DNA of 64,000 nt from Candidatus Zixiibacteriota bacterium (lineage in GTDB: Bacteria; Zixibacteria; MSB-5A5; GN15; PGXB01): positions 1 to 64,000 of the forward strand of contig JAPLUR010000107.1 of NCBI GenBank assembly GCA_026397505.1, written 5' to 3'. Below the pieces are notes generated by a model. The model worked only from the letters and a program-made list of their open reading frames with translations, did no database searches and was not told where the DNA came from. Shown here piece by piece: positions 1 to 64,000 of this stretch; position 1 is the first letter of the stretch; every line of letters begins with the position of its first letter. Position numbers and translations under genes: made by a program.

Positions 1-1
1 T

Positions 2-745
2 CCCAATGATTCTCTGCCGAACAACATGATTTCGTTGTGGTGGGACGATCTGGATCCGCGCAAGGGCGGGCATATCTACTATTATTATGATGCCGTCGGC
101 ACTCGTTTTATCGTGAGTTATGACGGTGTTCCCAATTATTATTCTACGACCGGGACGGGTTCGTTGTCGTTTCAGGTGATTTTATATCCCGATGGTCAGA
201 TTTTGATGCAGTATGGGGTGATGAATCCGGGGAGCGATGCGCAGGGTTTGAGCGGCGCGACCCTGGGGATTGAGAACGGTAACGGGACGGATGGTTTACA
301 GGTGGTCTTTAACGGTACGTATATGCACGACAATCTGGCCATTTCGATGGCGGCGGCGAGTTGGCTGTGGGTCGAACCGGGTTCGGGGTCGATTCCCGGT
401 TTTGGTTGGGATACGGTGACGGTGCGGGTTACGCCGGGCGAACTGGCGGAGGGTGTTTATAATGGTCAGTTGAAGGTATTGTCGAATGATCCCGAGACGC
501 CGCAGGTGATCTTGCCGGTTCAGATGACCGTTTTACCGCCGTATATTTGCGGCAACGCCAACGGTGACGGCGTGGTGAATATCATGGATATCACTCATTT
601 GATTAATTTTCTGTATAAGGGCGGCCCGGCGCCGAATCCGATGGAGGCCGCTGATGCCGATGGCAACGGTCAGGTGAATATCCGCGATATTACTTACCTC
701 ATAAATTTCCTTTATAAGAGCGGGCCAATACCACTCTGCCCGTAG
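2..745 (+). CDS. Secreted dockerin-tailed protein, C-terminal fragment
   Basis: The frame is open to the left window edge, so this is the C-terminal part of a larger protein; the in-frame ATG at 26 is probably internal. The first part is a beta-rich region with a WWDDLDP motif. It is followed by an Ig-like segment near codons 140-175 (LSNDPETP, then PVQMTVLPP), typical of extracellular adhesin-like proteins. The last 60 or so residues hold two EF-hand/dockerin-like repeats (NANGDGVVNIMD and DADGNGQVNIRD, each followed by LINFLYK). Such tails bind calcium and, in cellulosome systems, cohesins. The tail is shared with four other proteins in this window. The protein is presumably exported; its function is unknown because the N-terminus is missing. 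Confidence 0.85.
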   Translation, partial: PNDSLPNNMISLWWDDLDPRKGGHIYYYYDAVGTRFIVSYDGVPNYYSTTGTGSLSFQVILYPDGQILMQYGVMNPGSDAQGLSGATLGIENGNGTDGLQVVFNGTYMHDNLAISMAAASWLWVEPGSGSIPGFGWDTVTVRVTPGELAEGVYNGQLKVLSNDPETPQVILPVQMTVLPPYICGNANGDGVVNIMDITHLINFLYKGGPAPNPMEAADADGNGQVNIRDITYLINFLYKSGPIPLCP

Positions 746-878
746 ATGGAGAAACTATGAAGCGCGGGATCGACCCGAGACCGACCCCGCCACAGATGAT
801 ATTGAGAGATTGAATGAATGATACAGCCACGAGAGGAGAACTTGTGGCCATAGTGCAACATAGGACAAGGAATAGAAT

Positions 879-3758
879 ATGAAACGATGGCTCATCTTTT
901 TGGCGGCTTTGGTTATGTCGGTCTACATAGTTCCTGAGGCCGGAAATGTGGAAACCTATTTCAAATTTCTGATAAAATCGCGGGAAGAAATCGCCACCCT
1001 TACCAGGATCATATCGATTGACAACGTCAAAGGAGATACGGTCTTCGCCTACGCCAACGAAGATGAACTGGGGAAATTCAAGACACTGGGGTACGATTAT
1101 ATCGTTCTGCCCCATCCGGGGAGCCTGATAACGCCCAAGATGGCGGACACCAAGGATGAACTTCGCGCCTGGGATAGTTATCCGACCTATACCAATTATG
1201 TCAGCATGATGAATCAATATGCTATTGATTATCCCAATCTTTGCACCGTACAGAGGATTGGATACTCGGTACAGGGGCGCGAGCTGCTTGTTGCCAGGAT
1301 TTCCGGCAATGTCAACGTAGAAGAGGATGAGCCGGAAGTAATGTTCACCAGCTCCATGCACGGCGATGAGGCCACCGGGTATGTGTTGATGCTCCGGTTA
1401 ATCGATTATCTTCTCAGCAATTACGGCACCGATTCCATGGCGACGCGCCTTGTGGATAACTGTGAAATCTGGATTAACCCGCTGGCCAACCCCGACGGGA
1501 CATATCACGGCGGCAACAATTCGGTCAGCGGAGCCACGCGAGGGAATGCCAACGGGGTTGACCTTAATCGTAATTTCCCCGATCCGCAGGACGGCGATCA
1601 TCCCGATGGTTATGCCTGGCAGCCGGAAACCATCTGCATGATGGATTTTGCCGATGCCCATTCCTTTGTGATTTCAGCCAATTTCCATGGTGGGGTCGAA
1701 GTGGTCAATTACCCCTGGGATACCTGGTCAAGACTACATCCTGATAACAGCTGGTATTTCGATATCAGTCGCAAGTATGCCGACACGGTGCATGTTTACA
1801 GCCCGAGCGGTTATATGAACTACCTGAATAACGGCATTACCAATGGGTACGCCTGGTATGAGGTCAACGGCGGCCGCCAGGATTATATGAACTGGTGGCA
1901 TGGATGCCGCGAAATAACGATAGAAATTTCCGATACCAAGCTTCTTCCGGGAAGCCAGCTTCCGGCGCATTGGACTTATAATAGTTCCTCCTTCTTGAAT
2001 TATCTTGAAAATGCACTCTATGGAATCCGCGGCGTTGTAACCGATTCTATCACCGGGTTGCCTGTCTCCGCCAAAGTGACAGCTATCGGTCATGATTTTG
2101 ATCAATCCGAAATATACACCGATCCGCAGGTCGGAGATTATCATCGGATGATTGCCCCCGGCACTTATGATGTTGAATTCAGCGCTCCCGGGTATTACTT
2201 GAAGACTCGCAGGAATCTGAATGTCACCAGCGGGGGTGTAATTACTGCCAACGTTGCGATGGCGCCGATGCCGAATATCCCCGACCTGGCTTTTCAGAAA
2301 CATGACGGTTATTTCATTTTCCCCGGCGACCTTGCCGATATGAAGGTCACTCTCGTCAATAACGGCGCCGGAATCGCCGGCGGGGTGAGCGGAACGCTAT
2401 CAACGGCCGATTCATACATTACAATTACCAACCCGATTTCTTTATTTCCCGATATTCCCGCCCTCGGGGGCACCGGAATATCCTCGAGCGACTTTCAGTT
2501 TTCCGTTTCGCCTTCCTGCCCTCTCAATCATGCCGTGAACTTTCAGCTTGATGTCGTTGCTGACGGCGGTTACAGCAAGACGATTAATTTCCAGACTTTT
2601 ATCGGACGGCTTACGGAGGATTTTGAATCGGGCGGTTTTACATCGTTCCCCTGGGAACTGAGTGGGGACCAATCCTGGACTATTGTCACAAGTGGAGTCT
2701 ATGAAGGAACTCATTGCGCCCGATCGGGTCCCATAGGTAATCAGCAGTATTCGCAAATGGCCGTTTCTTTAGATAATGACACTGCCGGCACAATTTCATT
2801 CCGCTATAAAATCTCATCCGAGGCCAACTATGATTTTCTTCGGTTCTATATAGACGGCATCCTGAAGGGGCAGTGGTCCGGCTCGGTCGGCTGGGCATTG
2901 GCCAGTTATCCCGTCACAAGTGGACTTCATACATGTACCTGGAAATATTCCAAGGACCAAAGTGGGGTGAGTGGAAGCGATTGCGGATGGATTGATTTTA
3001 TCACATTTCCAACTCCGGGAGCGAGCAATCCACCTCAGATAGCAACGCTGACTCTGCCGGACTGGACGGCACTCCGGCCATATTCCCAGCAACTTACCGC
3101 GACCGGAGGTACGGGAAATTTGACTTGGGCGGATAAGTTCAATCAATTGAGCGGATCCGGTTTGGCTCTTTCGAGCGCTGGATTGATATCCGGGACACCG
3201 CCCAATAACGGCCCCATATCATTCACGGCAGTAGTGACTGACCAGCTTAGTCGAAACGACGAACAGGCTTATTCTTTCAATATAAATCCGGTGGTCCAGA
3301 TATCCACGGCCATTTTGCCTGACGGCATTAAAGGAGAGGCCTACGCGGAGACCCTGACAGCGGGCGGAGGTACCGGGACCAAGACCTGGAGCGACAAAAA
3401 TGGCGGACTGGCCGGAACTGGACTTAGCATATCGACGGGAGGTTTGTTATCGGGAATACCGGTCGACAGCGGAACCATACTCTTTGTTGCCCGCGCAGTA
3501 GACCTGGCCGGAAGCGCCGATGAGAAACAATTCAGTTTCCATGTCAGCCCTGCCTTTATCTGCGGCGATGTCAACGATGACGGGCAGGTGAATATTCGGG
3601 ATATTACTTATCTGATAGATTTTCTATATAAGGAAGGAGCGGCACCGATCCATCAGGAGTCGGGCGATGTCAACAATTCCGGGAACACCAGTATCCAGGA
3701 TGTAACCTATTTGATAAATTACTTATATAAAGGAGGAACAGTTCCGGTTTGCCCATAA
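879..3758 (+). CDS. Secreted M14 zinc carboxypeptidase with dockerin tail
   Basis: A 959-residue exported metallocarboxypeptidase, which should remove C-terminal residues from extracellular peptides. A signal peptide spans about residues 1-22. The M14 domain lies at about 105-375, with zinc ligands H161 and E164 (SMHGDE), the substrate-binding region around GVDLNRNFP, the third zinc ligand H270 (NFHGG) and catalytic E349 (EITIEIS). A carboxypeptidase regulatory-like beta-sandwich follows at about 384-465, then a jelly-roll-like region at about 580-710. Two putative Ig modules follow, each with a leucine-serine-glycine-leucine-(I/L)-SG-(T/I)-P element. The C-terminus carries two dockerin repeats (VNDDGQVNIRD; VNNSGNTSIQD). 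All catalytic residues are present, so it should be active. The start follows an AAGGAA element. M14 assignment is firm; the substrate is unknown. Confidence 0.9.
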   Translation: MKRWLIFLAALVMSVYIVPEAGNVETYFKFLIKSREEIATLTRIISIDNVKGDTVFAYANEDELGKFKTLGYDYIVLPHPGSLITPKMADTKDELRAWDSYPTYTNYVSMMNQYAIDYPNLCTVQRIGYSVQGRELLVARISGNVNVEEDEPEVMFTSSMHGDEATGYVLMLRLIDYLLSNYGTDSMATRLVDNCEIWINPLANPDGTYHGGNNSVSGATRGNANGVDLNRNFPDPQDGDHPDGYAWQPETICMMDFADAHSFVISANFHGGVEVVNYPWDTWSRLHPDNSWYFDISRKYADTVHVYSPSGYMNYLNNGITNGYAWYEVNGGRQDYMNWWHGCREITIEISDTKLLPGSQLPAHWTYNSSSFLNYLENALYGIRGVVTDSITGLPVSAKVTAIGHDFDQSEIYTDPQVGDYHRMIAPGTYDVEFSAPGYYLKTRRNLNVTSGGVITANVAMAPMPNIPDLAFQKHDGYFIFPGDLADMKVTLVNNGAGIAGGVSGTLSTADSYITITNPISLFPDIPALGGTGISSSDFQFSVSPSCPLNHAVNFQLDVVADGGYSKTINFQTFIGRLTEDFESGGFTSFPWELSGDQSWTIVTSGVYEGTHCARSGPIGNQQYSQMAVSLDNDTAGTISFRYKISSEANYDFLRFYIDGILKGQWSGSVGWALASYPVTSGLHTCTWKYSKDQSGVSGSDCGWIDFITFPTPGASNPPQIATLTLPDWTALRPYSQQLTATGGTGNLTWADKFNQLSGSGLALSSAGLISGTPPNNGPISFTAVVTDQLSRNDEQAYSFNINPVVQISTAILPDGIKGEAYAETLTAGGGTGTKTWSDKNGGLAGTGLSISTGGLLSGIPVDSGTILFVARAVDLAGSADEKQFSFHVSPAFICGDVNDDGQVNIRDITYLIDFLYKEGAAPIHQESGDVNNSGNTSIQDVTYLINYLYKGGTVPVCP

Positions 3759-4124
3759 TGAGCTTTGATTATGGACGAATTATACGGGACAAATTTTATC
3801 ACATATATTGACGCAATGGCTTTCTCAGCATATTGGAATGTTTTGTCAACAGATTGCGCTTGACTTTATTAGAGGAAGTCATGATATTGAATTATCGGAG
3901 AAAGTAAGGCGTCCAGTACCCCATTTTTGGTACTCGAAATTTTTCCTGCCTTAAGAAAAGCGATTAAGAGATTTTGCTTCAGTCGTATTAAAAAGCTGGC
4001 TTCTAAAACATTGACTTAGTTGAGGAGGTGGTGCTTTTGACATTATGACAACGCTCGTGTCCTCCGGACATGAGATCTATCTACCCTTTTTTGAGTGTGA
4101 TTAACCTTTGGAGAGAGGTATGTA
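3759..4124. other. Gene-free spacer upstream of the 1470-aa secreted protein
   Basis: No convincing ORF or RNA is visible. The right end carries the GGAGAGAGG ribosome-binding site of the next gene. The spacer presumably holds its promoter, but I see no clear -35/-10 pair. Confidence 0.5.
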
Positions 4125-7100
4125 ATGACCAAATTCAGAATGGCTTTAATTATTGCTCTGGCGATTTTGGTCGTGCTTGCAATCGGCTCGCCGATTTTCG
4201 GAGCTGATAAGCCGATTCCAGTGAAGCACAAGGCGATTATCTCGCCGGCGGCCAATCAGCCGACTCCTGACCCCAATTGGGAGCTCAAGAATCAGCTGGA
4301 AAGGCAGCCCGACCCCAGAGAATTGTATGAAACCAGCAAATTTGCACCTCCGAGTAATGCCCCCCAGGGAAAAGCGGAGATGCCAAAATCGCTGTTTTTG
4401 GGTGAAGAATTCGATGTGGCCGTCCCCCCGGCCAGTTGGACGACCGTTATAACCGTTGCCGGTTATACCTGGAAACTCCAGACAACGGGCGTATATTCCG
4501 GCACCGGCTGTGCCGATGTAGAATATGATCCGGCTTTGGGTATGCAGGATGAATGGTTGATTACGCCGGCGCTGAACTTTGCCACGGCCAATTCCGACCT
4601 GAAAGTCCAGTTCTGGTGGAACATGAGTTATTACTGGGGAGTCAGCCCCTATAATAACTATGATTATGAGCTCTGGATATCCACCGATGGCGGCGCCACA
4701 TGGCCCACAAAGCTATGGGATGAAACCGCGGCCGGAGCTTTCACAAGCTGGACCTGGTATCAAGCATCTGTTTCGCTGGCGGCCTATGTCGGCCAGACCG
4801 ATGTCAAGCTGGCCTGGAGATATCACGGCAGCGATGGCGCCCAGTTGCTACTCGACCTGGTCACGATAAATGATGATCCCGCCCCTGCCGGACGCTGCTG
4901 CTACGGTGATCCCCTGGCTCCCAGCTGTGCCGATAATACTGAGGCCCAGTGCACCGCTCTGGGCGGCACATGGAGCGGCACCACTACCTGTGCCGATCCT
5001 TGCCCGGTGGCCGGTGTCGGCGACAATTGCAGCAATCCTATTGTTGTCACATTGCCGGCTGCTTTGCCGTATTCGGATCTCAATCAGTACACTTGCGGCA
5101 GAGGAGATGACTATAACACCACCTGTCTCGGCAGTTATGATGGCGGCGAAGACATCATATATCAATTGAATGTTACCGAGGCGGTCGATCTCAATATCAT
5201 GTTGGATCCCAAGGGAACAACCTATACGGGTATATTGGTCGACGATGCCTGCCCGCCTGACGCCGGGACATGCCTGGCCACTCATACCAGTTCGGGCAGC
5301 GCCGCTCACGGCATAAGCGGTTTGCACCTTGAGCCGGGCACTTATTATATTATGATTGACACCTGGCCGACCCCTGATTGTGTTCCCAACTTCGACCTGA
5401 CCATCACCACTCCCCCGCCTCCGACCGAGGGGGACAATTGTGCCAACCCAATCTCGATAAAATTGCCCGAAGATATCGGCTTAACCGGTTATGTTAACAC
5501 CAACTATACCTGTGGCCGGGTTGACAACTACAATACTACTTGTCTTGGTTCCTATGACGGCGGCGAAGATATTATCTACATGCTTGATGTCGACGCTCCG
5601 ATCAATATTGACCTCACCCTGGACCCGAAAGGAACTACCTATACCGGCATTCTGATTGACGATGCCTGTCCGCCGGATCCAACTACTTGTCTGGCGACTC
5701 ACACCAGCTATAGTAGCGGAATACATGGTATTTATGGCTTGCACCTCGAACCGGGCATCTATTATGTCATGATTGACACCTGGCCGTCTCCTGCCTGTAT
5801 TCCTAATTTTGATCTGAAGATCGTTTTTGCGGCAGGCCCGCCTCCTAATGATAACTGGCAGTATGCTCAGGCGATTGGTGATGTGGCCAATCTGGCCTTT
5901 GCAACAATATCAGCTACATTTGACGGCCCGGGCGCATGCCAGACTGCTCCCAATATCTGGTACTGCTACACGGCGACCTGCACCGGTAATGCCACTGCCA
6001 GCCTGTGCGGTTCCGGCTATGATACCAAAATGGCCGTTTATGACGGCTGCGGCGATCCCGCAACTCTGACCCAGCTGGCCTGCAACGACGATTTCTCCGG
6101 TTGCGGCGTTCAGTCTCAGGCCACTTTCCCGGTAATTTCCGGCCAGAGTTACCTGATTGAGGTCGGTGGTTATTCATCCAATAGCGGCAGCGGCCTTCTT
6201 ACTACCAGTTGCATTATTCCGCCTCCGGCTCCATACAATGACAACTGCGCCGATGCTGTTGTGCAGACCGTCCCGGCAACGATAACCGGCAATAATGTCG
6301 GCTCGACCGGCGATTGCACTCTGCTTGATGTCGGTTCCACCGAGGCCTGGGAAGCCTTTACTATTACCGAGAAGATGGATATAACCATCGACTACTGCGG
6401 CACTTCACCATCCTTCGAGTTGGTCTATGTTGTGTTGGCTACGGCTTGCCCCTGCGATGCGGGCTCACTCATTTATGCCACCACGACCGACTGGAACGGC
6501 TGCGGCGGCGATGGTAATGTCACCATGGTGTTCTCGGCCCTTGATCCCGGGACATATTATATACCGGTGCTGGCCTACCATCCATCATACCCGACCAACT
6601 ATTATGCCGGCCCATATACTATTCATGTCAACGGCACGCCGTGGATCCCGCATTATTGCGATGCCTCCGGCGGTTGCGATGAGTATATCAGTCAGGTGAC
6701 GGTCGGCAGCATTGATAACAGCTCCAGCTGCACCGGCTATGGTGATTATACCGGCCTTTCGACCACTATGCCCTATGGAAGCACCAACCCGATTACGGTG
6801 GTCAACGGTTATCCTTACAGCTCGGATATATGCGCTGTCTGGGTTGATTGGAATCATGATTTTGATTTCAGTGATGCCAATGAAGCAATTCCGCTGACGG
6901 TTTCCTCGGGCGCTGGTCCTTATACCGGCGATATTATAGTGCCCGCCGATGCTTTACCCGGTTCCACCCGGATGAGGGTCCGTATCAACTATTCCGCGGC
7001 CCCGCCTGAATGCGGCACTACCTCCTATGGCGAGGTTGAGGACTATACTATCGAAGTTGGCGGAACGCCAACCTATTTAACAGTAGCCCCACCTGCCATC

Positions 7101-8537
7101 AATTTTGGCATGGTTCCGCCTGAGGCAACGGGTTACACAGGGCTTACTCTTGGTGCTAATGGCCCGGCTAATATCAATTTCTCGACGGCTATTCAGTATG
7201 GCAAAAAGGCGAGTGTCGGCGGCGGCCAGTGTTCTGAGAATTTGAAGAAATCACCTTTCGGTCCCGGCGCGGCTCCGGCTCTTACGAAAGACGCCAAAGC
7301 GCTTCTATTTGAGGGGTTTGAAGGCGGCGCGGTGCCTCCAACCGGCTGGTCGGCGGTCGTCAATAATCCTTTCACCTGGGCGATTGGCAGCTACGCGCCA
7401 TACGAAGGATCATACAATGCCGACTGTTTCTATGACGAGACATATACTGGCACTCAGAACGAATGGCTGATTAGCCCGGTTCTGAATTTTGCCGGTGTTA
7501 AGTATGCTGTTGATTTCTGGTGGCTGGGAAGTTATTACTGGTCGGTCGACCCTTACCAGAATTGCACCCTGGCTCTCTGGATTTCGACCGACGGCGGCGC
7601 GACCTGGCCGACCAAGTTGTGGGATCACCTGCAGTATGGCGAATTCGTCAACTGGGAGTGGAATAATTCCATTGTCAACCTGAGCGCTTATAAGAACGAA
7701 ACCAATGTCAAGTTGGCTTTCGTCTACACCGGCTATGATGGCGCTCAGTTCTCGCTCGATGCTATCGGCATTAATCCGGCTCCGCTGAGCTGGCTGACAG
7801 TAGCTCCACCCTCTGGTGTGGTGCCCGGCAATGGAACATTGCCCCTGGCTGTTGTCTATGATGCAGCCGATCTCACACTGGGATCCACTTATACTGCAAA
7901 CATAGCCATCACGCATACCGGTGCCGTTAAAGCCGTGACCAATGTCCCTGTGACGATGACCATCGGATACGGCGGCGGTAATACTATCTATCTGGATCCG
8001 TCGCTCCTCTATGTAATGTATTCTTTCTCTGTTGATCCGATGCTGTTGAGAGGGTATCTTGGCGGCGATTTTGAACCGGGATACGACATAGACGATGTCA
8101 ATCCGGCCACCGTTAAGATCAACGGACTGACGCCTGATTCCATCAAGATGCTGCCTTCCTATACTGATTTTACCGGCAGCGTGATGGAAATCTACGTCAA
8201 TATGAAAGAATGCATCGAAGGTTATGGTCTGACCAACCTGTGGGATACTACTTATTGGGCTTACACTATTTCCGGTAAGTTCAATGATGATGTCGATTTC
8301 ACCGAATCCGGTCAGTGCACCATAATCGGTCACCGAGCGGGCGACGCCAACGCCGATCGCATTATTAACATTAAGGACGCAACTTACCTGATTAATTATC
8401 TATACAAGAGCGGCCCGGCGCCGTTCCCGATAATTGAGGTGGGCGATGCTAATGGCGACCAATTGATTAATATTCGCGATATTTCCTATTTGATCGCATT
8501 CCTGTACAAGAATGGTCCGGCGCCCATTCATCATTGA
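4125..8537 (+). CDS. Giant secreted modular protein: anchor-J, repeat, GEVED and dockerin modules
   Basis: A 1470-residue exported protein with a signal peptide at about residues 1-28. In order: a choice-of-anchor-J/MAM-like jelly roll (about 85-250; ISTDGGATWPTKLWD); a Cys-rich linker; two near-identical tandem beta-modules (about 300-425 and 437-565; CLGSYDGGEDIIY, LDPKGTTYTGIL); two diverged Cys-rich modules resembling pre-peptidase C-terminal domains (about 570-830); a GEVED-type module ending in YGEVEDYTIEV (about 840-980); a second anchor-J module (about 1060-1225) repeating ISTDGGATWPTKLWD; an Ig-like segment; and two dockerin repeats at about 1405-1470. No catalytic motif is apparent. 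It is likely a surface adhesin or binding scaffold. The many Cys residues suggest disulfides in the mature form. A terminator follows 18 bases after the stop. Confidence 0.85.
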   Translation: MTKFRMALIIALAILVVLAIGSPIFGADKPIPVKHKAIISPAANQPTPDPNWELKNQLERQPDPRELYETSKFAPPSNAPQGKAEMPKSLFLGEEFDVAVPPASWTTVITVAGYTWKLQTTGVYSGTGCADVEYDPALGMQDEWLITPALNFATANSDLKVQFWWNMSYYWGVSPYNNYDYELWISTDGGATWPTKLWDETAAGAFTSWTWYQASVSLAAYVGQTDVKLAWRYHGSDGAQLLLDLVTINDDPAPAGRCCYGDPLAPSCADNTEAQCTALGGTWSGTTTCADPCPVAGVGDNCSNPIVVTLPAALPYSDLNQYTCGRGDDYNTTCLGSYDGGEDIIYQLNVTEAVDLNIMLDPKGTTYTGILVDDACPPDAGTCLATHTSSGSAAHGISGLHLEPGTYYIMIDTWPTPDCVPNFDLTITTPPPPTEGDNCANPISIKLPEDIGLTGYVNTNYTCGRVDNYNTTCLGSYDGGEDIIYMLDVDAPINIDLTLDPKGTTYTGILIDDACPPDPTTCLATHTSYSSGIHGIYGLHLEPGIYYVMIDTWPSPACIPNFDLKIVFAAGPPPNDNWQYAQAIGDVANLAFATISATFDGPGACQTAPNIWYCYTATCTGNATASLCGSGYDTKMAVYDGCGDPATLTQLACNDDFSGCGVQSQATFPVISGQSYLIEVGGYSSNSGSGLLTTSCIIPPPAPYNDNCADAVVQTVPATITGNNVGSTGDCTLLDVGSTEAWEAFTITEKMDITIDYCGTSPSFELVYVVLATACPCDAGSLIYATTTDWNGCGGDGNVTMVFSALDPGTYYIPVLAYHPSYPTNYYAGPYTIHVNGTPWIPHYCDASGGCDEYISQVTVGSIDNSSSCTGYGDYTGLSTTMPYGSTNPITVVNGYPYSSDICAVWVDWNHDFDFSDANEAIPLTVSSGAGPYTGDIIVPADALPGSTRMRVRINYSAAPPECGTTSYGEVEDYTIEVGGTPTYLTVAPPAINFGMVPPEATGYTGLTLGANGPANINFSTAIQYGKKASVGGGQCSENLKKSPFGPGAAPALTKDAKALLFEGFEGGAVPPTGWSAVVNNPFTWAIGSYAPYEGSYNADCFYDETYTGTQNEWLISPVLNFAGVKYAVDFWWLGSYYWSVDPYQNCTLALWISTDGGATWPTKLWDHLQYGEFVNWEWNNSIVNLSAYKNETNVKLAFVYTGYDGAQFSLDAIGINPAPLSWLTVAPPSGVVPGNGTLPLAVVYDAADLTLGSTYTANIAITHTGAVKAVTNVPVTMTIGYGGGNTIYLDPSLLYVMYSFSVDPMLLRGYLGGDFEPGYDIDDVNPATVKINGLTPDSIKMLPSYTDFTGSVMEIYVNMKECIEGYGLTNLWDTTYWAYTISGKFNDDVDFTESGQCTIIGHRAGDANADRIINIKDATYLINYLYKSGPAPFPIIEVGDANGDQLINIRDISYLIAFLYKNGPAPIHH

Positions 8538-8554
8538 TTCTGCAGTCTGATGAC

Positions 8555-8586
8555 AAAAGGACAGCCTTTCGGCTGTCCTTTTTTAT
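8555..8586 (+). terminator. Rho-independent terminator
   Basis: A perfect 12-bp stem (AAAAGGACAGCC / GGCTGTCCTTTT) with a 4-base loop runs into a T tract, directly downstream of the 1470-residue secreted protein gene. Confidence 0.9.
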
Positions 8587-9246
8587 TATCCATTCTGTAA
8601 TGCCATCTCCTGCTTTTCCATCTGTTCCTATTATTTCTTCTTGAAAATTAGGAATGTCGTAAGAGAAGAATAAACACCTGATATAAAAGTGAGTAGTGGC
8701 TGTCTGTTGTCAAACAAGGTGGACAGGTGAGACTCATGGCTAGGACACGCCCAGCCTGATAACAACATCTCTGCGTTAGTTGATTTTAAAATGGAAACAA
8801 ATTTTGGCGGATAGAGTTTATTGTTCCAAATGGCCAGTGCATCTTCAATTGATTGTGCAACAGAGGCTTAATCATTGTTCCCCCGGCAGGACGTAATTCG
8901 AACTTTTGCAGAATTCATTGACTACTTCAGGTTGACTGCCCGACCATTTTCAAAAGCGTATTGAACCTAAATGCGCAGCTACGAGGTGATTTCACAACTG
9001 CTAAATGCGGAGTCACCGGTGCAGAGATATTTTGGCCGTTTCTCAATTAGTAATCTTTCAAGAAATCTCCACGACTTCTTCAGTCGCCGGAAGAGTTTCC
9101 AGACCGCAATTCCGCTGCGGATAAAAGGCTTGCCAAAATTCCGGCTTTCAATTAGTTTCTTAACATATTCGTTTAGACACAAGGACTTGTGGCCGCCGAA
9201 TATATGAGGAAGAAACAGAATATCAATATCTGAGTTCGAAAGGCGG
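8587..9246. other. Gene-free stretch containing repeat copy A
   Basis: Apart from the 115-bp repeat at 8880-8994 there is no supported gene. A 78-codon frame at 8971-9207 starts inside the repeat, lacks a ribosome-binding site and looks spurious. The phoB promoter should lie at the right end. A weak TTAACAT/TTTAGAC pair near 9158-9178 is only faintly Pho-box-like. Confidence 0.5.
8880..8994. repeat. 115-bp direct repeat, copy A, with tRNA-3'-end-like edge
   Basis: Matches 17637-17751 over 115 positions without gaps, with about 20 differences in my hand alignment, mostly transitions. Its left edge (CCCCCGGCAGGAC, then TCGAAC after a short insertion) resembles the 3' acceptor and T-arm of the minus-strand tRNA-Asn gene at 25990. 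The two copies bracket the phoBR-pst-phoU locus. Possible origins are a relic attachment site, a decayed tRNA-derived element or a dispersed intergenic repeat. Confidence 0.75.
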
Positions 9247-9969
9247 ATGAATTACAGCATGGCCGGAGAGAAAATTCTGATTATAGAGGATGATGCCGAC
9301 ATCCGCGAGCTTATCAGATATAATCTTGTTCGTGAAGGATATCGAGTGTCCGAGGCTGTTGACGGCAAAGAAGGTCTGGAAGCCGCGCAATCCGAACCCT
9401 TTAACCTCATACTCCTTGATCTGATGCTCCCCGGAATCAGCGGAAGGGAAATCTGCAAAGCGCTGAAAGGGGATTCTGGCACCGCTGATATTCCGATCAT
9501 TATGGTGACTGCCAAGGGGGAGGAATCTGATATTGTGATCGGACTGGAGCTTGGCGCGGATGATTATGTTGTCAAGCCGTTCAACCCCAAAGTGCTGATG
9601 GCGCGAATCAAGGCGGTACTGCGGCGAAAGAAAATCTCCCCAGAGGAAGAAATAGCGCCTACAATGAAGTTTGACGGCCTTGAGGTCCACCGGGGAAAAC
9701 GTGAATTGCGCATCGATGGCAAACCTGCTGATTTAACTTACACGGAATTTCAAATCCTTCTTTTCCTGGCCTCCAAACCGGGCTGGGTATTCACCCGCTA
9801 CCAGATTGTTGATGCGGTTAAAGGGACTGATTATCCGGTGACCGACCGATCGGTTGATGTTCAGATTGTCGGTCTTCGGAAGAAGCTCGGCCCTTATGGT
9901 AAATATATTGAAACCATGCGCGGGGTTGGTTACCGCTTTTCGGAAAAAGCGACCGGAGGTGAGGAGTAA
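9247..9969 (+). CDS. phoB: OmpR/PhoB-family response regulator
   Basis: A 240-residue response regulator, the transcription factor of the phosphate-starvation two-component system. The receiver domain (about 8-125) has the acidic pocket IIEDDAD, phospho-acceptor D58 (LILLDLMLP) and the conserved Lys in VVKPF. A winged-helix DNA-binding domain follows (about 140-235; DVQIVGLRKKLG, RGVGYRF). ATG 9247 follows a weak AAGGCGG; M5 (MAGEKI) at 9259 is an alternative start. The sensor kinase begins 3 bases after the stop, followed by a porin, pstSCAB and phoU, which supports the PhoB role over other OmpR-family regulators. Its likely operator is the 11-bp-periodic site at 11839. Confidence 0.93.
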   Translation: MNYSMAGEKILIIEDDADIRELIRYNLVREGYRVSEAVDGKEGLEAAQSEPFNLILLDLMLPGISGREICKALKGDSGTADIPIIMVTAKGEESDIVIGLELGADDYVVKPFNPKVLMARIKAVLRRKKISPEEEIAPTMKFDGLEVHRGKRELRIDGKPADLTYTEFQILLFLASKPGWVFTRYQIVDAVKGTDYPVTDRSVDVQIVGLRKKLGPYGKYIETMRGVGYRFSEKATGGEE

Positions 9970-9972
9970 AGC

Positions 9973-11760
9973 ATGCGTCGGCGACCGTTAATCTGGCAGC
10001 TTTTCCCTTCATATATCTTTGTCATTGTTCTTTCGATAACGGCGGTGACCTGGTTTATCGTCTATTCGACAAAGCAGTTTTACCTGACCCAAAATGCGCA
10101 GGAGCTTGAGGCGCGAGCAGTCATTTTACGGGAACGAATGACCGGGCTCAATCTTGGTTCGGATGCCGTCTATATTGATGACCTGTGCAAAAGACTGGGG
10201 CGCGAAAGTGCCACGCGTATTACCGTAATACTCCCATCAGGTAGGGTGATCGGCGATACCGATGAAGACCCGACAAAAATGGAGAATCATTCAAATCGGC
10301 CTGAAGTTCAGGATGCGCTTGACGGGCGAATCGGAATTGCCACGCGGTACAGCCATACCCTTTATGAAACGATGATGTATGCGGCCGTGCCGCTAATCGA
10401 AAATGGGCAGGTCGTGGGCATTGTGCGTACCTCCCTGCCGATAACATCGATTGAACACGCTTTCGGTTCGATTTACACCAAGGTGATCGTGGGAGGTCTC
10501 TTGATCGCCGTCCTAGCCGCGCTGGCGAGTCTTTACATTTCGCGCCGTATCACCCAGCCGCTGGTAAGAATGAAACAGGCTGCGGAGTATTTTACCCGAG
10601 GCGACTTTACACACCGCCTGCCGATTGGAGCAACCGAGGAAATTGGCGAACTGGCAGAAACGATGAATGAGATGGCGAAACAATTGAATGAAAAAGTCCG
10701 GACCATTATCGACCAGCGCAACGAACGTGAGGCAATTCTAACCAGTATGGTTGAAGGGGTCATCGCCTTTGACAACATGGAACGAGTAATCAATCTCAAT
10801 CATGCTGCTGCACAAATGCTTGGGGTTGAAATTAATCAGGTGGCAGGGCGTTATCTGCAGGAATCATTCCGGAACGCCAACCTGCATAAATTTGTCGCCC
10901 GCATTCTGGAAAGCGGAAAAGCTCAGGAAGAGGAGATCAGCCTACAGGACAAGACCTCCCGAATGTTACATCTGCACGGCTCCCCCCTTCACGACGAAAA
11001 AGGTCAGAACCTGGGCGCTGTTATTGTATTGCACGATATCACCCGCTTACATCAGTTGGAAATAATCCGCCGTGACTTTGTGGCCAATGTCTCTCACGAA
11101 GTGCGGACGCCGATTACATCAATTAAAGGTTTTGTCGAAACTTTACGTGACGGCGGGGTCCATAGTCCCGAAGATACCGAAAAGTTTCTGGGAATTATCG
11201 CCAGACAAACCGAACGGCTCAATTCCATCATTGAGGACTTATTGACCCTTTCGGAATTGGAGCAGACCGAGCGGGGCAATATAGGAATTGAATTCGCTCA
11301 ACTTAAGAGTGTCCTGCACGGTGCAATCGTCATCTGTGAACCGAAAGCCTCGGCCAAGAATATTCAATTACGGCTCCAGTGTGATGACAATCTCAAGGCT
11401 AATATAAATGCGCCGCTTCTGGAGCAGGCAGTTACCAACCTTATTGACAACGCCATTAAATACAGCGAAGCGAAAAGCAGTATCGAGATGTCGGCCAAAT
11501 CGGAAGATACTGGGATAGCGATCAAAGTCACTGACCACGGCTGCGGCATCGAAAAGGTTCATCTTCCGCGACTTTTCGAACGGTTCTATCGTGTGGATCG
11601 GGCGCGCAGCCGCGAATTGGGCGGCACCGGACTGGGGCTTTCGATTGTCAGACATATCATTTTGGCTCATGGCGGACGAGTGAGTGTCGAAAGTGTTCCC
11701 GGTAAGGGCAGCACATTTACCATATTTTTGCCGTCATACATAAAGTCCGCCAACTCGTAA
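9973..11760 (+). CDS. phoR: PhoR-type membrane sensor histidine kinase
   Basis: A 595-residue inner-membrane sensor kinase, partner of the preceding response regulator. TM1 is at about 8-30, an extracytoplasmic sensor domain at about 31-170 and TM2 at about 171-192. HAMP (about 190-245), PAS (about 255-365), HisKA with H375 (NVSHEVRTP) and an HATPase domain with the N box (NLIDNAIKYS), G1 (DHGCGI) and G2 (GGTGLGLSI) follow. The substantial periplasmic domain resembles the Gram-positive PhoR layout more than the short E. coli PhoR. The gene is separated by 3 bases from phoB, so it is co-transcribed. By analogy it senses the state of the PstSCAB-PhoU complex encoded downstream. Confidence 0.93.
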   Translation: MRRRPLIWQLFPSYIFVIVLSITAVTWFIVYSTKQFYLTQNAQELEARAVILRERMTGLNLGSDAVYIDDLCKRLGRESATRITVILPSGRVIGDTDEDPTKMENHSNRPEVQDALDGRIGIATRYSHTLYETMMYAAVPLIENGQVVGIVRTSLPITSIEHAFGSIYTKVIVGGLLIAVLAALASLYISRRITQPLVRMKQAAEYFTRGDFTHRLPIGATEEIGELAETMNEMAKQLNEKVRTIIDQRNEREAILTSMVEGVIAFDNMERVINLNHAAAQMLGVEINQVAGRYLQESFRNANLHKFVARILESGKAQEEEISLQDKTSRMLHLHGSPLHDEKGQNLGAVIVLHDITRLHQLEIIRRDFVANVSHEVRTPITSIKGFVETLRDGGVHSPEDTEKFLGIIARQTERLNSIIEDLLTLSELEQTERGNIGIEFAQLKSVLHGAIVICEPKASAKNIQLRLQCDDNLKANINAPLLEQAVTNLIDNAIKYSEAKSSIEMSAKSEDTGIAIKVTDHGCGIEKVHLPRLFERFYRVDRARSRELGGTGLGLSIVRHIILAHGGRVSVESVPGKGSTFTIFLPSYIKSANS

Positions 11761-11838
11761 AAAAATATTCCGCAATAGGATAACTTCCTTCGGCGGGCTG
11801 ACATTCCGGCCGCCGACATATTCGAATTATACCAATTT

Positions 11839-11871
11839 CTAACCTCTCCCTAACAAAATCCTAACAATTGC
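11839..11871 (+). promoter_or_regulatory. Pho-box-like operator: three CTAAC repeats at 11-bp spacing
   Basis: CTAAC occurs at 11839, 11850 and 11861, exactly 11 bp apart; units two and three share CTAACAA, and a degenerate fourth unit may precede at 11828. PhoB/PhoP operators in other bacteria are 11-bp direct repeats (CTGTCAT-type in enterics, TTAACA-type in Bacillus). The site lies about 100 bp upstream of the porin start in a locus that also encodes PhoB and PhoR. It should activate the porin-pst-phoU genes under phosphate limitation. Confidence 0.7.
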
Positions 11872-11968
11872 GGCGTTTCATTGGGCGTGACCGGGAAAGA
11901 ATTTGAAAAATCAAGACCTGAAAATGAAGATGATTAAGAAAGATGAGACTAAGAAGAAAGGAAGAATC

Positions 11969-13093
11969 ATGAAGAAGACAATCACGCTTTTATTGCTGTT
12001 AGTGATTGCCCTGGGGGTCAGTTCCGCATTCGCGGCGGAGACATCGGTTAAAGGCACCATCTATTCCACATGGATGCTGAACAGAACGGATGGAGCCGAC
12101 AATTATAACGCCTTTACCATCGACCGTGCCTATTTCGGCGCGGAATCGAAACTTTCGGACTATACCAATCTTCGGATAACATTTGATATACGGCCGGAGA
12201 GATTTTCGACCTCCGAGACCAAGGTTGTCGATAGTGACGGGGATACGGTGAAGATTCCGGCCTTGAGCGCTTACAGCGGCTACCCGATTATTTTGAAATA
12301 TGCTTACGCCGATTGGAAAATCAAACCGGTGGCCAAATATTTCAAGATTCGTTTCGGTCTTCAGCCGACCATGTACCTCAACTACATGGATGGTATCTGG
12401 AATCGTCGCTATATCGAAAAGAATATCGGTGATCTAAACGGTTGGCTCTCGACCGCCGATTTAGGGCTCTCATTCAATTTCACTTTGGGCCCGCAGGGGA
12501 ATCTGGGCGAGGCAGGACTTTCCGTTCTTAACGGCACCAAGTACAGTGACTTCATTGATAAGAATAAGAATAAGGATATCAATCTTTACGGCAAACTGCT
12601 CCCCTTTTATAACAGCGGCGATTTCAATCAGGTGGCCCTGTTCGGACAGTTTTATACCGGGACCCAGAACAAGACCTTTGATTCCACGGTCAAAGCCGAG
12701 GACTGGAAAAAACAGATGATATCTATAGGCGGCAAGCTGGCCTATCAGAAAGCGACCGACCTCTGCTTAGACCTGAATTTCCAGACACTGGGACAGGGAG
12801 CAGGTAAGGAAGACCTTAGACAGAGTGGCCTTTCATTCTGGGGCAATTTGTATCTAAATGCACTGGTTCCGTCACAATCGCTTTTCAGAACGCTGGTTCT
12901 ATTCGGCCGGGCCGATGTATATGACCCCAACACGAAGGTTGATAAGGACGGCAATACTCTGATTATCGCCGGAATCGAATGCGCTCCCATAAAAGGGGTA
13001 AAAGCATCGCTTGATATCCGCAACAAGAATTATCAGGCCGAAGGTACAAAGGATGAAAGATTTCTGTATCTAAATACGGAATTCAAATTTTAA
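11969..13093 (+). CDS. Porin-like outer-membrane beta-barrel (probable phosphate-starvation porin)
   Basis: The predicted protein has 374 residues. ATG 11969 is preferred over an upstream in-frame start at 11903 because it follows AAAGGAAG and opens directly into a signal peptide (MKKTITLLLL, ending SAFAAE). The mature part is rich in alternating amphipathic strands with aromatic girdles and ends in a strand with terminal Phe (LNTEFKF), the classic beta-barrel insertion signature. Its position between phoR and pstS, behind the Pho-box-like repeats, suggests it imports phosphate or other anions across the outer membrane, like OprP/OprO. Sequence similarity to OprP is weak by eye, so this role is inferred from context. 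Confidence 0.75.
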   Translation: MKKTITLLLLLVIALGVSSAFAAETSVKGTIYSTWMLNRTDGADNYNAFTIDRAYFGAESKLSDYTNLRITFDIRPERFSTSETKVVDSDGDTVKIPALSAYSGYPIILKYAYADWKIKPVAKYFKIRFGLQPTMYLNYMDGIWNRRYIEKNIGDLNGWLSTADLGLSFNFTLGPQGNLGEAGLSVLNGTKYSDFIDKNKNKDINLYGKLLPFYNSGDFNQVALFGQFYTGTQNKTFDSTVKAEDWKKQMISIGGKLAYQKATDLCLDLNFQTLGQGAGKEDLRQSGLSFWGNLYLNALVPSQSLFRTLVLFGRADVYDPNTKVDKDGNTLIIAGIECAPIKGVKASLDIRNKNYQAEGTKDERFLYLNTEFKF

Positions 13094-13123
13094 GAGAATT
13101 CACAAGGTGAATTGGAGGTAGTT

Positions 13124-13969
13124 ATGAAAAAGTTAATCACAGCGGCAATGATTCTTATGACGGCCAGTGTGGCCTTTGCCGGAAATATCACCATCAAAGG
13201 TTCTGACACGATGGTGCGTCTCGGTCAGCGCTGGGCCGAGGAATATATGAAGACGCATAAGGAGGTGACGCTTCAGGTTTCCGGTGGCGGCAGCGGCACC
13301 GGCATTGCCGCGCTTCTGAACGGGGGAACTGATATTTGCGAAGCCTCGCGTGACATGAAGCCGCAGGAATACGCCGACGCCGAATCCAAAAAGATAAAGC
13401 TGCATAGAGTAGCCGTAGCACTCGACGGAATTGCAGTGTTTGTCAATGTAGCCAATCCGGTCAAGGAATTGAGCCTGGAGCAACTCCGGGGTATCTATAC
13501 CGGTTCCATAACCAATTGGAAGGAAGTCGCCGGCCCATCGCACATTATCATTCTCTATGGCAGAGAAAATAATTCCGGCACCTATGCCTTCTTCAAAGAA
13601 CATGTGCTCAAGAATGAGGACTACGCTGACGTGACACAGACTCTGCCCGGTACGGCGGCTGTCGTCAATGCCGTGGCCCAGGATAAATTCGGCATCGGGT
13701 ATGGCGGCATAGCGTGGGATAAAGGTGTCAAACCCCTCGCGGTGAAAAAAGATGAAAAAACACCGGGGGTGGAGCCATCGATGGAAACGGTAGTTAGCGG
13801 AACCTATCCGATTTCCCGCGAGTTGTACTGGTTCTTCAATGGCACCCCATCCGGTGAATTAAAGGATTTCCTAAATTGGGCTCTTTCTGCGGATGGCCAG
13901 AAGATTGCTCAGCAGACCGATTATGTTCCGTTGCCCAAGGAAAAGGCTGAAAGCAGCAAAATAAAATAA
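13124..13969 (+). CDS. pstS: Phosphate ABC transporter substrate-binding protein
   Basis: A 281-residue periplasmic phosphate-binding protein of the PstSCAB transporter. The start is ATG 13124, with GGAGG at 13114-13118; an upstream TTG at 13112 is not needed. A signal peptide (about 1-20, ending AFAG) precedes the typical ITIKGSDTM start. The phosphate-contacting segments GSDTM, SGGGSGTG, ASRDMK and the NNSGTYAFF loop are all present. There is no lipobox Cys, so it should be soluble in the periplasm. The gene is 30 bases after the porin gene and upstream of pstC, as in many pst operons. Confidence 0.95.
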   Translation: MKKLITAAMILMTASVAFAGNITIKGSDTMVRLGQRWAEEYMKTHKEVTLQVSGGGSGTGIAALLNGGTDICEASRDMKPQEYADAESKKIKLHRVAVALDGIAVFVNVANPVKELSLEQLRGIYTGSITNWKEVAGPSHIIILYGRENNSGTYAFFKEHVLKNEDYADVTQTLPGTAAVVNAVAQDKFGIGYGGIAWDKGVKPLAVKKDEKTPGVEPSMETVVSGTYPISRELYWFFNGTPSGELKDFLNWALSADGQKIAQQTDYVPLPKEKAESSKIK

Positions 13970-14046
13970 GAATATTCGCAGGACAGACGGCCAAAAATGA
14001 AACCACGGGTGAGCGAGAATTCGTTTCCGCTCATACCCGTTATGGG

Positions 14047-15012
14047 ATGGAAGTGGAAAAATACAATTTCAAGAAAAAATCTCGGATCAAAGAATTCCTC
14101 GGCGAGAAATTCATTGCCGTCAATGCTCTGACCGCATTGGTCGTTATCCTGCTGATATTCATTTTTATTTTCAAAGAAACGATCCCAATTTTGACCAGCC
14201 CCGAGGTCAAAAAGGAAGCCAGCATTTCCAAGATGGTGTTTAAGCAGGAGTTCTACCCCAAACGGGAACCCAAATGGTCATGGCAGCCTAATTCCGATGT
14301 TCCCAAATATTCCCTTATGCCGCTTTTCCTGGGAACATTGAAAGCGGCTCTGGTGGCGATGCTTTTTGCCGTGCCTCTGGGCGTTGGCGCGGCAATATAT
14401 TCGTCGGAGTTTGCACCCAAAAGGTTAAGGGAAATCATCAAACCAGTCATTGAGCTTCTGGCCGGGATACCCTCGGTGGTCCTGGGGTTTTTTGCGCTGA
14501 TTGTACTGGCTACCTGGCTGCAGAATACATTTGGTCTGACCTATCGCCTCAATGCCCTCAATGCCGGAATTGCTCTTGGAATCACCGTTGTACCAGTAAT
14601 ATTCACCGTGGCCGAAGATGCCATGACTGCCATCCCACGGTCGCTCCGGGAAGCGGCCATTGCCCTGGGTGCCAATCCCTGGCAGGTCTCTTTCACAATG
14701 GTTCTTCCGGCGGCCCTGCCGGGAATCGCAGCCGGGATCGTGCTCGGTTTTGGGCGGGCGATTGGCGAGACTATGATTGTACTTATGGCTTCAGGAAATG
14801 CCGCCGTTGTCTCGGGAAACCTTGCCGATTCCATTCGCACTTTTTCAGCGACTATTGCAGCCGAGATGGCCGAGGTTGTTTTTGGAAGTCCCCATTATAA
14901 TGTACTCTTTTTCATCGGGACGTTATTATTCATATTTACCTTCATCATCAACCTGGGCGGCGACTATGTTCTTCTGCGGATGCGCGAAAAGATTCAGGGG
15001 AAAACAAAATGA
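14047..15012 (+). CDS. pstC: Phosphate ABC transporter permease PstC
   Basis: A 321-residue inner-membrane permease subunit. Six or so hydrophobic segments are visible, and the EAA-type cytoplasmic loop (EAAIALGANPWQ) docks the ATPase PstB. The permease-typical AIPRSLREAA and GRAIGETM segments identify it as PstC rather than PstA. ATG 14047 lacks a clear ribosome-binding site, but the upstream ATG at 14042 is out of frame. The stop overlaps the pstA start by 4 bases (ATGA), indicating translational coupling. Confidence 0.93.
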   Translation: MEVEKYNFKKKSRIKEFLGEKFIAVNALTALVVILLIFIFIFKETIPILTSPEVKKEASISKMVFKQEFYPKREPKWSWQPNSDVPKYSLMPLFLGTLKAALVAMLFAVPLGVGAAIYSSEFAPKRLREIIKPVIELLAGIPSVVLGFFALIVLATWLQNTFGLTYRLNALNAGIALGITVVPVIFTVAEDAMTAIPRSLREAAIALGANPWQVSFTMVLPAALPGIAAGIVLGFGRAIGETMIVLMASGNAAVVSGNLADSIRTFSATIAAEMAEVVFGSPHYNVLFFIGTLLFIFTFIINLGGDYVLLRMREKIQGKTK

Positions 15013-15944
15013 ATAAGAGCCTGCCATCAGCCCATTATCATTTCAAGCAGAAATCTCCGGGCATTATACCGAAAGGGCTGACTCTGGCCGCGGTTGTCAT
15101 TATTGTGCTCATACTTGCAGTGATATTATTTAATGTCTTTCTCGGCGGCATTGGCGTCATTAACTGGGAATTCTTAACCCATCCTCCGGAAAATGGAATG
15201 GAGTCTGGCGGCATATTCCCGGCCATTTTCGGCACCGTGGCTATGGTATTTCTTATGATAATAGCGGTTGTCCCGGTGGGCGTGATGACGGCGATCTATC
15301 TGCAGGAATACACCCGTCCGGATTCAAGAATCACGCGCCTGATTAGAGTGGCAATTAACAATCTGGCCGGTGTACCCTCAATCGTATTCGGGCTTTTCGG
15401 GCTGGGTTTCTTCGTCGGTTTTATAGGCACGGGCATCGACTCAATCTTCTATAGCCCGGGACGCCCGGTATGGGGCCAGCCGGCCATAATCTGGGCCTCG
15501 CTGACTCTCTCGCTTCTGGCCCTGCCGGTGGTGATAGTTTCAACGGAAGAAGCACTGCGGGCCATTCCGAGGGACCTCAAGGAAGCCAGTTATGCCCTTG
15601 GGGCGACCAAATTGCAGACTATTGCCCGCATTATAGTTCCACAGGCTATGCCGGGGATTTTTACGGGAGTGATTCTGGGGGTCAGCCGCGGCGCGGGTGA
15701 AGTAGCACCTATCATGTTCACCGGTGCGGCCTATTATCTGCCGCATTTGCCTTCAAACCTCCACGATCAATTCATGGTTCTGGGATATCATATATATGTT
15801 ATGGCAACGCAGTCGCCCAACATTGAGGCCACCAGGCCGATTCTCTATGGAACCGTTTTGGTCCTTCTGGTTTTGACCTTTCTATTGAATTTTGTGGCGA
15901 TTTTTATTCGTTCGAGGATAAGACTAAGGAGGGTCAGTGCATAA
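15009..15944 (+). CDS. pstA: Phosphate ABC transporter permease PstA
   Basis: A 311-residue second permease subunit. Its landmarks are [25 protein letters not shown], the EAA loop ([13 protein letters not shown]) and [20 protein letters not shown], a PstA hallmark. About six transmembrane helices are visible. It overlaps pstC by 4 bases and pstB by 8. With PstC it forms the membrane channel through which PstS-delivered phosphate is pumped. Confidence 0.94.
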
Positions 15945-16764
15945 TAATGAAATAGAAATAAATGATTTCAGGAAAAATAGCGGCCTGCATCAGGCACATG
16001 TCGTCGGGCCGAAAATAAAGATGACGGCCAGGGACCTGAATTTCTTCTATGGCCAAAATCAGGCACTCTTTGATATTTCGATGAATATCGAAGAGCACCG
16101 GGTAACCGCCCTAATCGGTCCTTCGGGATGCGGCAAGTCGACTTTCATTCGAACCCTGAATAGAATGAACGATACCATTCCGGGAACGCGAATGGAAGGG
16201 GAAATCAAACTCGATGATATTGATATCTATAAGGATATTCGCGATGTCTCCTCCATTCGCACACGGGTCGGGATGGTATTCCAGAAATCAAATCCCTTTC
16301 CCAAATCAATTTTTGAAAATGTCGCGTACGGTTTGAAGGTGAACGGCATCAGCGACCGGGATGTTATCCGCGAGGCCGTTGAGGACACATTGAAAAGGGC
16401 ATTTCTCTGGGAGGAAGTAAAGGACAAAATCAGTACCAGCGCTTATATGCTTTCCGGCGGTCAACAGCAGCGGCTTTGTATCGCCCGTGCGCTGGCGGTG
16501 CGCCCGGAAGTCCTTTTGATGGATGAGCCGGCATCTGCCCTGGATCCGATTTCCACTTCAAAAATCGAGGATCTCATCGGTGAATTAAAGAAGAATTATA
16601 CCATTGTTATAGTAACGCATAATATGCAGCAGGCGGCGCGAATATCCGACTACACCGCCTTTTTCTATGAAGGTCGGGTGATTGAGTTCGGCCCGACGAA
16701 GATGATTTTCACTAAACCAATTATGAAACAGACTGAAGATTACATCACCGGGCGATTCGGATGA
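15937..16764 (+). CDS. pstB: Phosphate ABC transporter ATPase PstB
   Basis: The 275-residue cytoplasmic ATPase drives phosphate import. GTG 15937 is the start, because an AAGGAGGG site lies just before it. Walker A is GPSGCGKST (about 61-69), followed by [10 protein letters not shown], a PstB-specific stretch. The Q-loop is VFQKSNPFP, the ABC signature LSGGQQQR (about 171-178), Walker B LLMDEP (about 193-198) and the switch His in VTHNMQQA. It overlaps pstA and phoU by a few bases, so the whole run is translationally coupled. Confidence 0.96.
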
Positions 16765-17438
16765 CGGAGGATAAAATGCCACACCATTTACAGAGAGAAA
16801 TAGAGAAACTCAAAAAGAAAATATTGTCTTTGTGTGCCTCAGTTGAGGAGAATGTCAGAATGGCGGTAAAATCCATTGAGGATAGAGATGCCGCTCTGGC
16901 CGAAAGGGTTGTCGGGCAGGATCCGGAGATTGATCAATCCGAGGTCGATCTGGAAGAGGACTGCCTCAAGATACTTGCCCTTCACCAACCGGTGGCGATC
17001 GACTTGCGGTTTATTATTGCCGTACTTAAGATTAACAGCGATCTGGAACGAATCGGGGACCTTGCAGTTAATATTGCTGAGCGTGCCCAATTCCTCAGCA
17101 CCCAGCCCAGGATAGCCATTCCTTTTGATCTCGACGCATTGGCGGAAAAGACTCAGGATATGCTGAAGAAAAGTCTTGATTCGCTGGTGAACTTGAATAC
17201 CGCACTGGCCCGAGATGTCTGTCGCACCGATGATGATGTTGATGAGATCAACCGGGAAATGTACGATTTGGTCAAAGATGCTATTCGCGCTCATCCGGAG
17301 CAACTCGATATTTTGATCCCGTATCTATCAGTATCCCGGTATCTCGAACGGATTGCCGATCATGCAACAAATATTGCTGAAGATGTGATTTACATGATTG
17401 AAGGTGTCATAACACGACATAGCACGGGTTCTTTCTAA
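16761..17438 (+). CDS. phoU: Phosphate transport system regulator PhoU
   Basis: A 225-residue all-helical protein with two PhoU repeats (about 15-105 and 120-210), each with acidic metal-binding helices ([29 protein letters not shown]). PhoU connects the Pst transporter to PhoR and represses PhoB signalling when phosphate is plentiful. It overlaps pstB by 4 bases and is the last gene of the phosphate locus, as in E. coli. Confidence 0.95.
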
Positions 17439-17802
17439 ATCACTGGCATAATGATGTTCGAAAATTAAAGGGTACACTTCCGCGAAATGCAGACAATGCT
17501 GGAAAAAGTTCTATATCGATGTAAAGGTGGTGACCCTCCGACGACCTAAGCCGTTGTACCACAAACTATTATGTATGGCGGGGTTGACGAGACGATTTCC
17601 GCAACTGGATTATTGAGAACGTTGCATAGAAAAGCTCCCCCGGCAGGACGTAACTCGAACTTTCGCAGGGCTGACTGACTACTTCAGGTTGACTGCCTGA
17701 CCGTCTTCAAAAGCGAATTGAACCCGAATGGGCGGCCACGAGACAGTTTCATTAACTGAATTACATTCTGTCTATGCGGAATAGATATATGCGGAGCTTT
17801 GA
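17439..17802. other. Convergent spacer between phoU and kdpE, containing repeat copy B
   Basis: Lies between the 3' ends of the phosphate (+) and potassium (-) loci. The only structure I can support is the 115-bp repeat copy. No canonical hairpin-plus-T-tract terminator is evident for either operon. Confidence 0.5.
17637..17751. repeat. 115-bp direct repeat, copy B, with tRNA-3'-end-like edge
   Basis: The partner of the copy at 8880-8994, in the same orientation and aligning without gaps. The edge GCTCCCCCGGCAGGAC is identical to the 3' end of the tRNA-Asn gene at 25989-26004. A GTAA insertion, CTCGAAC and TTTCGCAG then parallel the T-arm of the tRNA. It is not a functional tRNA: nothing resembling an anticodon arm or D arm follows. 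Confidence 0.75.
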
Positions 17803-18492
17803 TTAGCGTCCAATAACAATAAACCGATAACCGACGCCCGGCTCAGTCAGAATCAATTCTGGGCGTGATGGGTCCTTCTCGAGCTTTTTGCGGAGCTGAC
17901 CGATATAGACTCTCAAATATTGTGTTTGTTCTGAAGCGTGCGGCCCCCAGATTTCCTTCAGCAAATGTCCCTGCGTGACAACTTTCCCCGCATAACGAAC
18001 CAATAGTCGCAGGATATCATATTCGGTCGCGGTCAATTTGACCGGCTGGCCCGCTACGGATACCGTTCTGGCAGAGAGATCAACCTCCAAATGTCCGCTG
18101 TGAAAAATCGCCTGCATTTCGGAAGGCTGAGTATGCCGAAGCGCCGCCCTAATGCGCGCCAATAACTCCAGGACGCTGAAGGGTTTGGTTAGATAGTCGT
18201 CGGCGCCGGCGTCAAGTAGGGTTACTTTCTCTATATCGGAGTCTTTAACGGTCAGGACAATAACCGGTATAGTTGACCATTCGCGCAATTTTCCAAGGAC
18301 CGTCAGTCCGTCAATGTCGGGCAATCCCAGATCAAGGATTATCAGATCCGGCCGTTGCGTGGAGGCAGACACCAACCCCTCTCTCCCCTGGGTGGCTTCC
18401 AGCAGAGTGTATCCTTCGGCCTCGAGACTAATTTTCAGAAGGCGCCGGATCGCGGTTTCATCATCAATGACCAGAATGCGGGTCCCGCTCAC
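17803..18492 (-). CDS. kdpE: Potassium-responsive response regulator KdpE
   Basis: A 229-residue OmpR-family regulator. The receiver domain has VIDDE, phospho-acceptor D54 (IILDLGLPD) and the Lys in LTKPF. The winged-helix domain ends in LRVYIGQLRKKLE and EPGVGYRF, which closely fits KdpE. It overlaps kdpD by 4 bases. When phosphorylated by KdpD it should activate kdpFABC under potassium limitation or osmotic stress; a plausible target site lies at 25805. Confidence 0.95.
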   Translation of the reverse strand: MSGTRILVIDDETAIRRLLKISLEAEGYTLLEATQGREGLVSASTQRPDLIILDLGLPDIDGLTVLGKLREWSTIPVIVLTVKDSDIEKVTLLDAGADDYLTKPFSVLELLARIRAALRHTQPSEMQAIFHSGHLEVDLSARTVSVAGQPVKLTATEYDILRLLVRYAGKVVTQGHLLKEIWGPHASEQTQYLRVYIGQLRKKLEKDPSRPELILTEPGVGYRFIVIGR

Positions 18493-21179
18493 AAGCCCTC
18501 ACTTTCGTTAGGCAATTCAGGCTGCTTTTCGATGGGGAGTCTGATAGAAAAGCAGGCTCCCCCCTTGGGAATATTGGCGGCCTCAATTTTCCCCCCATGC
18601 ATTTCGACAATAGCTTTGGCAATGGCAAGTCCGATACCAGTGCCGCCTGAAGGTGTCCCGGGAACGCGGTAAAATTTGTCAAACAGATGCGACAGAGATT
18701 CCGCCGGAACGCCCGGGCCATTATCAGTGACTTTCAGGATTAATGTGCCTTCGACCGCCGTTATTTCCAATTCAATTGCTGTACCCAAAGGGGTATAGGC
18801 GGACGCGTTTGACAATAGATTAATCAACGCATGTTTAAGCAGATTGAAATCAATTCGTATTAAAGGCAAATTTTCAGCACTCCTGATGGCGACAGAATGA
18901 TCCGACAGGGTTTTTTGCAATTCACCGAGGACGACGGCGATCAAGTCATTTATATCATGCCAGTCCTTTTTCAAGCTGAGCATTCCTGAATTAAGACGAG
19001 ATAAATCAAGCAAATTCGTTACCACATTATTTAGACGTTCAGCGCTGTCGCTCAATTCGTTTATCATTTGCCGGCGGCTTTCCGTGTCGGCATTTAGTTG
19101 GTCGCTCCGAAGAGCTGATGTAAAGCCTATTATGGCCGTCAAAGGAGTGCGAATTTCATGCGAAACGGAATTAAGGATGGTCTGATAGAGCTTTTCCGAT
19201 TCCGCCAGCCGCTCGGCCTGCTGAGACCGATCCTGGAGCAATTCTCTTTCCAATGAAATCGCCAATTGGCGGGTCACTGTGGAAAGAAGATTCTCTTCTT
19301 CCTGAAGAAGATGCACTTTCCCGCGGGGATGATATGCCAATATACCGACTGTCTCCGAGGTTCCTCGTAAAGGTATATAGATACCGTCGGCTGACGGCAG
19401 AGTATCGGTGGACCATCCCGCTTGCTTGCCGTGCTCAAATGCCCATTGGGCTACGGCCCATTCCCTATCGATCCGGCACCATTCACGAGACGGAAAGGTC
19501 TGCCGCTCCAATTTCCCATCCTGATTTGAAGGAGCTATGGAGCATTCTCCGTCAAGAGTCGCTCCCATTTTTTCGGCAGTCAGTGACATGAATTCCCGCC
19601 TGTTATGACCGGCCGCCATAGTTCGAACGATATCATAAAGCACTTGCGTGCGCTCCTCGCGGAGACGCAACATCCGTTCCCTTTTCCGAATTCGGTTGGT
19701 AAGTGTGCCGGTGGTGATAGCGACGAAAAGGTAGGCGCCGCACATAGCAATATCTTCGGGAGCGAAAATCCGAAAAGTCCCATAGGGGGGAATAAAGAAG
19801 AAATCCCAGATAAGGGCGCTCATAACGGCGGCGACAAGAATCGGACCAATTGAGACAAACATCCCCATGGCAAGAACGGTCAGCAAGAATATGAAGCCTA
19901 CTGCTCGATAGCCAATCAAAGGAAGCAAAAGACTATCTATCAAGGCGACTGCGGCCACGGCGCTTGTTACCAAACCGTAAATCGACAGTCCCGATTCAAA
20001 TTCAATTTTCGGACGAACTTCTGAAGCGGCGCTTCGCTTGGTTTCCTGGCGCAAAACATGCACGTCAAAGCTCCCACTCTCCCTGACCAGCCGATCCAGA
20101 ATTGTTCCACCCTGGAGTATATCCCGAAATCGTCGGCGTGTTGGACGTCCGACAATAAGCTGGGTGACATTGCGTTGCCGCGCAATTCTCCGCAAGGCCT
20201 GGGCAATATCCAAATCGGAAGTAGAGACGATCTCGCCGCCCAGTTCTCTAACCAAAGAGAGGTTTTTGGCCAGAGTCGCTCTATCCTGATCCGATAAAGC
20301 TATTCCGGTATCGACATGGACTCCAATCCAGGGCGCTTCCATACCGAAGGCCAGTCGGCGCGTGGCCCGAATTAATCCTTCGGAAAAGGGGCTGTGACTC
20401 ACCGCCACCATCAATCGTTCGGTTGTTTTCCAGGCAGTATCAGACTCTCTTACCGATATCATGTCCTGCAGTTCACTGTCTACTTTCTCGGCCGTCAGCC
20501 GCAGAGCGATCTCGCGCAGGGCAGTGAGACGATCCTCCTTAAAGAAATTCCGCGCGGCGGCCCCAGCCATGTCGCCAAGATACACCTTCCCTTCGCTCAG
20601 TCGTTTCAGCAACTCGGAGGGCGTAATATCAATTAGAATGACCTGGTAAGCACGTTCCAAAATAGAATCGGGGACAGTTTCACGAATCCTAATACCTGTG
20701 ACGCTCTCAACCGATTCCTTGCGGCTCTCGATGTGCTGGACATTAATGGTGGTATATACATCAATTCCGGCATCAAGCAATTCAACAACATCGTGCCACC
20801 TTTTTGGATGGCGGGAGCCGGGGACATTGGTATGTGCCAGTTCATCGACCAGAACCAATTGCGGACGCCGCGCCAGAATAGCATCAATATCCATCTCTTC
20901 AAGAGCAGCATTTTTATAGACAATCTTCTTGCGGGGAATGAGAGGAAGTCCGGCCGTAAGCATCTCGGTTTCGGTTCTACGGTGCGAATCGACTGTCCCG
21001 ATGACTACATCGACACCCTCTTTAAGGCGATCCTGGGCCGCTTTCAACATGGCATATGTCTTTCCCACACCGGCCGCCATGCCAAAAAATATTCTGAGAC
21101 GGCCGGATTGCATCTTGCTCTCATCCTTCTTGATGGCAGCCAGAAGTTCATCAGGATCGGGGCGAAGCGGCTCGGGCAT
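18489..21179 (-). CDS. kdpD: Sensor histidine kinase KdpD
   Basis: Full length at 896 residues. The N-terminal KdpD domain (about 20-230) contains the Walker-type GMAAGVGKTY and the VDELAHTNVPGSRH motif. A UspA-like domain (about 250-370), four closely spaced TM helices (about 400-500), a GAF-like region (about 520-660), HisKA with H674 (SVSHEIRTPL) and HATPase (NLLSNASAYTP, GGTGIGLAI) follow. It senses potassium and osmotic status and phosphorylates KdpE. The start codon overlaps the kdpC stop by one base (TAATG). Confidence 0.96.
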   Translation of the reverse strand: MPEPLRPDPDELLAAIKKDESKMQSGRLRIFFGMAAGVGKTYAMLKAAQDRLKEGVDVVIGTVDSHRRTETEMLTAGLPLIPRKKIVYKNAALEEMDIDAILARRPQLVLVDELAHTNVPGSRHPKRWHDVVELLDAGIDVYTTINVQHIESRKESVESVTGIRIRETVPDSILERAYQVILIDITPSELLKRLSEGKVYLGDMAGAAARNFFKEDRLTALREIALRLTAEKVDSELQDMISVRESDTAWKTTERLMVAVSHSPFSEGLIRATRRLAFGMEAPWIGVHVDTGIALSDQDRATLAKNLSLVRELGGEIVSTSDLDIAQALRRIARQRNVTQLIVGRPTRRRFRDILQGGTILDRLVRESGSFDVHVLRQETKRSAASEVRPKIEFESGLSIYGLVTSAVAAVALIDSLLLPLIGYRAVGFIFLLTVLAMGMFVSIGPILVAAVMSALIWDFFFIPPYGTFRIFAPEDIAMCGAYLFVAITTGTLTNRIRKRERMLRLREERTQVLYDIVRTMAAGHNRREFMSLTAEKMGATLDGECSIAPSNQDGKLERQTFPSREWCRIDREWAVAQWAFEHGKQAGWSTDTLPSADGIYIPLRGTSETVGILAYHPRGKVHLLQEEENLLSTVTRQLAISLERELLQDRSQQAERLAESEKLYQTILNSVSHEIRTPLTAIIGFTSALRSDQLNADTESRRQMINELSDSAERLNNVVTNLLDLSRLNSGMLSLKKDWHDINDLIAVVLGELQKTLSDHSVAIRSAENLPLIRIDFNLLKHALINLLSNASAYTPLGTAIELEITAVEGTLILKVTDNGPGVPAESLSHLFDKFYRVPGTPSGGTGIGLAIAKAIVEMHGGKIEAANIPKGGACFSIRLPIEKQPELPNESEGL

Positions 21180-21757
21180 TATTTCGAACCTCCTGCTAAT
21201 GAATCCAAAGCGAGATTCAATTTAAGCACATTGACCCGGGGTTCTCCCAAAAGACCCAGAGTCGGATATTCGGTATATTTGTCAATCAGATTATATAAGG
21301 AATTTTTTGTCGTTTGGTCAAGATGTCGCGCCTTAATTATGCGATCAACTTGGTAACGCGCTGCCTGCGGGCTGACATGCGGGTCAAGTCCGCTGGCGGA
21401 AGAAAAAAGCAAGTCATCAGGTATTTCTCTATCTCTGCCATAGATCGCCAGCAACCGCGCCCGTCTTCCAGCTATCTTATCTTTGAGCACAGCACTGGTC
21501 GGACCAAGATTACTCCCGCCAGATGGAAGAGGATTATATTCAATAGCAGATGGCCGCGGCCAGAAATATTGCTGTCCGGTGAAATTCTGTCCGATCAACT
21601 CGGATCCGATTACGATGCCATTCTTCAAAATGGGACTTCCCTCCGCTTTATCGGCAAAGAGAATCTTTGCAATGACGCTGACAAAAAGTGGATATGCTAA
21701 TCCAGTGATTAGCGTCATGACCAACACAAGCTTGCCGGCGGTAATAATTGTCTTCAT
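21179..21757 (-). CDS. kdpC: Potassium-transporting ATPase subunit KdpC
   Basis: A 192-residue protein with one N-terminal TM helix (about 8-30) and the KdpC landmarks GSELIGQNF, YFWPRPSA, GGSNLGPTS, ASGLDPHVSP and PTLGLLGEPRVNVLKLN. KdpC stabilises the KdpFABC pump and assists K+/ATP coupling. It lies 12 bases downstream of kdpB. Confidence 0.96.
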   Translation of the reverse strand: MKTIITAGKLVLVMTLITGLAYPLFVSVIAKILFADKAEGSPILKNGIVIGSELIGQNFTGQQYFWPRPSAIEYNPLPSGGSNLGPTSAVLKDKIAGRRARLLAIYGRDREIPDDLLFSSASGLDPHVSPQAARYQVDRIIKARHLDQTTKNSLYNLIDKYTEYPTLGLLGEPRVNVLKLNLALDSLAGGSK

Positions 21758-21769
21758 TTATTCTCTCTT

Positions 21770-23866
21770 TCAAGAAGCCAAGCCGAATAGGGTAACAATC
21801 AGATCAATCAGTTTTATGCCAATAAAGGGAGCCAGAAGACCACCCAAACCATATATAAGAAGGTTGCGGCGCAGAAGCAGCGAAGCCGATTGCGCCCGGT
21901 ATGCCACTCCTCGCAAAGCCAAAGGAATCAGGGCAATAATAATGAGGGCATTAAAAATTACGGCGCTCAGGATGGCGCTCTGCGGCGAATGCAGGTGCAT
22001 TATATTCAATGCCGCCAGAGGACCGCTCTCTGTTCCTGAAAGAGCATAGAGCGTTCCAAAAATGGCGGGAAGAATGGCAAAATATTTGGCAACATCATTG
22101 GCAATACTGAAAGTGGTCAGGGCGCCGCGTGTCATCAGAAGTTGCTTGCCGATTTCAACAATTTGAATCAGCTTGGTCGGATTACTGTCAAGATCGACCA
22201 TATTGCCCGCTTCTCGGGCCGCCTGCGTCCCGGTGTTCATAGCGACACCGACGTCGGCTTGCGCCAGCGCCGGCGCATCATTGGTGCCGTCACCGGTCAT
22301 GGCGACCAGATGCCCGTTTTGCTGCTCCTGGCGAATTCTCGCAAGTTTCGTCTCAGGCGTGGCCTGAGCGATAAAATCATCCACACCCGCTTCCGCTGCG
22401 ATGGCCGCCGCTGTCAGAGGATTGTCGCCGGTAATCATGACCGTGTGTATACCCATTCTGCGAAGCTCCAAAAATCTCTCCCTGATGCCACCTTTTACTA
22501 TATCCTTCAGATGTATTATTCCCAGAACTCCGGTATCGTCGGCCACTGCCAGAGGAGTTCCACCCATGACTGAGATATTTTCAACTGCCGTCTGGACTTC
22601 CTTGGGAAAAACGCCGCCATTCTGTTCCACATATGAACGAATGGAGTCAATGGCGCCCTTTCGAATCCGTAAAGCGGTCGAACCATCGGCATCAAAAATG
22701 TCCACCCCGCTGATCCTTGTTTGCGCCGAAAAGGGGATAAATCTCGCCTGACTGGGAGTCAGAGTTTGGGCGCGCAAATCATATTTCGCTTTGGCCAAGA
22801 CAACAATTGATCTTCCTTCGGGGGTCTCATCGGCCAGCGAGGCCAGTTGGGCGGCCTCTGCCAGATGCTGCGTCAGATACATCGGCGCAGGGATAAATTC
22901 CGTAGCCATTCGGTTGCCAAGTGTGATTGTACCGGTCTTGTCAAGTAAGAGAACATCAATATCACCGGCGGCTTCCACTGCTCGTCCGCTCTTGGCAATG
23001 ACATTTCGGCGCACCAGCCGGTCAATACCGGCGATCCCGATAGCACTCAGTAACCCACCGATGGTTGTTGGAATGAGACAGACCAGAAGAGCAATCAGAA
23101 CTGGAACCGTTATGATCGAACTCAAATTCTGCCCAGCCGCGGCACTCGCATAATCGGAAAAGAGTTTGAGTGTCGCCACCCCCAACAAGAAGACAATCGT
23201 CAGTCCTGCCAACACTATGCTCAGGGCAATTTCGTTGGGAGTCTTCTGACGTTTGGCCCCCTCGATAAGGGCGATCATGCGATCAATAAAAGCATTACCC
23301 GGTTCTGAAGAGACTCTGATTAGAATACGATCGCTAATAACCCGGGTGCCTCCGGTCACTGCGCTGCGATCCCCACCGCTTTCCCTGATGACTGGCGCTG
23401 ATTCCCCGGTAATGGCCGATTCATCCACACTGGCAATGCCTTCAATTACGTCACCATCGGCCGGAATAATATCATTTGCTTCGCAAACTACCAAGTCGCC
23501 CTTTCGAAGCTCTGTTGCAGGCACCTTGATTTCTTTTTTGTCTTTCATAAGCCGTGCAAATAGTTGTGTCCGGGTCTTCTTCAGACTTTCGGCCTGGGCT
23601 TTGCCCCTCCCTTCGGCCAGGGCCTCGGCGAAATTGGCAAAAATTACTGTAAACCAGAGCCAGACACTGATCTGCAATTCAAATGCGGAAATGGCACCTT
23701 TGACAAACCCGCCCAAAAAAGATATGGTCGTCAGAACGGCCCCGACATAAGTAACGAACATGACCGGATTGCGCATCTCCGCGGTCGGTCTCAACTTCAG
23801 CAAAGAATCTTTCAGCGCTGCCATTATGAGGGCTCGATCAACTATTTTTGATTCTTTAGGAACCAT
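21770..23866 (-). CDS. kdpB: Potassium-transporting P-type ATPase catalytic subunit KdpB
   Basis: A 698-residue P-type ATPase. The phosphorylated aspartate is D309 in [11 protein letters not shown]. The TGES actuator motif (ITGESAPV), the KGA nucleotide-binding element ([11 protein letters not shown]) and the hinge motif [20 protein letters not shown] are all present. It hydrolyses ATP to drive K+ import through KdpA. The length is normal for the family. It lies 8 bases after kdpA. Confidence 0.97.
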
Positions 23867-23874
23867 AAGTCTTC

Positions 23875-25566
23875 CTAAAATACTATCCCACCGCGCATCA
23901 AAAGATGTTCAATTATCGGCCCGAGACAAAGCGCCGGCAGGAAAGTAAGAGCGCCAACTATCAGTATTACTGCAGTCATAATTAACCCAAAGACGAAATT
24001 GTCGGTGGTAAACGATCCGCTTGAGAGAGGCGAAATCTTCTTCGTAACCAGGCTGCCGGCGATAGCCAAACATGGTACAATTATCCCAAACCGACCGATT
24101 AGCATGGATATTCCCAGCGTGAGATTATAGAAATTGGTGTTAGCATTGAGACCGGCGAAAGCGCTTCCGTTGTTGCCCGCCGCCGATGTAAACGCATAAA
24201 GGATTTCGCTGAAACCATGCGGCCCCTTATTGGCCAGCCCAGCTAGAGCAATGGGCAATACGGCAGCCATTCCACTCCCGATTAATATGACCGCGTTAGT
24301 CAGAAGGATAGCGAGTATCGCCATTTGAACTTCGTGCGCTTCTATCTTTTTCCCCAGATATTCCGGCGTCCGTCCGACCATAAGCCCAGACAGGAATACT
24401 GTCAATATGATAAATAGAAGCATTCCATACATGCCAGCTCCGACGCCTCCGAAAACAATCTCTCCCAGCATCATATTGAATATCGCCACCCCGCCGGAGA
24501 GAGGTGATGAACTGGAATGCATAGCGTTAACCGATCCATTTGATGCGGCCGTCGTAGCGACCGACCACAAAACACTATTTGTATTGCCGAAACGTGTCTC
24601 CTTGCCTTCAAGATTGGTTTTAATACCAAGAGCCGCATTGGCGGTGTTTTCACTATAGAGCGACAACGCCAACCCGCTCATAAACAGCATCAGCATGACA
24701 CTGAAGATGACAACGGCATGCCGACGGGCATTGGCCATGCGGCCATAGGTGAAAACAAGCCCGGCAGGGATAATGAGTATGGCCAGCATTTCCAGAAAAT
24801 TGGAAAGCGGAGTTGGATTCTCGAAAGGATGGGCGCTATTGGCGTTAAAGAAACCTCCGCCATTGGTTCCCAGCTGCTTGATAGCGATCTGTGAAGCCGC
24901 CGGACCGCGCGGGATGACCTGAATTGTACCTTCGATAGTAGTGGCATGTATTGCCGGTGAGAAGGTTTGAACGGCTCCCTGTCCGACTAAAGCGACCGCC
25001 AGCACAATTGACAGAGGAAGGAGTACATACACTACCGAACGTGTAAGATCGACCCAGAAATTCCCGAGTGAAACAGATGTTTTTTTCACAATTCCCCGGA
25101 TCAGCGTCAGCATCACAGCTATGCCGGTCCCAGCGCTGACAAAATTCTGGACTGTTAGACCGAGCGTCTGGGTCAGATAACTCAGGGTCGTCTCGCCCGC
25201 ATAGGATTGCCAGTTGGTATTGGTCATGAAACTGACAGCGGTATTGAAAGCCGACGCCCATTGGACATTGCCCAATCCTGCGGGATTAAGCGGAAGCATT
25301 TTCTGAACTATCTGCAGAACAAACACAATTCCGAAACCGATGGCATTGAACCATAAAAGCGCCCCAGCATATGCCCGCCAATTCATTTCCTCGGTTTCGT
25401 CAACGCCGCACGATCGATATATGAGTCGCTCAAGCCAACCAAACACCGGATGCAGAAATGTTCGCTTTCCGCCAAAGACATTCGCCATATATTGCCCCAG
25501 CGGTGGAGCCAACAGAACCAGAACAGCGACAAAAATCAAAATCTGCATAAAATCACGGATTGACAT
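23875..25566 (-). CDS. kdpA: Potassium-transporting ATPase channel subunit KdpA
   Basis: A 563-residue polytopic membrane protein of about ten helices, related to SKT-type K+ channels. It carries KdpA selectivity-filter segments ([40 protein letters not shown]) and [10 protein letters not shown]. It provides the high-affinity K+ entry path of the Kdp pump. The start lies 9 bases after kdpF. Confidence 0.97.
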
Positions 25567-25575
25567 ATAGCGCTC

Positions 25576-25662
25576 CTACTTGAATCGCTCCGGATTGAAC
25601 ATAGCGTAAACGAGATAGATTAGAAGGGCGATGGCGACAATTCCAGTGATTATGAATTCCAT
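25576..25662 (-). CDS. kdpF: Small membrane subunit KdpF
   Basis: A 28-codon gene (sequence begins MEFIITGIVAIALL) forming a single hydrophobic helix and ending in MFNPERFK, which matches the usual KdpF pattern (short helix, then a Y-x-x-x-x-P-E-x-F end). ATG 25662 is preceded by GAAAGGG. KdpF is a stabilising peptide of the KdpFABC complex, and its position directly before kdpA is canonical. Confidence 0.93.
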   Translation of the reverse strand: MEFIITGIVAIALLIYLVYAMFNPERFK

Positions 25663-25989
25663 TTATAAATACCCTTTCTAAAACCTGGACGGACTAACAT
25701 AATTGACTAGACCGCGATTTGAACCTGAGCAATAATTCCATGATTCTCATCGTCAAATAAACGCTTGAAGTAAGCAAGTAGTGAATAAAGAGAAGATGTT
25801 AGTGCGTAAAGATTTTATAAAGATGATTTAATTCAACCCTTGGCAATCTATACATTGAGGCCACAATGTATATCATCAAAAATTTGGGAAGAAAACAATG
25901 ATCAAATGCAAACTCATTAGATTGAGTTCTTGGGGTTCGAATAGGTAGCGCGACTATAAGTGATTGTAATATAAGGGTTTATATATTAG
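25663..25989. other. kdp upstream region
   Basis: An AT-rich spacer between kdpF and the tRNA-Asn gene, both on the minus strand. It holds the putative KdpE site at 25805-25821 and presumably the kdp promoter. No ORF is supported. Confidence 0.6.
25805..25821 (-). promoter_or_regulatory. Putative KdpE-binding site
   Basis: On the minus strand this reads TTTATAAAATCTTTACG, matching 12 of 17 positions of the E. coli KdpE site as I remember it (TTTATACTTTTTTTACA), including both TTTA half-elements at the same spacing. It lies about 145 bp upstream of kdpF. AT-richness makes chance similarity possible. Confidence 0.45.
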
Positions 25990-26062
25990 CTCCCCCGGCA
26001 GGACTCGAACCTGCGACCCGGTGATTAACAGTCACCTGCTCTACCAACTGAGCTACAGGGGA
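25990..26062 (-). tRNA. tRNA-Asn (GTT)
   Basis: A complete cloverleaf on the minus strand: acceptor TCCCCTG pairs with CGGGGGA, the D arm is GCTCAGTTGGTAGAGC, the anticodon stem GGTGA/TCACC encloses the loop CTGTTAA (anticodon GTT), and the T arm contains GGTTCGAGTCC. The discriminator is G73, as expected for Asn. CCA is not encoded (CTA follows), so it must be added post-transcriptionally. Its 3' end is echoed in the repeats at 8880 and 17637. Confidence 0.95.
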
Positions 26063-26261
26063 GTATAATCTATCCCTATATCGTCAAAGAACACAAAAAC
26101 TTGTCCGCCTGTCTCGCGGAAATGCTATTATATCTTTTTCCTGGGAATTGTCAAGTCGAAAAGATTGACTCTTCCCCAATATTCCCCCTCAATTGGCAGG
26201 CCCCGCAAAAAAACTATGGCCTCTCTTCTTCTGATGATTGGCCCGATGATTGGTCCGGCGG

Positions 26262-26294
26262 CTGCCGAACTCCACCAGTTGAGCTATAGGGGGG
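26262..26294 (-). pseudogene. Decayed 5' fragment of a tRNA gene
   Basis: The minus strand reads CCCCCCTATAGCTC, then AACTGGTGGAGTTCGGCAG, resembling the acceptor 5' strand and D arm of a tRNA. No anticodon or T arm follows. The flank upstream of its 5' end (TATAATCTGTCCCTGTTTCG on the plus strand) parallels the flank of the intact tRNA (TATAATCTATCCCTATATCG). A duplicated tRNA with its flank has therefore lost its 3' half. Confidence 0.6.
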
Positions 26295-26465
26295 TATAAT
26301 CTGTCCCTGTTTCGCCAAGAAACGCGGAAATCTGTCACCTGCGCCCCCAAATATAGATAAATTTCGTTTCGCAGGCTTTTTTCAAGAAAAAGAGGTCAGA
26401 CGCATCTTCTTTCTCTTTTGCCCGCCCACCTTGAATATTCTCCATCTTTGTCTTATGTTTAATGC

Positions 26466-27284
26466 TTGGTGAAACAAGTGAAGCTCACGAAATTTCATAC
26501 CATCAGCGAGGGATTGCCAGCCCTTTATTTGTTGGCAATTCTATTCCTTGGTGGCTATGCGGCTGCCCGGGCAGCAAATCTGACTCACCACCCGGATGGG
26601 TTGCTGGGGAAACCAAACGGTTACCTATCCGGCCAATATGTTTCGGTAACCGGTAATCCCGGTGTGCCGGTGACCGATCGAAAGGCCCTGGGAATTGGGC
26701 TCAAAATTCCCATGGCCGCCCGGTGGACTATTTCCGGGTCATATTCCGCCCTTCAGAACGACTCACTTTTTCACAATTACAATCTGGAGTTTTCTTTCTA
26801 TATGGCCAATCCGATAAAGTCGGCAAAGCCCTGTAATCCTGATGGCCCTGTAGGCGCTCTAATTATCGCTATTGGTTTTGGTGGCGAAATCCCCGACCGC
26901 GATCCGGGAGCACATCGCTGGCAGGCTGTTGCAAGGACTTTTATGCCGATTTCAAGACAGCTGACTGTCGGAGTTGGGGCAAAATTCTACCAAAAAGATG
27001 ACCCGCTTCAGGCCGAATCTCTCTATGGAATGATCAGTTTTTTCCCAAAACGGTATGAAAAGGACCGGGAGTATGTCAACCCCGATGGTGTCGAGGGGAC
27101 TCTTTCTTTTGCCGCCCGGGGGGGCGGGTCAAAGCATGGCGTTTTCGGCCAGTTGGAGTTGATTTTCCCGCTTGAACCGGAAATGACCATTTCCTTTTTG
27201 ATCCGGGGAGAGCGGATTCCGGTCCCTTATTTCCGCTCGGCCATAGCTGGATTCCGCATCAAGTATTACCCCGGCAATAAATAA
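26466..27284 (+). CDS. Exported protein of unknown function, beta-rich
   Basis: Not recognised. About 272 codons, with an N-terminal hydrophobic stretch (about 18-37, ALYLLAILFLGGYAAARA) consistent with a signal peptide. The rest alternates hydrophobic and polar residues (GIGLKIPMAARWTISGSYS; NLEFSFYMA; VGVGAKFYQK; FGQLELIFPL; AGFRIKYYPG), suggesting a small outer-membrane or periplasmic beta-barrel. The start is uncertain: TTG 26466, GTG 26469 or GTG 26478 are possible and none has a good ribosome-binding site. It is a stand-alone gene between the tRNA and the PDZ protein. Confidence 0.65.
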   Translation: MVKQVKLTKFHTISEGLPALYLLAILFLGGYAAARAANLTHHPDGLLGKPNGYLSGQYVSVTGNPGVPVTDRKALGIGLKIPMAARWTISGSYSALQNDSLFHNYNLEFSFYMANPIKSAKPCNPDGPVGALIIAIGFGGEIPDRDPGAHRWQAVARTFMPISRQLTVGVGAKFYQKDDPLQAESLYGMISFFPKRYEKDREYVNPDGVEGTLSFAARGGGSKHGVFGQLELIFPLEPEMTISFLIRGERIPVPYFRSAIAGFRIKYYPGNK

Positions 27285-27441
27285 ACAATCTGAAGCTGTT
27301 GTCGGTTGAGCGACAGCCAAATTTCCATTCAAACAATTTCCGGTAGTTTCTCAGGATTGAAAATTTCTGGAACCACTGAATTTCCATCGTGGTAGAAATA
27401 TCAGTATTTAGAATAAGACTGATGTCTAAGGAGGATAAATT

Positions 27442-28413
27442 ATGAGACGACTGGTTTTTCTCGGTCTTATCGCGCTTCTGGCCGTGCTTCCACTTTGGTC
27501 GGCCGGCGTCGCCGATAAGAATCCCGCCAATGCATGGTTGGGGCTTTATACCCAGACTGTTGACAAGGATCTCAAAGAGGCGTTCCGCCTCGATGTCGAC
27601 CACGGGGTTATTGTCAATCAGGTAATCCCCGACTCTCCCGCCGATAAGGCCGGGCTTCAGCAGGGGGATATCATTCTTTCCATCGATGGCGCCAAATTGA
27701 CCGGCTCGGATCAATTGGCCGAACTGGTGTCCGGACACAAACCCGGCGATCAGATCAAAGTCGAAATTCTCCGAAAAGGGGTACAGAAGGAAATGACCGC
27801 CACTATCGGTGAGCGCAAAGGTGAGGAGCCGCCCAGGATTTTTGGCGATCCCGGCTCGCTGTCGCAAGCTTACAGCAAGAAATATGTCATGGGCCGAAGC
27901 AATATCTCAGACACTTATATTGGCGTAAATCTGGAGAGCCTTAACGCCCAATTGGGCGAATATTTCGGAGTTAAAGATGGCCAGGGGGCGCTGATAACCG
28001 AGGTATTCGAAGATTCTCCTGCTCAGAAGGCTGGTTTGAAGGCCGGGGATGTTATCACGCAGATCGACGGCAAGGAGGTTACCGAACCGGCTGATGTGCA
28101 GAAAGCGGTCGGCGATAAATCAAAAGGGGACAAATTGAACCTGACGATTCTTCGCGACCGGGCCCGCCTTGAAATGGCGGTGGAGGTGGCCGAAACGCCG
28201 GACAATTTCTATTCCTTGCCAGATATTCAGGCCCCCGATATCCCCAGGGACATGATCTGGTTCAACGGGCCGATGCGTGGCCTGCTGCGCGGCAATTTTG
28301 ATGACAGCAACCCCGACATGGAGGGGATGCAGGAATCGATCAAACAATTGAAAGAGCAAATAGAGGAACTCCAGCAACAAATGAAGAATATGCAGAATAA
28401 TCCGGGCAAATAG
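27442..28413 (+). CDS. Exported protein with two PDZ domains
   Basis: A 323-residue protein. A signal peptide spans about 1-22. PDZ domains at about 30-118 (GVIVNQVIPDSPADKAGLQQGDIILSIDG) and about 150-250 (GALITEVFEDSPAQKAGLKAGDVITQIDG) resemble those of HtrA/DegP, but no protease domain is present. The last 45 residues form a Gln/Glu/Met-rich coiled coil. It could bind C-termini of misfolded envelope proteins or act as a scaffold or protease adaptor. AGGAGG precedes ATG 27442. It is monocistronic, followed by a terminator. Confidence 0.85.
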   Translation: MRRLVFLGLIALLAVLPLWSAGVADKNPANAWLGLYTQTVDKDLKEAFRLDVDHGVIVNQVIPDSPADKAGLQQGDIILSIDGAKLTGSDQLAELVSGHKPGDQIKVEILRKGVQKEMTATIGERKGEEPPRIFGDPGSLSQAYSKKYVMGRSNISDTYIGVNLESLNAQLGEYFGVKDGQGALITEVFEDSPAQKAGLKAGDVITQIDGKEVTEPADVQKAVGDKSKGDKLNLTILRDRARLEMAVEVAETPDNFYSLPDIQAPDIPRDMIWFNGPMRGLLRGNFDDSNPDMEGMQESIKQLKEQIEELQQQMKNMQNNPGK

Positions 28414-28468
28414 AAAATGTCCGGTTATTACCGGCACTCACAAAAGGTCAAATCAACTTATCAACCTT

Positions 28469-28506
28469 AACCCCCCGGAAGCGGCGGCGACCGGGGGTTT
28501 TTTTTG
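28469..28506 (+). terminator. Rho-independent terminator
   Basis: A GC-rich stem (AACCCCCCGG / CCGGGGGTT) is followed by a run of eight or more T, between the PDZ gene and hprK. Confidence 0.85.
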
Positions 28507-28565
28507 TTTGCCTAAATATGCCGCCGGTCTTATAATGGATTGAACAACTTAAACAGGAAATTCCC

Positions 28566-29534
28566 ATGCCTGAATTAACTGTCGACCGCATATATAAAGA
28601 CCGCAAGGATTATTTCGATTTGACATTGCTCAATTCCGAAGCGGGCTTGAAGAAAAAAATCACCTCGGCTGAGGTACACCGCCCGGGGCTTCCCCTGGCC
28701 GGATTTATGGAACGATTCGCCAACCACCGCACCCAGGTGCTGGGCGAGACGGAAATGGCTTTTCTGGTTCAGATGAGTCATGAGTCGCTGATGGAGGTGG
28801 CCAGGCGCCTTTTCGCCAGCAATATCCCGGTGCTGATGATCTCCAAAGGAATAACGCCGCCGCTCGATTTCCTTGAAATGGCCGACAAATATCAGACCGC
28901 CGTTTTCTCCTCGCGGCTGACCACCTCGGAATTGACCAATCGCCTTTCCGCCTATCTGGATATGATTTTTGCCCCCTCGATTACGGTTCACGGAACGCTG
29001 GTTGATGTTTACGGGGTGGGACTTCTCTACACCGGAAAATCGGGTATCGGCAAATCGGAAATCGCCCTTGATTTGATCGAGCGGGGGCACCGCCTCGTGG
29101 CCGATGATGTGATAAGGATTACACGCAAGGCGCCGGATCTGATTGTCGGCACCGGCTCGGAGATGCTGGGACAGTTGATGGAAATCCGCGGCATCGGGAT
29201 AATCGATATCGAAAAGCTTTTTGGTATCCGGGCGGTGCGGATTCAGAAGCGGATTGAGGTGGAGGTGCATCTGACACTCTGGTCGGATAATCTGGAATAT
29301 GAAAGGCTGGGGATTGAAGAGTTGACCACGACCGTTCTGGGGGTGTCGATTCCCTTGATAAATATCCCGATATCGCCGGGGAAAAATATCACCGTGATAT
29401 CCGAGGTTATTGCCATGAACCATATGCTGAAGGTCTATGGCGAGAATTCGGCCCTGGAATTCTCCAAGCGACTGGCCGAACGCCTCCACCGCCAGGCGAT
29501 GACGAAGGATTACCTCGAATCGGATTATGAATGA
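28566..29534 (+). CDS. hprK: HPr kinase/phosphorylase
   Basis: A 322-residue protein with the Walker A TGKSGIGKSE (about 157-166) and the HprK signature MEIRGIGIIDI (about 205-217). HprK phosphorylates a serine on HPr or HPr-like proteins in response to metabolic state. In many Gram-negative bacteria lacking sugar PTS uptake it works in a regulatory PTS. The window contains no ptsH or EI gene, so its partner must be elsewhere. Length and domain layout (N-terminal regulatory domain to about 135, kinase domain after) are normal. Confidence 0.93.
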   Translation: MPELTVDRIYKDRKDYFDLTLLNSEAGLKKKITSAEVHRPGLPLAGFMERFANHRTQVLGETEMAFLVQMSHESLMEVARRLFASNIPVLMISKGITPPLDFLEMADKYQTAVFSSRLTTSELTNRLSAYLDMIFAPSITVHGTLVDVYGVGLLYTGKSGIGKSEIALDLIERGHRLVADDVIRITRKAPDLIVGTGSEMLGQLMEIRGIGIIDIEKLFGIRAVRIQKRIEVEVHLTLWSDNLEYERLGIEELTTTVLGVSIPLINIPISPGKNITVISEVIAMNHMLKVYGENSALEFSKRLAERLHRQAMTKDYLESDYE

Positions 29535-29543
29535 GTATATAAG

Positions 29544-30434
29544 GTGATTAAAACAGGGAGCAGTGTCTTGCAGCAGAATTGGCTAATAGTAGGATCAAAG
29601 GGCAATTGGGATGTTGCCTTTGAATCGAACAATTTATGGGGGCTTAAGGATTTCAGAGAACTTCGTGCTTTATGGAATATGATGCGTATAGGCGATGGTC
29701 TTCTTTTCTACGTTTCGAAACCAGTGCATGGAATAGTGGGACTTGGCACTGTCGTCTCGAAGTTCAAACAGACTAATCCCCTATGGCCCGAGGAGATAAA
29801 AAGAAAAGAAGTAATTTGGCCATTACGTTTTGAATTTGATGTAGAATACTGTCTCCCACCGGTACTATGGAAAAGTAAGTGTTATTCTACGCACGATCTT
29901 CAAATGATAAGTAGAATGGTTTTTCAGTGTTATCCAATCGAGGAAGTCAACGCGGCGCGAGTTTCATTGGGAATGAAGCCACTTATAAGTCCCGTTCTTA
30001 AGGAGGAAGGCGAATTCTTTCAGGCCACTGAGCCATTTGTAGCAAATCACGACGAATTAAAAACGCAGCTGGTTGAAATTGGACGCTTACAGGGATATGT
30101 TGCGGATGTGGAATATCCGATGGAAAGTACATTCCTGGACATTGTATGGCGAAGAGTTGAAAGATCTGTGCCAACGTTTGTTTTTGAAGTCCAGGTGGGT
30201 GGCGACATCTATCATGCGCTTGCCAAATTGAAACATGCTCATGATCTCTGGAATAGTCATATCTTCTTAGTGGCTGGTATCAGAGACAAAGCTAAATTTG
30301 AGGAATTGATTACTGGCACTTTTCATGAAATCCAGAATCAAATCAGATTTATCGACAGTTCACTGATCAAGACATTGCTTAATAAAAAGAGAGATTACAA
30401 GGAAATGGAAAAGGGGCTTGGGATATTTAGATAA
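29544..30434 (+). CDS. EVE-domain protein with PD-(D/E)XK-like C-terminal domain; possible modification-dependent nuclease
   Basis: A 296-residue protein. Residues about 10-140 look like an EVE/PUA-like domain (QNWLIVGSKGNW, then RIGDGLLFYVSKPVHGIVGLG, NPLWP, EVIWPLRFEF), a fold that binds modified bases in DNA or RNA. Residues about 175-285 carry a PD-(D/E)XK-like pattern: an upstream Glu, FLDIVW, then TFVFEVQ with the E-x-Q variant, and a following helix. EVE-nuclease fusions are known or proposed type IV restriction enzymes. No methyltransferase is adjacent. Codon use looks more AT-rich than its neighbours, suggesting transfer. GTG 29544 and TTG 29568 are both possible starts. The nuclease assignment is by eye only. 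Confidence 0.6.
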   Translation: MIKTGSSVLQQNWLIVGSKGNWDVAFESNNLWGLKDFRELRALWNMMRIGDGLLFYVSKPVHGIVGLGTVVSKFKQTNPLWPEEIKRKEVIWPLRFEFDVEYCLPPVLWKSKCYSTHDLQMISRMVFQCYPIEEVNAARVSLGMKPLISPVLKEEGEFFQATEPFVANHDELKTQLVEIGRLQGYVADVEYPMESTFLDIVWRRVERSVPTFVFEVQVGGDIYHALAKLKHAHDLWNSHIFLVAGIRDKAKFEELITGTFHEIQNQIRFIDSSLIKTLLNKKRDYKEMEKGLGIFR

Positions 30435-30488
30435 GAGAATCTGTTAACAAATCGATCCAATTATACAAGGAGGCTGATTATCGATGTC

Positions 30489-30689
30489 ATGGAGAAAATA
30501 ATCTATTCCATTAATATTGAGGATGTACAGACGGTTGCTCAAGAGGAATACGGGCGTGTCTTGACCCCTGATGAATTGAAGAAAGTCGAGGATAAAATCG
30601 GCGACTATTTCGGGTGGTACGATGCTATCGATATGCTCATTTGCGATCAATTGGAATTGCCTCATAAAGAGAATCTTTCTGCAGAGTAA
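30489..30689 (+). CDS. Small acidic protein of unknown function
   Basis: A 66-residue, mostly helical and acidic protein (TPDELKKVEDKIGDYFGWYDAIDMLI). Not recognised. AAGGAGG lies at 30467-30473, 15 bases before this ATG; an overlapping ATG at 30484 is closer but opens only a five-codon frame. It follows the EVE/nuclease gene by 54 bases and may be co-transcribed. Confidence 0.55.
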   Translation: MEKIIYSINIEDVQTVAQEEYGRVLTPDELKKVEDKIGDYFGWYDAIDMLICDQLELPHKENLSAE

Positions 30690-30825
30690 AGACGACTTTC
30701 AGAATAGTAATTGCTTTACGGCGCATGGCGTTGCTGCATTACAAGACCTCGCCTGCAGGAGATTAGTCACAGAATGTATTACAAAAATCAAGGCACATTA
30801 GGGGGTAAGTTGATATTGTCCCTCA

Positions 30826-31167
30826 TTATTCATGAAAACCAATCTTTCGCTTCTTGGTTTCCGGCGGGGTCATCAACTGTCGGAGGGCGGCAAATAATGT
30901 CTGGATATGCTTGTCGTGTCCTTCAAGGCGGCGCTCCAATTCATTTAACTTCCCGGCTATTTCTTTATGAGCAGATAATAGACCTCGCAATTTCACAAAA
31001 GCCCGCACCACATAAACGCCGGCTTCAATTGCTCGGGGCGAGTTGATAACGCTGGCCAGCATGATAGCGCCGTGCTCGGTGAACACGTAAGGCAATGATG
31101 GAGAAAATTTAATCTTTTTGAGGTGGTCACAAATTGTGACTACCTGTTCTTTTGTGGATGGCGTCAA
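30826..31167 (-). pseudogene. ORF6N-domain protein, truncated remnant
   Basis: The 113-codon frame matches the C-terminal two-thirds of ORF6N/KilA-like phage-type DNA-binding regulators (LPYVFTEHGAIMLASV, RAFVKLRGLL, a helical region ending QLMTPPETKKRKIGF). The expected N-terminal part (about 70 residues beginning with a LIRG/VMLDRDLA-type strand) is missing. The frame only has a TTG start, and in-frame sequence upstream to about 31250 does not match before a stop. A degraded host copy of a phage or plasmid gene. Confidence 0.6.
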
Positions 31168-31317
31168 GAACCACCTTGAATTAATCGTCGCATTCTTCTC
31201 AATTTTTGTAAAGCTGTGTGCGCAGTTGTGACCCGGTATAGAACGGAAGAATACACTTCATCCAAATTGCGGCAGAATCAATTGTAGGGCTTAATGATAT
31301 TCTATTAATTATATCGG

Positions 31318-31845
31318 ATGAAAGAGGAAGCTAATACTCATCAGCGCCGGTCATTGCGGTTAAAGGATTATGATTATTCGCGAGAAGGCATGTATTTTGT
31401 CACGCTTGTGACATATAAAAGAATCGAACTATTCGGCCAAATCAATGAAGCCCGAATGTTGATGAATGATTATGGTCAATTGGTCGAACACGAATGGAAG
31501 CAAACCCGCATCCTGAGACCAAATATAGAATTGGATCAGATGGTTATAATGCCCAATCATATTCATGGCATAATTGCCATTGTCGAACAGAAGGGCGTAT
31601 GTCAATACGCCCCTACGAAATGGAAATCGCCATCACATACAATTGGTGCGATAATAAGAGGTTTTAAGGCCGCAACAACATCCAAAATCAATGCCTTAAG
31701 GGAGACACCGGGGCAGACTGTCTGGCAAAGAAACTACTATGATCATGTCATTCGCAACGACGAAGATCTTTACAATATCCGAAAATATATAATTGAAAAT
31801 CCTCTGAGCTGGGAATACGATCAGGAAAACCCGGTGAATTTGTAG
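31318..31845 (+). CDS. REP-associated tyrosine transposase (RAYT, IS200-like Y1 family)
   Basis: A 175-residue single-strand DNA transposase-like protein. It has the metal-binding HUH motif (MPNHIHGII) and a candidate catalytic Tyr in QRNYYDHVIRN. The RAYT-typical N-terminal RRSLRLKDYDYSREGMYFVT and C-terminal IRKYIIENPL are also present. RAYTs are domesticated relatives of IS200/IS605 transposases that act on REP palindromes. Consistently, REP-like hairpins lie within the gene (31593) and at its stop codon (31845). The length is full for the family. Confidence 0.9.
   Translation: MKEEANTHQRRSLRLKDYDYSREGMYFVTLVTYKRIELFGQINEARMLMNDYGQLVEHEWKQTRILRPNIELDQMVIMPNHIHGIIAIVEQKGVCQYAPTKWKSPSHTIGAIIRGFKAATTSKINALRETPGQTVWQRNYYDHVIRNDEDLYNIRKYIIENPLSWEYDQENPVNL
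31593..31612. repeat. REP-like hairpin inside the RAYT gene
   Basis: A perfect 8-bp inverted repeat (GGGCGTAT / ATACGCCC, loop GTCA) within the RAYT coding sequence. Its core GGGCGTAT...ATACGCCC is shared with the palindrome at 31845. Confidence 0.7.
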
Positions 31846-31866
31846 GGGCGTATTGAAATACGCCCC
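31845..31866. repeat. REP-like palindrome at the RAYT stop codon
   Basis: A perfect 10-bp inverted repeat (GGGGCGTATT / AATACGCCCC) with a 2-base loop, beginning on the last base of the RAYT stop codon. It is the likely substrate palindrome of the adjacent enzyme. Confidence 0.75.
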
Positions 31867-31891
31867 GGTTATCTGAAGCAAAATTAAATAA

Positions 31892-31912
31892 GGGCAGGCA
31901 CGGTGCCTGCCC
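31892..31912. terminator. Palindrome in the convergent RAYT/P5CDH spacer
   Basis: A perfect 10-bp inverted repeat (GGGCAGGCAC / GTGCCTGCCC, single-base loop) between two convergent genes. It could act as a bidirectional terminator or be another REP-type element; there is no strong T tract. Confidence 0.5.
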
Positions 31913-31937
31913 TTCCCGATGAAAATCCAATTTCCAA

Positions 31938-33557
31938 TCAGCCCATGAACGGGTATTTGAAATTCTTCGGGGGGATGAAGTTCTCTTTAATCGCCCGTGG
32001 CGAAGTCCAGCGGATAATATTCAGAAGCGACCCGGCTTTATCATTGGTGCCCGAGGCGCGGCTGCCGCCGAATGGCTGCTGCCCCACCACCGCGCCGGTC
32101 GGCTTGTCGTTGATGTAGAAATTCCCCGCGGCGTTACGAAGCGCTCTCGAGACCTGAATGACGGCATTCCTGTCTTTGGCAAAAACCGCCCCGGTAAGAG
32201 CATAGGGCGAGGTCTGGTCGCAGATCTCAAGTGTTTTGGCAAAATCGATGTCGTCATATATAAACATCGTCATCACCGGGCCGAAAATTTCCTCCTCCAT
32301 CAGGCGGAAATGCGGGTTGGTGGTGATTACTACGGTCGGCTCGATAAAGTAGCCTTTTGTGCCGTCGTATTTGCCGCCCCAAATAATCTCGGCCTCATTT
32401 GATTTCTTGGCATAGTCGATATACTCGACAATGGTATCATAGGCGCCCTTATCGATAATGGCGTTGACAAAGTTGCTGAAATCCTCGACATCACCCATTT
32501 TGACCTGCTCCAGATCGCTGAGGAGTCTTTCTTTCAGTCTCGGCCAGAGGGATTTGGGAATATAGGCACGCGACGCGGCCGAGCATTTCTGCCCCTGATA
32601 TTCGAAGGCCCCTCGGGTAATAGCGGTGGCCAGTTCATCGATATCGGCGGAATTGTGGGCGAAAATGAAATCTTTCCCGCCGGTCTCGCCGACTATTCGC
32701 GGATAGGTCTTGTACTTGGCAATATTCTCGCCGACTATCCGCCACATCCCCTGAAACACGGGGGTGCTTCCGGTAAAATGAATTCCGGCCAGATGTTCGT
32801 TCTTGAGGACGATATCCCCGATATCGGCGCCGCGGGCGGTGACCAGATTGATGACGCCATCGGGCAACCCGGCCTGTTTAAGAATATTCATGATTAAATG
32901 AGCGGTATAAACCACCGATGAAGCAGGTTTCCAGAGGACGGTGTTCCCCATGATCGCCGGCGCGGTCGGAAGGTTGCCACCGATCGAGATGAAATTGAAC
33001 GGGGTCACGGCAAAGATGAATCCCTCCAGCGGGCGGTAATCCATCCTATCCCAGATGCCTCGGGCATTATCCGGCTGAACATCATAAATGACCTGCGCAT
33101 AGTACACGTTATAGCGGAAAAAATCGACCAGTTCGCAAACGGCATCGATTTCGGCCTGATAGACGTTCTTGCTGTGCGCCAGCATGGCGGCAGCATTCAT
33201 TTGGTACCGATACGGCCCGGCAATGAGATCGGCCGCTTTGAGGAATATCGCGGCGCGCTCTTCCCAGGGATATTCGGCCCATTCTTTTTTCGCTTTCATG
33301 GCGGCATCGACCGCCATCTGAATCTCGTTTTTCCCGCCCTGATAGTACTGCCCCAATTCGAGGGCATGGTTATGAGGTGAAGTAATCTTGATCGGATTTC
33401 CAACCCTGATTTCTTTCCCTCCGATAACCATCGGGATATCTATCTTCGTTTTTTTGAGTTCGGCAATAGCCTTTACCAGCAGCTCTTTTTCAGGGGAGCC
33501 GGGGGCATAGGACCAGACCGGTTCATTGGTGGGGATGGGGACTCTAAAATTTCCCAT
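31938..33557 (-). CDS. L-glutamate gamma-semialdehyde (1-pyrroline-5-carboxylate) dehydrogenase
   Basis: A 539-residue NAD-dependent aldehyde dehydrogenase of the P5CDH type. It oxidises glutamate semialdehyde to glutamate in proline and arginine catabolism. It has the catalytic Cys in GQKCSAASRAY, the general-base Glu in VGETGGKDF, and the family-specific NPIKITSPHNH, ITRGAFEYQGQKCSA, EIFGPVMTMF and NDKPTGAVVGQQPFGGSRASGTNDKAG. The length fits monofunctional P5CDH of the ALDH4 type. No proline dehydrogenase gene lies in the window. Monocistronic as far as visible. Confidence 0.93.
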   Translation of the reverse strand: MGNFRVPIPTNEPVWSYAPGSPEKELLVKAIAELKKTKIDIPMVIGGKEIRVGNPIKITSPHNHALELGQYYQGGKNEIQMAVDAAMKAKKEWAEYPWEERAAIFLKAADLIAGPYRYQMNAAAMLAHSKNVYQAEIDAVCELVDFFRYNVYYAQVIYDVQPDNARGIWDRMDYRPLEGFIFAVTPFNFISIGGNLPTAPAIMGNTVLWKPASSVVYTAHLIMNILKQAGLPDGVINLVTARGADIGDIVLKNEHLAGIHFTGSTPVFQGMWRIVGENIAKYKTYPRIVGETGGKDFIFAHNSADIDELATAITRGAFEYQGQKCSAASRAYIPKSLWPRLKERLLSDLEQVKMGDVEDFSNFVNAIIDKGAYDTIVEYIDYAKKSNEAEIIWGGKYDGTKGYFIEPTVVITTNPHFRLMEEEIFGPVMTMFIYDDIDFAKTLEICDQTSPYALTGAVFAKDRNAVIQVSRALRNAAGNFYINDKPTGAVVGQQPFGGSRASGTNDKAGSLLNIIRWTSPRAIKENFIPPKNFKYPFMG

Positions 33558-33594
33558 TGTCTACTCCTTTATCCATTATCTTAATATTCAGCAA

Positions 33595-34095
33595 TTAATA
33601 TTGATCCAGATGATTCCATTCGGCATTCTCAAGCCACTGTTTGGGGCGATCAAGAAATTGCAGAACGTTTTCGATCAATCCCCAGTGCTTGTGCTCCTCA
33701 TTGGCAATCAGAATGATGGTGTCTTTGATTTTCGCATTTTTGGGGTCGGCCGCTTTCTCGCGATAGAAATCTTCCGATTTCTTCTCAATCTCCTGTGCTT
33801 TGCGCCAGGCGGCCAGGATATCCTCAGGAAAACTCAATTCGCCTTTTTGGGCGGCCAATTTCTGAAAAACATTCTTGGCGTTGGTCATGACTTTGGTGCC
33901 GGAGGATTTCATTTTGGAAGCAACTGAGAAATCCCCCTCTTTAAAGCTCTTAAACAAATTATAATGCTTTACCTCATCGGCGGCGAGGTCCAGAAGAACG
34001 CCTTTCAGGGCGGCGTTTCCTGCCTGCGCGGCCATTTTCTCATAATAGGCCTGCCCATCCTTTTCCATCTTCATTGCAAATTCAAAAATGTCCAT
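33595..34095 (-). CDS. Rubrerythrin/ferritin-like diiron protein
   Basis: A 166-residue four-helix-bundle protein with two carboxylate-His repeats (E near residue 11, then DEVKHY; later EKKSEDFY, then NEEHKHW) typical of a non-haem diiron centre. It lacks a C-terminal rubredoxin domain, so it is erythrin-like. A role in peroxide detoxification is plausible, particularly with the flavodiiron protein encoded 2 kb away. It lies 37 bases upstream of the P5CDH start and may be co-transcribed. Confidence 0.8.
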   Translation of the reverse strand: MDIFEFAMKMEKDGQAYYEKMAAQAGNAALKGVLLDLAADEVKHYNLFKSFKEGDFSVASKMKSSGTKVMTNAKNVFQKLAAQKGELSFPEDILAAWRKAQEIEKKSEDFYREKAADPKNAKIKDTIILIANEEHKHWGLIENVLQFLDRPKQWLENAEWNHLDQY

Positions 34096-34350
34096 TGTAT
34101 GCTCCTTATATGTTTCTCAAACCTAATCCAGACATTCTATACGGCCGGATTGCCCCTAATTTATGCTTTTGGCCGAAATCCGCAACCCCGTATTTGGGAA
34201 TTATCATAAATCGCCAATGCCGTGATTTCCGTTGGAATTCGCCCGCCATCATCGTATAATAGGCTCCGGAAAAGACCGGGTAAAATGCTTCCCCGGCGAA
34301 GAAATGGTAAATGTCACTGATTTGTACAAGTATAAGCAGGAGTTGAAAAT

Positions 34351-36168
34351 ATGAGCCAGCAAGAGACAGCCAAAAAGGCACCAACCTGGGATCTGGATTC
34401 GATATTTCCGGGGGGAAGTGAATCAAAAGAGTTCGCTGCGTTTCGGGAAAAAACAAAGAGAGACCTGAAAGAGCTTATGGCGAAATTCCCCAAATTACCT
34501 CAAAAGCTGGATAAAGATGATTATGAGAAATGGGTCAAATTCATAATCAGACTTCAGGAGCTTCTGGCCCATATCTCCCAGATTTCATCTTTTGCCAACT
34601 GCCTGGTAAGCCAGAATGTCAATGACAACAAAGCTCATCAGATTGTAGGTGAGGCTGATTTGCTCGATTCCCAGTTTGAAAGACTGATGGTGATGCTGGA
34701 AGCTTTTGCCAAGAAGCAGAACGATAAGAAATGGGAGAAATTGCTCTCGGACAAAAGACTGACTTATGCGGCATTTTTCCTGAACCGGATGCGGGAAATA
34801 GCCAAGATGAAAATGGAGCCGGAATTTGAGGCTTTTGCCTCGGAGTTGGCGGTTAATGGGTACCATGCCTGGAATCGGCTTTATGACAAAATGTACGGTG
34901 ATCTGCGGGTCAACTATGTCGAGGCCGGAGAGACCAAATTGCTGTCTTTGGGTCAATTGGCCCTGCGGGGAAGTTCTCCCGACCGCGATACGCGTCGGCA
35001 GGCGCACCAGAAAATCGAAGAAGCCTGGGAATCACGGGCCAATCTCGCCGCGATGGCACTCAATTTTCAGGCCGGATTCAGACTCTCCATCTATGGAAGA
35101 CGGGGTTGGAAATCGGCGCTCGTGGAACCACTCTTGAACAACAAAATGAAGCAGAAAACACTGGAGGCAATGTGGCGGGCAGTGGAAAATGGCGCACCCA
35201 AGCTTACTAAATATATCGATGCCAAAAAGAAGCTTCTCGGTATCGACAAATTCTGCTGGTATGACCAGACAGCGCCGGTAGGGCGCGCAAACCGTACCTA
35301 TAGTTTCGAACAGGCCGGTGAGTTTATAATCGAAAACCTGAGAACCTTCAGCCCGGAAATGGCCGATTTCTCGAAAATGGCCATCGAAAAAAGGTGGATA
35401 GAAGCAGAGGATCGTGCGGGCAAAGCCGGCGGCGGTTATCATTCTTCCATGATGGTGGCCAAGGAGAGCCGTATCTTCATGACCTGGGGAAGCACTTTTG
35501 ACCATCTGGGGACTCTCGCGCATGAACTGGGTCACGGCTACCACTCCAGTGTCTTAAGAGAATTCCCCATATTCGGCGTGTTTTCACCAATGGCCTTGTC
35601 CGAGACGGCCTCAACTTTCAACGAGCTTCTGGTTACCGATGCCGCGCTCAATAAGAGCGTGGATGAAGATGAACGTCTGATGCTTCTGGATCAGAAACTC
35701 CAGAACGCTCATATTCTTTTCTGCAATCTCTACGCCCGTTATCTTTTCGATTGCGCCTACTATGAGGAACGGAAAAAAGGCCTGGTGGCGCGGGAACGTC
35801 TTGACGAAATGATGCTGGAAGCTCAGAAAAGAGCGTTCGCAGGGACATTGGATTCCGAAGAGGGATATCACAAGCTTTTCTGGGCATCGAAACTACATTT
35901 CTATTTGACCGACCGCCCATTTTATAATTTCCCTTACACCTTTGGTTATCTTTTTGCCAACGGCATCTACAACCGTGCCTGCCTCGAGGGACCCTCGTTC
36001 GCGAGCAAGTACCGCGCTCTTCTGGCCGACAGCGGCAGGATGACCAGCGAGAATATTGCCCGTAAACATCTCGGAGTCGATCTGACCAGAGAGGGATTCT
36101 GGAACGAGGCGGTGGAGAGGACTCTGGCCAATATCGAGCCGTTCGTAAAATTGGCCCAGAAGGCTTAA
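34351..36168 (+). CDS. pepF: Oligoendopeptidase F-type M3 metallopeptidase
   Basis: A 605-residue cytoplasmic zinc peptidase. The active-site motif HELGHGYH starts at H391, and the third zinc ligand lies in SETASTFNELLV about 25 residues later. An N-terminal oligopeptidase F domain spans about 110-180. It trims short peptides. There is no signal peptide. Length and motif spacing are normal for the PepF/M3B subfamily. Confidence 0.93.
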   Translation: MSQQETAKKAPTWDLDSIFPGGSESKEFAAFREKTKRDLKELMAKFPKLPQKLDKDDYEKWVKFIIRLQELLAHISQISSFANCLVSQNVNDNKAHQIVGEADLLDSQFERLMVMLEAFAKKQNDKKWEKLLSDKRLTYAAFFLNRMREIAKMKMEPEFEAFASELAVNGYHAWNRLYDKMYGDLRVNYVEAGETKLLSLGQLALRGSSPDRDTRRQAHQKIEEAWESRANLAAMALNFQAGFRLSIYGRRGWKSALVEPLLNNKMKQKTLEAMWRAVENGAPKLTKYIDAKKKLLGIDKFCWYDQTAPVGRANRTYSFEQAGEFIIENLRTFSPEMADFSKMAIEKRWIEAEDRAGKAGGGYHSSMMVAKESRIFMTWGSTFDHLGTLAHELGHGYHSSVLREFPIFGVFSPMALSETASTFNELLVTDAALNKSVDEDERLMLLDQKLQNAHILFCNLYARYLFDCAYYEERKKGLVARERLDEMMLEAQKRAFAGTLDSEEGYHKLFWASKLHFYLTDRPFYNFPYTFGYLFANGIYNRACLEGPSFASKYRALLADSGRMTSENIARKHLGVDLTREGFWNEAVERTLANIEPFVKLAQKA

Positions 36169-36180
36169 GGCAGTGTCGGA

Positions 36181-36212
36181 GCGGGGCAGTAATATTTCTG
36201 TCCCGCCTTAGT
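36181..36212 (+). terminator. Possible terminator hairpin
   Basis: A 9-bp stem (GCGGGGCAG / CTGTCCCGC, one G-T pair), loop TAATATTT, 12 bases after the oligopeptidase stop. The downstream T run is weak. Confidence 0.5.
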
Positions 36213-36255
36213 TTCTTTGCCATAGGATTTTCATTTTGCCGCGAAAGGAGTGCAT

Positions 36256-37446
36256 ATGCGCCCGATGGAAATAAAGAAAGATTTTTACTGGGTCGGCGTG
36301 GTCGACTGGAATCTTCGTGATTTTCATGGTTATGTCACCGAAAAAGGTACGACTTATAACGCTTACCTTCTGAAGGCCGGGAAAACCGTTTTATTCGATA
36401 CGGTTAAGGCGGAATTTACTTCACAATTGGTTGATAATATCAAAGAACTGATCAGCCCGGATAAGATAGATTATATTGTGGTCAACCATGCCGAGATGGA
36501 TCACACCGGCGCTCTTCCGGAAATAATCAATCTAGTGAAACCGGAAAAGCTTATCTGCACTAAAGCCTGCAGGGATGCTCTGATCGCCCATTTTCATCGC
36601 GAAGACTGGCCATTCGAGATAGTTAAGGAGGGGGATGTTCTGGATATCGGCGGCAAGACCATTCAGTTTTTCGGGTCGGCCATGATTCACTGGCCCGACA
36701 GCATGGTTTCATATATCAAGGAAGATAAGATTCTGGTCTGCAATGATATATTCGGCCAGCACTGGGCCACCAGCGAGAGGTTTGACGATCAGGTGGAACA
36801 AGGAGAATTGTACCATCAAGCGGCCAAGTATTATGCCAATATTTTCCTGCCGATGTCACCGGCGGTAAGAAAATTTCTGGAGAAATTGAACAAGCAAAGC
36901 CTTCAGTTGGAAATGCTGGCCGGCGATCACGGCGTAATCTGGCGCCATGATATGGCCGAGATAATGAAGGCATACAATTCCTGGGCCTCGGGCGAAACCA
37001 AACCGAAAGCCGTGATTATTTACGATACCATGTGGGAAAGCACGGCCAGGATGGCGGCCGCGGTGGCGCGGGGGCTTGCCGGTGATGGTATCTCGGTAAA
37101 GGTCTTTGACCTTCGTTTTAATAATGCCAGCGACATAATGACTGATGTTCTTGATGCCCGCGCCGTGCTGCTGGGGTCATCGCTTCTGAACAGCGGTCTG
37201 CTTCCCCGAATGGCGGCGATGATCGCCTATATGAGCGGCCTCCGTCCTGCCAACAAAATCGGCGCCGCTTTCGGCTCATATGGCTGGAGCGACATGAGTG
37301 TGAAGCTTCTCAAAGAAGCAATGGAAGGGATGAAGTTTGCCATTATTGATGACGGTGTCAGCGCGCAATATGTTCCAACCGAGGAGGTGCTCGGCCACTG
37401 CGTTGCTCTGGGCGAGAAAATCAGAAAGGCAATTTTGGAGAGATAG
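36256..37446 (+). CDS. FprA-type flavodiiron protein (A-type flavoprotein)
   Basis: The protein has 396 residues. ATG 36256 is preferred over GTG 36250, since AAAGGAG lies 5 bases before it. The metallo-beta-lactamase-like diiron domain (about 1-250) carries the ligand set H-x-E-x-D-H (NHAEMDHTG, about 78-85), with further ligands in IHWPDSM, VCNDIFG and GDHGVIWR. A flavodoxin domain follows (about 250-396, AVIIYDTMWESTARMA, binding FMN). These enzymes reduce O2 to water or NO to N2O in anaerobes and microaerophiles. With the nearby rubrerythrin-like gene this suggests an oxygen-sensitive lifestyle. There is no rubredoxin gene nearby. Confidence 0.93.
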   Translation: MRPMEIKKDFYWVGVVDWNLRDFHGYVTEKGTTYNAYLLKAGKTVLFDTVKAEFTSQLVDNIKELISPDKIDYIVVNHAEMDHTGALPEIINLVKPEKLICTKACRDALIAHFHREDWPFEIVKEGDVLDIGGKTIQFFGSAMIHWPDSMVSYIKEDKILVCNDIFGQHWATSERFDDQVEQGELYHQAAKYYANIFLPMSPAVRKFLEKLNKQSLQLEMLAGDHGVIWRHDMAEIMKAYNSWASGETKPKAVIIYDTMWESTARMAAAVARGLAGDGISVKVFDLRFNNASDIMTDVLDARAVLLGSSLLNSGLLPRMAAMIAYMSGLRPANKIGAAFGSYGWSDMSVKLLKEAMEGMKFAIIDDGVSAQYVPTEEVLGHCVALGEKIRKAILER

Positions 37447-37612
37447 TATTGCGGTAAATATTGTGTGTTGCGGGCCGGGAAGTGATTAAATTTTGCCGCC
37501 CGGATTGCTCTTGACAATGCCGCGGGATAGTATTAGAGTTGTTCTTATTGCCTCAATGGCATTTTGAGTTCCGAGGATAATGGAATTATGGAATTAACCG
37601 TCTGGAGTGATT

Positions 37613-38242
37613 ATGCTGAGAAAATTGCTACCCAGGGAAACCAGTTTCTTCGATTTTTTTGAACAGCACAGTAAATTGTCAATTGAAGTATGCCTTGAAT
37701 TGAACGCGATCGCGCTGAATCCACAGGAGTTGGATTCACGCGTTAAACGCATTAATGATATCGAACATCAGGCCGACGATATCACTCGTAAATGCATCGA
37801 CGCTCTCCACCGCACTTTTATTACGCCTATCGACAGAAGCGACATTCACCGACTGATGAAACGCTTGGACGATATTATTGACGCGATAGATTCAGCCGTA
37901 TCGCGCATGATACTCTACAAATTAACCTCAGTGAGGCCGGAATTTGTACAGTTTTCCGATATACTGCTCAAAGCCACAACCGAGATTGACAGCGCCATCA
38001 TTAATCTGCGCGACCTGAAGCGGGGGGCAAAGATTATTGAAAAGTCCTGCCGGGCTATTTATGAGGCTGAAAATGCCGGCGACCAAGTTCTTCGCGCATC
38101 GCTGGCGCGGCTCTTTAAAGAAGAGAAAGAGACCGTGATTGTCCTCAAATGGAAAGGGATTTTCGATCGTCTGGAAAAGGCCGCCGACCATTGCGAGGAA
38201 GTTGCCAACATCATCGAAGGCATTGTTATCGAGGCCTCCTGA
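37613..38242 (+). CDS. DUF47/PhoU-like phosphate-transport accessory protein
   Basis: A 209-residue all-helical protein matching the DUF47 family (FFDFFEQHS, DIEHQADDIT, DRSDIHRLMKRLDDIIDAID, FDRLEKAADHCEEVANIIEGI). These PhoU relatives usually accompany a Pit-type phosphate permease and modulate its activity. Here there is no pit gene downstream; the next gene is convergent. ATG 37613 has TCTGGAG 6 bases upstream and is preferred over GTG 37607. Confidence 0.88.
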   Translation: MLRKLLPRETSFFDFFEQHSKLSIEVCLELNAIALNPQELDSRVKRINDIEHQADDITRKCIDALHRTFITPIDRSDIHRLMKRLDDIIDAIDSAVSRMILYKLTSVRPEFVQFSDILLKATTEIDSAIINLRDLKRGAKIIEKSCRAIYEAENAGDQVLRASLARLFKEEKETVIVLKWKGIFDRLEKAADHCEEVANIIEGIVIEAS

Positions 38243-38335
38243 TCAAATAAGAATTCAAAGCCTATCTCATCCCCGTAATAATTTCCCCTTCCCTTACCTG
38301 TAAAATAGGAACTCGGCTGATAACGGGATAATAAT

Positions 38336-38364
38336 AAAGGGTCCGCCATGAAGACGGACCCTTT
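38336..38364. terminator. Bidirectional terminator hairpin
   Basis: A perfect 10-bp stem (AAAGGGTCCG / CGGACCCTTT) with a 9-base loop between two convergent genes. T-rich ends on both strands let it serve both directions. Confidence 0.75.
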
Positions 38365-38390
38365 TACCGGCAAGTATCGCGGTACTTGCT

Positions 38391-41300
38391 CTATCTTGGC
38401 TCTCTGAGCGGCAGACCGCAATTGATAACCCACTGATTGCAGGTGACTGGATTGGGGCCACCTTTATACAGGAAGTTAATCAGATAGGTTATGTCCTGAA
38501 TATTGACAATGCAGCTGCCGTTGGGATCACCGGAGCAGATTCTATAAGGCGTTGGTGCCGGGCCGCCCTTATAGAGGAAGTTGATAATGTGGGTAATATC
38601 CTGAATGTTGATAATACCACTGCCGTTGGCATCGCCCGGCTTGCAGTCGCAGACGAACGGGCAAACGGTTATAATGTACTCCACTTCGGTGAAAATCGGG
38701 CCGCCGAGCCACGTCCTTGAGAGACTCTGGAATTCCGTCGGGCAATTGAGACGCGAGAATTGCGCCGGATAAGTCTGATTGGAGGCGATCGGATACGCGG
38801 GTAGCCCGATAACTCCGCCGGGGCTTGGTGACTGGAGAGTCAGCTGATAACCATCATGATAATAAGTTCCATGTGGCCCGCTGACCAGGGCCAGATCATT
38901 ATGCACCTGGGCCGGATGCATTGGCATCGGCGGATCACCTTCAAGCAGGTCAAAGAACGGATCGGAGATATAGACCGACGGCGGGTTTAGCAGACTGGTA
39001 TCGACACCGGCTACAGTAACATAATGACCGCCGACTCGAGACCAGCCGCCCGGAACGCCAGGATCCGGCTGCCAGAACCCGAGCAGCATGATAACATCCT
39101 GGCTTCTCTTAACCTCACTTCTAATGAACTCCCAGGTTGGCTTCGCATACTTTGAAGCGATCAGGGTGTCATCCAGACCCAGCGAGGCCAGATAGCTGTT
39201 TATGCCGGCATGCATCGCATTGATATCTGTACCTAACGACCCCGTGCCCATCAATGCCGCCAGATTATTAACGACAGGCGGAACATTCACAGCATCATGG
39301 TCGTCCACCATAAGCGCCCCGGCGGTTATCAGGCGGAAATCATCGCTGATGGCCGGCGGCGGCGGCGAGGCCGGATTGATGAGATACTGATACTTGGAAT
39401 CAAACCAGAACAAGCAGTTGGCCACGGCCACCGGTCCGCAATGCGTCCACTGCAGGCCATTGAACCATGGCATCTGCTTTTGGTCAATATCCGGCATGCC
39501 AAACGGGACATAATCGGGATAACCGGGCTTGTAGTAGACGGGATAATCGGGATCGCAGACATTGCCTAGATTGTCCTGGTCGGCATCCTCCTGTCCCGGA
39601 TTATAGATATTGGGGCAGTTGTCGCAAACATCGCCCCGGCCGTCGCGATCGACATCCACCTGTCCGGGATTGGCAACCTGCGGGCAATTGTCGCAGACAT
39701 CGCCGAGTCCATCGGCGTCGGCATCCGCCTGGCCAGGATTGTACTTATTGATGCAATTGTCGCAAATATCGCCGATTCCATCGGCGTCGACATCCTCCTG
39801 ACCCGGATTATAGATATTGGGGCAGTTGTCGCAAACATCGCCAACTCCGTCGGCATCAACATCTTCCTGGCCCGGATTGTAATTATTGGGGCAGTTATCG
39901 CAAACATCACCCTTACCGTCCTGATCGACATCCTCTTGACCCGGGTTATAAATCGTCGGGCAATTGTCATTAGGATCGGGAATACCATCATGATCCGTGT
40001 CCACAACCGGGCAGATAATAAGGGCATACTCCAATATCGTATGGATAGGAGCGCCGGTGGGCGGAACATTCGGCATTTGAAGATCATATTTATTTAATCC
40101 GTAGAAAGACATCGCTTCCGCAGGATTAATCGGATAGCCGGCCAATTCCATAAGGAATGGAATCGGTCCCGACGGCTGGCACTGGCTCGGGATGACATAA
40201 TATTTGTCGTGATAAATTGTGCCGTGAGGCCCGGAAATAAACTGGGCGTCATTGTGCACATTAGAAGGATGTGCCGAACCGGCCGGCGGTTCGCCTTCGT
40301 TGCGATCATAAAAGGGGTCGGAGATGCACAGTGCCGTAGTCAGCGGATCCCGGCAAGTACCGGCGACGGTCACATAATGACCGCCGATTCTCTCGCAATA
40401 TCCCGGGGCAACCTCCTGCCAGAAACCGAGGAGAAGGATGACATCTTGACTTCTCAAGACCTCTGCCCTGATAGAATCAAACGGGAAAGTGGGATCAAGC
40501 GGCCGCAGGCGAACGGTATACGAATTGGTCAGGCCGGCATTATTGATCCACTGCTGGGCGCCGTTTGCCAGATCGAAGATAAATGTGCCGGGAGCAGTAG
40601 TATTAGTCAGACAAGTAACGCCCAGACCGGTGACGAAGGGAATGACATTAGTCTGGTCATGATCATCGACCGGATTTCCGGTATAATTCTGCACCAACGG
40701 GTAGTGATCATTAATTGCCGGAGGCGGAACCGGATTAGGTTCGAATTTGGAATCAAACCACCAGAGGCAATTGGCCAGCGCCACCGGCCCGCAGTGTGTC
40801 CACTGCTGTCCCGGAGGCATACCGACAAACCACCCATCCTGTTTCTGGTCAAAATCAGGCATCCCAAATGGAGCATAATCGATAAAAGAAGCCTTATAGT
40901 AATCACAGGTATCGGGTCCATGCTGGCAGTTGAGCGAATTGGTTTCACCCTGCACCGTAAACATTGGATAGCCGGGCACAGGAGGGGTAAAGCGATTGTA
41001 CCATTCATACCAGATCCCATCAGTCCAATACATCCAGTTATCACATACTACCGGAGTGGGGTTGCCGTCATAAAGGAGTGATGGAGGTGCCGCCGGTCCG
41101 GGGTCATTATACTGGACGCCAATATAGAAGGGGCCATTGACACAGCATACGGTGGGGAAAACAGCCGTCCCCGCATTTGGATAATTCCAGGTGGTCTTGT
41201 CGCAGGTGATTGTGAAGCGGCACTTTTCAGCGCCAGGCCCTGCGCAGCTATCCTGTGGGTTGGCCATATCGTAAACGACAATGTCAACAGTGACCGGCCA

Positions 41301-41612
41301 TTGGCAACCACCGTAGTCATAGAGTGTAAACGACAGCGATTGGATTTCAAAGGGATAAGTGGGCAGCGATCCGCAGGTGATCGGATTGAAATAGGTCACT
41401 GTCGCCACCCCGTTGACATATCCGCCAAAGTAATACGACGGCGTTCCGTTATGCTTCTGCAGGGCGCAGGCGGCCATTATTCCCTGCAAAGGCGGGCTTT
41501 GCAGCCCCTCCGGAAGCAGCGTGGCTTTCTGTTTCTCAGTCAATCCGGCTGTAATCCCCACAGCCAGAAGAATGAGAGGCACAAAAGACCACAAAAGTAG
41601 CTTTCTCAACAT
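38391..41612 (-). CDS. Secreted protein: two C39-like cysteine peptidase modules, thrombospondin-3 repeats, dockerin tail
   Basis: The 1073-residue protein has a signal peptide at about 1-24 and an N-terminal beta-domain to about 245. A C39/papain-like module follows (about 250-480; Q..THCGPVALANCLWWFDSK with C274, then GGHYVTVAG and ISDPFYD). Six or so thrombospondin type-3 calcium repeats (about 530-690; DNCPNIYNPGQEDVDADG) lead to a second C39-like module (about 705-930; THCGPVAVANCLFWFDSK with C725, GGHYVTVAG, ISDPFFD). Two dockerin repeats at about 990-1055 are followed by a 15-residue extension. Both modules keep a Cys-His-Asp-like set, so both may be active proteases. No ABC exporter is nearby, so these are not bacteriocin-leader peptidases. 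Confidence 0.8.
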   Translation of the reverse strand: MLRKLLLWSFVPLILLAVGITAGLTEKQKATLLPEGLQSPPLQGIMAACALQKHNGTPSYYFGGYVNGVATVTYFNPITCGSLPTYPFEIQSLSFTLYDYGGCQWPVTVDIVVYDMANPQDSCAGPGAEKCRFTITCDKTTWNYPNAGTAVFPTVCCVNGPFYIGVQYNDPGPAAPPSLLYDGNPTPVVCDNWMYWTDGIWYEWYNRFTPPVPGYPMFTVQGETNSLNCQHGPDTCDYYKASFIDYAPFGMPDFDQKQDGWFVGMPPGQQWTHCGPVALANCLWWFDSKFEPNPVPPPAINDHYPLVQNYTGNPVDDHDQTNVIPFVTGLGVTCLTNTTAPGTFIFDLANGAQQWINNAGLTNSYTVRLRPLDPTFPFDSIRAEVLRSQDVILLLGFWQEVAPGYCERIGGHYVTVAGTCRDPLTTALCISDPFYDRNEGEPPAGSAHPSNVHNDAQFISGPHGTIYHDKYYVIPSQCQPSGPIPFLMELAGYPINPAEAMSFYGLNKYDLQMPNVPPTGAPIHTILEYALIICPVVDTDHDGIPDPNDNCPTIYNPGQEDVDQDGKGDVCDNCPNNYNPGQEDVDADGVGDVCDNCPNIYNPGQEDVDADGIGDICDNCINKYNPGQADADADGLGDVCDNCPQVANPGQVDVDRDGRGDVCDNCPNIYNPGQEDADQDNLGNVCDPDYPVYYKPGYPDYVPFGMPDIDQKQMPWFNGLQWTHCGPVAVANCLFWFDSKYQYLINPASPPPPAISDDFRLITAGALMVDDHDAVNVPPVVNNLAALMGTGSLGTDINAMHAGINSYLASLGLDDTLIASKYAKPTWEFIRSEVKRSQDVIMLLGFWQPDPGVPGGWSRVGGHYVTVAGVDTSLLNPPSVYISDPFFDLLEGDPPMPMHPAQVHNDLALVSGPHGTYYHDGYQLTLQSPSPGGVIGLPAYPIASNQTYPAQFSRLNCPTEFQSLSRTWLGGPIFTEVEYIITVCPFVCDCKPGDANGSGIINIQDITHIINFLYKGGPAPTPYRICSGDPNGSCIVNIQDITYLINFLYKGGPNPVTCNQWVINCGLPLREPR

Positions 41613-42142
41613 AGTGTTACCTCCGTTATAGGATTTTGGTTAATGGTGATTTTCTCGTTTGAGTGGGGCAAGAAAATTCCCCCCACGAGAGATTTTATGA
41701 AATAGTTGATGGAAGTCAAAGCTGCAAAATCATGGATTGGACAGTAAAGACATTCACTCATAAAATTCTAAATGCGTCCGAAGCGCTTTAACGCCATTCA
41801 ATTTCAAGGCTGTTTGCGGAGATATCTCTCCTCTCCGGTTCTTCCGGATTAGGTTTTTTTATGATAAGCGAATCTAAATCACAAAAGGCTAAGGTCAATC
41901 AACTCTGGTTGAGTGTGCTCTTGAATCCTGACCTTAAAACCTTAAACAGCCGGCGCCATCCCCCTCATGCAAATGATCTCTGAGATCGTCAATTAAAAAT
42001 CGAGCAGTACTAATAGATTAAGACTCTATAATCTCACTCCGGCTGATTATCTGCATATAATTAATCGACAAAACCACTTCTTGTCAACACTTTTTTTCGA
42101 CCGGTCGCAAAGTAAATTGGTCATCGACCGCCTAACCAACTG
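41613..42142. other. Gene-free 530-bp stretch with a 23S-rRNA-tail-like motif
   Basis: It presumably contains the promoter of the minus-strand secreted protein at its left end. Near 42000-42025 the plus strand reads CGAGCAGTACTAATAGATTA, very like the conserved 3' end of bacterial 23S rRNA. Nothing else of an rRNA operon is visible, so it is at most a short remnant. No ORF is supported. Confidence 0.4.
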
Positions 42143-43075
42143 TCAGCCAAGAGATAGAAGTCTGTAAATCGGCCGCTCCATCAGTCGATTCAGGGCGGCC
42201 CGGTTGGCCAGTTTTGCACAGGAACGTAAGTCCATGTTCTGCAATAGCCCGGCAATGAAACCGGCGCTGAAACAGTCGCCGCAGCCGGTGGTATCGCCCT
42301 GGCCAGCCCTCCGTTCCGCGACAACTTGCTCCATGGATAGAGTTGCTCTCTTTGCTCGAACGACGTAACATCCCTGTTTGCCGGCAGTGATAATATAAGC
42401 TCTCCCCGAAAGATAATCGGCGTTTCGACCGAGCCCGGTCATCAGGGTCTCAAAGGCCGATAGGAGACTATTCCTATCCGATATCGTTCCCACATCTATC
42501 CCGGCCAATATTGACAATTCCAGTCTATTCATCTGGAAGAAGTCCGCCACCTGTACGACTTTTTCCCACCCCGGCGGTTTTCGCAGGAACCGGGAGCCGT
42601 CTTTCCGTTTTCCCAATGTCAGGGAATGAAGGTCAATATATATTTTCCCCTTGAAACAGCGGCGCAGCTTCTGCAGCGATGACAGATAGAGGTCCCGGCC
42701 GGAGATGTAATTGACCAGAACAAAATCACAATCAAGCAGAGGATGGAGATCAGTGTAAGTCAATCTTCTGACTCCGCCGGTGAGAATTTCGGTTTTCTCA
42801 CCATCGGGAAGATAGGTCAGATGGCAATGGTTGTTTTTCTCCAGAATTTTCCGGATATAGTCAGTATGCACTCCCTCCAGTTGACCCAGAATCTGTAAGA
42901 TCGAAGCATAATGGTTTCGGCCGATATTGCAAACCGGATAGATTTCGGCTTTATCACCGATTAAATCGGAAAGAGCAACGATATTGTATAGAATTCCGCC
43001 CCAACCTTCCTTTATGGTGCCGTCAGCCAGACGGATCGAATCGCGGTTTATAGTACCGATAATACCGACTTTCAT
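42143..43075 (-). CDS. PfkB/ribokinase-family sugar kinase
   Basis: The predicted protein has 310 residues. A longer frame extends upstream, but ATG 43075 (MKVGIIGTINRD) is the natural start and overlaps the preceding glycosyltransferase stop. It shows the PfkB glycine motif near the N-terminus (GWGGILYN) and the C-terminal signature DTTGCGDCFSAGF with the catalytic Asp. The sugar substrate cannot be read from the sequence. Being last in an operon with LPS-type genes, it may act in nucleotide-sugar supply (for example heptose phosphorylation), but this is only contextual. Confidence 0.85.
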   Translation of the reverse strand: MKVGIIGTINRDSIRLADGTIKEGWGGILYNIVALSDLIGDKAEIYPVCNIGRNHYASILQILGQLEGVHTDYIRKILEKNNHCHLTYLPDGEKTEILTGGVRRLTYTDLHPLLDCDFVLVNYISGRDLYLSSLQKLRRCFKGKIYIDLHSLTLGKRKDGSRFLRKPPGWEKVVQVADFFQMNRLELSILAGIDVGTISDRNSLLSAFETLMTGLGRNADYLSGRAYIITAGKQGCYVVRAKRATLSMEQVVAERRAGQGDTTGCGDCFSAGFIAGLLQNMDLRSCAKLANRAALNRLMERPIYRLLSLG

Positions 43076-44100
43076 GGTTGTTCGGCAGTCAGGAATTTTT
43101 GAGCGGCATCGAAGACCTGATCGACAGAAATGTCGCGCATACAGCGCATGAAATCGTCGCCAGGCCGGGGGCAGACATTTTTCACGCACGAGATACAGTC
43201 GAGATTATCTTTGATAATGACGGTTTTTTTCTCCGATAGAGGCGAGGTTTCGGCCGGGTTGTCGGCACCGGAGAGAATGACCAGCGGTATTCCGATCGCC
43301 GCCGCCAAGTGCGCCAGCCCGGAATCGTTGCCGATAAAGAGACAAGCCTTTTTCAGAAGCGCCGCGGCGGAACCGATATCAGTCCGGCCACAGAGATTGA
43401 CTATTCGTTTATCATCACCGGCGATTTGCGCACCGGCCGCCCGTTCCGAATCGGTTCCGACCAGGATAAGGCGGCCCCCGGATGAAGACAGGATAGTTTG
43501 AGCCAGAGCGGCATAGTTATCCGATCCCCATCGTCGCGATTCCGCCACCGCCTGCGGCGCGATGGCCACAAATTGCCCGGATTCGTCTATTCCATTCTCT
43601 CGGAGCAAAGTAATCGCCGCAGAATGCGCCGACGGTGAAATCTCCATTTGCGGGATGGAATCGGGCAGAGGATTTTGCGTGAAATGCTCTATCAGGCGCA
43701 TGTATGACCGTGCGCGATGCATAATGCCATCCGGCTTGGGAACGGGGTGATTGAGCAACATGCCTCTCCCCTCTCCACGATAGCCATACCGTTTCCTCAC
43801 CCCGGCCAACAACAGAATCAGCGCGGAAGAGAACGATGGGGTAAGAATGATGCCGGAATCGAATTTCATTTTCCGCAGGATGCGTGACTGAAAAATAATC
43901 GCACCCGGACCGTGCAGTTTACCCGAATCGAGCGGGAGTAAGGAGATATTTTTCATGCGGGCATAAATGGGCTCCGCCCATTGGGGTAACAGAAGCGTTA
44001 TACGAGTATCTCCTGCCGCAGAAGCCATCGCGGATATGGCCGGGTAGGCCATGAGGCAATCGCCGAGATGATTGGGAACTCTGATGACGATTTCATTCAT
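43072..44100 (-). CDS. Glycosyltransferase family 9 (heptosyltransferase-like)
   Basis: A 342-residue GT-B enzyme of the WaaC/WaaF type, which transfers heptose or a related sugar from an ADP-sugar to lipid A-core. It begins IVIRVPNHLGDCLMAYPAI and has the conserved C-terminal donor-binding segment FIGNDSGLAHLAAAIGIPLVILSG, followed by NPAETSPLS. The CISCVKNVCPRPGDDFMRCM segment near the end is Cys-rich, as in many GT9 enzymes. It overlaps the kinase gene and follows the acyltransferase gene by 37 bases. Confidence 0.9.
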   Translation of the reverse strand: MNEIVIRVPNHLGDCLMAYPAISAMASAAGDTRITLLLPQWAEPIYARMKNISLLPLDSGKLHGPGAIIFQSRILRKMKFDSGIILTPSFSSALILLLAGVRKRYGYRGEGRGMLLNHPVPKPDGIMHRARSYMRLIEHFTQNPLPDSIPQMEISPSAHSAAITLLRENGIDESGQFVAIAPQAVAESRRWGSDNYAALAQTILSSSGGRLILVGTDSERAAGAQIAGDDKRIVNLCGRTDIGSAAALLKKACLFIGNDSGLAHLAAAIGIPLVILSGADNPAETSPLSEKKTVIIKDNLDCISCVKNVCPRPGDDFMRCMRDISVDQVFDAAQKFLTAEQP

Positions 44101-44137
44101 AAGGTCATTTCACGACATTCTGATCTGGAGATGCAGA

Positions 44138-45019
44138 TCAATCCAATTTCCATCGCCGGTGCGTCCACATCCATTGCTCCGGGTGGCGTCGAATGAGCGA
44201 TTCAATGCAGGCGGTGTAGGCCAGGGTCATTTCCCGAATATCTGTTTCGGTGTCGCCGGTTCCGGGAGGATAGATAGGGGGAAGGACAATGACATGATGC
44301 CGGTTGTAACCCTTGCGGACCAAACCTCCGGCGATAATCGGGCAGCCGATTTTAACCGCAAAGGCGGCGGGACCTTTTGGCGTGGATGCCGGTCTTCCGA
44401 AAAATGGAACCACGACTCCGCCCGAGGCGGCATGTTGATCCGACACCACCGCCACCATCCGGTTGGCCCGAAGCGATTTTATGACATGACGGCTGGCGAC
44501 CCCAATCGGGATAATGCCCACCCCCAGTGATTTTCGAAACGAAATCAGGAGTTCATCGACATTCTGGTTATGTTGCTGGCCGACGAGGAAGTCAAGCGGA
44601 TATCCGCAGGCGGCCGCCCATCCTCCCAGAAGCTCCCAGTTGCCGAAATGCCCGCTGATTAGCATCGCCCCCTTTCCCTCCCCCAGCACCCGGTCGATAT
44701 GTTCTTTTCCCTCATGAGTAATCATGGAAAGAATTTTTTCTTTATCGAGGACCGGCTGGCGAGCGAATTCCACCGACGTGCGGGCGACATTGATGAAAAC
44801 CTCCTTAGTAACGATGCGGACGCGGGTTTCATCCATTTCATCCTTAAAGGCGAGGCGAAGATTATTGCGGGCGATGCGGCGGCGGGAGACAAACGCCAGA
44901 TAGGCGATTTTTCCCAGCGCAATCGCCATCCAGTCGGCCAGTCGTCCGGGAAGAATCTGCACCGTCCGGGTCAGAACCCAGACCGCGGCATATTCAAGCC
45001 CATGGCTTATCTTCATCAT
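44138..45019 (-). CDS. LpxL/HtrB-family lipid A acyltransferase
   Basis: About 293 residues from ATG 45019 (MMKISHGLEY; ATG 45016 is equally possible after AAAGGAAG). The longer frame to 45082 overlaps the upstream gene too far. It contains the acyltransferase motif SGHFGNWELLG (catalytic His plus Glu), DQHAASGGVVVPFFG and the C-terminal RHPEQWMWTHRRWK, which are family hallmarks. It adds a secondary acyl chain to a lipid A precursor at the inner membrane. This supports a lipopolysaccharide-bearing outer membrane. It overlaps the preceding peptidase gene by about 26 bases. Confidence 0.9.
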   Translation of the reverse strand: MMKISHGLEYAAVWVLTRTVQILPGRLADWMAIALGKIAYLAFVSRRRIARNNLRLAFKDEMDETRVRIVTKEVFINVARTSVEFARQPVLDKEKILSMITHEGKEHIDRVLGEGKGAMLISGHFGNWELLGGWAAACGYPLDFLVGQQHNQNVDELLISFRKSLGVGIIPIGVASRHVIKSLRANRMVAVVSDQHAASGGVVVPFFGRPASTPKGPAAFAVKIGCPIIAGGLVRKGYNRHHVIVLPPIYPPGTGDTETDIREMTLAYTACIESLIRRHPEQWMWTHRRWKLD

Positions 45020-45956
45020 CTTCCTTTTCCGGATGGCCGGAATCCCCATAGTCGAAATCGCGCGATTCAAACCGTTCCTCATCCTCCCATTTTCGGAAAT
45101 ACCGCTTGCGTCTCAGGAAATAAAGGATGAAGCCGACCAGCACGACCAGGGCCAGAAAAATCCAGAGATAGATGGTGTCGGCAAAGAAAGTCATCAGGTT
45201 GTACCTTTCTTTGAGATATTTGTCAAATTCTTTTTCAAAGTCGCGATAACCGGAGCCGGTCGCGGTCATCAGGGCCTGATCGACCGTTTTCCGCTCTTTT
45301 AAACTATCCAGAAAGATATTAAACGTCTCCGGGCCGTAACTGTCCAGAAGATATTTCACGGCCAGATATGATTCGGCATAAGCGGTGGCCGCTTTCCCCT
45401 CCGAGAAGCGGTTCAACTGCTCAATTTCGTCCAGCGGCACCAGGGAGCCGAAAATCACGGCGCGGGTTATGGAGATATTTTCGGGCCAGCCCCACTCGGC
45501 GGAGACAAACATCGCCAATCCCTCATCAACCCAGCGCGGCGGCGGGACATGACGCAAGCGATTTTCCAGAGCCAGGTGAGCATATTCGTGCTGGAGGAGT
45601 TCCCGCAGCGACCGTCCGACTCGAAAATGAGCCGGAGATTTAATGGCGATAAGGCGGCGGTACGGCAGGGCGGCGGCGGCGCCCCAATCGGGAAAAGCGG
45701 CGCCGACGACAGCTTTGAAATCCTCCGGGCTTTCGGGAATATATACGGCCGGGCGGTAATCGAGCGAATCGCCCAGGATATTTATCAGGCGGTTACGGGC
45801 ATTGGAGAAAGCGGAATCGGCAATCTGGACAAAGAGCGGGTTCTGAAAATGATAGACGAAATTCTCCCGCTGAATGACGGTGGTGGTATCAACGGCATAT
45901 GTAAGAGCGCCGAATAGGAGAAGGAAGCCGAGAAAGAACCTGAACGCCGCTTTCAT
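44994..45956 (-). CDS. Membrane-anchored peptidase MA-like zinc metallopeptidase
   Basis: A 320-residue protein from ATG 45956, which opens into a signal sequence (MKAAFRFFLGFLLL). It has a gluzincin motif H123-E-Y-A-H127 (LLQHEYAHLALEN) and a downstream Glu in PRWVDEGLAMFVSAEWGW, matching the peptidase MA family. A C-terminal TM helix (about 255-277) is followed by an Arg/Lys-rich then acidic cytoplasmic tail. The catalytic part is thus periplasmic and membrane-tethered. It is first gene of an operon with LpxL-like, GT9 and PfkB genes, so an envelope-processing role is likely but unproven. Confidence 0.82.
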   Translation of the reverse strand: MKAAFRFFLGFLLLFGALTYAVDTTTVIQRENFVYHFQNPLFVQIADSAFSNARNRLINILGDSLDYRPAVYIPESPEDFKAVVGAAFPDWGAAAALPYRRLIAIKSPAHFRVGRSLRELLQHEYAHLALENRLRHVPPPRWVDEGLAMFVSAEWGWPENISITRAVIFGSLVPLDEIEQLNRFSEGKAATAYAESYLAVKYLLDSYGPETFNIFLDSLKERKTVDQALMTATGSGYRDFEKEFDKYLKERYNLMTFFADTIYLWIFLALVVLVGFILYFLRRKRYFRKWEDEERFESRDFDYGDSGHPEKEDDEDKPWA

Positions 45957-46102
45957 AAGGCTAAGATAGGAATTTCGTATCAATTTCAAAGCGCTCTCTC
46001 AAGAAAAATATCTACTTGACGAAACAGGATAAAGTGGATATCTTATAATGTGAAAGCCGGAAATCCGGGCTTTCGAAACTCTTTGCCATTTTAAGATTGA
46101 AG

Positions 46103-47524
46103 ATGAATAAACTGCCGGCTCACATTGTGCCCGCCGCCCTATCTCTGGCGGCGATAATCTGCCTGGGAACCTCAACGGCATTCCCGCAGGGAAGTGGTAT
46201 CTGTTTTACCGTGGATTCTCTCGCTCCCTGGGCGGCTAATGCACCGGCTCCGATGGATATCGGGCTCTATTACGGCGGTGATACGGTCGCCAATCAGGCG
46301 GCGCATCCCGATATTGAGTACTGGCCTGACGGTTTTGGCCCGAGCGGCGGTGCGACAGTTATCGGTGTCAATCGTGACGGTTATCCGGACACGCTGGTCG
46401 CCTCGGTTGATACTCCCCGCTGGAAATACTGGATGGTGTTCACCCCTTATGTTTACAGCCAGGCAGTATATGAAGACCCCACTATCCGGGTGAGCAATGT
46501 CAAAGAGAGCGGCTGGATTCGCCCCTATGCGATCGGGGATGATCCCACCGACAGCAGCGAGAATTCCGACACGGTTTGGGTAAACGATCCGATATATAAT
46601 CATTATCACTATCTTGAAAACGGGCATTGTTCGGATCCGGAGTTTGCCTATGTCCCCGAAGAGGGACGCCTGTATGTACTGTTTAGAACCTCGAGCAAGT
46701 ATACTCACAGAATCTATGTCAAAGCGATTTTCTCGACCGATGGTATAAGCTGGGACGAGACGCAGGCTTTCAACCTTGTGGTCAGCGGGAGTCCGGAACC
46801 CTGGAAGGCCTGGGGTCTGGTCTCGCCTTCGGTTTGCCGCGATGCCCCGAACCGCTGGCGGATGTGGTTCGTCGACATTCCCGGCCTCAATCAGGGGTCT
46901 CAGATAATCGAGCTGACCGCGCCCAGACTGGACACCACCTGGACGGCAGTGGATACCTGCCTTATTGCGCCGCCCGATACGACGCTTCAGATCTGGCATA
47001 TCAAAGTTGTCCGTTCGCCGATGGATAGCGCGCTGTACCTTCTGGCGACAATCAACGGCATAGGCTCGACGAGTGCCGAGAAGTTCGGTCAATTTCTGTA
47101 TGTCAGCCAGTCGGGGGAAGTGTGGAACATGGTAGGGGAAATTCTTCCCAACGGCCCACCGGGCGCCTGGGATAACGAGACCTACCGTTCGACATTTCGG
47201 TTCGAGCGCATTAACGGCAGATGGACCATGCCGATATGGTACACCGGCGCGCGCGAAATTGGGCCGGGCCTCTCAGTCTGGGGGATTGGATTTACCACCG
47301 CCTATCCGCAATGGGTTCAGGGGGATGTTAATGGCGACTGCAGAATCAACATTTCCGATATCACTTTTCTGATCAACTACCTCTACAAAGGCGGATTGCG
47401 GCCGGATGCCAGGTTTCTCGCTGATATTGACGGCAACTGCCGGGCTAATATTCAGGACATAACTTATCTGATTTGTAATCTCTATAAGGGTGGTCCCGCG
47501 CCTCGCGCCGGTTGCGAGCAGTGA
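46103..47524 (+). CDS. Secreted dockerin-tailed protein with propeller-like domain
   Basis: A 473-residue exported protein from ATG 46103. A signal peptide spans about 1-29 (ending AFPQ). The body (about 35-405) has repeated aromatic/Asp strands (FAYVPEEGRLYVLFRTS, AIFSTDGISWDE, WRMWFVDIPG, FLYVSQSGEVWNMV), resembling the five-bladed propellers of GH43/GH32-type glycosidases, although I see no clear catalytic triad. The C-terminus has two dockerin repeats (VNGDCRINISD, IDGNCRANIQD) with Cys substitutions. Carbohydrate binding or hydrolysis is possible. Not recognised beyond that. Confidence 0.75.
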   Translation: MNKLPAHIVPAALSLAAIICLGTSTAFPQGSGICFTVDSLAPWAANAPAPMDIGLYYGGDTVANQAAHPDIEYWPDGFGPSGGATVIGVNRDGYPDTLVASVDTPRWKYWMVFTPYVYSQAVYEDPTIRVSNVKESGWIRPYAIGDDPTDSSENSDTVWVNDPIYNHYHYLENGHCSDPEFAYVPEEGRLYVLFRTSSKYTHRIYVKAIFSTDGISWDETQAFNLVVSGSPEPWKAWGLVSPSVCRDAPNRWRMWFVDIPGLNQGSQIIELTAPRLDTTWTAVDTCLIAPPDTTLQIWHIKVVRSPMDSALYLLATINGIGSTSAEKFGQFLYVSQSGEVWNMVGEILPNGPPGAWDNETYRSTFRFERINGRWTMPIWYTGAREIGPGLSVWGIGFTTAYPQWVQGDVNGDCRINISDITFLINYLYKGGLRPDARFLADIDGNCRANIQDITYLICNLYKGGPAPRAGCEQ

Positions 47525-47786
47525 CAGAGTAACGCACTGTACCGCAGATTGTTACGCTTGTGTCGACAAGAACGAACCGGCGATAAAGTAAGCCAACCAT
47601 ATACCAGCGAGATGACTAAATTTGGGTTTGTTTCTTCGTTTTTTAAAATGTACGCGGGATTGGCCTGGTGGGGATTTGGTGCGGCGGGCGCAGAAAGGCT
47701 TTCGGACAGGCTGAGGCCCCGCCGGGTACGCGGCGGGCAGTTATGTTTGTGGGACAAGAGGTTAGACTGGAATGGCCGGGTGGGGT

Positions 47787-47966
47787 GGGGGGAGTTCGTT
47801 TCTTCATTTTTGTATTCTTTTGTAGTGATCTTGTAGCGGTTTTGGGGCAAGTGCCACGCCGGTGACAGTTTTTGACAGTGTGAATGGCGATAATTTGCTT
47901 TTTTACTTTAGACATATAAATAGCCGTGCTTTCTATTAATAGGGGGAGGAGCCAATTCACCATCGG
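47787..47966 (+). repeat. Dispersed repeat element, copy 1
   Basis: Starts GGGGGGAGTTCGTTTCTTC and contains TTGTAGTGATCTTGTAGCG, a variable middle, a TTGCTTTTT...ACTTTAGACATATAAAT core and an end at CACCATCGG. Copies lie at 56603 (+) and 60494 (-). It lies just downstream of the dockerin gene and beside the terminator of the four-gene minus-strand operon. A possible non-autonomous mobile element. Confidence 0.75.
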
Positions 47967-48041
47967 AGTTGTAGTGATTTTGTTGGGATGGCGATTGATT
48001 GTCAAAAAATAGGTGGGGAAAGATTAGGCATGCGCCGCCCG

Positions 48042-48080
48042 CAAAAAACCAGGAGCACCCGCCGCGGCGGGCGCGCCTGG
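48042..48080 (-). terminator. Strong Rho-independent terminator of the four-gene operon
   Basis: Read on the minus strand, a long interrupted stem (CCAGGCGCGCCCGCCGC / GCGGCGGGTGCTCCTGG) is followed immediately by TTTTTT. It begins 2 bases after the stop codon of the toroid-protein gene. Confidence 0.85.
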
Positions 48081-48081
48081 C

Positions 48082-49032
48082 CTACAAAACTAAAGTCTGT
48101 TGCTTAAGATCACCGAGGAGATAGCAATTGAGTGCATGGGCGGCCATTGACGTGCTCATCAGGTGCATACAATCGCCATAGGGGGTATAGTCGCCAATAG
48201 TACGCTCCTTTTGTTCAGGCACCAGCAAAACAGGGGACGACGGCCAACTACTATCATGCAACTGCCATTCAAGTAATATCATAACTTGACGTACGCTAAA
48301 ATCTGTTTGTATTTTGCCAAGGCTTATTGCCGCCATCAAATTGTTAGCCGCTTCAAAGGGAGAACCTGGTTCTTTTAGACTGATTAATGACTCCCATGTG
48401 CTATTACCTATGTTGGACGGAATGCCGCCGCTCGCAGATAAAAATTCCAGATTCCGTGCTGTAGAGTAAGAATCTATTGTCCACCAAAATGACGGCCAGA
48501 GCCCATTCGCCTTCCAGATATCCAAACATGCCTGTCTTACTCGGTTTACGATTGCGGTGTCAGCCTCTACTGCAATTAGTGCCATACCTACAACAGGCGT
48601 AACATCTGCATGTTCCAAAGCCCAAGAGCCAAATCGTTTGATGTCTAGAAATGTTCGCGCCGCCCCGCTTGAGCTTAAGTAATGCTTTAATGTTGCGGCT
48701 GCGTCCATTCCGAAATGACCACCCATTTTGGCAAGAAATCTAAAAGCCCAAGCGGTAGAATCTGCGTCGGTTGCGGTTTCTCGGTTATAACCCCAACCTT
48801 TCGCGCCACGTATGGAATGCAGAGCGTTCATGGCTTTATTCAATGCCATAGTGAAGTCCTGTCGATTGGGAGCGGATGCTAGAGACCAGCCAACACAAGC
48901 CGTGGTCCAGGCTTCGCTAGCCCCAGAGGGAAGCGAGTAGTCCCGCCAGAAGCCCTCCTGGTTCTGGCAACTAAGCAGGAAAGTCTGCGCTTTAGAAATT
49001 GAATCCCTCAAGTTATGTATTCTTAAATCCAT
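48082..49032 (-). CDS. Alpha/alpha-toroid (terpene cyclase/prenyltransferase-fold) protein
   Basis: About 316 residues from ATG 49032; ATG 49044 and the longer frame to 49101 are alternatives that overlap the upstream gene more. Repeated helical hairpins with QW-like elements are visible (NQEGFWRDY, GAKGWGYNRE, ANGLWPSFWW, LHDSSWPSSP), as in squalene-hopene and class II diterpene cyclases. The segment ATDADSTAWAF matches a D-x-D-(D/S/T)-T-A acid motif that protonates isoprenoids in class II cyclases. It is shorter than a typical two-domain cyclase, so it may be a single-toroid enzyme or a non-catalytic relative. Last gene of the operon with the prenyltransferase-like gene. No signal peptide. 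Confidence 0.6.
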   Translation of the reverse strand: MDLRIHNLRDSISKAQTFLLSCQNQEGFWRDYSLPSGASEAWTTACVGWSLASAPNRQDFTMALNKAMNALHSIRGAKGWGYNRETATDADSTAWAFRFLAKMGGHFGMDAAATLKHYLSSSGAARTFLDIKRFGSWALEHADVTPVVGMALIAVEADTAIVNRVRQACLDIWKANGLWPSFWWTIDSYSTARNLEFLSASGGIPSNIGNSTWESLISLKEPGSPFEAANNLMAAISLGKIQTDFSVRQVMILLEWQLHDSSWPSSPVLLVPEQKERTIGDYTPYGDCMHLMSTSMAAHALNCYLLGDLKQQTLVL

Positions 49033-50086
49033 GCGGTTTGACATAAGTAGTGATATGCTCCAATCCCTCAACGAATCCAAGGCTGATAAATTCGATTTCA
49101 AAACCCCCGAAGCACTCTGTTATATCCTCAAGAAATCCATTCAGTTTCTGGTCATCCAGATTCCAGTATCTCACGAGATCGATGATCAGCGGAATAAGAA
49201 GATAGAGTTTATCTCTTTTTATTAACTGGCAAGATATGTCAATTTTTGTTCTTTTGATTTCTGGCTGCATCAGCCGCCCTTTGTCTAAAATGAAGTCGTA
49301 ACCGAGTGTGACGCTTTGTTGAATGAAAGGTCCGAAAGCATCGGTAAAAGACCTACATACAAAACCAACATCGCGTTCGGAGCCATGTAATTTATTAATA
49401 CCGGCTTTCAGCATGGATTCATGATTTGGATGTTGCACTCCGACATATAGTCTTATGGCATGAATCTGTTCGGATATGACTAGACCCAATCCCACTGGTA
49501 TCGCATAAAGTGATATTTGCTCAAATGACATTTTAAGTTGTGCCGCAAGAGCACCTTCACTAAACCAGGTTAAGACATCGGCCAGACGTTGCCACCGACA
49601 AAGTGCCTCGTCATAGCGAAGATTCAAATAAAGACGCAATTGGACATCATCTTTCGATAAATCACATCCCAGCCATATTCCGCCCCATAGTTTCCGAGTA
49701 GTATCGGCGTCCCAAGGGAAAACACGAGAAATAACAGCGTTGAGGTCGTGCAGGACAAATTCCCATCCCAACTTGTGGAGGAGTTCATCAACGACCCTGA
49801 GTGATATGTTTATCTGCTCCAAGACGGTAATTCCCAGTCCGCCAGGTTCAACCAGCATGCGGAATGGCACCACATCCGCATTTCTCGTAGATTTTAGAGA
49901 ATATACAACCGGTGTACCATCAAGACACATAGATGCCCGACGGAGCTTGGCTTTTCCCTGAAAATCATTCATTAATGAATTAATTAAAGCCCTATGGAGA
50001 AGATGGCAGTTTTCAGGCAAGCCATCTTCTCCATACAATTCCGAAGTCCGTCGATCAAAAAATTTCCGGAATCTTTCGTCAGCCAT
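49013..50086 (-). CDS. Unknown protein with weak ABBA/DMATS prenyltransferase resemblance
   Basis: A 357-residue cytoplasmic protein not confidently recognised. It has repeated blocks of a helix pair followed by two strands, with strand motifs such as GCDLSKDDVQLRLYLNLR, GLGLVISEQIHAIRLYVGV and DVGFVCRSFTDAF. That alternation and the G-x-D-L...(K/R)-(L/V)-Y pattern recall ABBA-fold aromatic or peptide prenyltransferases (DMATS, LynF/PatF type), which attach isoprenyl groups to aromatic side chains. The overlap with the cyclase-fold gene makes the idea coherent, but by eye the match is weak. The ATG shares a base with the glycine-rich gene's stop (TAATG), so the two are translationally coupled. 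Confidence 0.5.
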   Translation of the reverse strand: MADERFRKFFDRRTSELYGEDGLPENCHLLHRALINSLMNDFQGKAKLRRASMCLDGTPVVYSLKSTRNADVVPFRMLVEPGGLGITVLEQINISLRVVDELLHKLGWEFVLHDLNAVISRVFPWDADTTRKLWGGIWLGCDLSKDDVQLRLYLNLRYDEALCRWQRLADVLTWFSEGALAAQLKMSFEQISLYAIPVGLGLVISEQIHAIRLYVGVQHPNHESMLKAGINKLHGSERDVGFVCRSFTDAFGPFIQQSVTLGYDFILDKGRLMQPEIKRTKIDISCQLIKRDKLYLLIPLIIDLVRYWNLDDQKLNGFLEDITECFGGFEIEFISLGFVEGLEHITTYVKPHGFKNT

Positions 50087-50847
50087 TACGGCGTTTGCTC
50101 AAATATATCCACAGTTGCTGGTGATCCCGGCAGACCGGGATTCCCAGGATCTCCAGCAATACCATAGGAATCGCCCCGGTCGCCCCGGTCGCCCCCGGGG
50201 TTTCCAGAACCACCATTTCCGCCCCCGCCGGGAGGCCCATTTTCACCTCTAAGGCCGCCGGTCCCGCCAGCACCGCCAGAAAGGCCCGAGCCCGCCGGGT
50301 CAGCAACAACATTCGGAAATATGGCACCGGAATCATAGAGGATTACTATATGACCGCCGCTGCCGCCACGCCCACCACGGCCACCATCCCCACCATTACC
50401 TCCATTGCCGCCATTTCCGCCGTCGCCTCCACGCCCTTGAGCAGCATGCGGTTCACAGCCCTCGCCACTGCCACCAGCTCCGCCATCACCACCGTGCTGA
50501 CCTTGCTGTCCGGCACCACCTGTGCCGCCATTGCCACCGTAGCCGCCGTTTCCCCCCTTGTAGTTCAATGTTATTGTCCCAGTTAGAAATGTACTATCTA
50601 TGGTTACATACGCACCATTAGTTCCAGCTGAACCCTCACCCCCATTTTGGCCGTTCCAACCCGGCGCGCCTTGTCCTCCATTTCCGCCGGCAGCACCATT
50701 TGTCGGCGACTCATCTCCCCAGGTGCTGCATTCAGCAGCCCTGCCCGCAGCACCGTTACTGGCTATGGTCGCGGGATCCGGTGCGAGGCCGTTCGCACCA
50801 TGAGCCCCATTAACTCCATCCACTCCAGAGCCTTCGAACATCGCCAT
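50086..50847 (-). CDS. Glycine-rich repeat protein (PGRS/collagen-like)
   Basis: A 253-residue protein starting MAMFEGSGVDG after a perfect AAGGAGG. Roughly half the residues are Gly, in GGNGGxGGxGG runs (about 95-170 and 190-225), with a short collagen-like stretch near the end (GDPGNPGLPGSP). Two non-glycine beta-strand segments interrupt it (about 79-95, YVTIDSTFLTGTITLNY; about 168-180, HIVILYDSGAIF). Two Cys residues (AECST, GEGCEP) stand out. No signal peptide is visible. It could be a structural beta-helix or polyglycine-II protein, or a substrate of the downstream enzymes. The strand opposite has long open frames caused by GGN codons; these are shadows. Confidence 0.75.
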   Translation of the reverse strand: MAMFEGSGVDGVNGAHGANGLAPDPATIASNGAAGRAAECSTWGDESPTNGAAGGNGGQGAPGWNGQNGGEGSAGTNGAYVTIDSTFLTGTITLNYKGGNGGYGGNGGTGGAGQQGQHGGDGGAGGSGEGCEPHAAQGRGGDGGNGGNGGNGGDGGRGGRGGSGGHIVILYDSGAIFPNVVADPAGSGLSGGAGGTGGLRGENGPPGGGGNGGSGNPGGDRGDRGDSYGIAGDPGNPGLPGSPATVDIFEQTP

Positions 50848-50874
50848 GATTAACCTCCTTAATTCATATTGTTA

Positions 50875-51528
50875 TTATACGTGTTTGATCTGATAAGAAT
50901 GCAGCTTTGTATTGTTGCCGAGCCTAATGCACCCCGAACCGTATACTATGATATTGGTTATGTATACAGCGGCGAAGTTCCTGAATATGACGACTTCGTT
51001 CGGGCAGACAATTAGAGTATCAGCAACAAATGTGTTTAGTCGCTTGGCGCGCTCCAGCATATACTCTATCACACCCTTATATGGGATCTTTGATACTATC
51101 TTTTTGTCTACATACCCAAAAAGCAGGTTATGAGCCATATCCTTTACCGCTATTCTTTCGTCAGGCTCCAATTCCTTCAATGACTCTATGTTTCGTGTAG
51201 GAAGATGATGCATTTGAACACAGGGCAAGCGATAACAGGGTTTTTCTTTATCGAAAACCCGGTTTGGCACACCGGCCAGTTCTTTAAGTTCGTCGATATT
51301 TTTGGGTGATATTGTACGAATATATCTGTCCAACTCCCCGACATGAGGATCAAATTTCCTGATTGGGTCCAGGTAAACAGGCCCTTTGATAACATTGCAA
51401 ATCGGATTCAGCGGCTTCAACTCTGTCGGTTTCATCCCAAATATCTTCAGCTTATCTTGTAACCACTCGGGTTTCGGTGAAAGCAGATGCTTACGATGCT
51501 CGTGAAGAAAATCCTTCTGTTCTTTCAT
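50875..51528 (-). CDS. Unknown protein, first gene of the four-gene operon
   Basis: A 217-residue protein not recognised. ATG 51528 (MKEQKDFLHEHRKHLL) is preferred to the upstream in-frame ATG at 51555 because GGAGG sits 6 bases before it. The N-terminal half is charged and Pro-rich (KPEWLQDKLKIFGMKPTELKPLNPI, DPHVGELDRYIRTI). The C-terminal 50 residues are strand-rich (TLIVCPNEVVIFRNFAAVYITNIIVYGSGCIRLG), resembling rungs of a beta-helix or a cupin-like roll. Four or five Cys residues are present. No signal peptide or TM segment. The operon promoter must lie in the 673-bp spacer upstream. The next gene begins 27 bases after its stop. Confidence 0.7.
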   Translation of the reverse strand: MKEQKDFLHEHRKHLLSPKPEWLQDKLKIFGMKPTELKPLNPICNVIKGPVYLDPIRKFDPHVGELDRYIRTISPKNIDELKELAGVPNRVFDKEKPCYRLPCVQMHHLPTRNIESLKELEPDERIAVKDMAHNLLFGYVDKKIVSKIPYKGVIEYMLERAKRLNTFVADTLIVCPNEVVIFRNFAAVYITNIIVYGSGCIRLGNNTKLHSYQIKHV

Positions 51529-51555
51529 ATTATCCTCCATAAGGGTTTGATACAC

Positions 51556-52228
51556 TCCATAAAACTGTTTTCTTCATTTCTGGCGGACCTCCAACTTTCT
51601 CAGTTATAGGCGTTCATTTCATTCAAAGCTCCTTAAATCCTGTTGGATTGTAGCTCATTTTGAGCTAAACCATTCATATCACCTCCTTTCAGACGCTTTG
51701 GAATATCTGAATTGTGCACGGGCTAACATCGTCCATATTGATCCATATCATATAACGCCTCTAAAATGCTTCGAAACTCTGCATAATGCACCCGCGTAAG
51801 CAGTATCCATTTCACGCCTAGTTGAAGAGATACCTAGTTAGCGCGCTGACATGCCAAATTCAACCCGAGGACTGTCACAGACGGGCATAGGATCCTAATC
51901 AGTTCGGTTGCGTCGAGTTGATATCCCCGGTTGATCGCTTTTCGAAATGCTTTCCGCGCTCATCAACAATATCATTAGGCATAGCGCCTATGTCAAGTTA
52001 TTTTTACTAAACTTGGAAAGCATCTTCTCATTTGATATGGTAAGCCCGATGTAATGGGGTGTCACTTGTTGTCACCATTTGCGGCGGCTCCCATGGCTGG
52101 TACCAACGAACAGGGCGCTAATCGGGACGCGGCCTGAAAGGGCCAGCAAATATCTATTGACAATCGGGAAGTCAAGTATAATCTTATTGGCTTAGGCGGG
52201 CAGGGCCCGCGGCGAGGTTTACGGCGAC
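51556..52228. other. Gene-free 673-bp divergent spacer
   Basis: Lies between the minus-strand four-gene operon and the plus-strand HNH gene, so it should carry both promoters. On the plus strand TTGACA (52157) and TATAAT (52177) occur, but only 14 bases apart, shorter than usual. No ORF or RNA is supported. Confidence 0.45.
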
Positions 52229-52741
52229 ATGAGTCTGCTTAGTCATAACGTATTGGTGCTCAATCAAAACTATGAACCGCTTTCGGTTTGTTCGGCCCGA
52301 AGAGCGATCGTTCTACTTTTCCTGGGCAAAGCCGAAATGATCGAAACCTACGACGGGGTCAAAATCCGGTCGATCAGCCGGTCATTCCCGATGCCCTCGG
52401 TAGTGCGGCTCGACCGCTATATCAAAGCCCCCCGCAAAAGAATCCTTCTGACGCGCAAAAATGTCCTTATCCGAGACGGCCATACCTGCTGCTACTGCGG
52501 GGCGGTCAAAGGGCCGATGACGGTCGACCATATTATCCCCAAGAATATGGGAGGCGCCGACACCTGGGAAAATCTGGCCTGCGCCTGCGACCGCTGTAAC
52601 AACATGAAAGGAAACCGGCCGCTCATGCAGGCCGGGATGAAACTTCTGCGCAAGCCGACCCGCCCCAATCATATCACCTATATCCAACGCTTTGTGGGGG
52701 TCACCGACAACCGCTGGAAACAATACCTTTTCATGGAGTAA
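52229..52741 (+). CDS. HNH endonuclease
   Basis: A 170-residue protein of the stand-alone HNH family common in bacteria. The N-terminal VLVLNQNYEPLSVCSARRAIVLL is typical of this group. The HNH fold follows at about 84-135: the zinc knuckle CCYCG pairs with CDRCN, and the catalytic part is TVDHIIPKNMGG with NLACACDRCNNMKGNR. Its cellular role is not established. It lies 2 bases upstream of trpS and is probably co-transcribed. Confidence 0.9.
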   Translation: MSLLSHNVLVLNQNYEPLSVCSARRAIVLLFLGKAEMIETYDGVKIRSISRSFPMPSVVRLDRYIKAPRKRILLTRKNVLIRDGHTCCYCGAVKGPMTVDHIIPKNMGGADTWENLACACDRCNNMKGNRPLMQAGMKLLRKPTRPNHITYIQRFVGVTDNRWKQYLFME

Positions 52742-52743
52742 TC

Positions 52744-53733
52744 TTGAACAAAAGGGAAACGATTCTATCCGGAATGCAGCCCTCCGGGGAACTGCATATT
52801 GGGAATTTGGAGGCGGCGCTCAAGAACTGGGTGCGGCTTCAGGATGAATATAACATGTATTGCTGCATAGTCGACTGGCACGCTCTGACCGGCGACTATG
52901 AAAACACCGGGATCATGAAAGAGCGGGTGGAACAACTGGCAATCGACTATCTGGCGGCGGGGCTAGATCCGGAGCGATGCGCCATTTTTGTCCAATCCGA
53001 TGTGAAAGAGCATGCCGAACTGCATCTTCTCTTCTCGATGATTGTTACGGTCCCGACCCTGACCCGTCTTCCGACCTACACCGAGAAGAAAGAGGAAAAA
53101 GGGCTGGATAGTTACGGTTTTCTGGGGTATCCGGTGTTGCAGGCGGCCGATATTTGTGTTTATAACGCCGACAAGGTGCCTGTGGGGAAAGATCAGGAAA
53201 AGCATATCTGGCTGGCGGCCGATCTGGCTAAGAGATTCAACACTCTCTATGGGCAGACGTTTGTCGAACCGCAGGCGCTGTTCACGAAGATTCCGGTTAT
53301 CCCCGGCATGGATGGGCGGAAGATGTCGAAATCGTATGACAATCATATACCGATTGCGGCAACCGAAAAAGAGACGACGGAGAGGATAAGGAAATATTTC
53401 ACCGACCCGCAGAAACTTCGCCGAGGCGACCCCGGGCGTCCGGAAATCTGTCCGGTTTATTGCCTGCATCAGGTTTACACGCCGGAGCCCGAGAAGCTGA
53501 TCGCCCCGCCCTGCCGAAGCGGCGAGCTGGGCTGTGTGGACTGCAAAATGAAACTGGCGGCCAATCTGAATGAGTCCCTCCGCCCGCTTCGCGAAAAAAG
53601 AGTTGTTATTGAAAATAATAAAGATTATATCTGGGATGTGTTGAAAAACGGAGCAACTCGCGCGAGAAAACGGGCCTCGGAAGTAATGGAAAGAGTCCGG
53701 GCCGCAATGAAAATGGATTATTATCGGCAATGA
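52744..53733 (+). CDS. trpS: Tryptophan--tRNA ligase
   Basis: A 329-residue class I aminoacyl-tRNA synthetase. The HIGH-like motif is H18-I-G-N (SGELHIGN) and the KMSKS loop is at about 193-197 (DGRKMSKSYDN). GMQPSG near the N-terminus is the TrpRS-specific tryptophan/ATP-binding segment. TTG 52744 is the likely start, with GGAG just upstream; the first ATG in frame (M11) would cut off a conserved strand. It overlaps scpA by 4 bases. Confidence 0.95.
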   Translation: MNKRETILSGMQPSGELHIGNLEAALKNWVRLQDEYNMYCCIVDWHALTGDYENTGIMKERVEQLAIDYLAAGLDPERCAIFVQSDVKEHAELHLLFSMIVTVPTLTRLPTYTEKKEEKGLDSYGFLGYPVLQAADICVYNADKVPVGKDQEKHIWLAADLAKRFNTLYGQTFVEPQALFTKIPVIPGMDGRKMSKSYDNHIPIAATEKETTERIRKYFTDPQKLRRGDPGRPEICPVYCLHQVYTPEPEKLIAPPCRSGELGCVDCKMKLAANLNESLRPLREKRVVIENNKDYIWDVLKNGATRARKRASEVMERVRAAMKMDYYRQ

Positions 53734-54512
53734 ACGGCACGCCCAAAGAAAACTATTCGGTCAACCTGGAAATTTTCCAGGGGCCGCTGGATCTTCTGCT
53801 CTATCTTATCCGCAAGGATGAAATCGATATTTATGATATTCCGATTGCCCGAGTGACCCAGCAGTATATGCAGTATATAGAGATGATGAAGATTTTAAAT
53901 CTGGAACTGGCCGGCGAATATATCCTGATGGCGGCGACACTTATCCGGATCAAGGCGCGGCTGCTTTTGCCTCGCGATGAATCGGAGGAGGAAGAGGGCG
54001 ACCCGCGTGAAAATCTGGTGGCAGCGCTTCTGGAATACAAGAAATTCAAGGAGGCGGGTGAAATCCTGCGCGAAAAGAGAATACTTGAGGAGCGGGTCTT
54101 TGTTCCGGACGGGCTGGGGGGCGGCAACGGCGACAGGGAGAAGATTATTCTCTCCGATACCACCACCCTGTTTGACCTTCTGACCGCTTTCAAGGAAGTT
54201 CTGGATCGGGCCGGACAAGACAGCCAGTACACGATAAATCCCGAAGCAGGTACCATTGAGGATCGCATCACCATAATTATGGCGATTCTGGCCGGGAAAG
54301 ATTCAGCCACTTTTATAGAGTTGTTTGAGGATATTCCCCGCAAGCTGACCGCAATCCTGACTTTTCTGGCGATTCTGGAACTGGTCAAGATCAAGCGGAT
54401 CACGGTGCGGCAGTCGCTCCCCTTCTCGGAGTTGAGAGTTTATCGCGGCGATGATTTTCATAATCCCGAACCGGTAATAGAGTTCATAAAGAAGTTTCAT
54501 TTTCTGCAATAG
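53730..54512 (+). CDS. scpA: Segregation and condensation protein A
   Basis: A 260-residue kleisin subunit of the bacterial condensin Smc-ScpAB. It has the conserved N-terminal FQGPLDLLLYLIRKDEIDIYDIPIARVTQQY and MAATLIRIKARLLLP, a linker at about 85-170, and a C-terminal winged helix (FLAILELVKIKRITVRQ). It bridges the Smc head and neck to compact chromosomes. Translationally coupled to trpS; scpB follows after 12 bases. Confidence 0.95.
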   Translation: MNGTPKENYSVNLEIFQGPLDLLLYLIRKDEIDIYDIPIARVTQQYMQYIEMMKILNLELAGEYILMAATLIRIKARLLLPRDESEEEEGDPRENLVAALLEYKKFKEAGEILREKRILEERVFVPDGLGGGNGDREKIILSDTTTLFDLLTAFKEVLDRAGQDSQYTINPEAGTIEDRITIIMAILAGKDSATFIELFEDIPRKLTAILTFLAILELVKIKRITVRQSLPFSELRVYRGDDFHNPEPVIEFIKKFHFLQ

Positions 54513-54524
54513 TGAGAAAAGCAT

Positions 54525-55271
54525 ATGGACCAGAATGGAAATAGACTACCGATTATTGAGTCACTGATTCTGTCATCACCGGAACCATTATCGGCGCGAA
54601 GAGTGATCGATGTGGTTGATGATATCAGCGCCGCCGATATCGAGGAGATCGTGACCGCCCTCAATGAGAAATATCTGGCGACTGATTCCTCGTTTCGGAT
54701 AAGGAAAGTGGCCGGCGGTTACCAGCTTTATATAATCGAGGATTATGCCGGGTATGTGGAGGAACTTCACACCCGAAGGCGGAATGCGCGGCTGACCCGT
54801 TCGGCTCTGGAGACCCTGGCCATAATCGCGTACCGCCAGCCGGTGACGAAACTGGATATCGAGATGATTCGCGGGGTGGCCTCCGATTCGGTTCTGCACA
54901 CGCTTCTGGAACGCAAGCTGATCACCCTTTCCGGCCGGGCGCAGACAATCGGGCGGCCGCTTCTGTATCGCACGACCGATGAATTCCTGAAATATTTCAA
55001 TCTCAACGCCATCGAAGACCTGCCCAAGATGACCGAGATTGAGGAATTGCTGTCCTCGCGGGAGCCGGATGCCCAGCAGACACTTCCCCTGGACAGCCGG
55101 GATGAAAATGAACCGCTGGCCGCGGAGAATACCGACGAGATGATTCCGCCCGCGGAGCTTGAGGATGCCCCGGATTCTGACACTGAGGCAGAGGAAAATA
55201 ACGTTCCCCTCGGTGATGTCAATGATGAAGAGATGGCGGAAGAAGAAGCGGAAGTAATTGAGAATTCATGA
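54525..55271 (+). CDS. scpB: Segregation and condensation protein B
   Basis: A 248-residue partner of ScpA. Two winged-helix domains (about 5-85 and 90-170) carry LILSSPEPLSARRV, GYQLYIIEDY, ALETLAIIAYRQPVTKLDIEMIRG and IGRPLLYRTTDEFLKYF. A long Glu/Asp-rich C-terminal tail (about 180-248) is more acidic and longer than usual. It dimerises and binds ScpA. Confidence 0.95.
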   Translation: MDQNGNRLPIIESLILSSPEPLSARRVIDVVDDISAADIEEIVTALNEKYLATDSSFRIRKVAGGYQLYIIEDYAGYVEELHTRRRNARLTRSALETLAIIAYRQPVTKLDIEMIRGVASDSVLHTLLERKLITLSGRAQTIGRPLLYRTTDEFLKYFNLNAIEDLPKMTEIEELLSSREPDAQQTLPLDSRDENEPLAAENTDEMIPPAELEDAPDSDTEAEENNVPLGDVNDEEMAEEEAEVIENS

Positions 55272-55339
55272 GGTCATCCGGCTTGCCGGGTTTCCGACAG
55301 AAACAGCCCCTAATACTCGTTTAAGGAGGAGTCCGGAAA

Positions 55340-56062
55340 TTGATCCGGATAAATAAGTTTCTTTCGTTATGCGGGGTAACCTCCCGGCGGGGCGCGGAGC
55401 AACTAATCAGTGAAAAGAGAGTCACGGTCAATGATGTCACGATTGACCGCCTCGGCACCATTGTTGACGAGGAGAATGATGTTGTCAAGGTCGATGGGAC
55501 GGTCGCCGGCTTGACCCGCAAGAAATTCTATGTTCTTCTGAATAAACCGAAAATGGTGCTGACCACGCTTCACGACCCATTTAAAAGGAAGACGGTTCAG
55601 TACTATGTCAAAACACTTGGCGCGCGGGTTTATCCGGTAGGGAGACTGGATTACGACACCGAAGGGGCTTTGATATTAACCAATGACGGCGAACTGGCTT
55701 ACCGGCTGGCTCATCCCAAGTATGAGATCAAGAAAATCTATCAGGCATTGGTGGTCGGCGCTTTCACGGCTGACCATGCCGCGGAAGTCTCCAAGGGAAT
55801 TAAGCTGGATGACGGGCATATCGGCCATGCGGAGGTGGAAATATTGGATAGCATCGTACGACGCTCGGTAGTTCGCCTGACTCTGACCGAGGGGCATAAA
55901 CGGGAGATCAAACAACTCATGAAAAGCGTCGGCCACCATGTCATAGATCTGCGGCGAGTGGAGTTTGCGGGGCTTCGCGTTGACGACCTGAAACCGGGCC
56001 GCTGGCGGCATCTGAACCACCTCGAAATCCGCAAGCTGAAGGATATGGTGGGAATAGAATAA
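55340..56062 (+). CDS. RsuA/RluB-family rRNA pseudouridine synthase
   Basis: A 240-residue protein. The N-terminal S4 RNA-binding domain (about 1-60, INKFLSLCGVTSRRGAEQLI) is followed by the synthase domain with catalytic D104 in GRLDYDTEGALILTNDG. KIYQALV and EGHKREIKQLM are further family motifs. It converts uridine to pseudouridine in rRNA (16S for RsuA, 23S for RluB); the target cannot be told apart here. TTG 55340 is the start, with AAGGAGG upstream. The position after scpAB is common. Confidence 0.93.
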   Translation: MIRINKFLSLCGVTSRRGAEQLISEKRVTVNDVTIDRLGTIVDEENDVVKVDGTVAGLTRKKFYVLLNKPKMVLTTLHDPFKRKTVQYYVKTLGARVYPVGRLDYDTEGALILTNDGELAYRLAHPKYEIKKIYQALVVGAFTADHAAEVSKGIKLDDGHIGHAEVEILDSIVRRSVVRLTLTEGHKREIKQLMKSVGHHVIDLRRVEFAGLRVDDLKPGRWRHLNHLEIRKLKDMVGIE

Positions 56063-56127
56063 TAAATCGGTACGAGCGCCCGCCACGGCCGGCTGATGGC
56101 GCGTTTAAAAATGGCGGAACCGCAAGA

Positions 56128-56602
56128 CTTCGGGCTTGTTGAAAAAGTGTTGTTTTTGACATGGGGGATTAGTTATATGTGTTCATGCAAACAAAAAGAG
56201 AACGGATACAGATGAGGATGATGCTTCTGCCGCCGTTGGAGACATTTATCCCGGAAGACCACCCTATTCGGCGCTTGAATAAGGTGGTGGATTTGAGTTT
56301 TGTCCATGAAGCGGTGCGTGGGCAATATTGTCAGGACAACGGTCGTCCCTCGATTGATCCGGAAGTAATCATTCGTTTGTTTTTGCTTCAGGCGGTTGAG
56401 GAGATAGCGCATGTGCGGGATTTAATCCGGCAGGCGCATGTAAACTTGGCCTATCGCTGGTTTATCGGTTACGATCTTGACGAGAAGCTGCCGGATCACT
56501 CGACTCTGTCGCGGGCCTTAGATCGTTTTGGGGACAAGGTCTTCAACGAGCTTTTTACAAAGAGTATTGCTCAATGCAAAGCGAGCGGTTTAATCGAGGG
56601 GC
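56128..56602 (+). mobile_element. Left part of an IS1182-like insertion sequence, truncated
   Basis: GGGCTTGTTGAAAAAGTGTT at about 56128 resembles the left end of IS1182-type elements. The transposase reading frame follows. The right two-thirds and right terminal repeat are absent; dispersed repeat copy 2 begins exactly where similarity stops. Confidence 0.65.
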
Positions 56603-56652
56603 GGGGGGAGTTCGTTTCTTCGTTTTTGCATTCTCTTGTAGTGTTCTTGTAG
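56185..56652 (+). pseudogene. Truncated IS1182-family transposase
   Basis: About 140 genuine codons (LPPLETFIPEDHPIRRLNKVVD, NGRPSIDPEVIIRLFLLQAVE, RWFIGYDLDEKLPDHSTLSRALDRFG) match the N-terminal third of DUF772/IS1182 transposases. After GLIEG the frame enters dispersed repeat copy 2 and runs 17 codons (GEFVSSFLHSLVVFL) to a stop. Most of the DDE catalytic domain is missing, so it cannot be active. ATG 56185 is the likely start. Confidence 0.8.
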
Positions 56653-56805
56653 CGAATTTGGGGAAGATTCTATTCGGGTGACAGTTGTTGACGATGGGAC
56701 AGTTGATAAATTGCTTTTTGACTTTAGACATATAAATAAACACTCTTCTTACATAAGGGGGATGGGGGCTAAATTACCATCGGTTCGATGTGGATTTTGA
56801 AGGGG
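56603..56805 (+). repeat. Dispersed repeat element, copy 2, interrupting the transposase
   Basis: Begins GGGGGGAGTTCGTTTCTTCG and contains TTGTAGTGTTCTTGTAGCG, the TTGCTTTTTGACTTTAGACA core and the right end ACCATCGGTTCGATGTGG, then ATTTTGAAGGGG. Both ends align with copy 3. It abuts or inserted into the truncated IS1182-like transposase, which suggests mobility or recombination. Confidence 0.8.
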
Positions 56806-57669
56806 AAATGGGATATGAATGCGGGTAAGTGTCGAAACCGCAAGGGCTTCGACCCACCTGACTATTTATTATATTTTTTAACAGCCCCAATATTCCATTG
56901 TTCCCCGAATATGTGGTCAAAAGGCCGTGCACCTTCCATTCCCCCGGAACAGATTCGCAGAACTTCGAAGAATGGACGCTTTGATCTTTCCAGTATATTG
57001 ACTGTCAGCCATTTGTATGAAGCCTCTTGTTTGATTGGTCGCAACATTGCGGGAAAGCCCCGTGACATAGTCGCAAGAGCCTTTCAAGCCATGACCCCCA
57101 ATAGTAATCTATATTTGGGCTCCATGCTTGAATTCCAACTTTAGGCTGGTGACGCATTCAGTACCATTCCATTTAATTAAAGGGGACAGCGCGTATGCTA
57201 AAGTTGATTAATGGATCGGTGCATACCTTTCGATGCCAATTCTGTCGACTCGCAATCAATGGTTGCCTTTCTCATTAGGTAATGGAGATAGAAATTGTCT
57301 CCTATGAACATTTTCGAACCGTGAAGAGCACAGAGCGAATATATATTGGTATTTTCGCGGGACCTATGGTCGCTGGCAAAAATACCCGCCCCCGGGGTAT
57401 TTTAAACCTCTATCCATATTATCATAATAGAATGCCAACATTTCATGCCCGGCCTGATTTTTTCCTTTTGGGGCTTGACAATAAGTATTCCATTGTATAT
57501 ATATATATTAGTTTGACGGAATATTTCTAAAAGGCATGGCATCTTGAAATTCGAATGGAGCTTTTTCCATCATCAATTTTGAAAACATCTTCAACCGTGT
57601 GCATTTCAGTGCTCTACATTCTCAGAGAGTAATAGATGCATCGCAAAGGTATTTGGAGGTTAGGCAGGT
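56806..57669. other. Gene-free stretch before the OmpA-like gene
   Basis: Frames at 56788-57144 (118 codons) and 57282-57530 (82 codons) lack ribosome-binding sites and recognisable features, so I do not call them. A perfect 9-bp hairpin (AAAATACCC / GGGTATTTT) lies at 57379-57403 and may be a terminator relic. The TTTGGAGG near the right end serves the next gene. Confidence 0.5.
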
Positions 57670-60264
57670 ATGAAACAAACAGCGATCCTTTTGGGGGTGC
57701 TCGGCGTTCTATTCTGCATCTGCGCCACAGACATTCACGCACAAATCACAAACTCCGACAATCAGAAGAATTCGGTGGCGGCAGACAAGGCGTTTGGTTC
57801 ATTGCGGGATTCCCTCTTGCGAAAGTATACTGGGAGCGTTGTAAAGGACGACACGAAAGGAAAAAATTCAATCTGCGAATTACATGCATGGTTCGATCGA
57901 AAGCTTACGGACCTGCAAACGCAATATTATGGAGACGGCTTCCGCCTGTCCCCGCTCGGTATTTACAGCACACGCGTTCCCCAAGATTCAGCACGCATCA
58001 AAAAATGGAATTTCGGAGCCGAATACCATTTGCCGTTGAATACTATAAACGGCTTTTTCACTGCCTTTTCCCCGAATCTTTTTAACCCTCGTGCATTTGC
58101 AAGAGTATTCCTCGGCGGGGGAATTGGTAATATCTCAGGCCTTAAGGCCCCAGCCACCGAGGTCACCTCAAACTGGGGAGTTAATGGTGAGTTGGTCTTC
58201 GAGAACAAAGAACGCTTGTGGCTTAATCCCTTGATCGGTTTGTCATATGTCTGGGTCAATCCCAAATTGGGTTCTGATGGTCAGGGCAATTATCTGTATG
58301 CCGGCAATCGCCTCTATTTTTCTTCGAAGCGTACCCTCAGCCTTGATCTTAGAGGCGGCGTGGCGTTCTGGCGAGGCTTTGATGAAGAGACACCGCCGGC
58401 CTGGTTCTTCGGCGGCGGCCTGACCATCCACAAGGACGTTGATTTCGCAAAAGCAGGAAAACCACTCTTCGCTCCCCCGGAGGTTGGCCTGATCGGCAAT
58501 GCTCCCCTTTCGCTGATCAGCGGCAAGGTCATGTTTCCTATGAGATTCTGGAAAGGGATATCATTGGCGCCTTTCGGCTCTTACGGGGCGGAGACCGGTT
58601 CGAATCCCTATTCGGCTGCTTCCGGTCTCGGTGCCGAAATTCGTCTCTTCGGTGATGATAAGAACGCCGGTCTGAATCCTTACGCCGGATTTCAGCACTA
58701 TTGGTTACACCAATTCCCCGGCACCGGAAAGGGGTTTTCCTTTTACTTCGGAGCCAGACTCTATCTGACCGACTATATCGCCCTCGATGGTAATACGGGA
58801 CCGGTTTTCTGGAAAGAGGATACCCCGGAAGATAAGAATTTGAAAGACTGGGTGGCACAGATCGGATTCACCGTTTCATTCGGGAAGGTTCGAGAGAATA
58901 AGGATTTGAGCGGCGCTGTCCTGATCCAGAAAAATGAATGGGGGAAGAGTCCTTATGACCAAAAGGCCAACGGCCGTCTTGACGAAAAAGGCCTGCACCG
59001 CTACGATGGCGAAGTGCGTGTTTATGCCGCGGACAGCTTTAAGGCAGGGACCGTAATAGATACCGTAATAGATACCGTAATCGTGATTGATAGCTCGAAA
59101 TGCCCCACCTCCGCAGGCGATTTGACTGATTTGAAATTCTATACTCTTAATCTGGATTTCGATCTCGCCATGGATCCTTTTAATACGCAGGCCGGTCTCC
59201 TATCGGAAGCCAAGGGCCGGGATAAAGACATTTTCATCGCAATTCTGTTTAACAAAAAGCATACGGTGGTGAGCAATCTGAATGAGACAAACACCTTCTT
59301 CCATTTCGTCGATCTCGACAATTGTCAGTACTTCGGCTATCGCTGGGACGCCAACCGTTCCCGCCAGCCCGAGTACGAACAACATGATGCCCTCGGCATA
59401 ATTGGCGATAACTACAAGGAGTTGTACTGGGGTAACTTCAATGAATTCGTAAAGCCCGTTTCATGGCTTGATAAAAAGAACGTCATGGATTTCATAAACG
59501 GGAGCAGTATGCAGGATAAGATTCTTCAGGTGTTAAGCCGCCAGATTACGGAAGAGGACAGTCTCTTTGTCAGCGCTCCCACACCTGAAGACAGCCTTAA
59601 GCTTATTTCGAAGAATTTCCGCATCGGGTATGTAAAATATCCGCAAAGTACGATAGCCAAATTGGAGGGATTCCTCTATTACAGATACAAAAGTCTGGGC
59701 GCCGCAGTGATGTATTGTGCCGACCGCAATTCTAATGGCTTGTTTGTCAAGGCCAGAGATACTAGATGGATGGGCTTCGATAGCATCCCCCCCGGAATCG
59801 ATTCGGAAGCAATAGTGAGGTTCGACCCCGTCGATGATTTCTCCTTTTCAAATCATGTAAAAATGAAAGGAATTCTATCTCAGAGCCTCGCCCTCGATCA
59901 GTTTGTTGAATGCGATTCCGAACCATCAGCATTACATGAGCAGATACTCAAAGATTCCGTTTTATCCCGGTTGCGGGCGAATCCCGGGCTCACTATAAGT
60001 ATTTGTGGTTATACGGATGCAACCCGAATGACTGATACGTGTTTTATGATGAATGGAGGTCAAATGGACCTCAGAGACAGTATCCGTGAAGACAGAGCGC
60101 AGAAGCACCTCAGTGAAGCCAGAGCACAGCATGTCAAAAACTATCTTACCAGGATAGGCATAAGGGATGAACAAATTAAAGAGACGAAGGGAATGGGAAT
60201 CAAATGGCCGTATCGTAATCGAATGCCTGAGGATCGCTGCGTAATCATAGAATTCATAGATTAA
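57670..60264 (+). CDS. Outer-membrane protein with beta-barrel-like region and C-terminal OmpA-like domain
   Basis: An 864-residue protein. A signal peptide spans about 1-25 (ending DIHAQ). Residues about 100-420 show repeated Gly/aromatic beta-strands (GAEYHLPLNT, YLYAGNRLYFSSKRTLSLDLRGG, FGAEIRLFGDDKN, IGFTVSFGKV) like a membrane barrel. A long Asp-rich middle region (about 460-720) follows. The last 110 residues have OmpA-like features (TISICGYTDATRM, KHLSEARAQHVKNYLTRIGI, MPEDRCVIIEF), predicting peptidoglycan binding. The arginine typical of OmpA's NRRV box is replaced (EDRCVII). A tandem D-T-V-I-D-T-V-I repeat sits near residue 460. It is monocistronic, followed by a hairpin. Confidence 0.78.
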   Translation: MKQTAILLGVLGVLFCICATDIHAQITNSDNQKNSVAADKAFGSLRDSLLRKYTGSVVKDDTKGKNSICELHAWFDRKLTDLQTQYYGDGFRLSPLGIYSTRVPQDSARIKKWNFGAEYHLPLNTINGFFTAFSPNLFNPRAFARVFLGGGIGNISGLKAPATEVTSNWGVNGELVFENKERLWLNPLIGLSYVWVNPKLGSDGQGNYLYAGNRLYFSSKRTLSLDLRGGVAFWRGFDEETPPAWFFGGGLTIHKDVDFAKAGKPLFAPPEVGLIGNAPLSLISGKVMFPMRFWKGISLAPFGSYGAETGSNPYSAASGLGAEIRLFGDDKNAGLNPYAGFQHYWLHQFPGTGKGFSFYFGARLYLTDYIALDGNTGPVFWKEDTPEDKNLKDWVAQIGFTVSFGKVRENKDLSGAVLIQKNEWGKSPYDQKANGRLDEKGLHRYDGEVRVYAADSFKAGTVIDTVIDTVIVIDSSKCPTSAGDLTDLKFYTLNLDFDLAMDPFNTQAGLLSEAKGRDKDIFIAILFNKKHTVVSNLNETNTFFHFVDLDNCQYFGYRWDANRSRQPEYEQHDALGIIGDNYKELYWGNFNEFVKPVSWLDKKNVMDFINGSSMQDKILQVLSRQITEEDSLFVSAPTPEDSLKLISKNFRIGYVKYPQSTIAKLEGFLYYRYKSLGAAVMYCADRNSNGLFVKARDTRWMGFDSIPPGIDSEAIVRFDPVDDFSFSNHVKMKGILSQSLALDQFVECDSEPSALHEQILKDSVLSRLRANPGLTISICGYTDATRMTDTCFMMNGGQMDLRDSIREDRAQKHLSEARAQHVKNYLTRIGIRDEQIKETKGMGIKWPYRNRMPEDRCVIIEFID

Positions 60265-60290
60265 AGAGTTGAAATGGAGATTTTTTGAGT

Positions 60291-60321
60291 TTCCCTGGCG
60301 GCATCAACTGCCGCCAGGGAA
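60291..60321. terminator. Terminator-like hairpin after the OmpA-like gene
   Basis: A perfect 13-bp inverted repeat (TTCCCTGGCGGCA / TGCCGCCAGGGAA, loop TCAAC) 27 bases after the stop. There is no good T tract to its right; on the minus strand AAAAAA/TTTTTT lies at the far side. Confidence 0.6.
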
Positions 60322-60366
60322 TAACCATAGACCTTGTTGATTCCATGCAAAAATGCAGTTTGGCAG

Positions 60367-60420
60367 GTCAGGTCTCTTGCAGACCTGACACAATTATGTC
60401 AGGAGCGTAAAGCTCCTGAC
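60367..60420. repeat. Pair of REP-like hairpins
   Basis: Two adjacent perfect 9-bp inverted repeats, GTCAGGTCT / AGACCTGAC (60367-60389) and GTCAGGAGC / GCTCCTGAC (60398-60420), both with 5-base loops and a shared GTCAGG start. This is reminiscent of paired REP units, but the sequence differs from the palindromes near the RAYT gene. Confidence 0.65.
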
Positions 60421-60493
60421 CTACCCAAAAATATTCATTGTTCCGCAGCGTTTTAGATCGCTGCCTCAACGGCGGGCGTGACCCTGCGGCCTT

Positions 60494-60714
60494 CCCCCCT
60501 TCAAAATCCACATCGAACCGATGGTGATTTGGGTCCTTCCCCCATTAATAGAAAGCACAGCTATTTATATGTCTGAAGTCAAAAAGCAATTTATCGGCCC
60601 GGGTGGCTATTCCCAGGCTCCGACTTTTGTCGGAGTCTGGGGATGTAATACAACGAACAAAATCGCTACAATATCACTACAACAGAATACAAAAATGAAG
60701 AAACGAACTCCCCC
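60494..60714 (-). repeat. Dispersed repeat element, copy 3 (inverted)
   Basis: Reverse complement of the element seen at 47787 and 56603, with both ends conserved (GGGGGAGTTCGTTTCTTC and GATGTGGATTTTGAAGGGG). The variable middle here contains a small hairpin (CTCCGAC / GTCGGAG). Confidence 0.8.
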
Positions 60715-60751
60715 TCTCCCGGCCGGGAGAGGACCCAGGGGTGAGGGATCA

Positions 60752-60808
60752 CAAAATCACTATCGATCCGATGGTGATTTGGAGGCACCCCCCTTTTATT
60801 GAAAGAAG
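60752..60808 (-). repeat. Partial fourth copy of the dispersed repeat
   Basis: Only the right-end portion is present: CGATCCGATGGTGATTTGG then CCCCCCTTTTATTGAAAG, paralleling CGAACCGATGGTGATTTGG and the following CCCCCATTAATAGAAAG of copy 3 in the same orientation. It is separated from copy 3 by a perfect palindrome at 60715-60732. Confidence 0.6.
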
Positions 60809-61445
60809 TTTATTATTATGCCCATTAGCCGGAAACAATTATTAACCAGCCACTACTTCCAACTGTGTCGCGCCCTTAAACTTCTCTCCCCCTATAGTCC
60901 GGTGTGCTGTCTGTCACCCTTTTTCAACGAACTTCATCATGGCTACTCCGGCAATAAGTCCAAAACCCACAGCGACATAACCGCGTCAAACCAAAACCAC
61001 TCACGCCCTGAGAATGTCCGCCAAAAGAAAAACAAACCCATTTCCGACCATCCCTTTCAATTCCCGCAACCAATACTCCGCCAAAATATTACCGAGAAAA
61101 ATCGAGATCGGAAATGATATGAAAAATTTAGTAAAGCAAAGCCAAAAATGGATATCCCCATGGCAGACAAACCGTTCCGTTGTTTCTATATGGCTTCGCT
61201 CCCTTTTCCGTTTCAATTTGCCGATGTAACTCTTTATGATATAATGCATTGTAACAATTATGTTCGCAGGTCGAAATTCCCCCTGAATTCCGCCCTGCGG
61301 AATGAATGGGGGTTTCGACACTTCTTCTGAAAGGATTCATGATTTCTTTCCCCCAAATGTGATTGCCACGTATACCATTATTATATAGATTTGACTGTCC
61401 TGTGAAATCGATGAATTCGCTCTAACTCAAAGAAAGGATTTGGCC
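60809..61445. other. Stretch without a supported gene; possible decayed small membrane-protein gene
   Basis: On the minus strand, frames spanning about 60915-61321 contain hydrophobic stretches (FFISFPISIFLGNILAEYW; VAVGFGLIAGVAMMKFVEKG before a stop) separated by a frameshift and stops. This could be the remains of a small membrane protein. The 99-codon plus-strand frame at 60818 has no features. The right end contains the AAAGGA site of the DinB-like gene. Confidence 0.35.
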
Positions 61446-61949
61446 ATGATACACTCCATCAAAGAGTTCGAAACCTCCTGGAAACAGCAGTCCAATGGCA
61501 CCCGCAAAGTGCTCGCGGCCCTTACCGATCAGTCGCTGGCCCAACGTGTCTCCCCCGATGACCGCACGATCGGACGGGTGGCCTGGCATATTGTCGGCTC
61601 CGTCTCGGAAATGGGCGGCCGCACCGGATTGAAAATGGCCGGCCCCAAACATGACGACCCGGTCCCCAAAACCGCCAAAGAGATTCTCGATGGCTACGAC
61701 AAAGCCGCCGCCTCGCTTCTCGAGCAGGTTCAGAAAGACTGGGATGACAAGACCCTCGAGGTTGTCGATGACATGTATGGCGAAAAATGGCCCCGCGGAC
61801 TGTCGCTCCGGATCATTATCGATCATGAAACCCACCACCGCGGCCAGCTGACTGTTTTGATGCGTCAGGCGGGGCTGAAAGTGCCGGGTGTCTTTGGGCC
61901 GGCGCGTGAGGAATGGGCCGCCTATGGGGCGCCGCCTCCGGAAATATAA
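61446..61949 (+). CDS. DinB-family protein
   Basis: A 167-residue four-helix-bundle protein from ATG 61446 (AAGAAAGGA upstream). It shows the DinB/YfiT metal-site pattern: a His in the second helix (RVAWHIVGSVSEMGG) and the pair in IIIDHETHHRGQLTVLMRQAG. Some family members are metal-dependent thiol-S-transferases; the substrate here is unknown. Monocistronic, followed by a terminator. Confidence 0.85.
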   Translation: MIHSIKEFETSWKQQSNGTRKVLAALTDQSLAQRVSPDDRTIGRVAWHIVGSVSEMGGRTGLKMAGPKHDDPVPKTAKEILDGYDKAAASLLEQVQKDWDDKTLEVVDDMYGEKWPRGLSLRIIIDHETHHRGQLTVLMRQAGLKVPGVFGPAREEWAAYGAPPPEI

Positions 61950-62285
61950 GCCGCTGCTCTGTCTATAGGCCAATTTCCATGGAATCGGCCAATTCTAATT
62001 AGCCGATTCCTTTCCTTTTTTGCGCTGGGATGCAGGCATATTCGGCGTAACCGTTTGCCGGACAAATTATTAATGCCGCGCGGCCTCTTTTTGGGGAACT
62101 GAAAAAATATTCTTCATAAGTAGAACTTTCGGGCGTTAATTTTTGTAATAGAGTGTCGAAAGACGGTGTTAGAATTTATGCAATTTATTGTTACCCAAAT
62201 GTATTTTTTGCTTGCGGATTGCAATGCAATTTAGTTTTATCAGAGGCGATTTTTGGGTCGATGGCTCGTTAGATGGAGGTAAGAT
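61950..62285. other. Spacer with terminator and upstream region of the zinc-ribbon gene
   Basis: A terminator at its left end and a GGAGG ribosome-binding site at the right end (62275-62279) are visible. The middle is AT-rich and presumably contains a promoter. No ORF. Confidence 0.5.
61981..62021 (+). terminator. Rho-independent terminator
   Basis: A 9-bp stem (GGAATCGGC / GCCGATTCC) with a 12-base loop, followed by TTTCCTTTTTT, downstream of the DinB-like gene. Confidence 0.75.
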
Positions 62286-62462
62286 ATGATTTGCGCATTC
62301 TGTGGTGAGAAGTTTATGGGCAAGCCGGTTAAGCAGGGTGGACAGTTCTACTGTTCAATCGAGTGCGCTGATATGGCCGCCGAGGTCGTTTCCGAGGATG
62401 AAGATTACGAAGAAGATGAAAACCTCGACATAGAAAACTATGAAGAAGAAGATGAATATTGA
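62286..62462 (+). CDS. Small zinc-ribbon protein with acidic tail
   Basis: A 58-codon gene preceded by GGAGG. The first 30 residues contain a C-x2-C (CAFC) and C-x3-C (CSIEC) pair that fits a treble-clef/MYND- or TRASH-like zinc knuckle. The last 24 residues are almost entirely Glu, Asp and Tyr (EDEDYEEDENLDIE). Such small proteins may bind metal or another protein. Function unknown. A terminator shared with convergent greA follows. Confidence 0.75.
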   Translation: MICAFCGEKFMGKPVKQGGQFYCSIECADMAAEVVSEDEDYEEDENLDIENYEEEDEY

Positions 62463-62490
62463 TTAATATTCCGGCTTTTGAGACTTAGAG

Positions 62491-62527
62491 GTTCCCTGCG
62501 CTCACGGTGGTGCAGGGAGCTTTTTTA
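62491..62527 (+). terminator. Rho-independent terminator
   Basis: An 8-bp stem, TTCCCTGC / GCAGGGAG with one wobble pair, then C and six T; the T run overlaps the end of convergent greA. Confidence 0.75.
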
Positions 62528-63004
62528 TTCCCGGGAAATTTTCAGAATTTCGAAGCGAATGACCCCCGCCGGCACTTTTATCTCCAGCTGATCGCCGACC
62601 GCTTTCCCCAGCAAACCGGCGCCGATTGGTGACTTAATAGAGATAATATCATTGTCAACATCAACCTCCTCGGCCGGCACCAGCTTGTACTCGATCTCCT
62701 CACCGCTGCGGAGATCCCTGACCCGCACCCGGGCAAAAATATAAGCCTTGTCCGAGGGGATATTATCGCTATCAAATGAGCGCACCCGACTCAACTTATC
62801 CTCCAGCTCGGCGATTTTCCGCTCGATATGGGTCTGCGCCTCTTTGGCTGCATGGTACTCGGCATTTTCCGACAAGTCGCCCATCTGCCGGGCCCGCTTG
62901 ATTTCGGATAGAATGTGCGGACGATCCTCCGTTTTGAGCTTTTTCAGCTCCTGCTCCAGCTTCAACCGTCCCTGCTTGGATAAATAAATAGGCTCGTCAT
63001 TCAT
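62525..63004 (-). CDS. greA: Transcription elongation factor GreA
   Basis: A 159-residue protein. The N-terminal coiled coil (about 8-78, LSKQGRLKLEQELKKL, MGDLSENAEYHAAKEAQ) carries the acidic tip (D42/E45 in GDLSENAEY) that reactivates backtracked RNA polymerase. The C-terminal FKBP-like domain ends with SPIGAGLLGKAVGD and a final IRFEILKI strand. Length and motifs are standard. It stimulates transcript cleavage. Confidence 0.96.
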   Translation of the reverse strand: MNDEPIYLSKQGRLKLEQELKKLKTEDRPHILSEIKRARQMGDLSENAEYHAAKEAQTHIERKIAELEDKLSRVRSFDSDNIPSDKAYIFARVRVRDLRSGEEIEYKLVPAEEVDVDNDIISIKSPIGAGLLGKAVGDQLEIKVPAGVIRFEILKISRE

Positions 63005-63282
63005 AATCTGATTATAACAGGACTTTCCCGATTTTGAAAGAGTCTTTTTTCACCTATCGGCCAAACCTTTGTACTCTTGAGGGCCGCAGAGCGCTCACGG
63101 TGTTCTAAGAAAACTTTTCCCGCCCAGACAAGAAGATTTTAACCTTCATTACAGTCGTCAGGATGCGCCTCTTTTCCATAACGCATTGAGCCTTTGGATA
63201 ATAGCTTCATCTTCTCTTACCGGCACTCGCTTTGCCTTCACTATCACCTGAGAATAGGATTTTTATACTATGGAAGGTGAAG

Positions 63283-64000
63283 ATGAGAATCATTCTAATT
63301 TTGCTAATCCTTGTCATTCTGCTGGTAGCCGTGAGTTGGTTCAGGCCGGCTTTCTGCACCGAGATTGACCAGGAAAAACTGGTCCGAGATTATCTCGACC
63401 AGAAGAAGGAATCTGCCAACAAAGAGGGGGAGACATATGCAACCCCCGATCTTTATGGTTCGGCACAGGAAACGGCGCCGAGCGCCGGAAGTCTTCCGGG
63501 CAGCAAAATTGTGCCGGGAATTGATTCCATTCCTCAAACGACCCTGCGCGATAATTCGCCGGACTCTCTTGAGCCGTTTGGTTACAGCCTCTTTAATGCC
63601 CCTTCCGAGTTGTCCTCACCGCCGGAGGTGGCTGATGCCGCCGATTACCTTCTCGGTCCCGGCGATAATATCATCATCTATCTCTGGGGAAAAGTGGAAA
63701 AGGAGTACAACCTTACTGTTGACCGCCAGGGAAAGATATTCATCCCCAAAGCGGGCGAAATTATCGTCTGGGGTCAGACTCTTTCGGAGTTTGAGACTCA
63801 AGTCAATAAAAAGCTTTCGGCCGTTTACAGCGATTTCAAATCCTCGATTACATTGGGAAAAATCCGTTCAATCCGGATTTATCTTACCGGCGAAGTCAAA
63901 AGACCCGGTGCCTACACGGTAAGTTCCCTGACCACTCTGTTCAACGCGCTTTATCTGGCCGGCGGCCCCAGTCTGCGCGGCTCGCTGCGTAATATCCAAC
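63283..64000 (+). CDS. Polysaccharide biosynthesis/export protein (Wza-like), N-terminal part
   Basis: The frame has no stop before the right edge, so the gene is partial (239 codons visible). ATG 63283 follows GGAAGGTGA. It starts with a signal anchor (MRIILILLILVILLVAVSWF). After a low-complexity linker comes the poly-export domain (about 124-205; DYLLGPGDNIIIYLWGKVEKEYNLTVDRQGKIFIPKAGEI), then the start of an SLBB domain (IYLTGEVKRPGAYTVSS). Wza-family proteins form the outer-membrane channel for capsule or exopolysaccharide. The downstream operon lies outside this window. Confidence 0.85.
   Translation, partial: MRIILILLILVILLVAVSWFRPAFCTEIDQEKLVRDYLDQKKESANKEGETYATPDLYGSAQETAPSAGSLPGSKIVPGIDSIPQTTLRDNSPDSLEPFGYSLFNAPSELSSPPEVADAADYLLGPGDNIIIYLWGKVEKEYNLTVDRQGKIFIPKAGEIIVWGQTLSEFETQVNKKLSAVYSDFKSSITLGKIRSIRIYLTGEVKRPGAYTVSSLTTLFNALYLAGGPSLRGSLRNIQ

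Follow-up and report, generated by a model that had tools for sequence, protein, structure and literature searches.

A putative protein-terpenylation operon with a prenyltransferase and a MstE-like terpene cyclase in Zixibacteria and Acidobacteriaceae

Four tightly packed genes of a Candidatus Zixiibacteriota contig encode a predicted prenyltransferase (PT) of the ABBA/DMATS type, a predicted class II terpene cyclase (TC), a glycine-rich protein and a conserved protein termed P4. The chances are slightly better than even that this operon is a protein-terpenylation system, in which a cyclised terpene is placed on a tryptophan of the glycine-rich protein. The window, namely the whole stretch of 64,000 nucleotides that was analysed, contains the following features of the operon, listed in order of transcription.

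50875..51528, minus strand: P4, conserved protein of 217 amino acids and first gene, directly before the glycine-rich and PT genes in 8/8 genomes; without Pfam match.
50086..50847, minus strand: glycine-rich protein of 253 amino acids, putative terpenoid acceptor; in the phylum (132 genomes), the family is limited to G000 and G068.
50719..50721, minus strand: codon of Trp43, in A-E-C-S-T-W-G-D-E, candidate modification site suggested by the alignment of eight homologues and by Trp counts.
49013..50086, minus strand: PT, ABBA/DMATS-type prenyltransferase of 357 amino acids, predicted from AlphaFold topology, Foldseek, a family profile against the PDB and conserved residues.
48082..49032, minus strand: TC, predicted MstE-like monodomain class II terpene cyclase of 316 amino acids from the ATG at 49032, assigned by the phmmer match to MstE and by DADST.
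48760..48768, minus strand: Asp-Ala-Asp of the TC motif DADST, whose second Asp is aligned to the mutated catalytic Asp of MstE (alignment including 6sbd and 6sbe).
48055..48074, minus strand: terminator-like hairpin at the operon end, the only strong one found.

P4 and the glycine-rich gene are separated by 27 bases, the glycine-rich stop and the PT start share TAATG, and a 20-base overlap joins PT to TC. AAGGAGG lies upstream of the glycine-rich gene and GGAGG upstream of P4, and the hairpin (48074-48055) has eight pairs, of which seven are G-C. The gene packing, the ribosome-binding sites of the first two genes and the single strong terminator are all as the first-pass annotation, made from the letters alone, had described them. 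Rfam gave no match within the operon region.

Gene 3 is, to judge from sequence profiles and a structural model, a divergent prenyltransferase of the ABBA/DMATS type with predicted activity. The AlphaFold2 model, obtained from a seven-row alignment (pTM 0.73, moderate pLDDT of 66), has ten strands forming five hairpins that alternate with helix pairs (bb-aa units), as is expected for the barrel of these enzymes. All 50 matches listed by Foldseek are DMATS-type or other ABBA prenyltransferases; the top ones are PriB, IptA and Streptomyces 5-DMATS (E about 2e-11, TM 0.6-0.7), and CymD is also among the best. A profile of eleven family members matches IptA over the whole length at 2.9e-29 and seven more such PDB sequences below 1e-20, and Pfam PF11991 matches two members of the family (best 1.9e-6). 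The window PT taken alone falls below all thresholds in Pfam, NCBIfam and PDB sequence searches, with a weak DMATS match at E 0.064, and a profile built without it recovers it as the sole match among the 557 frames of the window (8.7e-20). Tyr153, Tyr214, Tyr348 and the basic residue 212 (K/R) are invariant in the eleven members, Lys281 is kept in ten, and position 80 is E or D in 10/11. These positions presumably represent the tyrosine shield, the diphosphate-binding bases and the indole-binding acid; the acidic residue of DMATS enzymes binds the indole N-H. The ABBA/DMATS assignment, made at first by eye, therefore holds up in the modelled fold, in the Foldseek matches and in the family profile. 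PriB, IptA, SCO 5-DMATS and CymD share the ABBA fold with the window PT and are its closest structures and profile matches, yet their identity to it is about 15%. These bacterial tryptophan prenyltransferases prenylate free Trp with short units, and to our knowledge none of them is linked to a class II cyclase.

By homology, the product of gene 4 belongs with MstE, the merosterolic acid cyclase (PDB 6sbb-6sbg), among the monodomain class II cyclases, and its catalytic Asp is retained. It is matched to MstE by phmmer at 1e-17 over residues 27-300, and its DADST is aligned with the MstE DADT, so that a single domain and the DADT/S acid motif are common to the two proteins. The second Asp of the motif is taken to be the catalytic acid because PDB entries 6sbd and 6sbe carry D-to-A and D-to-N at the aligned residue of MstE. 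DADST is also conserved among the PT-linked cyclase homologues listed. The guess of a class II cyclase with DADSTA, put forward for this gene before any search, is supported by this homology. Of the 15 cyclases placed in a tree, the eight linked to a PT cluster with a Deinococcus protein; outside this group (89/87) fall MstE, which belongs to a small-molecule pathway, and the cyclases of Bacteroidales, Riflebacteria, Cytophagales and L018. A single clade of PT-linked cyclases is neither rejected (p-AU 0.42) nor proven, and the branch of the window TC is long. A search of plasmids gave only the distant Deinococcus cyclase, beside which no PT was recognised, and viral contigs gave no matches.

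The glycine-rich homologues are built of GGX repeats and, apart from glycine, share a single conserved motif, C-x-W-x-G-D. It reads AVCNWYGDD in L007, AVCNWDGDD in L020 and L035, AECHWYGDD in L036, ARCHWYGDS in L037, AECHWDGDD in L038 and L039, and AECSTWGDE in the window. Seven of the eight homologues contain one Trp only, always inside this motif; the window protein departs from the pattern, its motif Trp being shifted by one residue towards the C-terminus and Trp64 being present in addition. The proteins of L020 and L035 have neither Tyr nor His, so that Trp is their sole plausible aromatic nucleophile. The conservation of this residue and the action of the structural kin of PT on Trp make the motif Trp the best acceptor candidate. 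Of the two acceptors considered at the outset, this protein and P4, the glycine-rich one is the better supported candidate. The GGX repeats are conserved, but the AlphaFold model of the protein is unusable (pLDDT 42), also as regards packed polyglycine II helices and Trp exposure. Alone, the protein gave no match in Pfam, NCBIfam or PDB sequence searches, and a profile built without it recovered it at 1e-21 from the 557 window frames.

P4 likewise has no match in Pfam, NCBIfam or PDB sequence searches, shows no NHLP-type leader and was recovered at 6e-4 from the same frames by a profile from which the window sequence had been left out. A resemblance of P4 to the N-terminal module of the glycine-rich proteins of L018, seen by eye, found no support (hhalign probability 0.2%). 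The glycine parts of the L018 and operon proteins do match, with a probability of 98% that is inflated by low complexity.

The order P4, glycine-rich protein, PT is present in all eight P4-bearing genomes found, two Zixibacteria and six Acidobacteriaceae, and a cyclase follows PT in five of these, being fused to it in two. The operon is not a chance assembly, because its order recurs in seven other genomes and because window-free profiles recover the window PT, glycine-rich protein and P4. The cyclase search of the phylum gave one close relative, G068, on whose contig P4, glycine-rich protein, PT and TC stand in the same order. Among the 132 genomes of this phylum, P4 and the glycine-rich protein occur only in G000 and G068, in both cases with the PT-TC pair. 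A single-sequence PT search of the phylum was too weak to detect the G068 PT; the window and G068 PTs are barely alike pairwise, which argues that the gene order is old and not recently copied.

In the Acidobacteriaceae, the P4 profile found six carriers in 150 genomes, with the order P4, glycine-rich protein, PT in 6/6. In L020, which is the same genome as L040, P4 and the glycine-rich protein are followed by a single ORF in which PT and TC are fused, and the fusion is also found in L035. L037 has separate PT and TC genes and then a P450. No TC was seen adjoining PT in L036, L038 and L039, and in the last two a small DCC-like protein and a methyltransferase-like gene (functions read by eye) stand in its place. 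As these three Acidobacteriaceae keep the first three genes, PT appears to go with P4 and the glycine-rich protein, and cyclisation looks like an add-on. The system is rare; a sample of 396 genomes of the phylum of G132 contained one carrier, G132 itself. The conserved neighbourhood in unrelated genomes, which the first-pass annotation had proposed to look for, is hence found in Zixibacteria and Acidobacteriaceae.

Against 84,980 species the window PT alone found no relative, whereas the cyclase alignment did, and the species-wide cyclase scan gave 13 loci. PT lies directly before the cyclase in Nitrosomonas, in the acidobacterium fen_180 and in Pseudonocardiales (two-member profile, E 7e-25 to 3e-13). 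In Actinocorallia it lies after the cyclase with a weaker match (4e-8 with the L010 protein), and a good score for this PT came only from a later profile of which it was itself a member. Other PT-TC pairs adjoin unrelated proteins or sit in peptide-type clusters, and these differing neighbours suggest that the acceptor class is not fixed across the PT family.

Acquisition of the operon is indicated by its low GC3 and by the empty site of two relatives. The four operon genes have a GC3 of 0.40-0.48, against 0.61-0.68 for eight flanking genes. The GC of whole genes is lower in PT and P4 (0.43) and slightly lower in TC (0.48), and it is high in the glycine-rich gene (0.61); the initial impression of an AT-rich operon is therefore right for the GC3 of all four genes but not for the overall composition of the glycine-rich gene. 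The flanks consist of a block of ordinary genes (44138-45989) on one side and of an HNH gene at 52229 on the other, after which come trpS, scpA, scpB and rluB, named by reading of the proteins. In L050 and L051, relatives of the same family, the homologue of 44994-45989 stands beside the HNH gene with less than 200 bases between them, and the window has about 6.2 kb extra at this site, including also the gene 46097-47524. The empty site is given by these two comparisons, other relatives examined having different neighbours or a contig end. The suggestion of acquisition, made at first from base composition, is supported by both lines of evidence.

In the proposed mechanism, PT would draw on the polyprenyl synthases of the host, which encodes two, for a polyprenyl diphosphate, probably of C15 or C20 length. 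The chain would be attached to the indole of a Trp of the glycine-rich protein, most likely Trp43 in C-S-T-W-G-D. TC would then protonate this chain at its distal terminus via Asp91, the second Asp of DADST, and fold it into fused rings, so that the protein would carry a polycyclic terpenoid. P4 may be a dedicated partner of the glycine-rich protein, with a role in its assembly or presentation, or may form the product's second component. The fuller proposal, to which we give somewhat less than an even chance, is that a horizontally moving P4-Gly-PT-TC operon of Zixibacteria and Acidobacteriaceae builds this terpenoid on an internal Trp of a glycine-rich protein, some 220-250 residues long, where it would form a rigid, sterol-like anchor, possibly in a membrane.

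Against a glycine-rich acceptor counts the use of free tryptophan by the closest characterised prenyltransferases. PriB, IptA, CymD and 5-DMATS, together with the small-molecule pathway of MstE and the P450 that follows TC in L037 and in the Pseudonocardiales loci, would fit a small meroterpenoid: PT would prenylate free tryptophan or a small aromatic, TC would cyclise, and P4 and the glycine-rich protein would be a carrier, a store or a surface structure. Such a product is possible but unlikely: in the window and in L007 the operon has no neighbouring gene for further biosynthesis, transport or resistance, loci that lack TC still retain P4 and the glycine-rich protein alongside PT, and the single conserved Trp of the glycine-rich protein would be left unexplained. 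That P4 is itself the acceptor, or a leader-like protein releasing a modified peptide segment (a large RiPP precursor), is rather improbable. P4 is the first gene, a frequent position of RiPP precursors, and relatives of TC occur in the peptide-type clusters L012, L014, L015 and L017, but P4 has no conserved Trp (that of L037 has none whatever), the NHLP-type leader and Pfam match are lacking, and neither a protease nor an exporter stands beside it. The least probable substrate by far is the peptide of the tiny ORF MKKTVLWSVSNPYGG just upstream of P4, which contains a Trp and has a Shine-Dalgarno-like TGGAGG; its 15 codons are well within chance, and it was rejected for want of a counterpart before P4 in L007 or L020.

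Attachment to the glycine-rich protein, the preferred reading, has a close parallel in NctPC. The first-pass annotation knew of no described system with this composition, a statement that needs correction in view of the account of NctPC in a 2026 review (PMC13290415), which cites Hubrich et al. 2024 (doi 10.1016/j.chempr.2024.07.026). According to this account, an ABBA PT domain is fused to a MstE-like cyclase, and the enzyme geranylgeranylates a tryptophan in a ribosomal peptide before cyclising the attached C20 chain. Compared with NctPC as described there, the same pair of enzymes is found as adjacent genes in the window and in the same fused layout in L020 and L035, and a Trp taking a C20 chain that is later cyclised is what may be expected here. 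The differences from that description are the separate PT and TC genes of the window and the larger conserved P4 and glycine-rich proteins of the operon. A small leader-bearing ribosomal precursor was not found, P4 and the glycine-rich protein being without Pfam or NCBIfam match, and the operon is for this reason not classed as an NctPC-type RiPP system. As the two-step chemistry is already known, the novelty would lie in the partner set, that is, two conserved proteins, one of them glycine-rich, with no leader peptide. The cyanobactin prenyltransferases KgpF, PagF and LimF and ComQ/PalQ, the latter of isoprenoid-synthase fold, also prenylate residues of ribosomal peptides, but they have no cyclase partner, use mostly short chains and act on small peptide precursors (PMC13290415, PMC10853753). 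In the literature searched, no description was found of cyclised terpenes on proteins rather than on short peptides.

An acceptor protein of about 250 residues without a leader peptide would be new. The loci with no cyclase, a separate cyclase, a fused cyclase and a cyclase with P450 offer a natural comparative series for stepwise testing. If the proposal is true, a separate, freestanding prenyltransferase and cyclase would be available for lipidating proteins at tryptophan, and a larger protein would join small molecules and short peptides as substrates of terpene cyclisation.

Genes for a related prenyltransferase, an MstE-type class II terpene cyclase or both also occur in neighborhoods of other composition; these and other side features are as follows.

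Window, 46097-47524: secreted-looking protein with dockerin-like repeats (GDVNGDCRINISDITFLINYLYKGG)
L038, 506-796, and L039, 9791-10048 (Acidobacteriaceae): small CxxC (DCC-like) protein directly after the prenyltransferase, the cyclase missing there
L018, 5352-9602 (contig labelled Thaumarchaeota): MstE-type cyclase, 385-aa protein of unknown kind and two glycine-rich proteins
L012, 3557-12246 (Actinocorallia): large LanB-like, radical SAM-like and metallo-beta-lactamase-like proteins before the cyclase and prenyltransferase, functions assigned by eye
L014, 5789-10948, and the cyclase regions of L015 and L017: loci that contain a cyclase of the MstE type

The gene for the dockerin-like repeats lies within the 6.2-kb stretch of the window that is absent between the flanks in two relatives.

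In L038 and L039, a methyltransferase-like gene adjoins the DCC-like gene, whose product may be a tailoring enzyme in place of the cyclase. Compared with these two loci, the glycine-rich gene of a third Acidobacteriaceae locus (L036, 8180-9064) shows an apparent frame change near its C-terminus, which is either a frameshift or an error of assembly.

The glycine parts of the L018 proteins match the glycine-rich family of the window, and no prenyltransferase was found at this locus. The Actinocorallia locus looks like a peptide natural-product cluster. Among L014, L015 and L017, PqqD-like and asparagine-synthase-like genes adjoin the cyclase in Riflebacteria, and short proteins of about 100 aa, like NHLP leaders, adjoin it in Bacteroidales.

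A second arrangement, in which three conserved proteins directly precede the prenyltransferase and cyclase, is present in Nitrosomonas and Pseudonocardiales (L009, 6426-10942; L011, L013, L016); in the Pseudonocardiales loci, the cyclase is followed by a P450-like gene. The three proteins (about 271, 302, and 241 aa) matched no Pfam family. The first two carry conserved Trp-containing motifs, ELWC and PDPWNGC, and could serve as acceptors.
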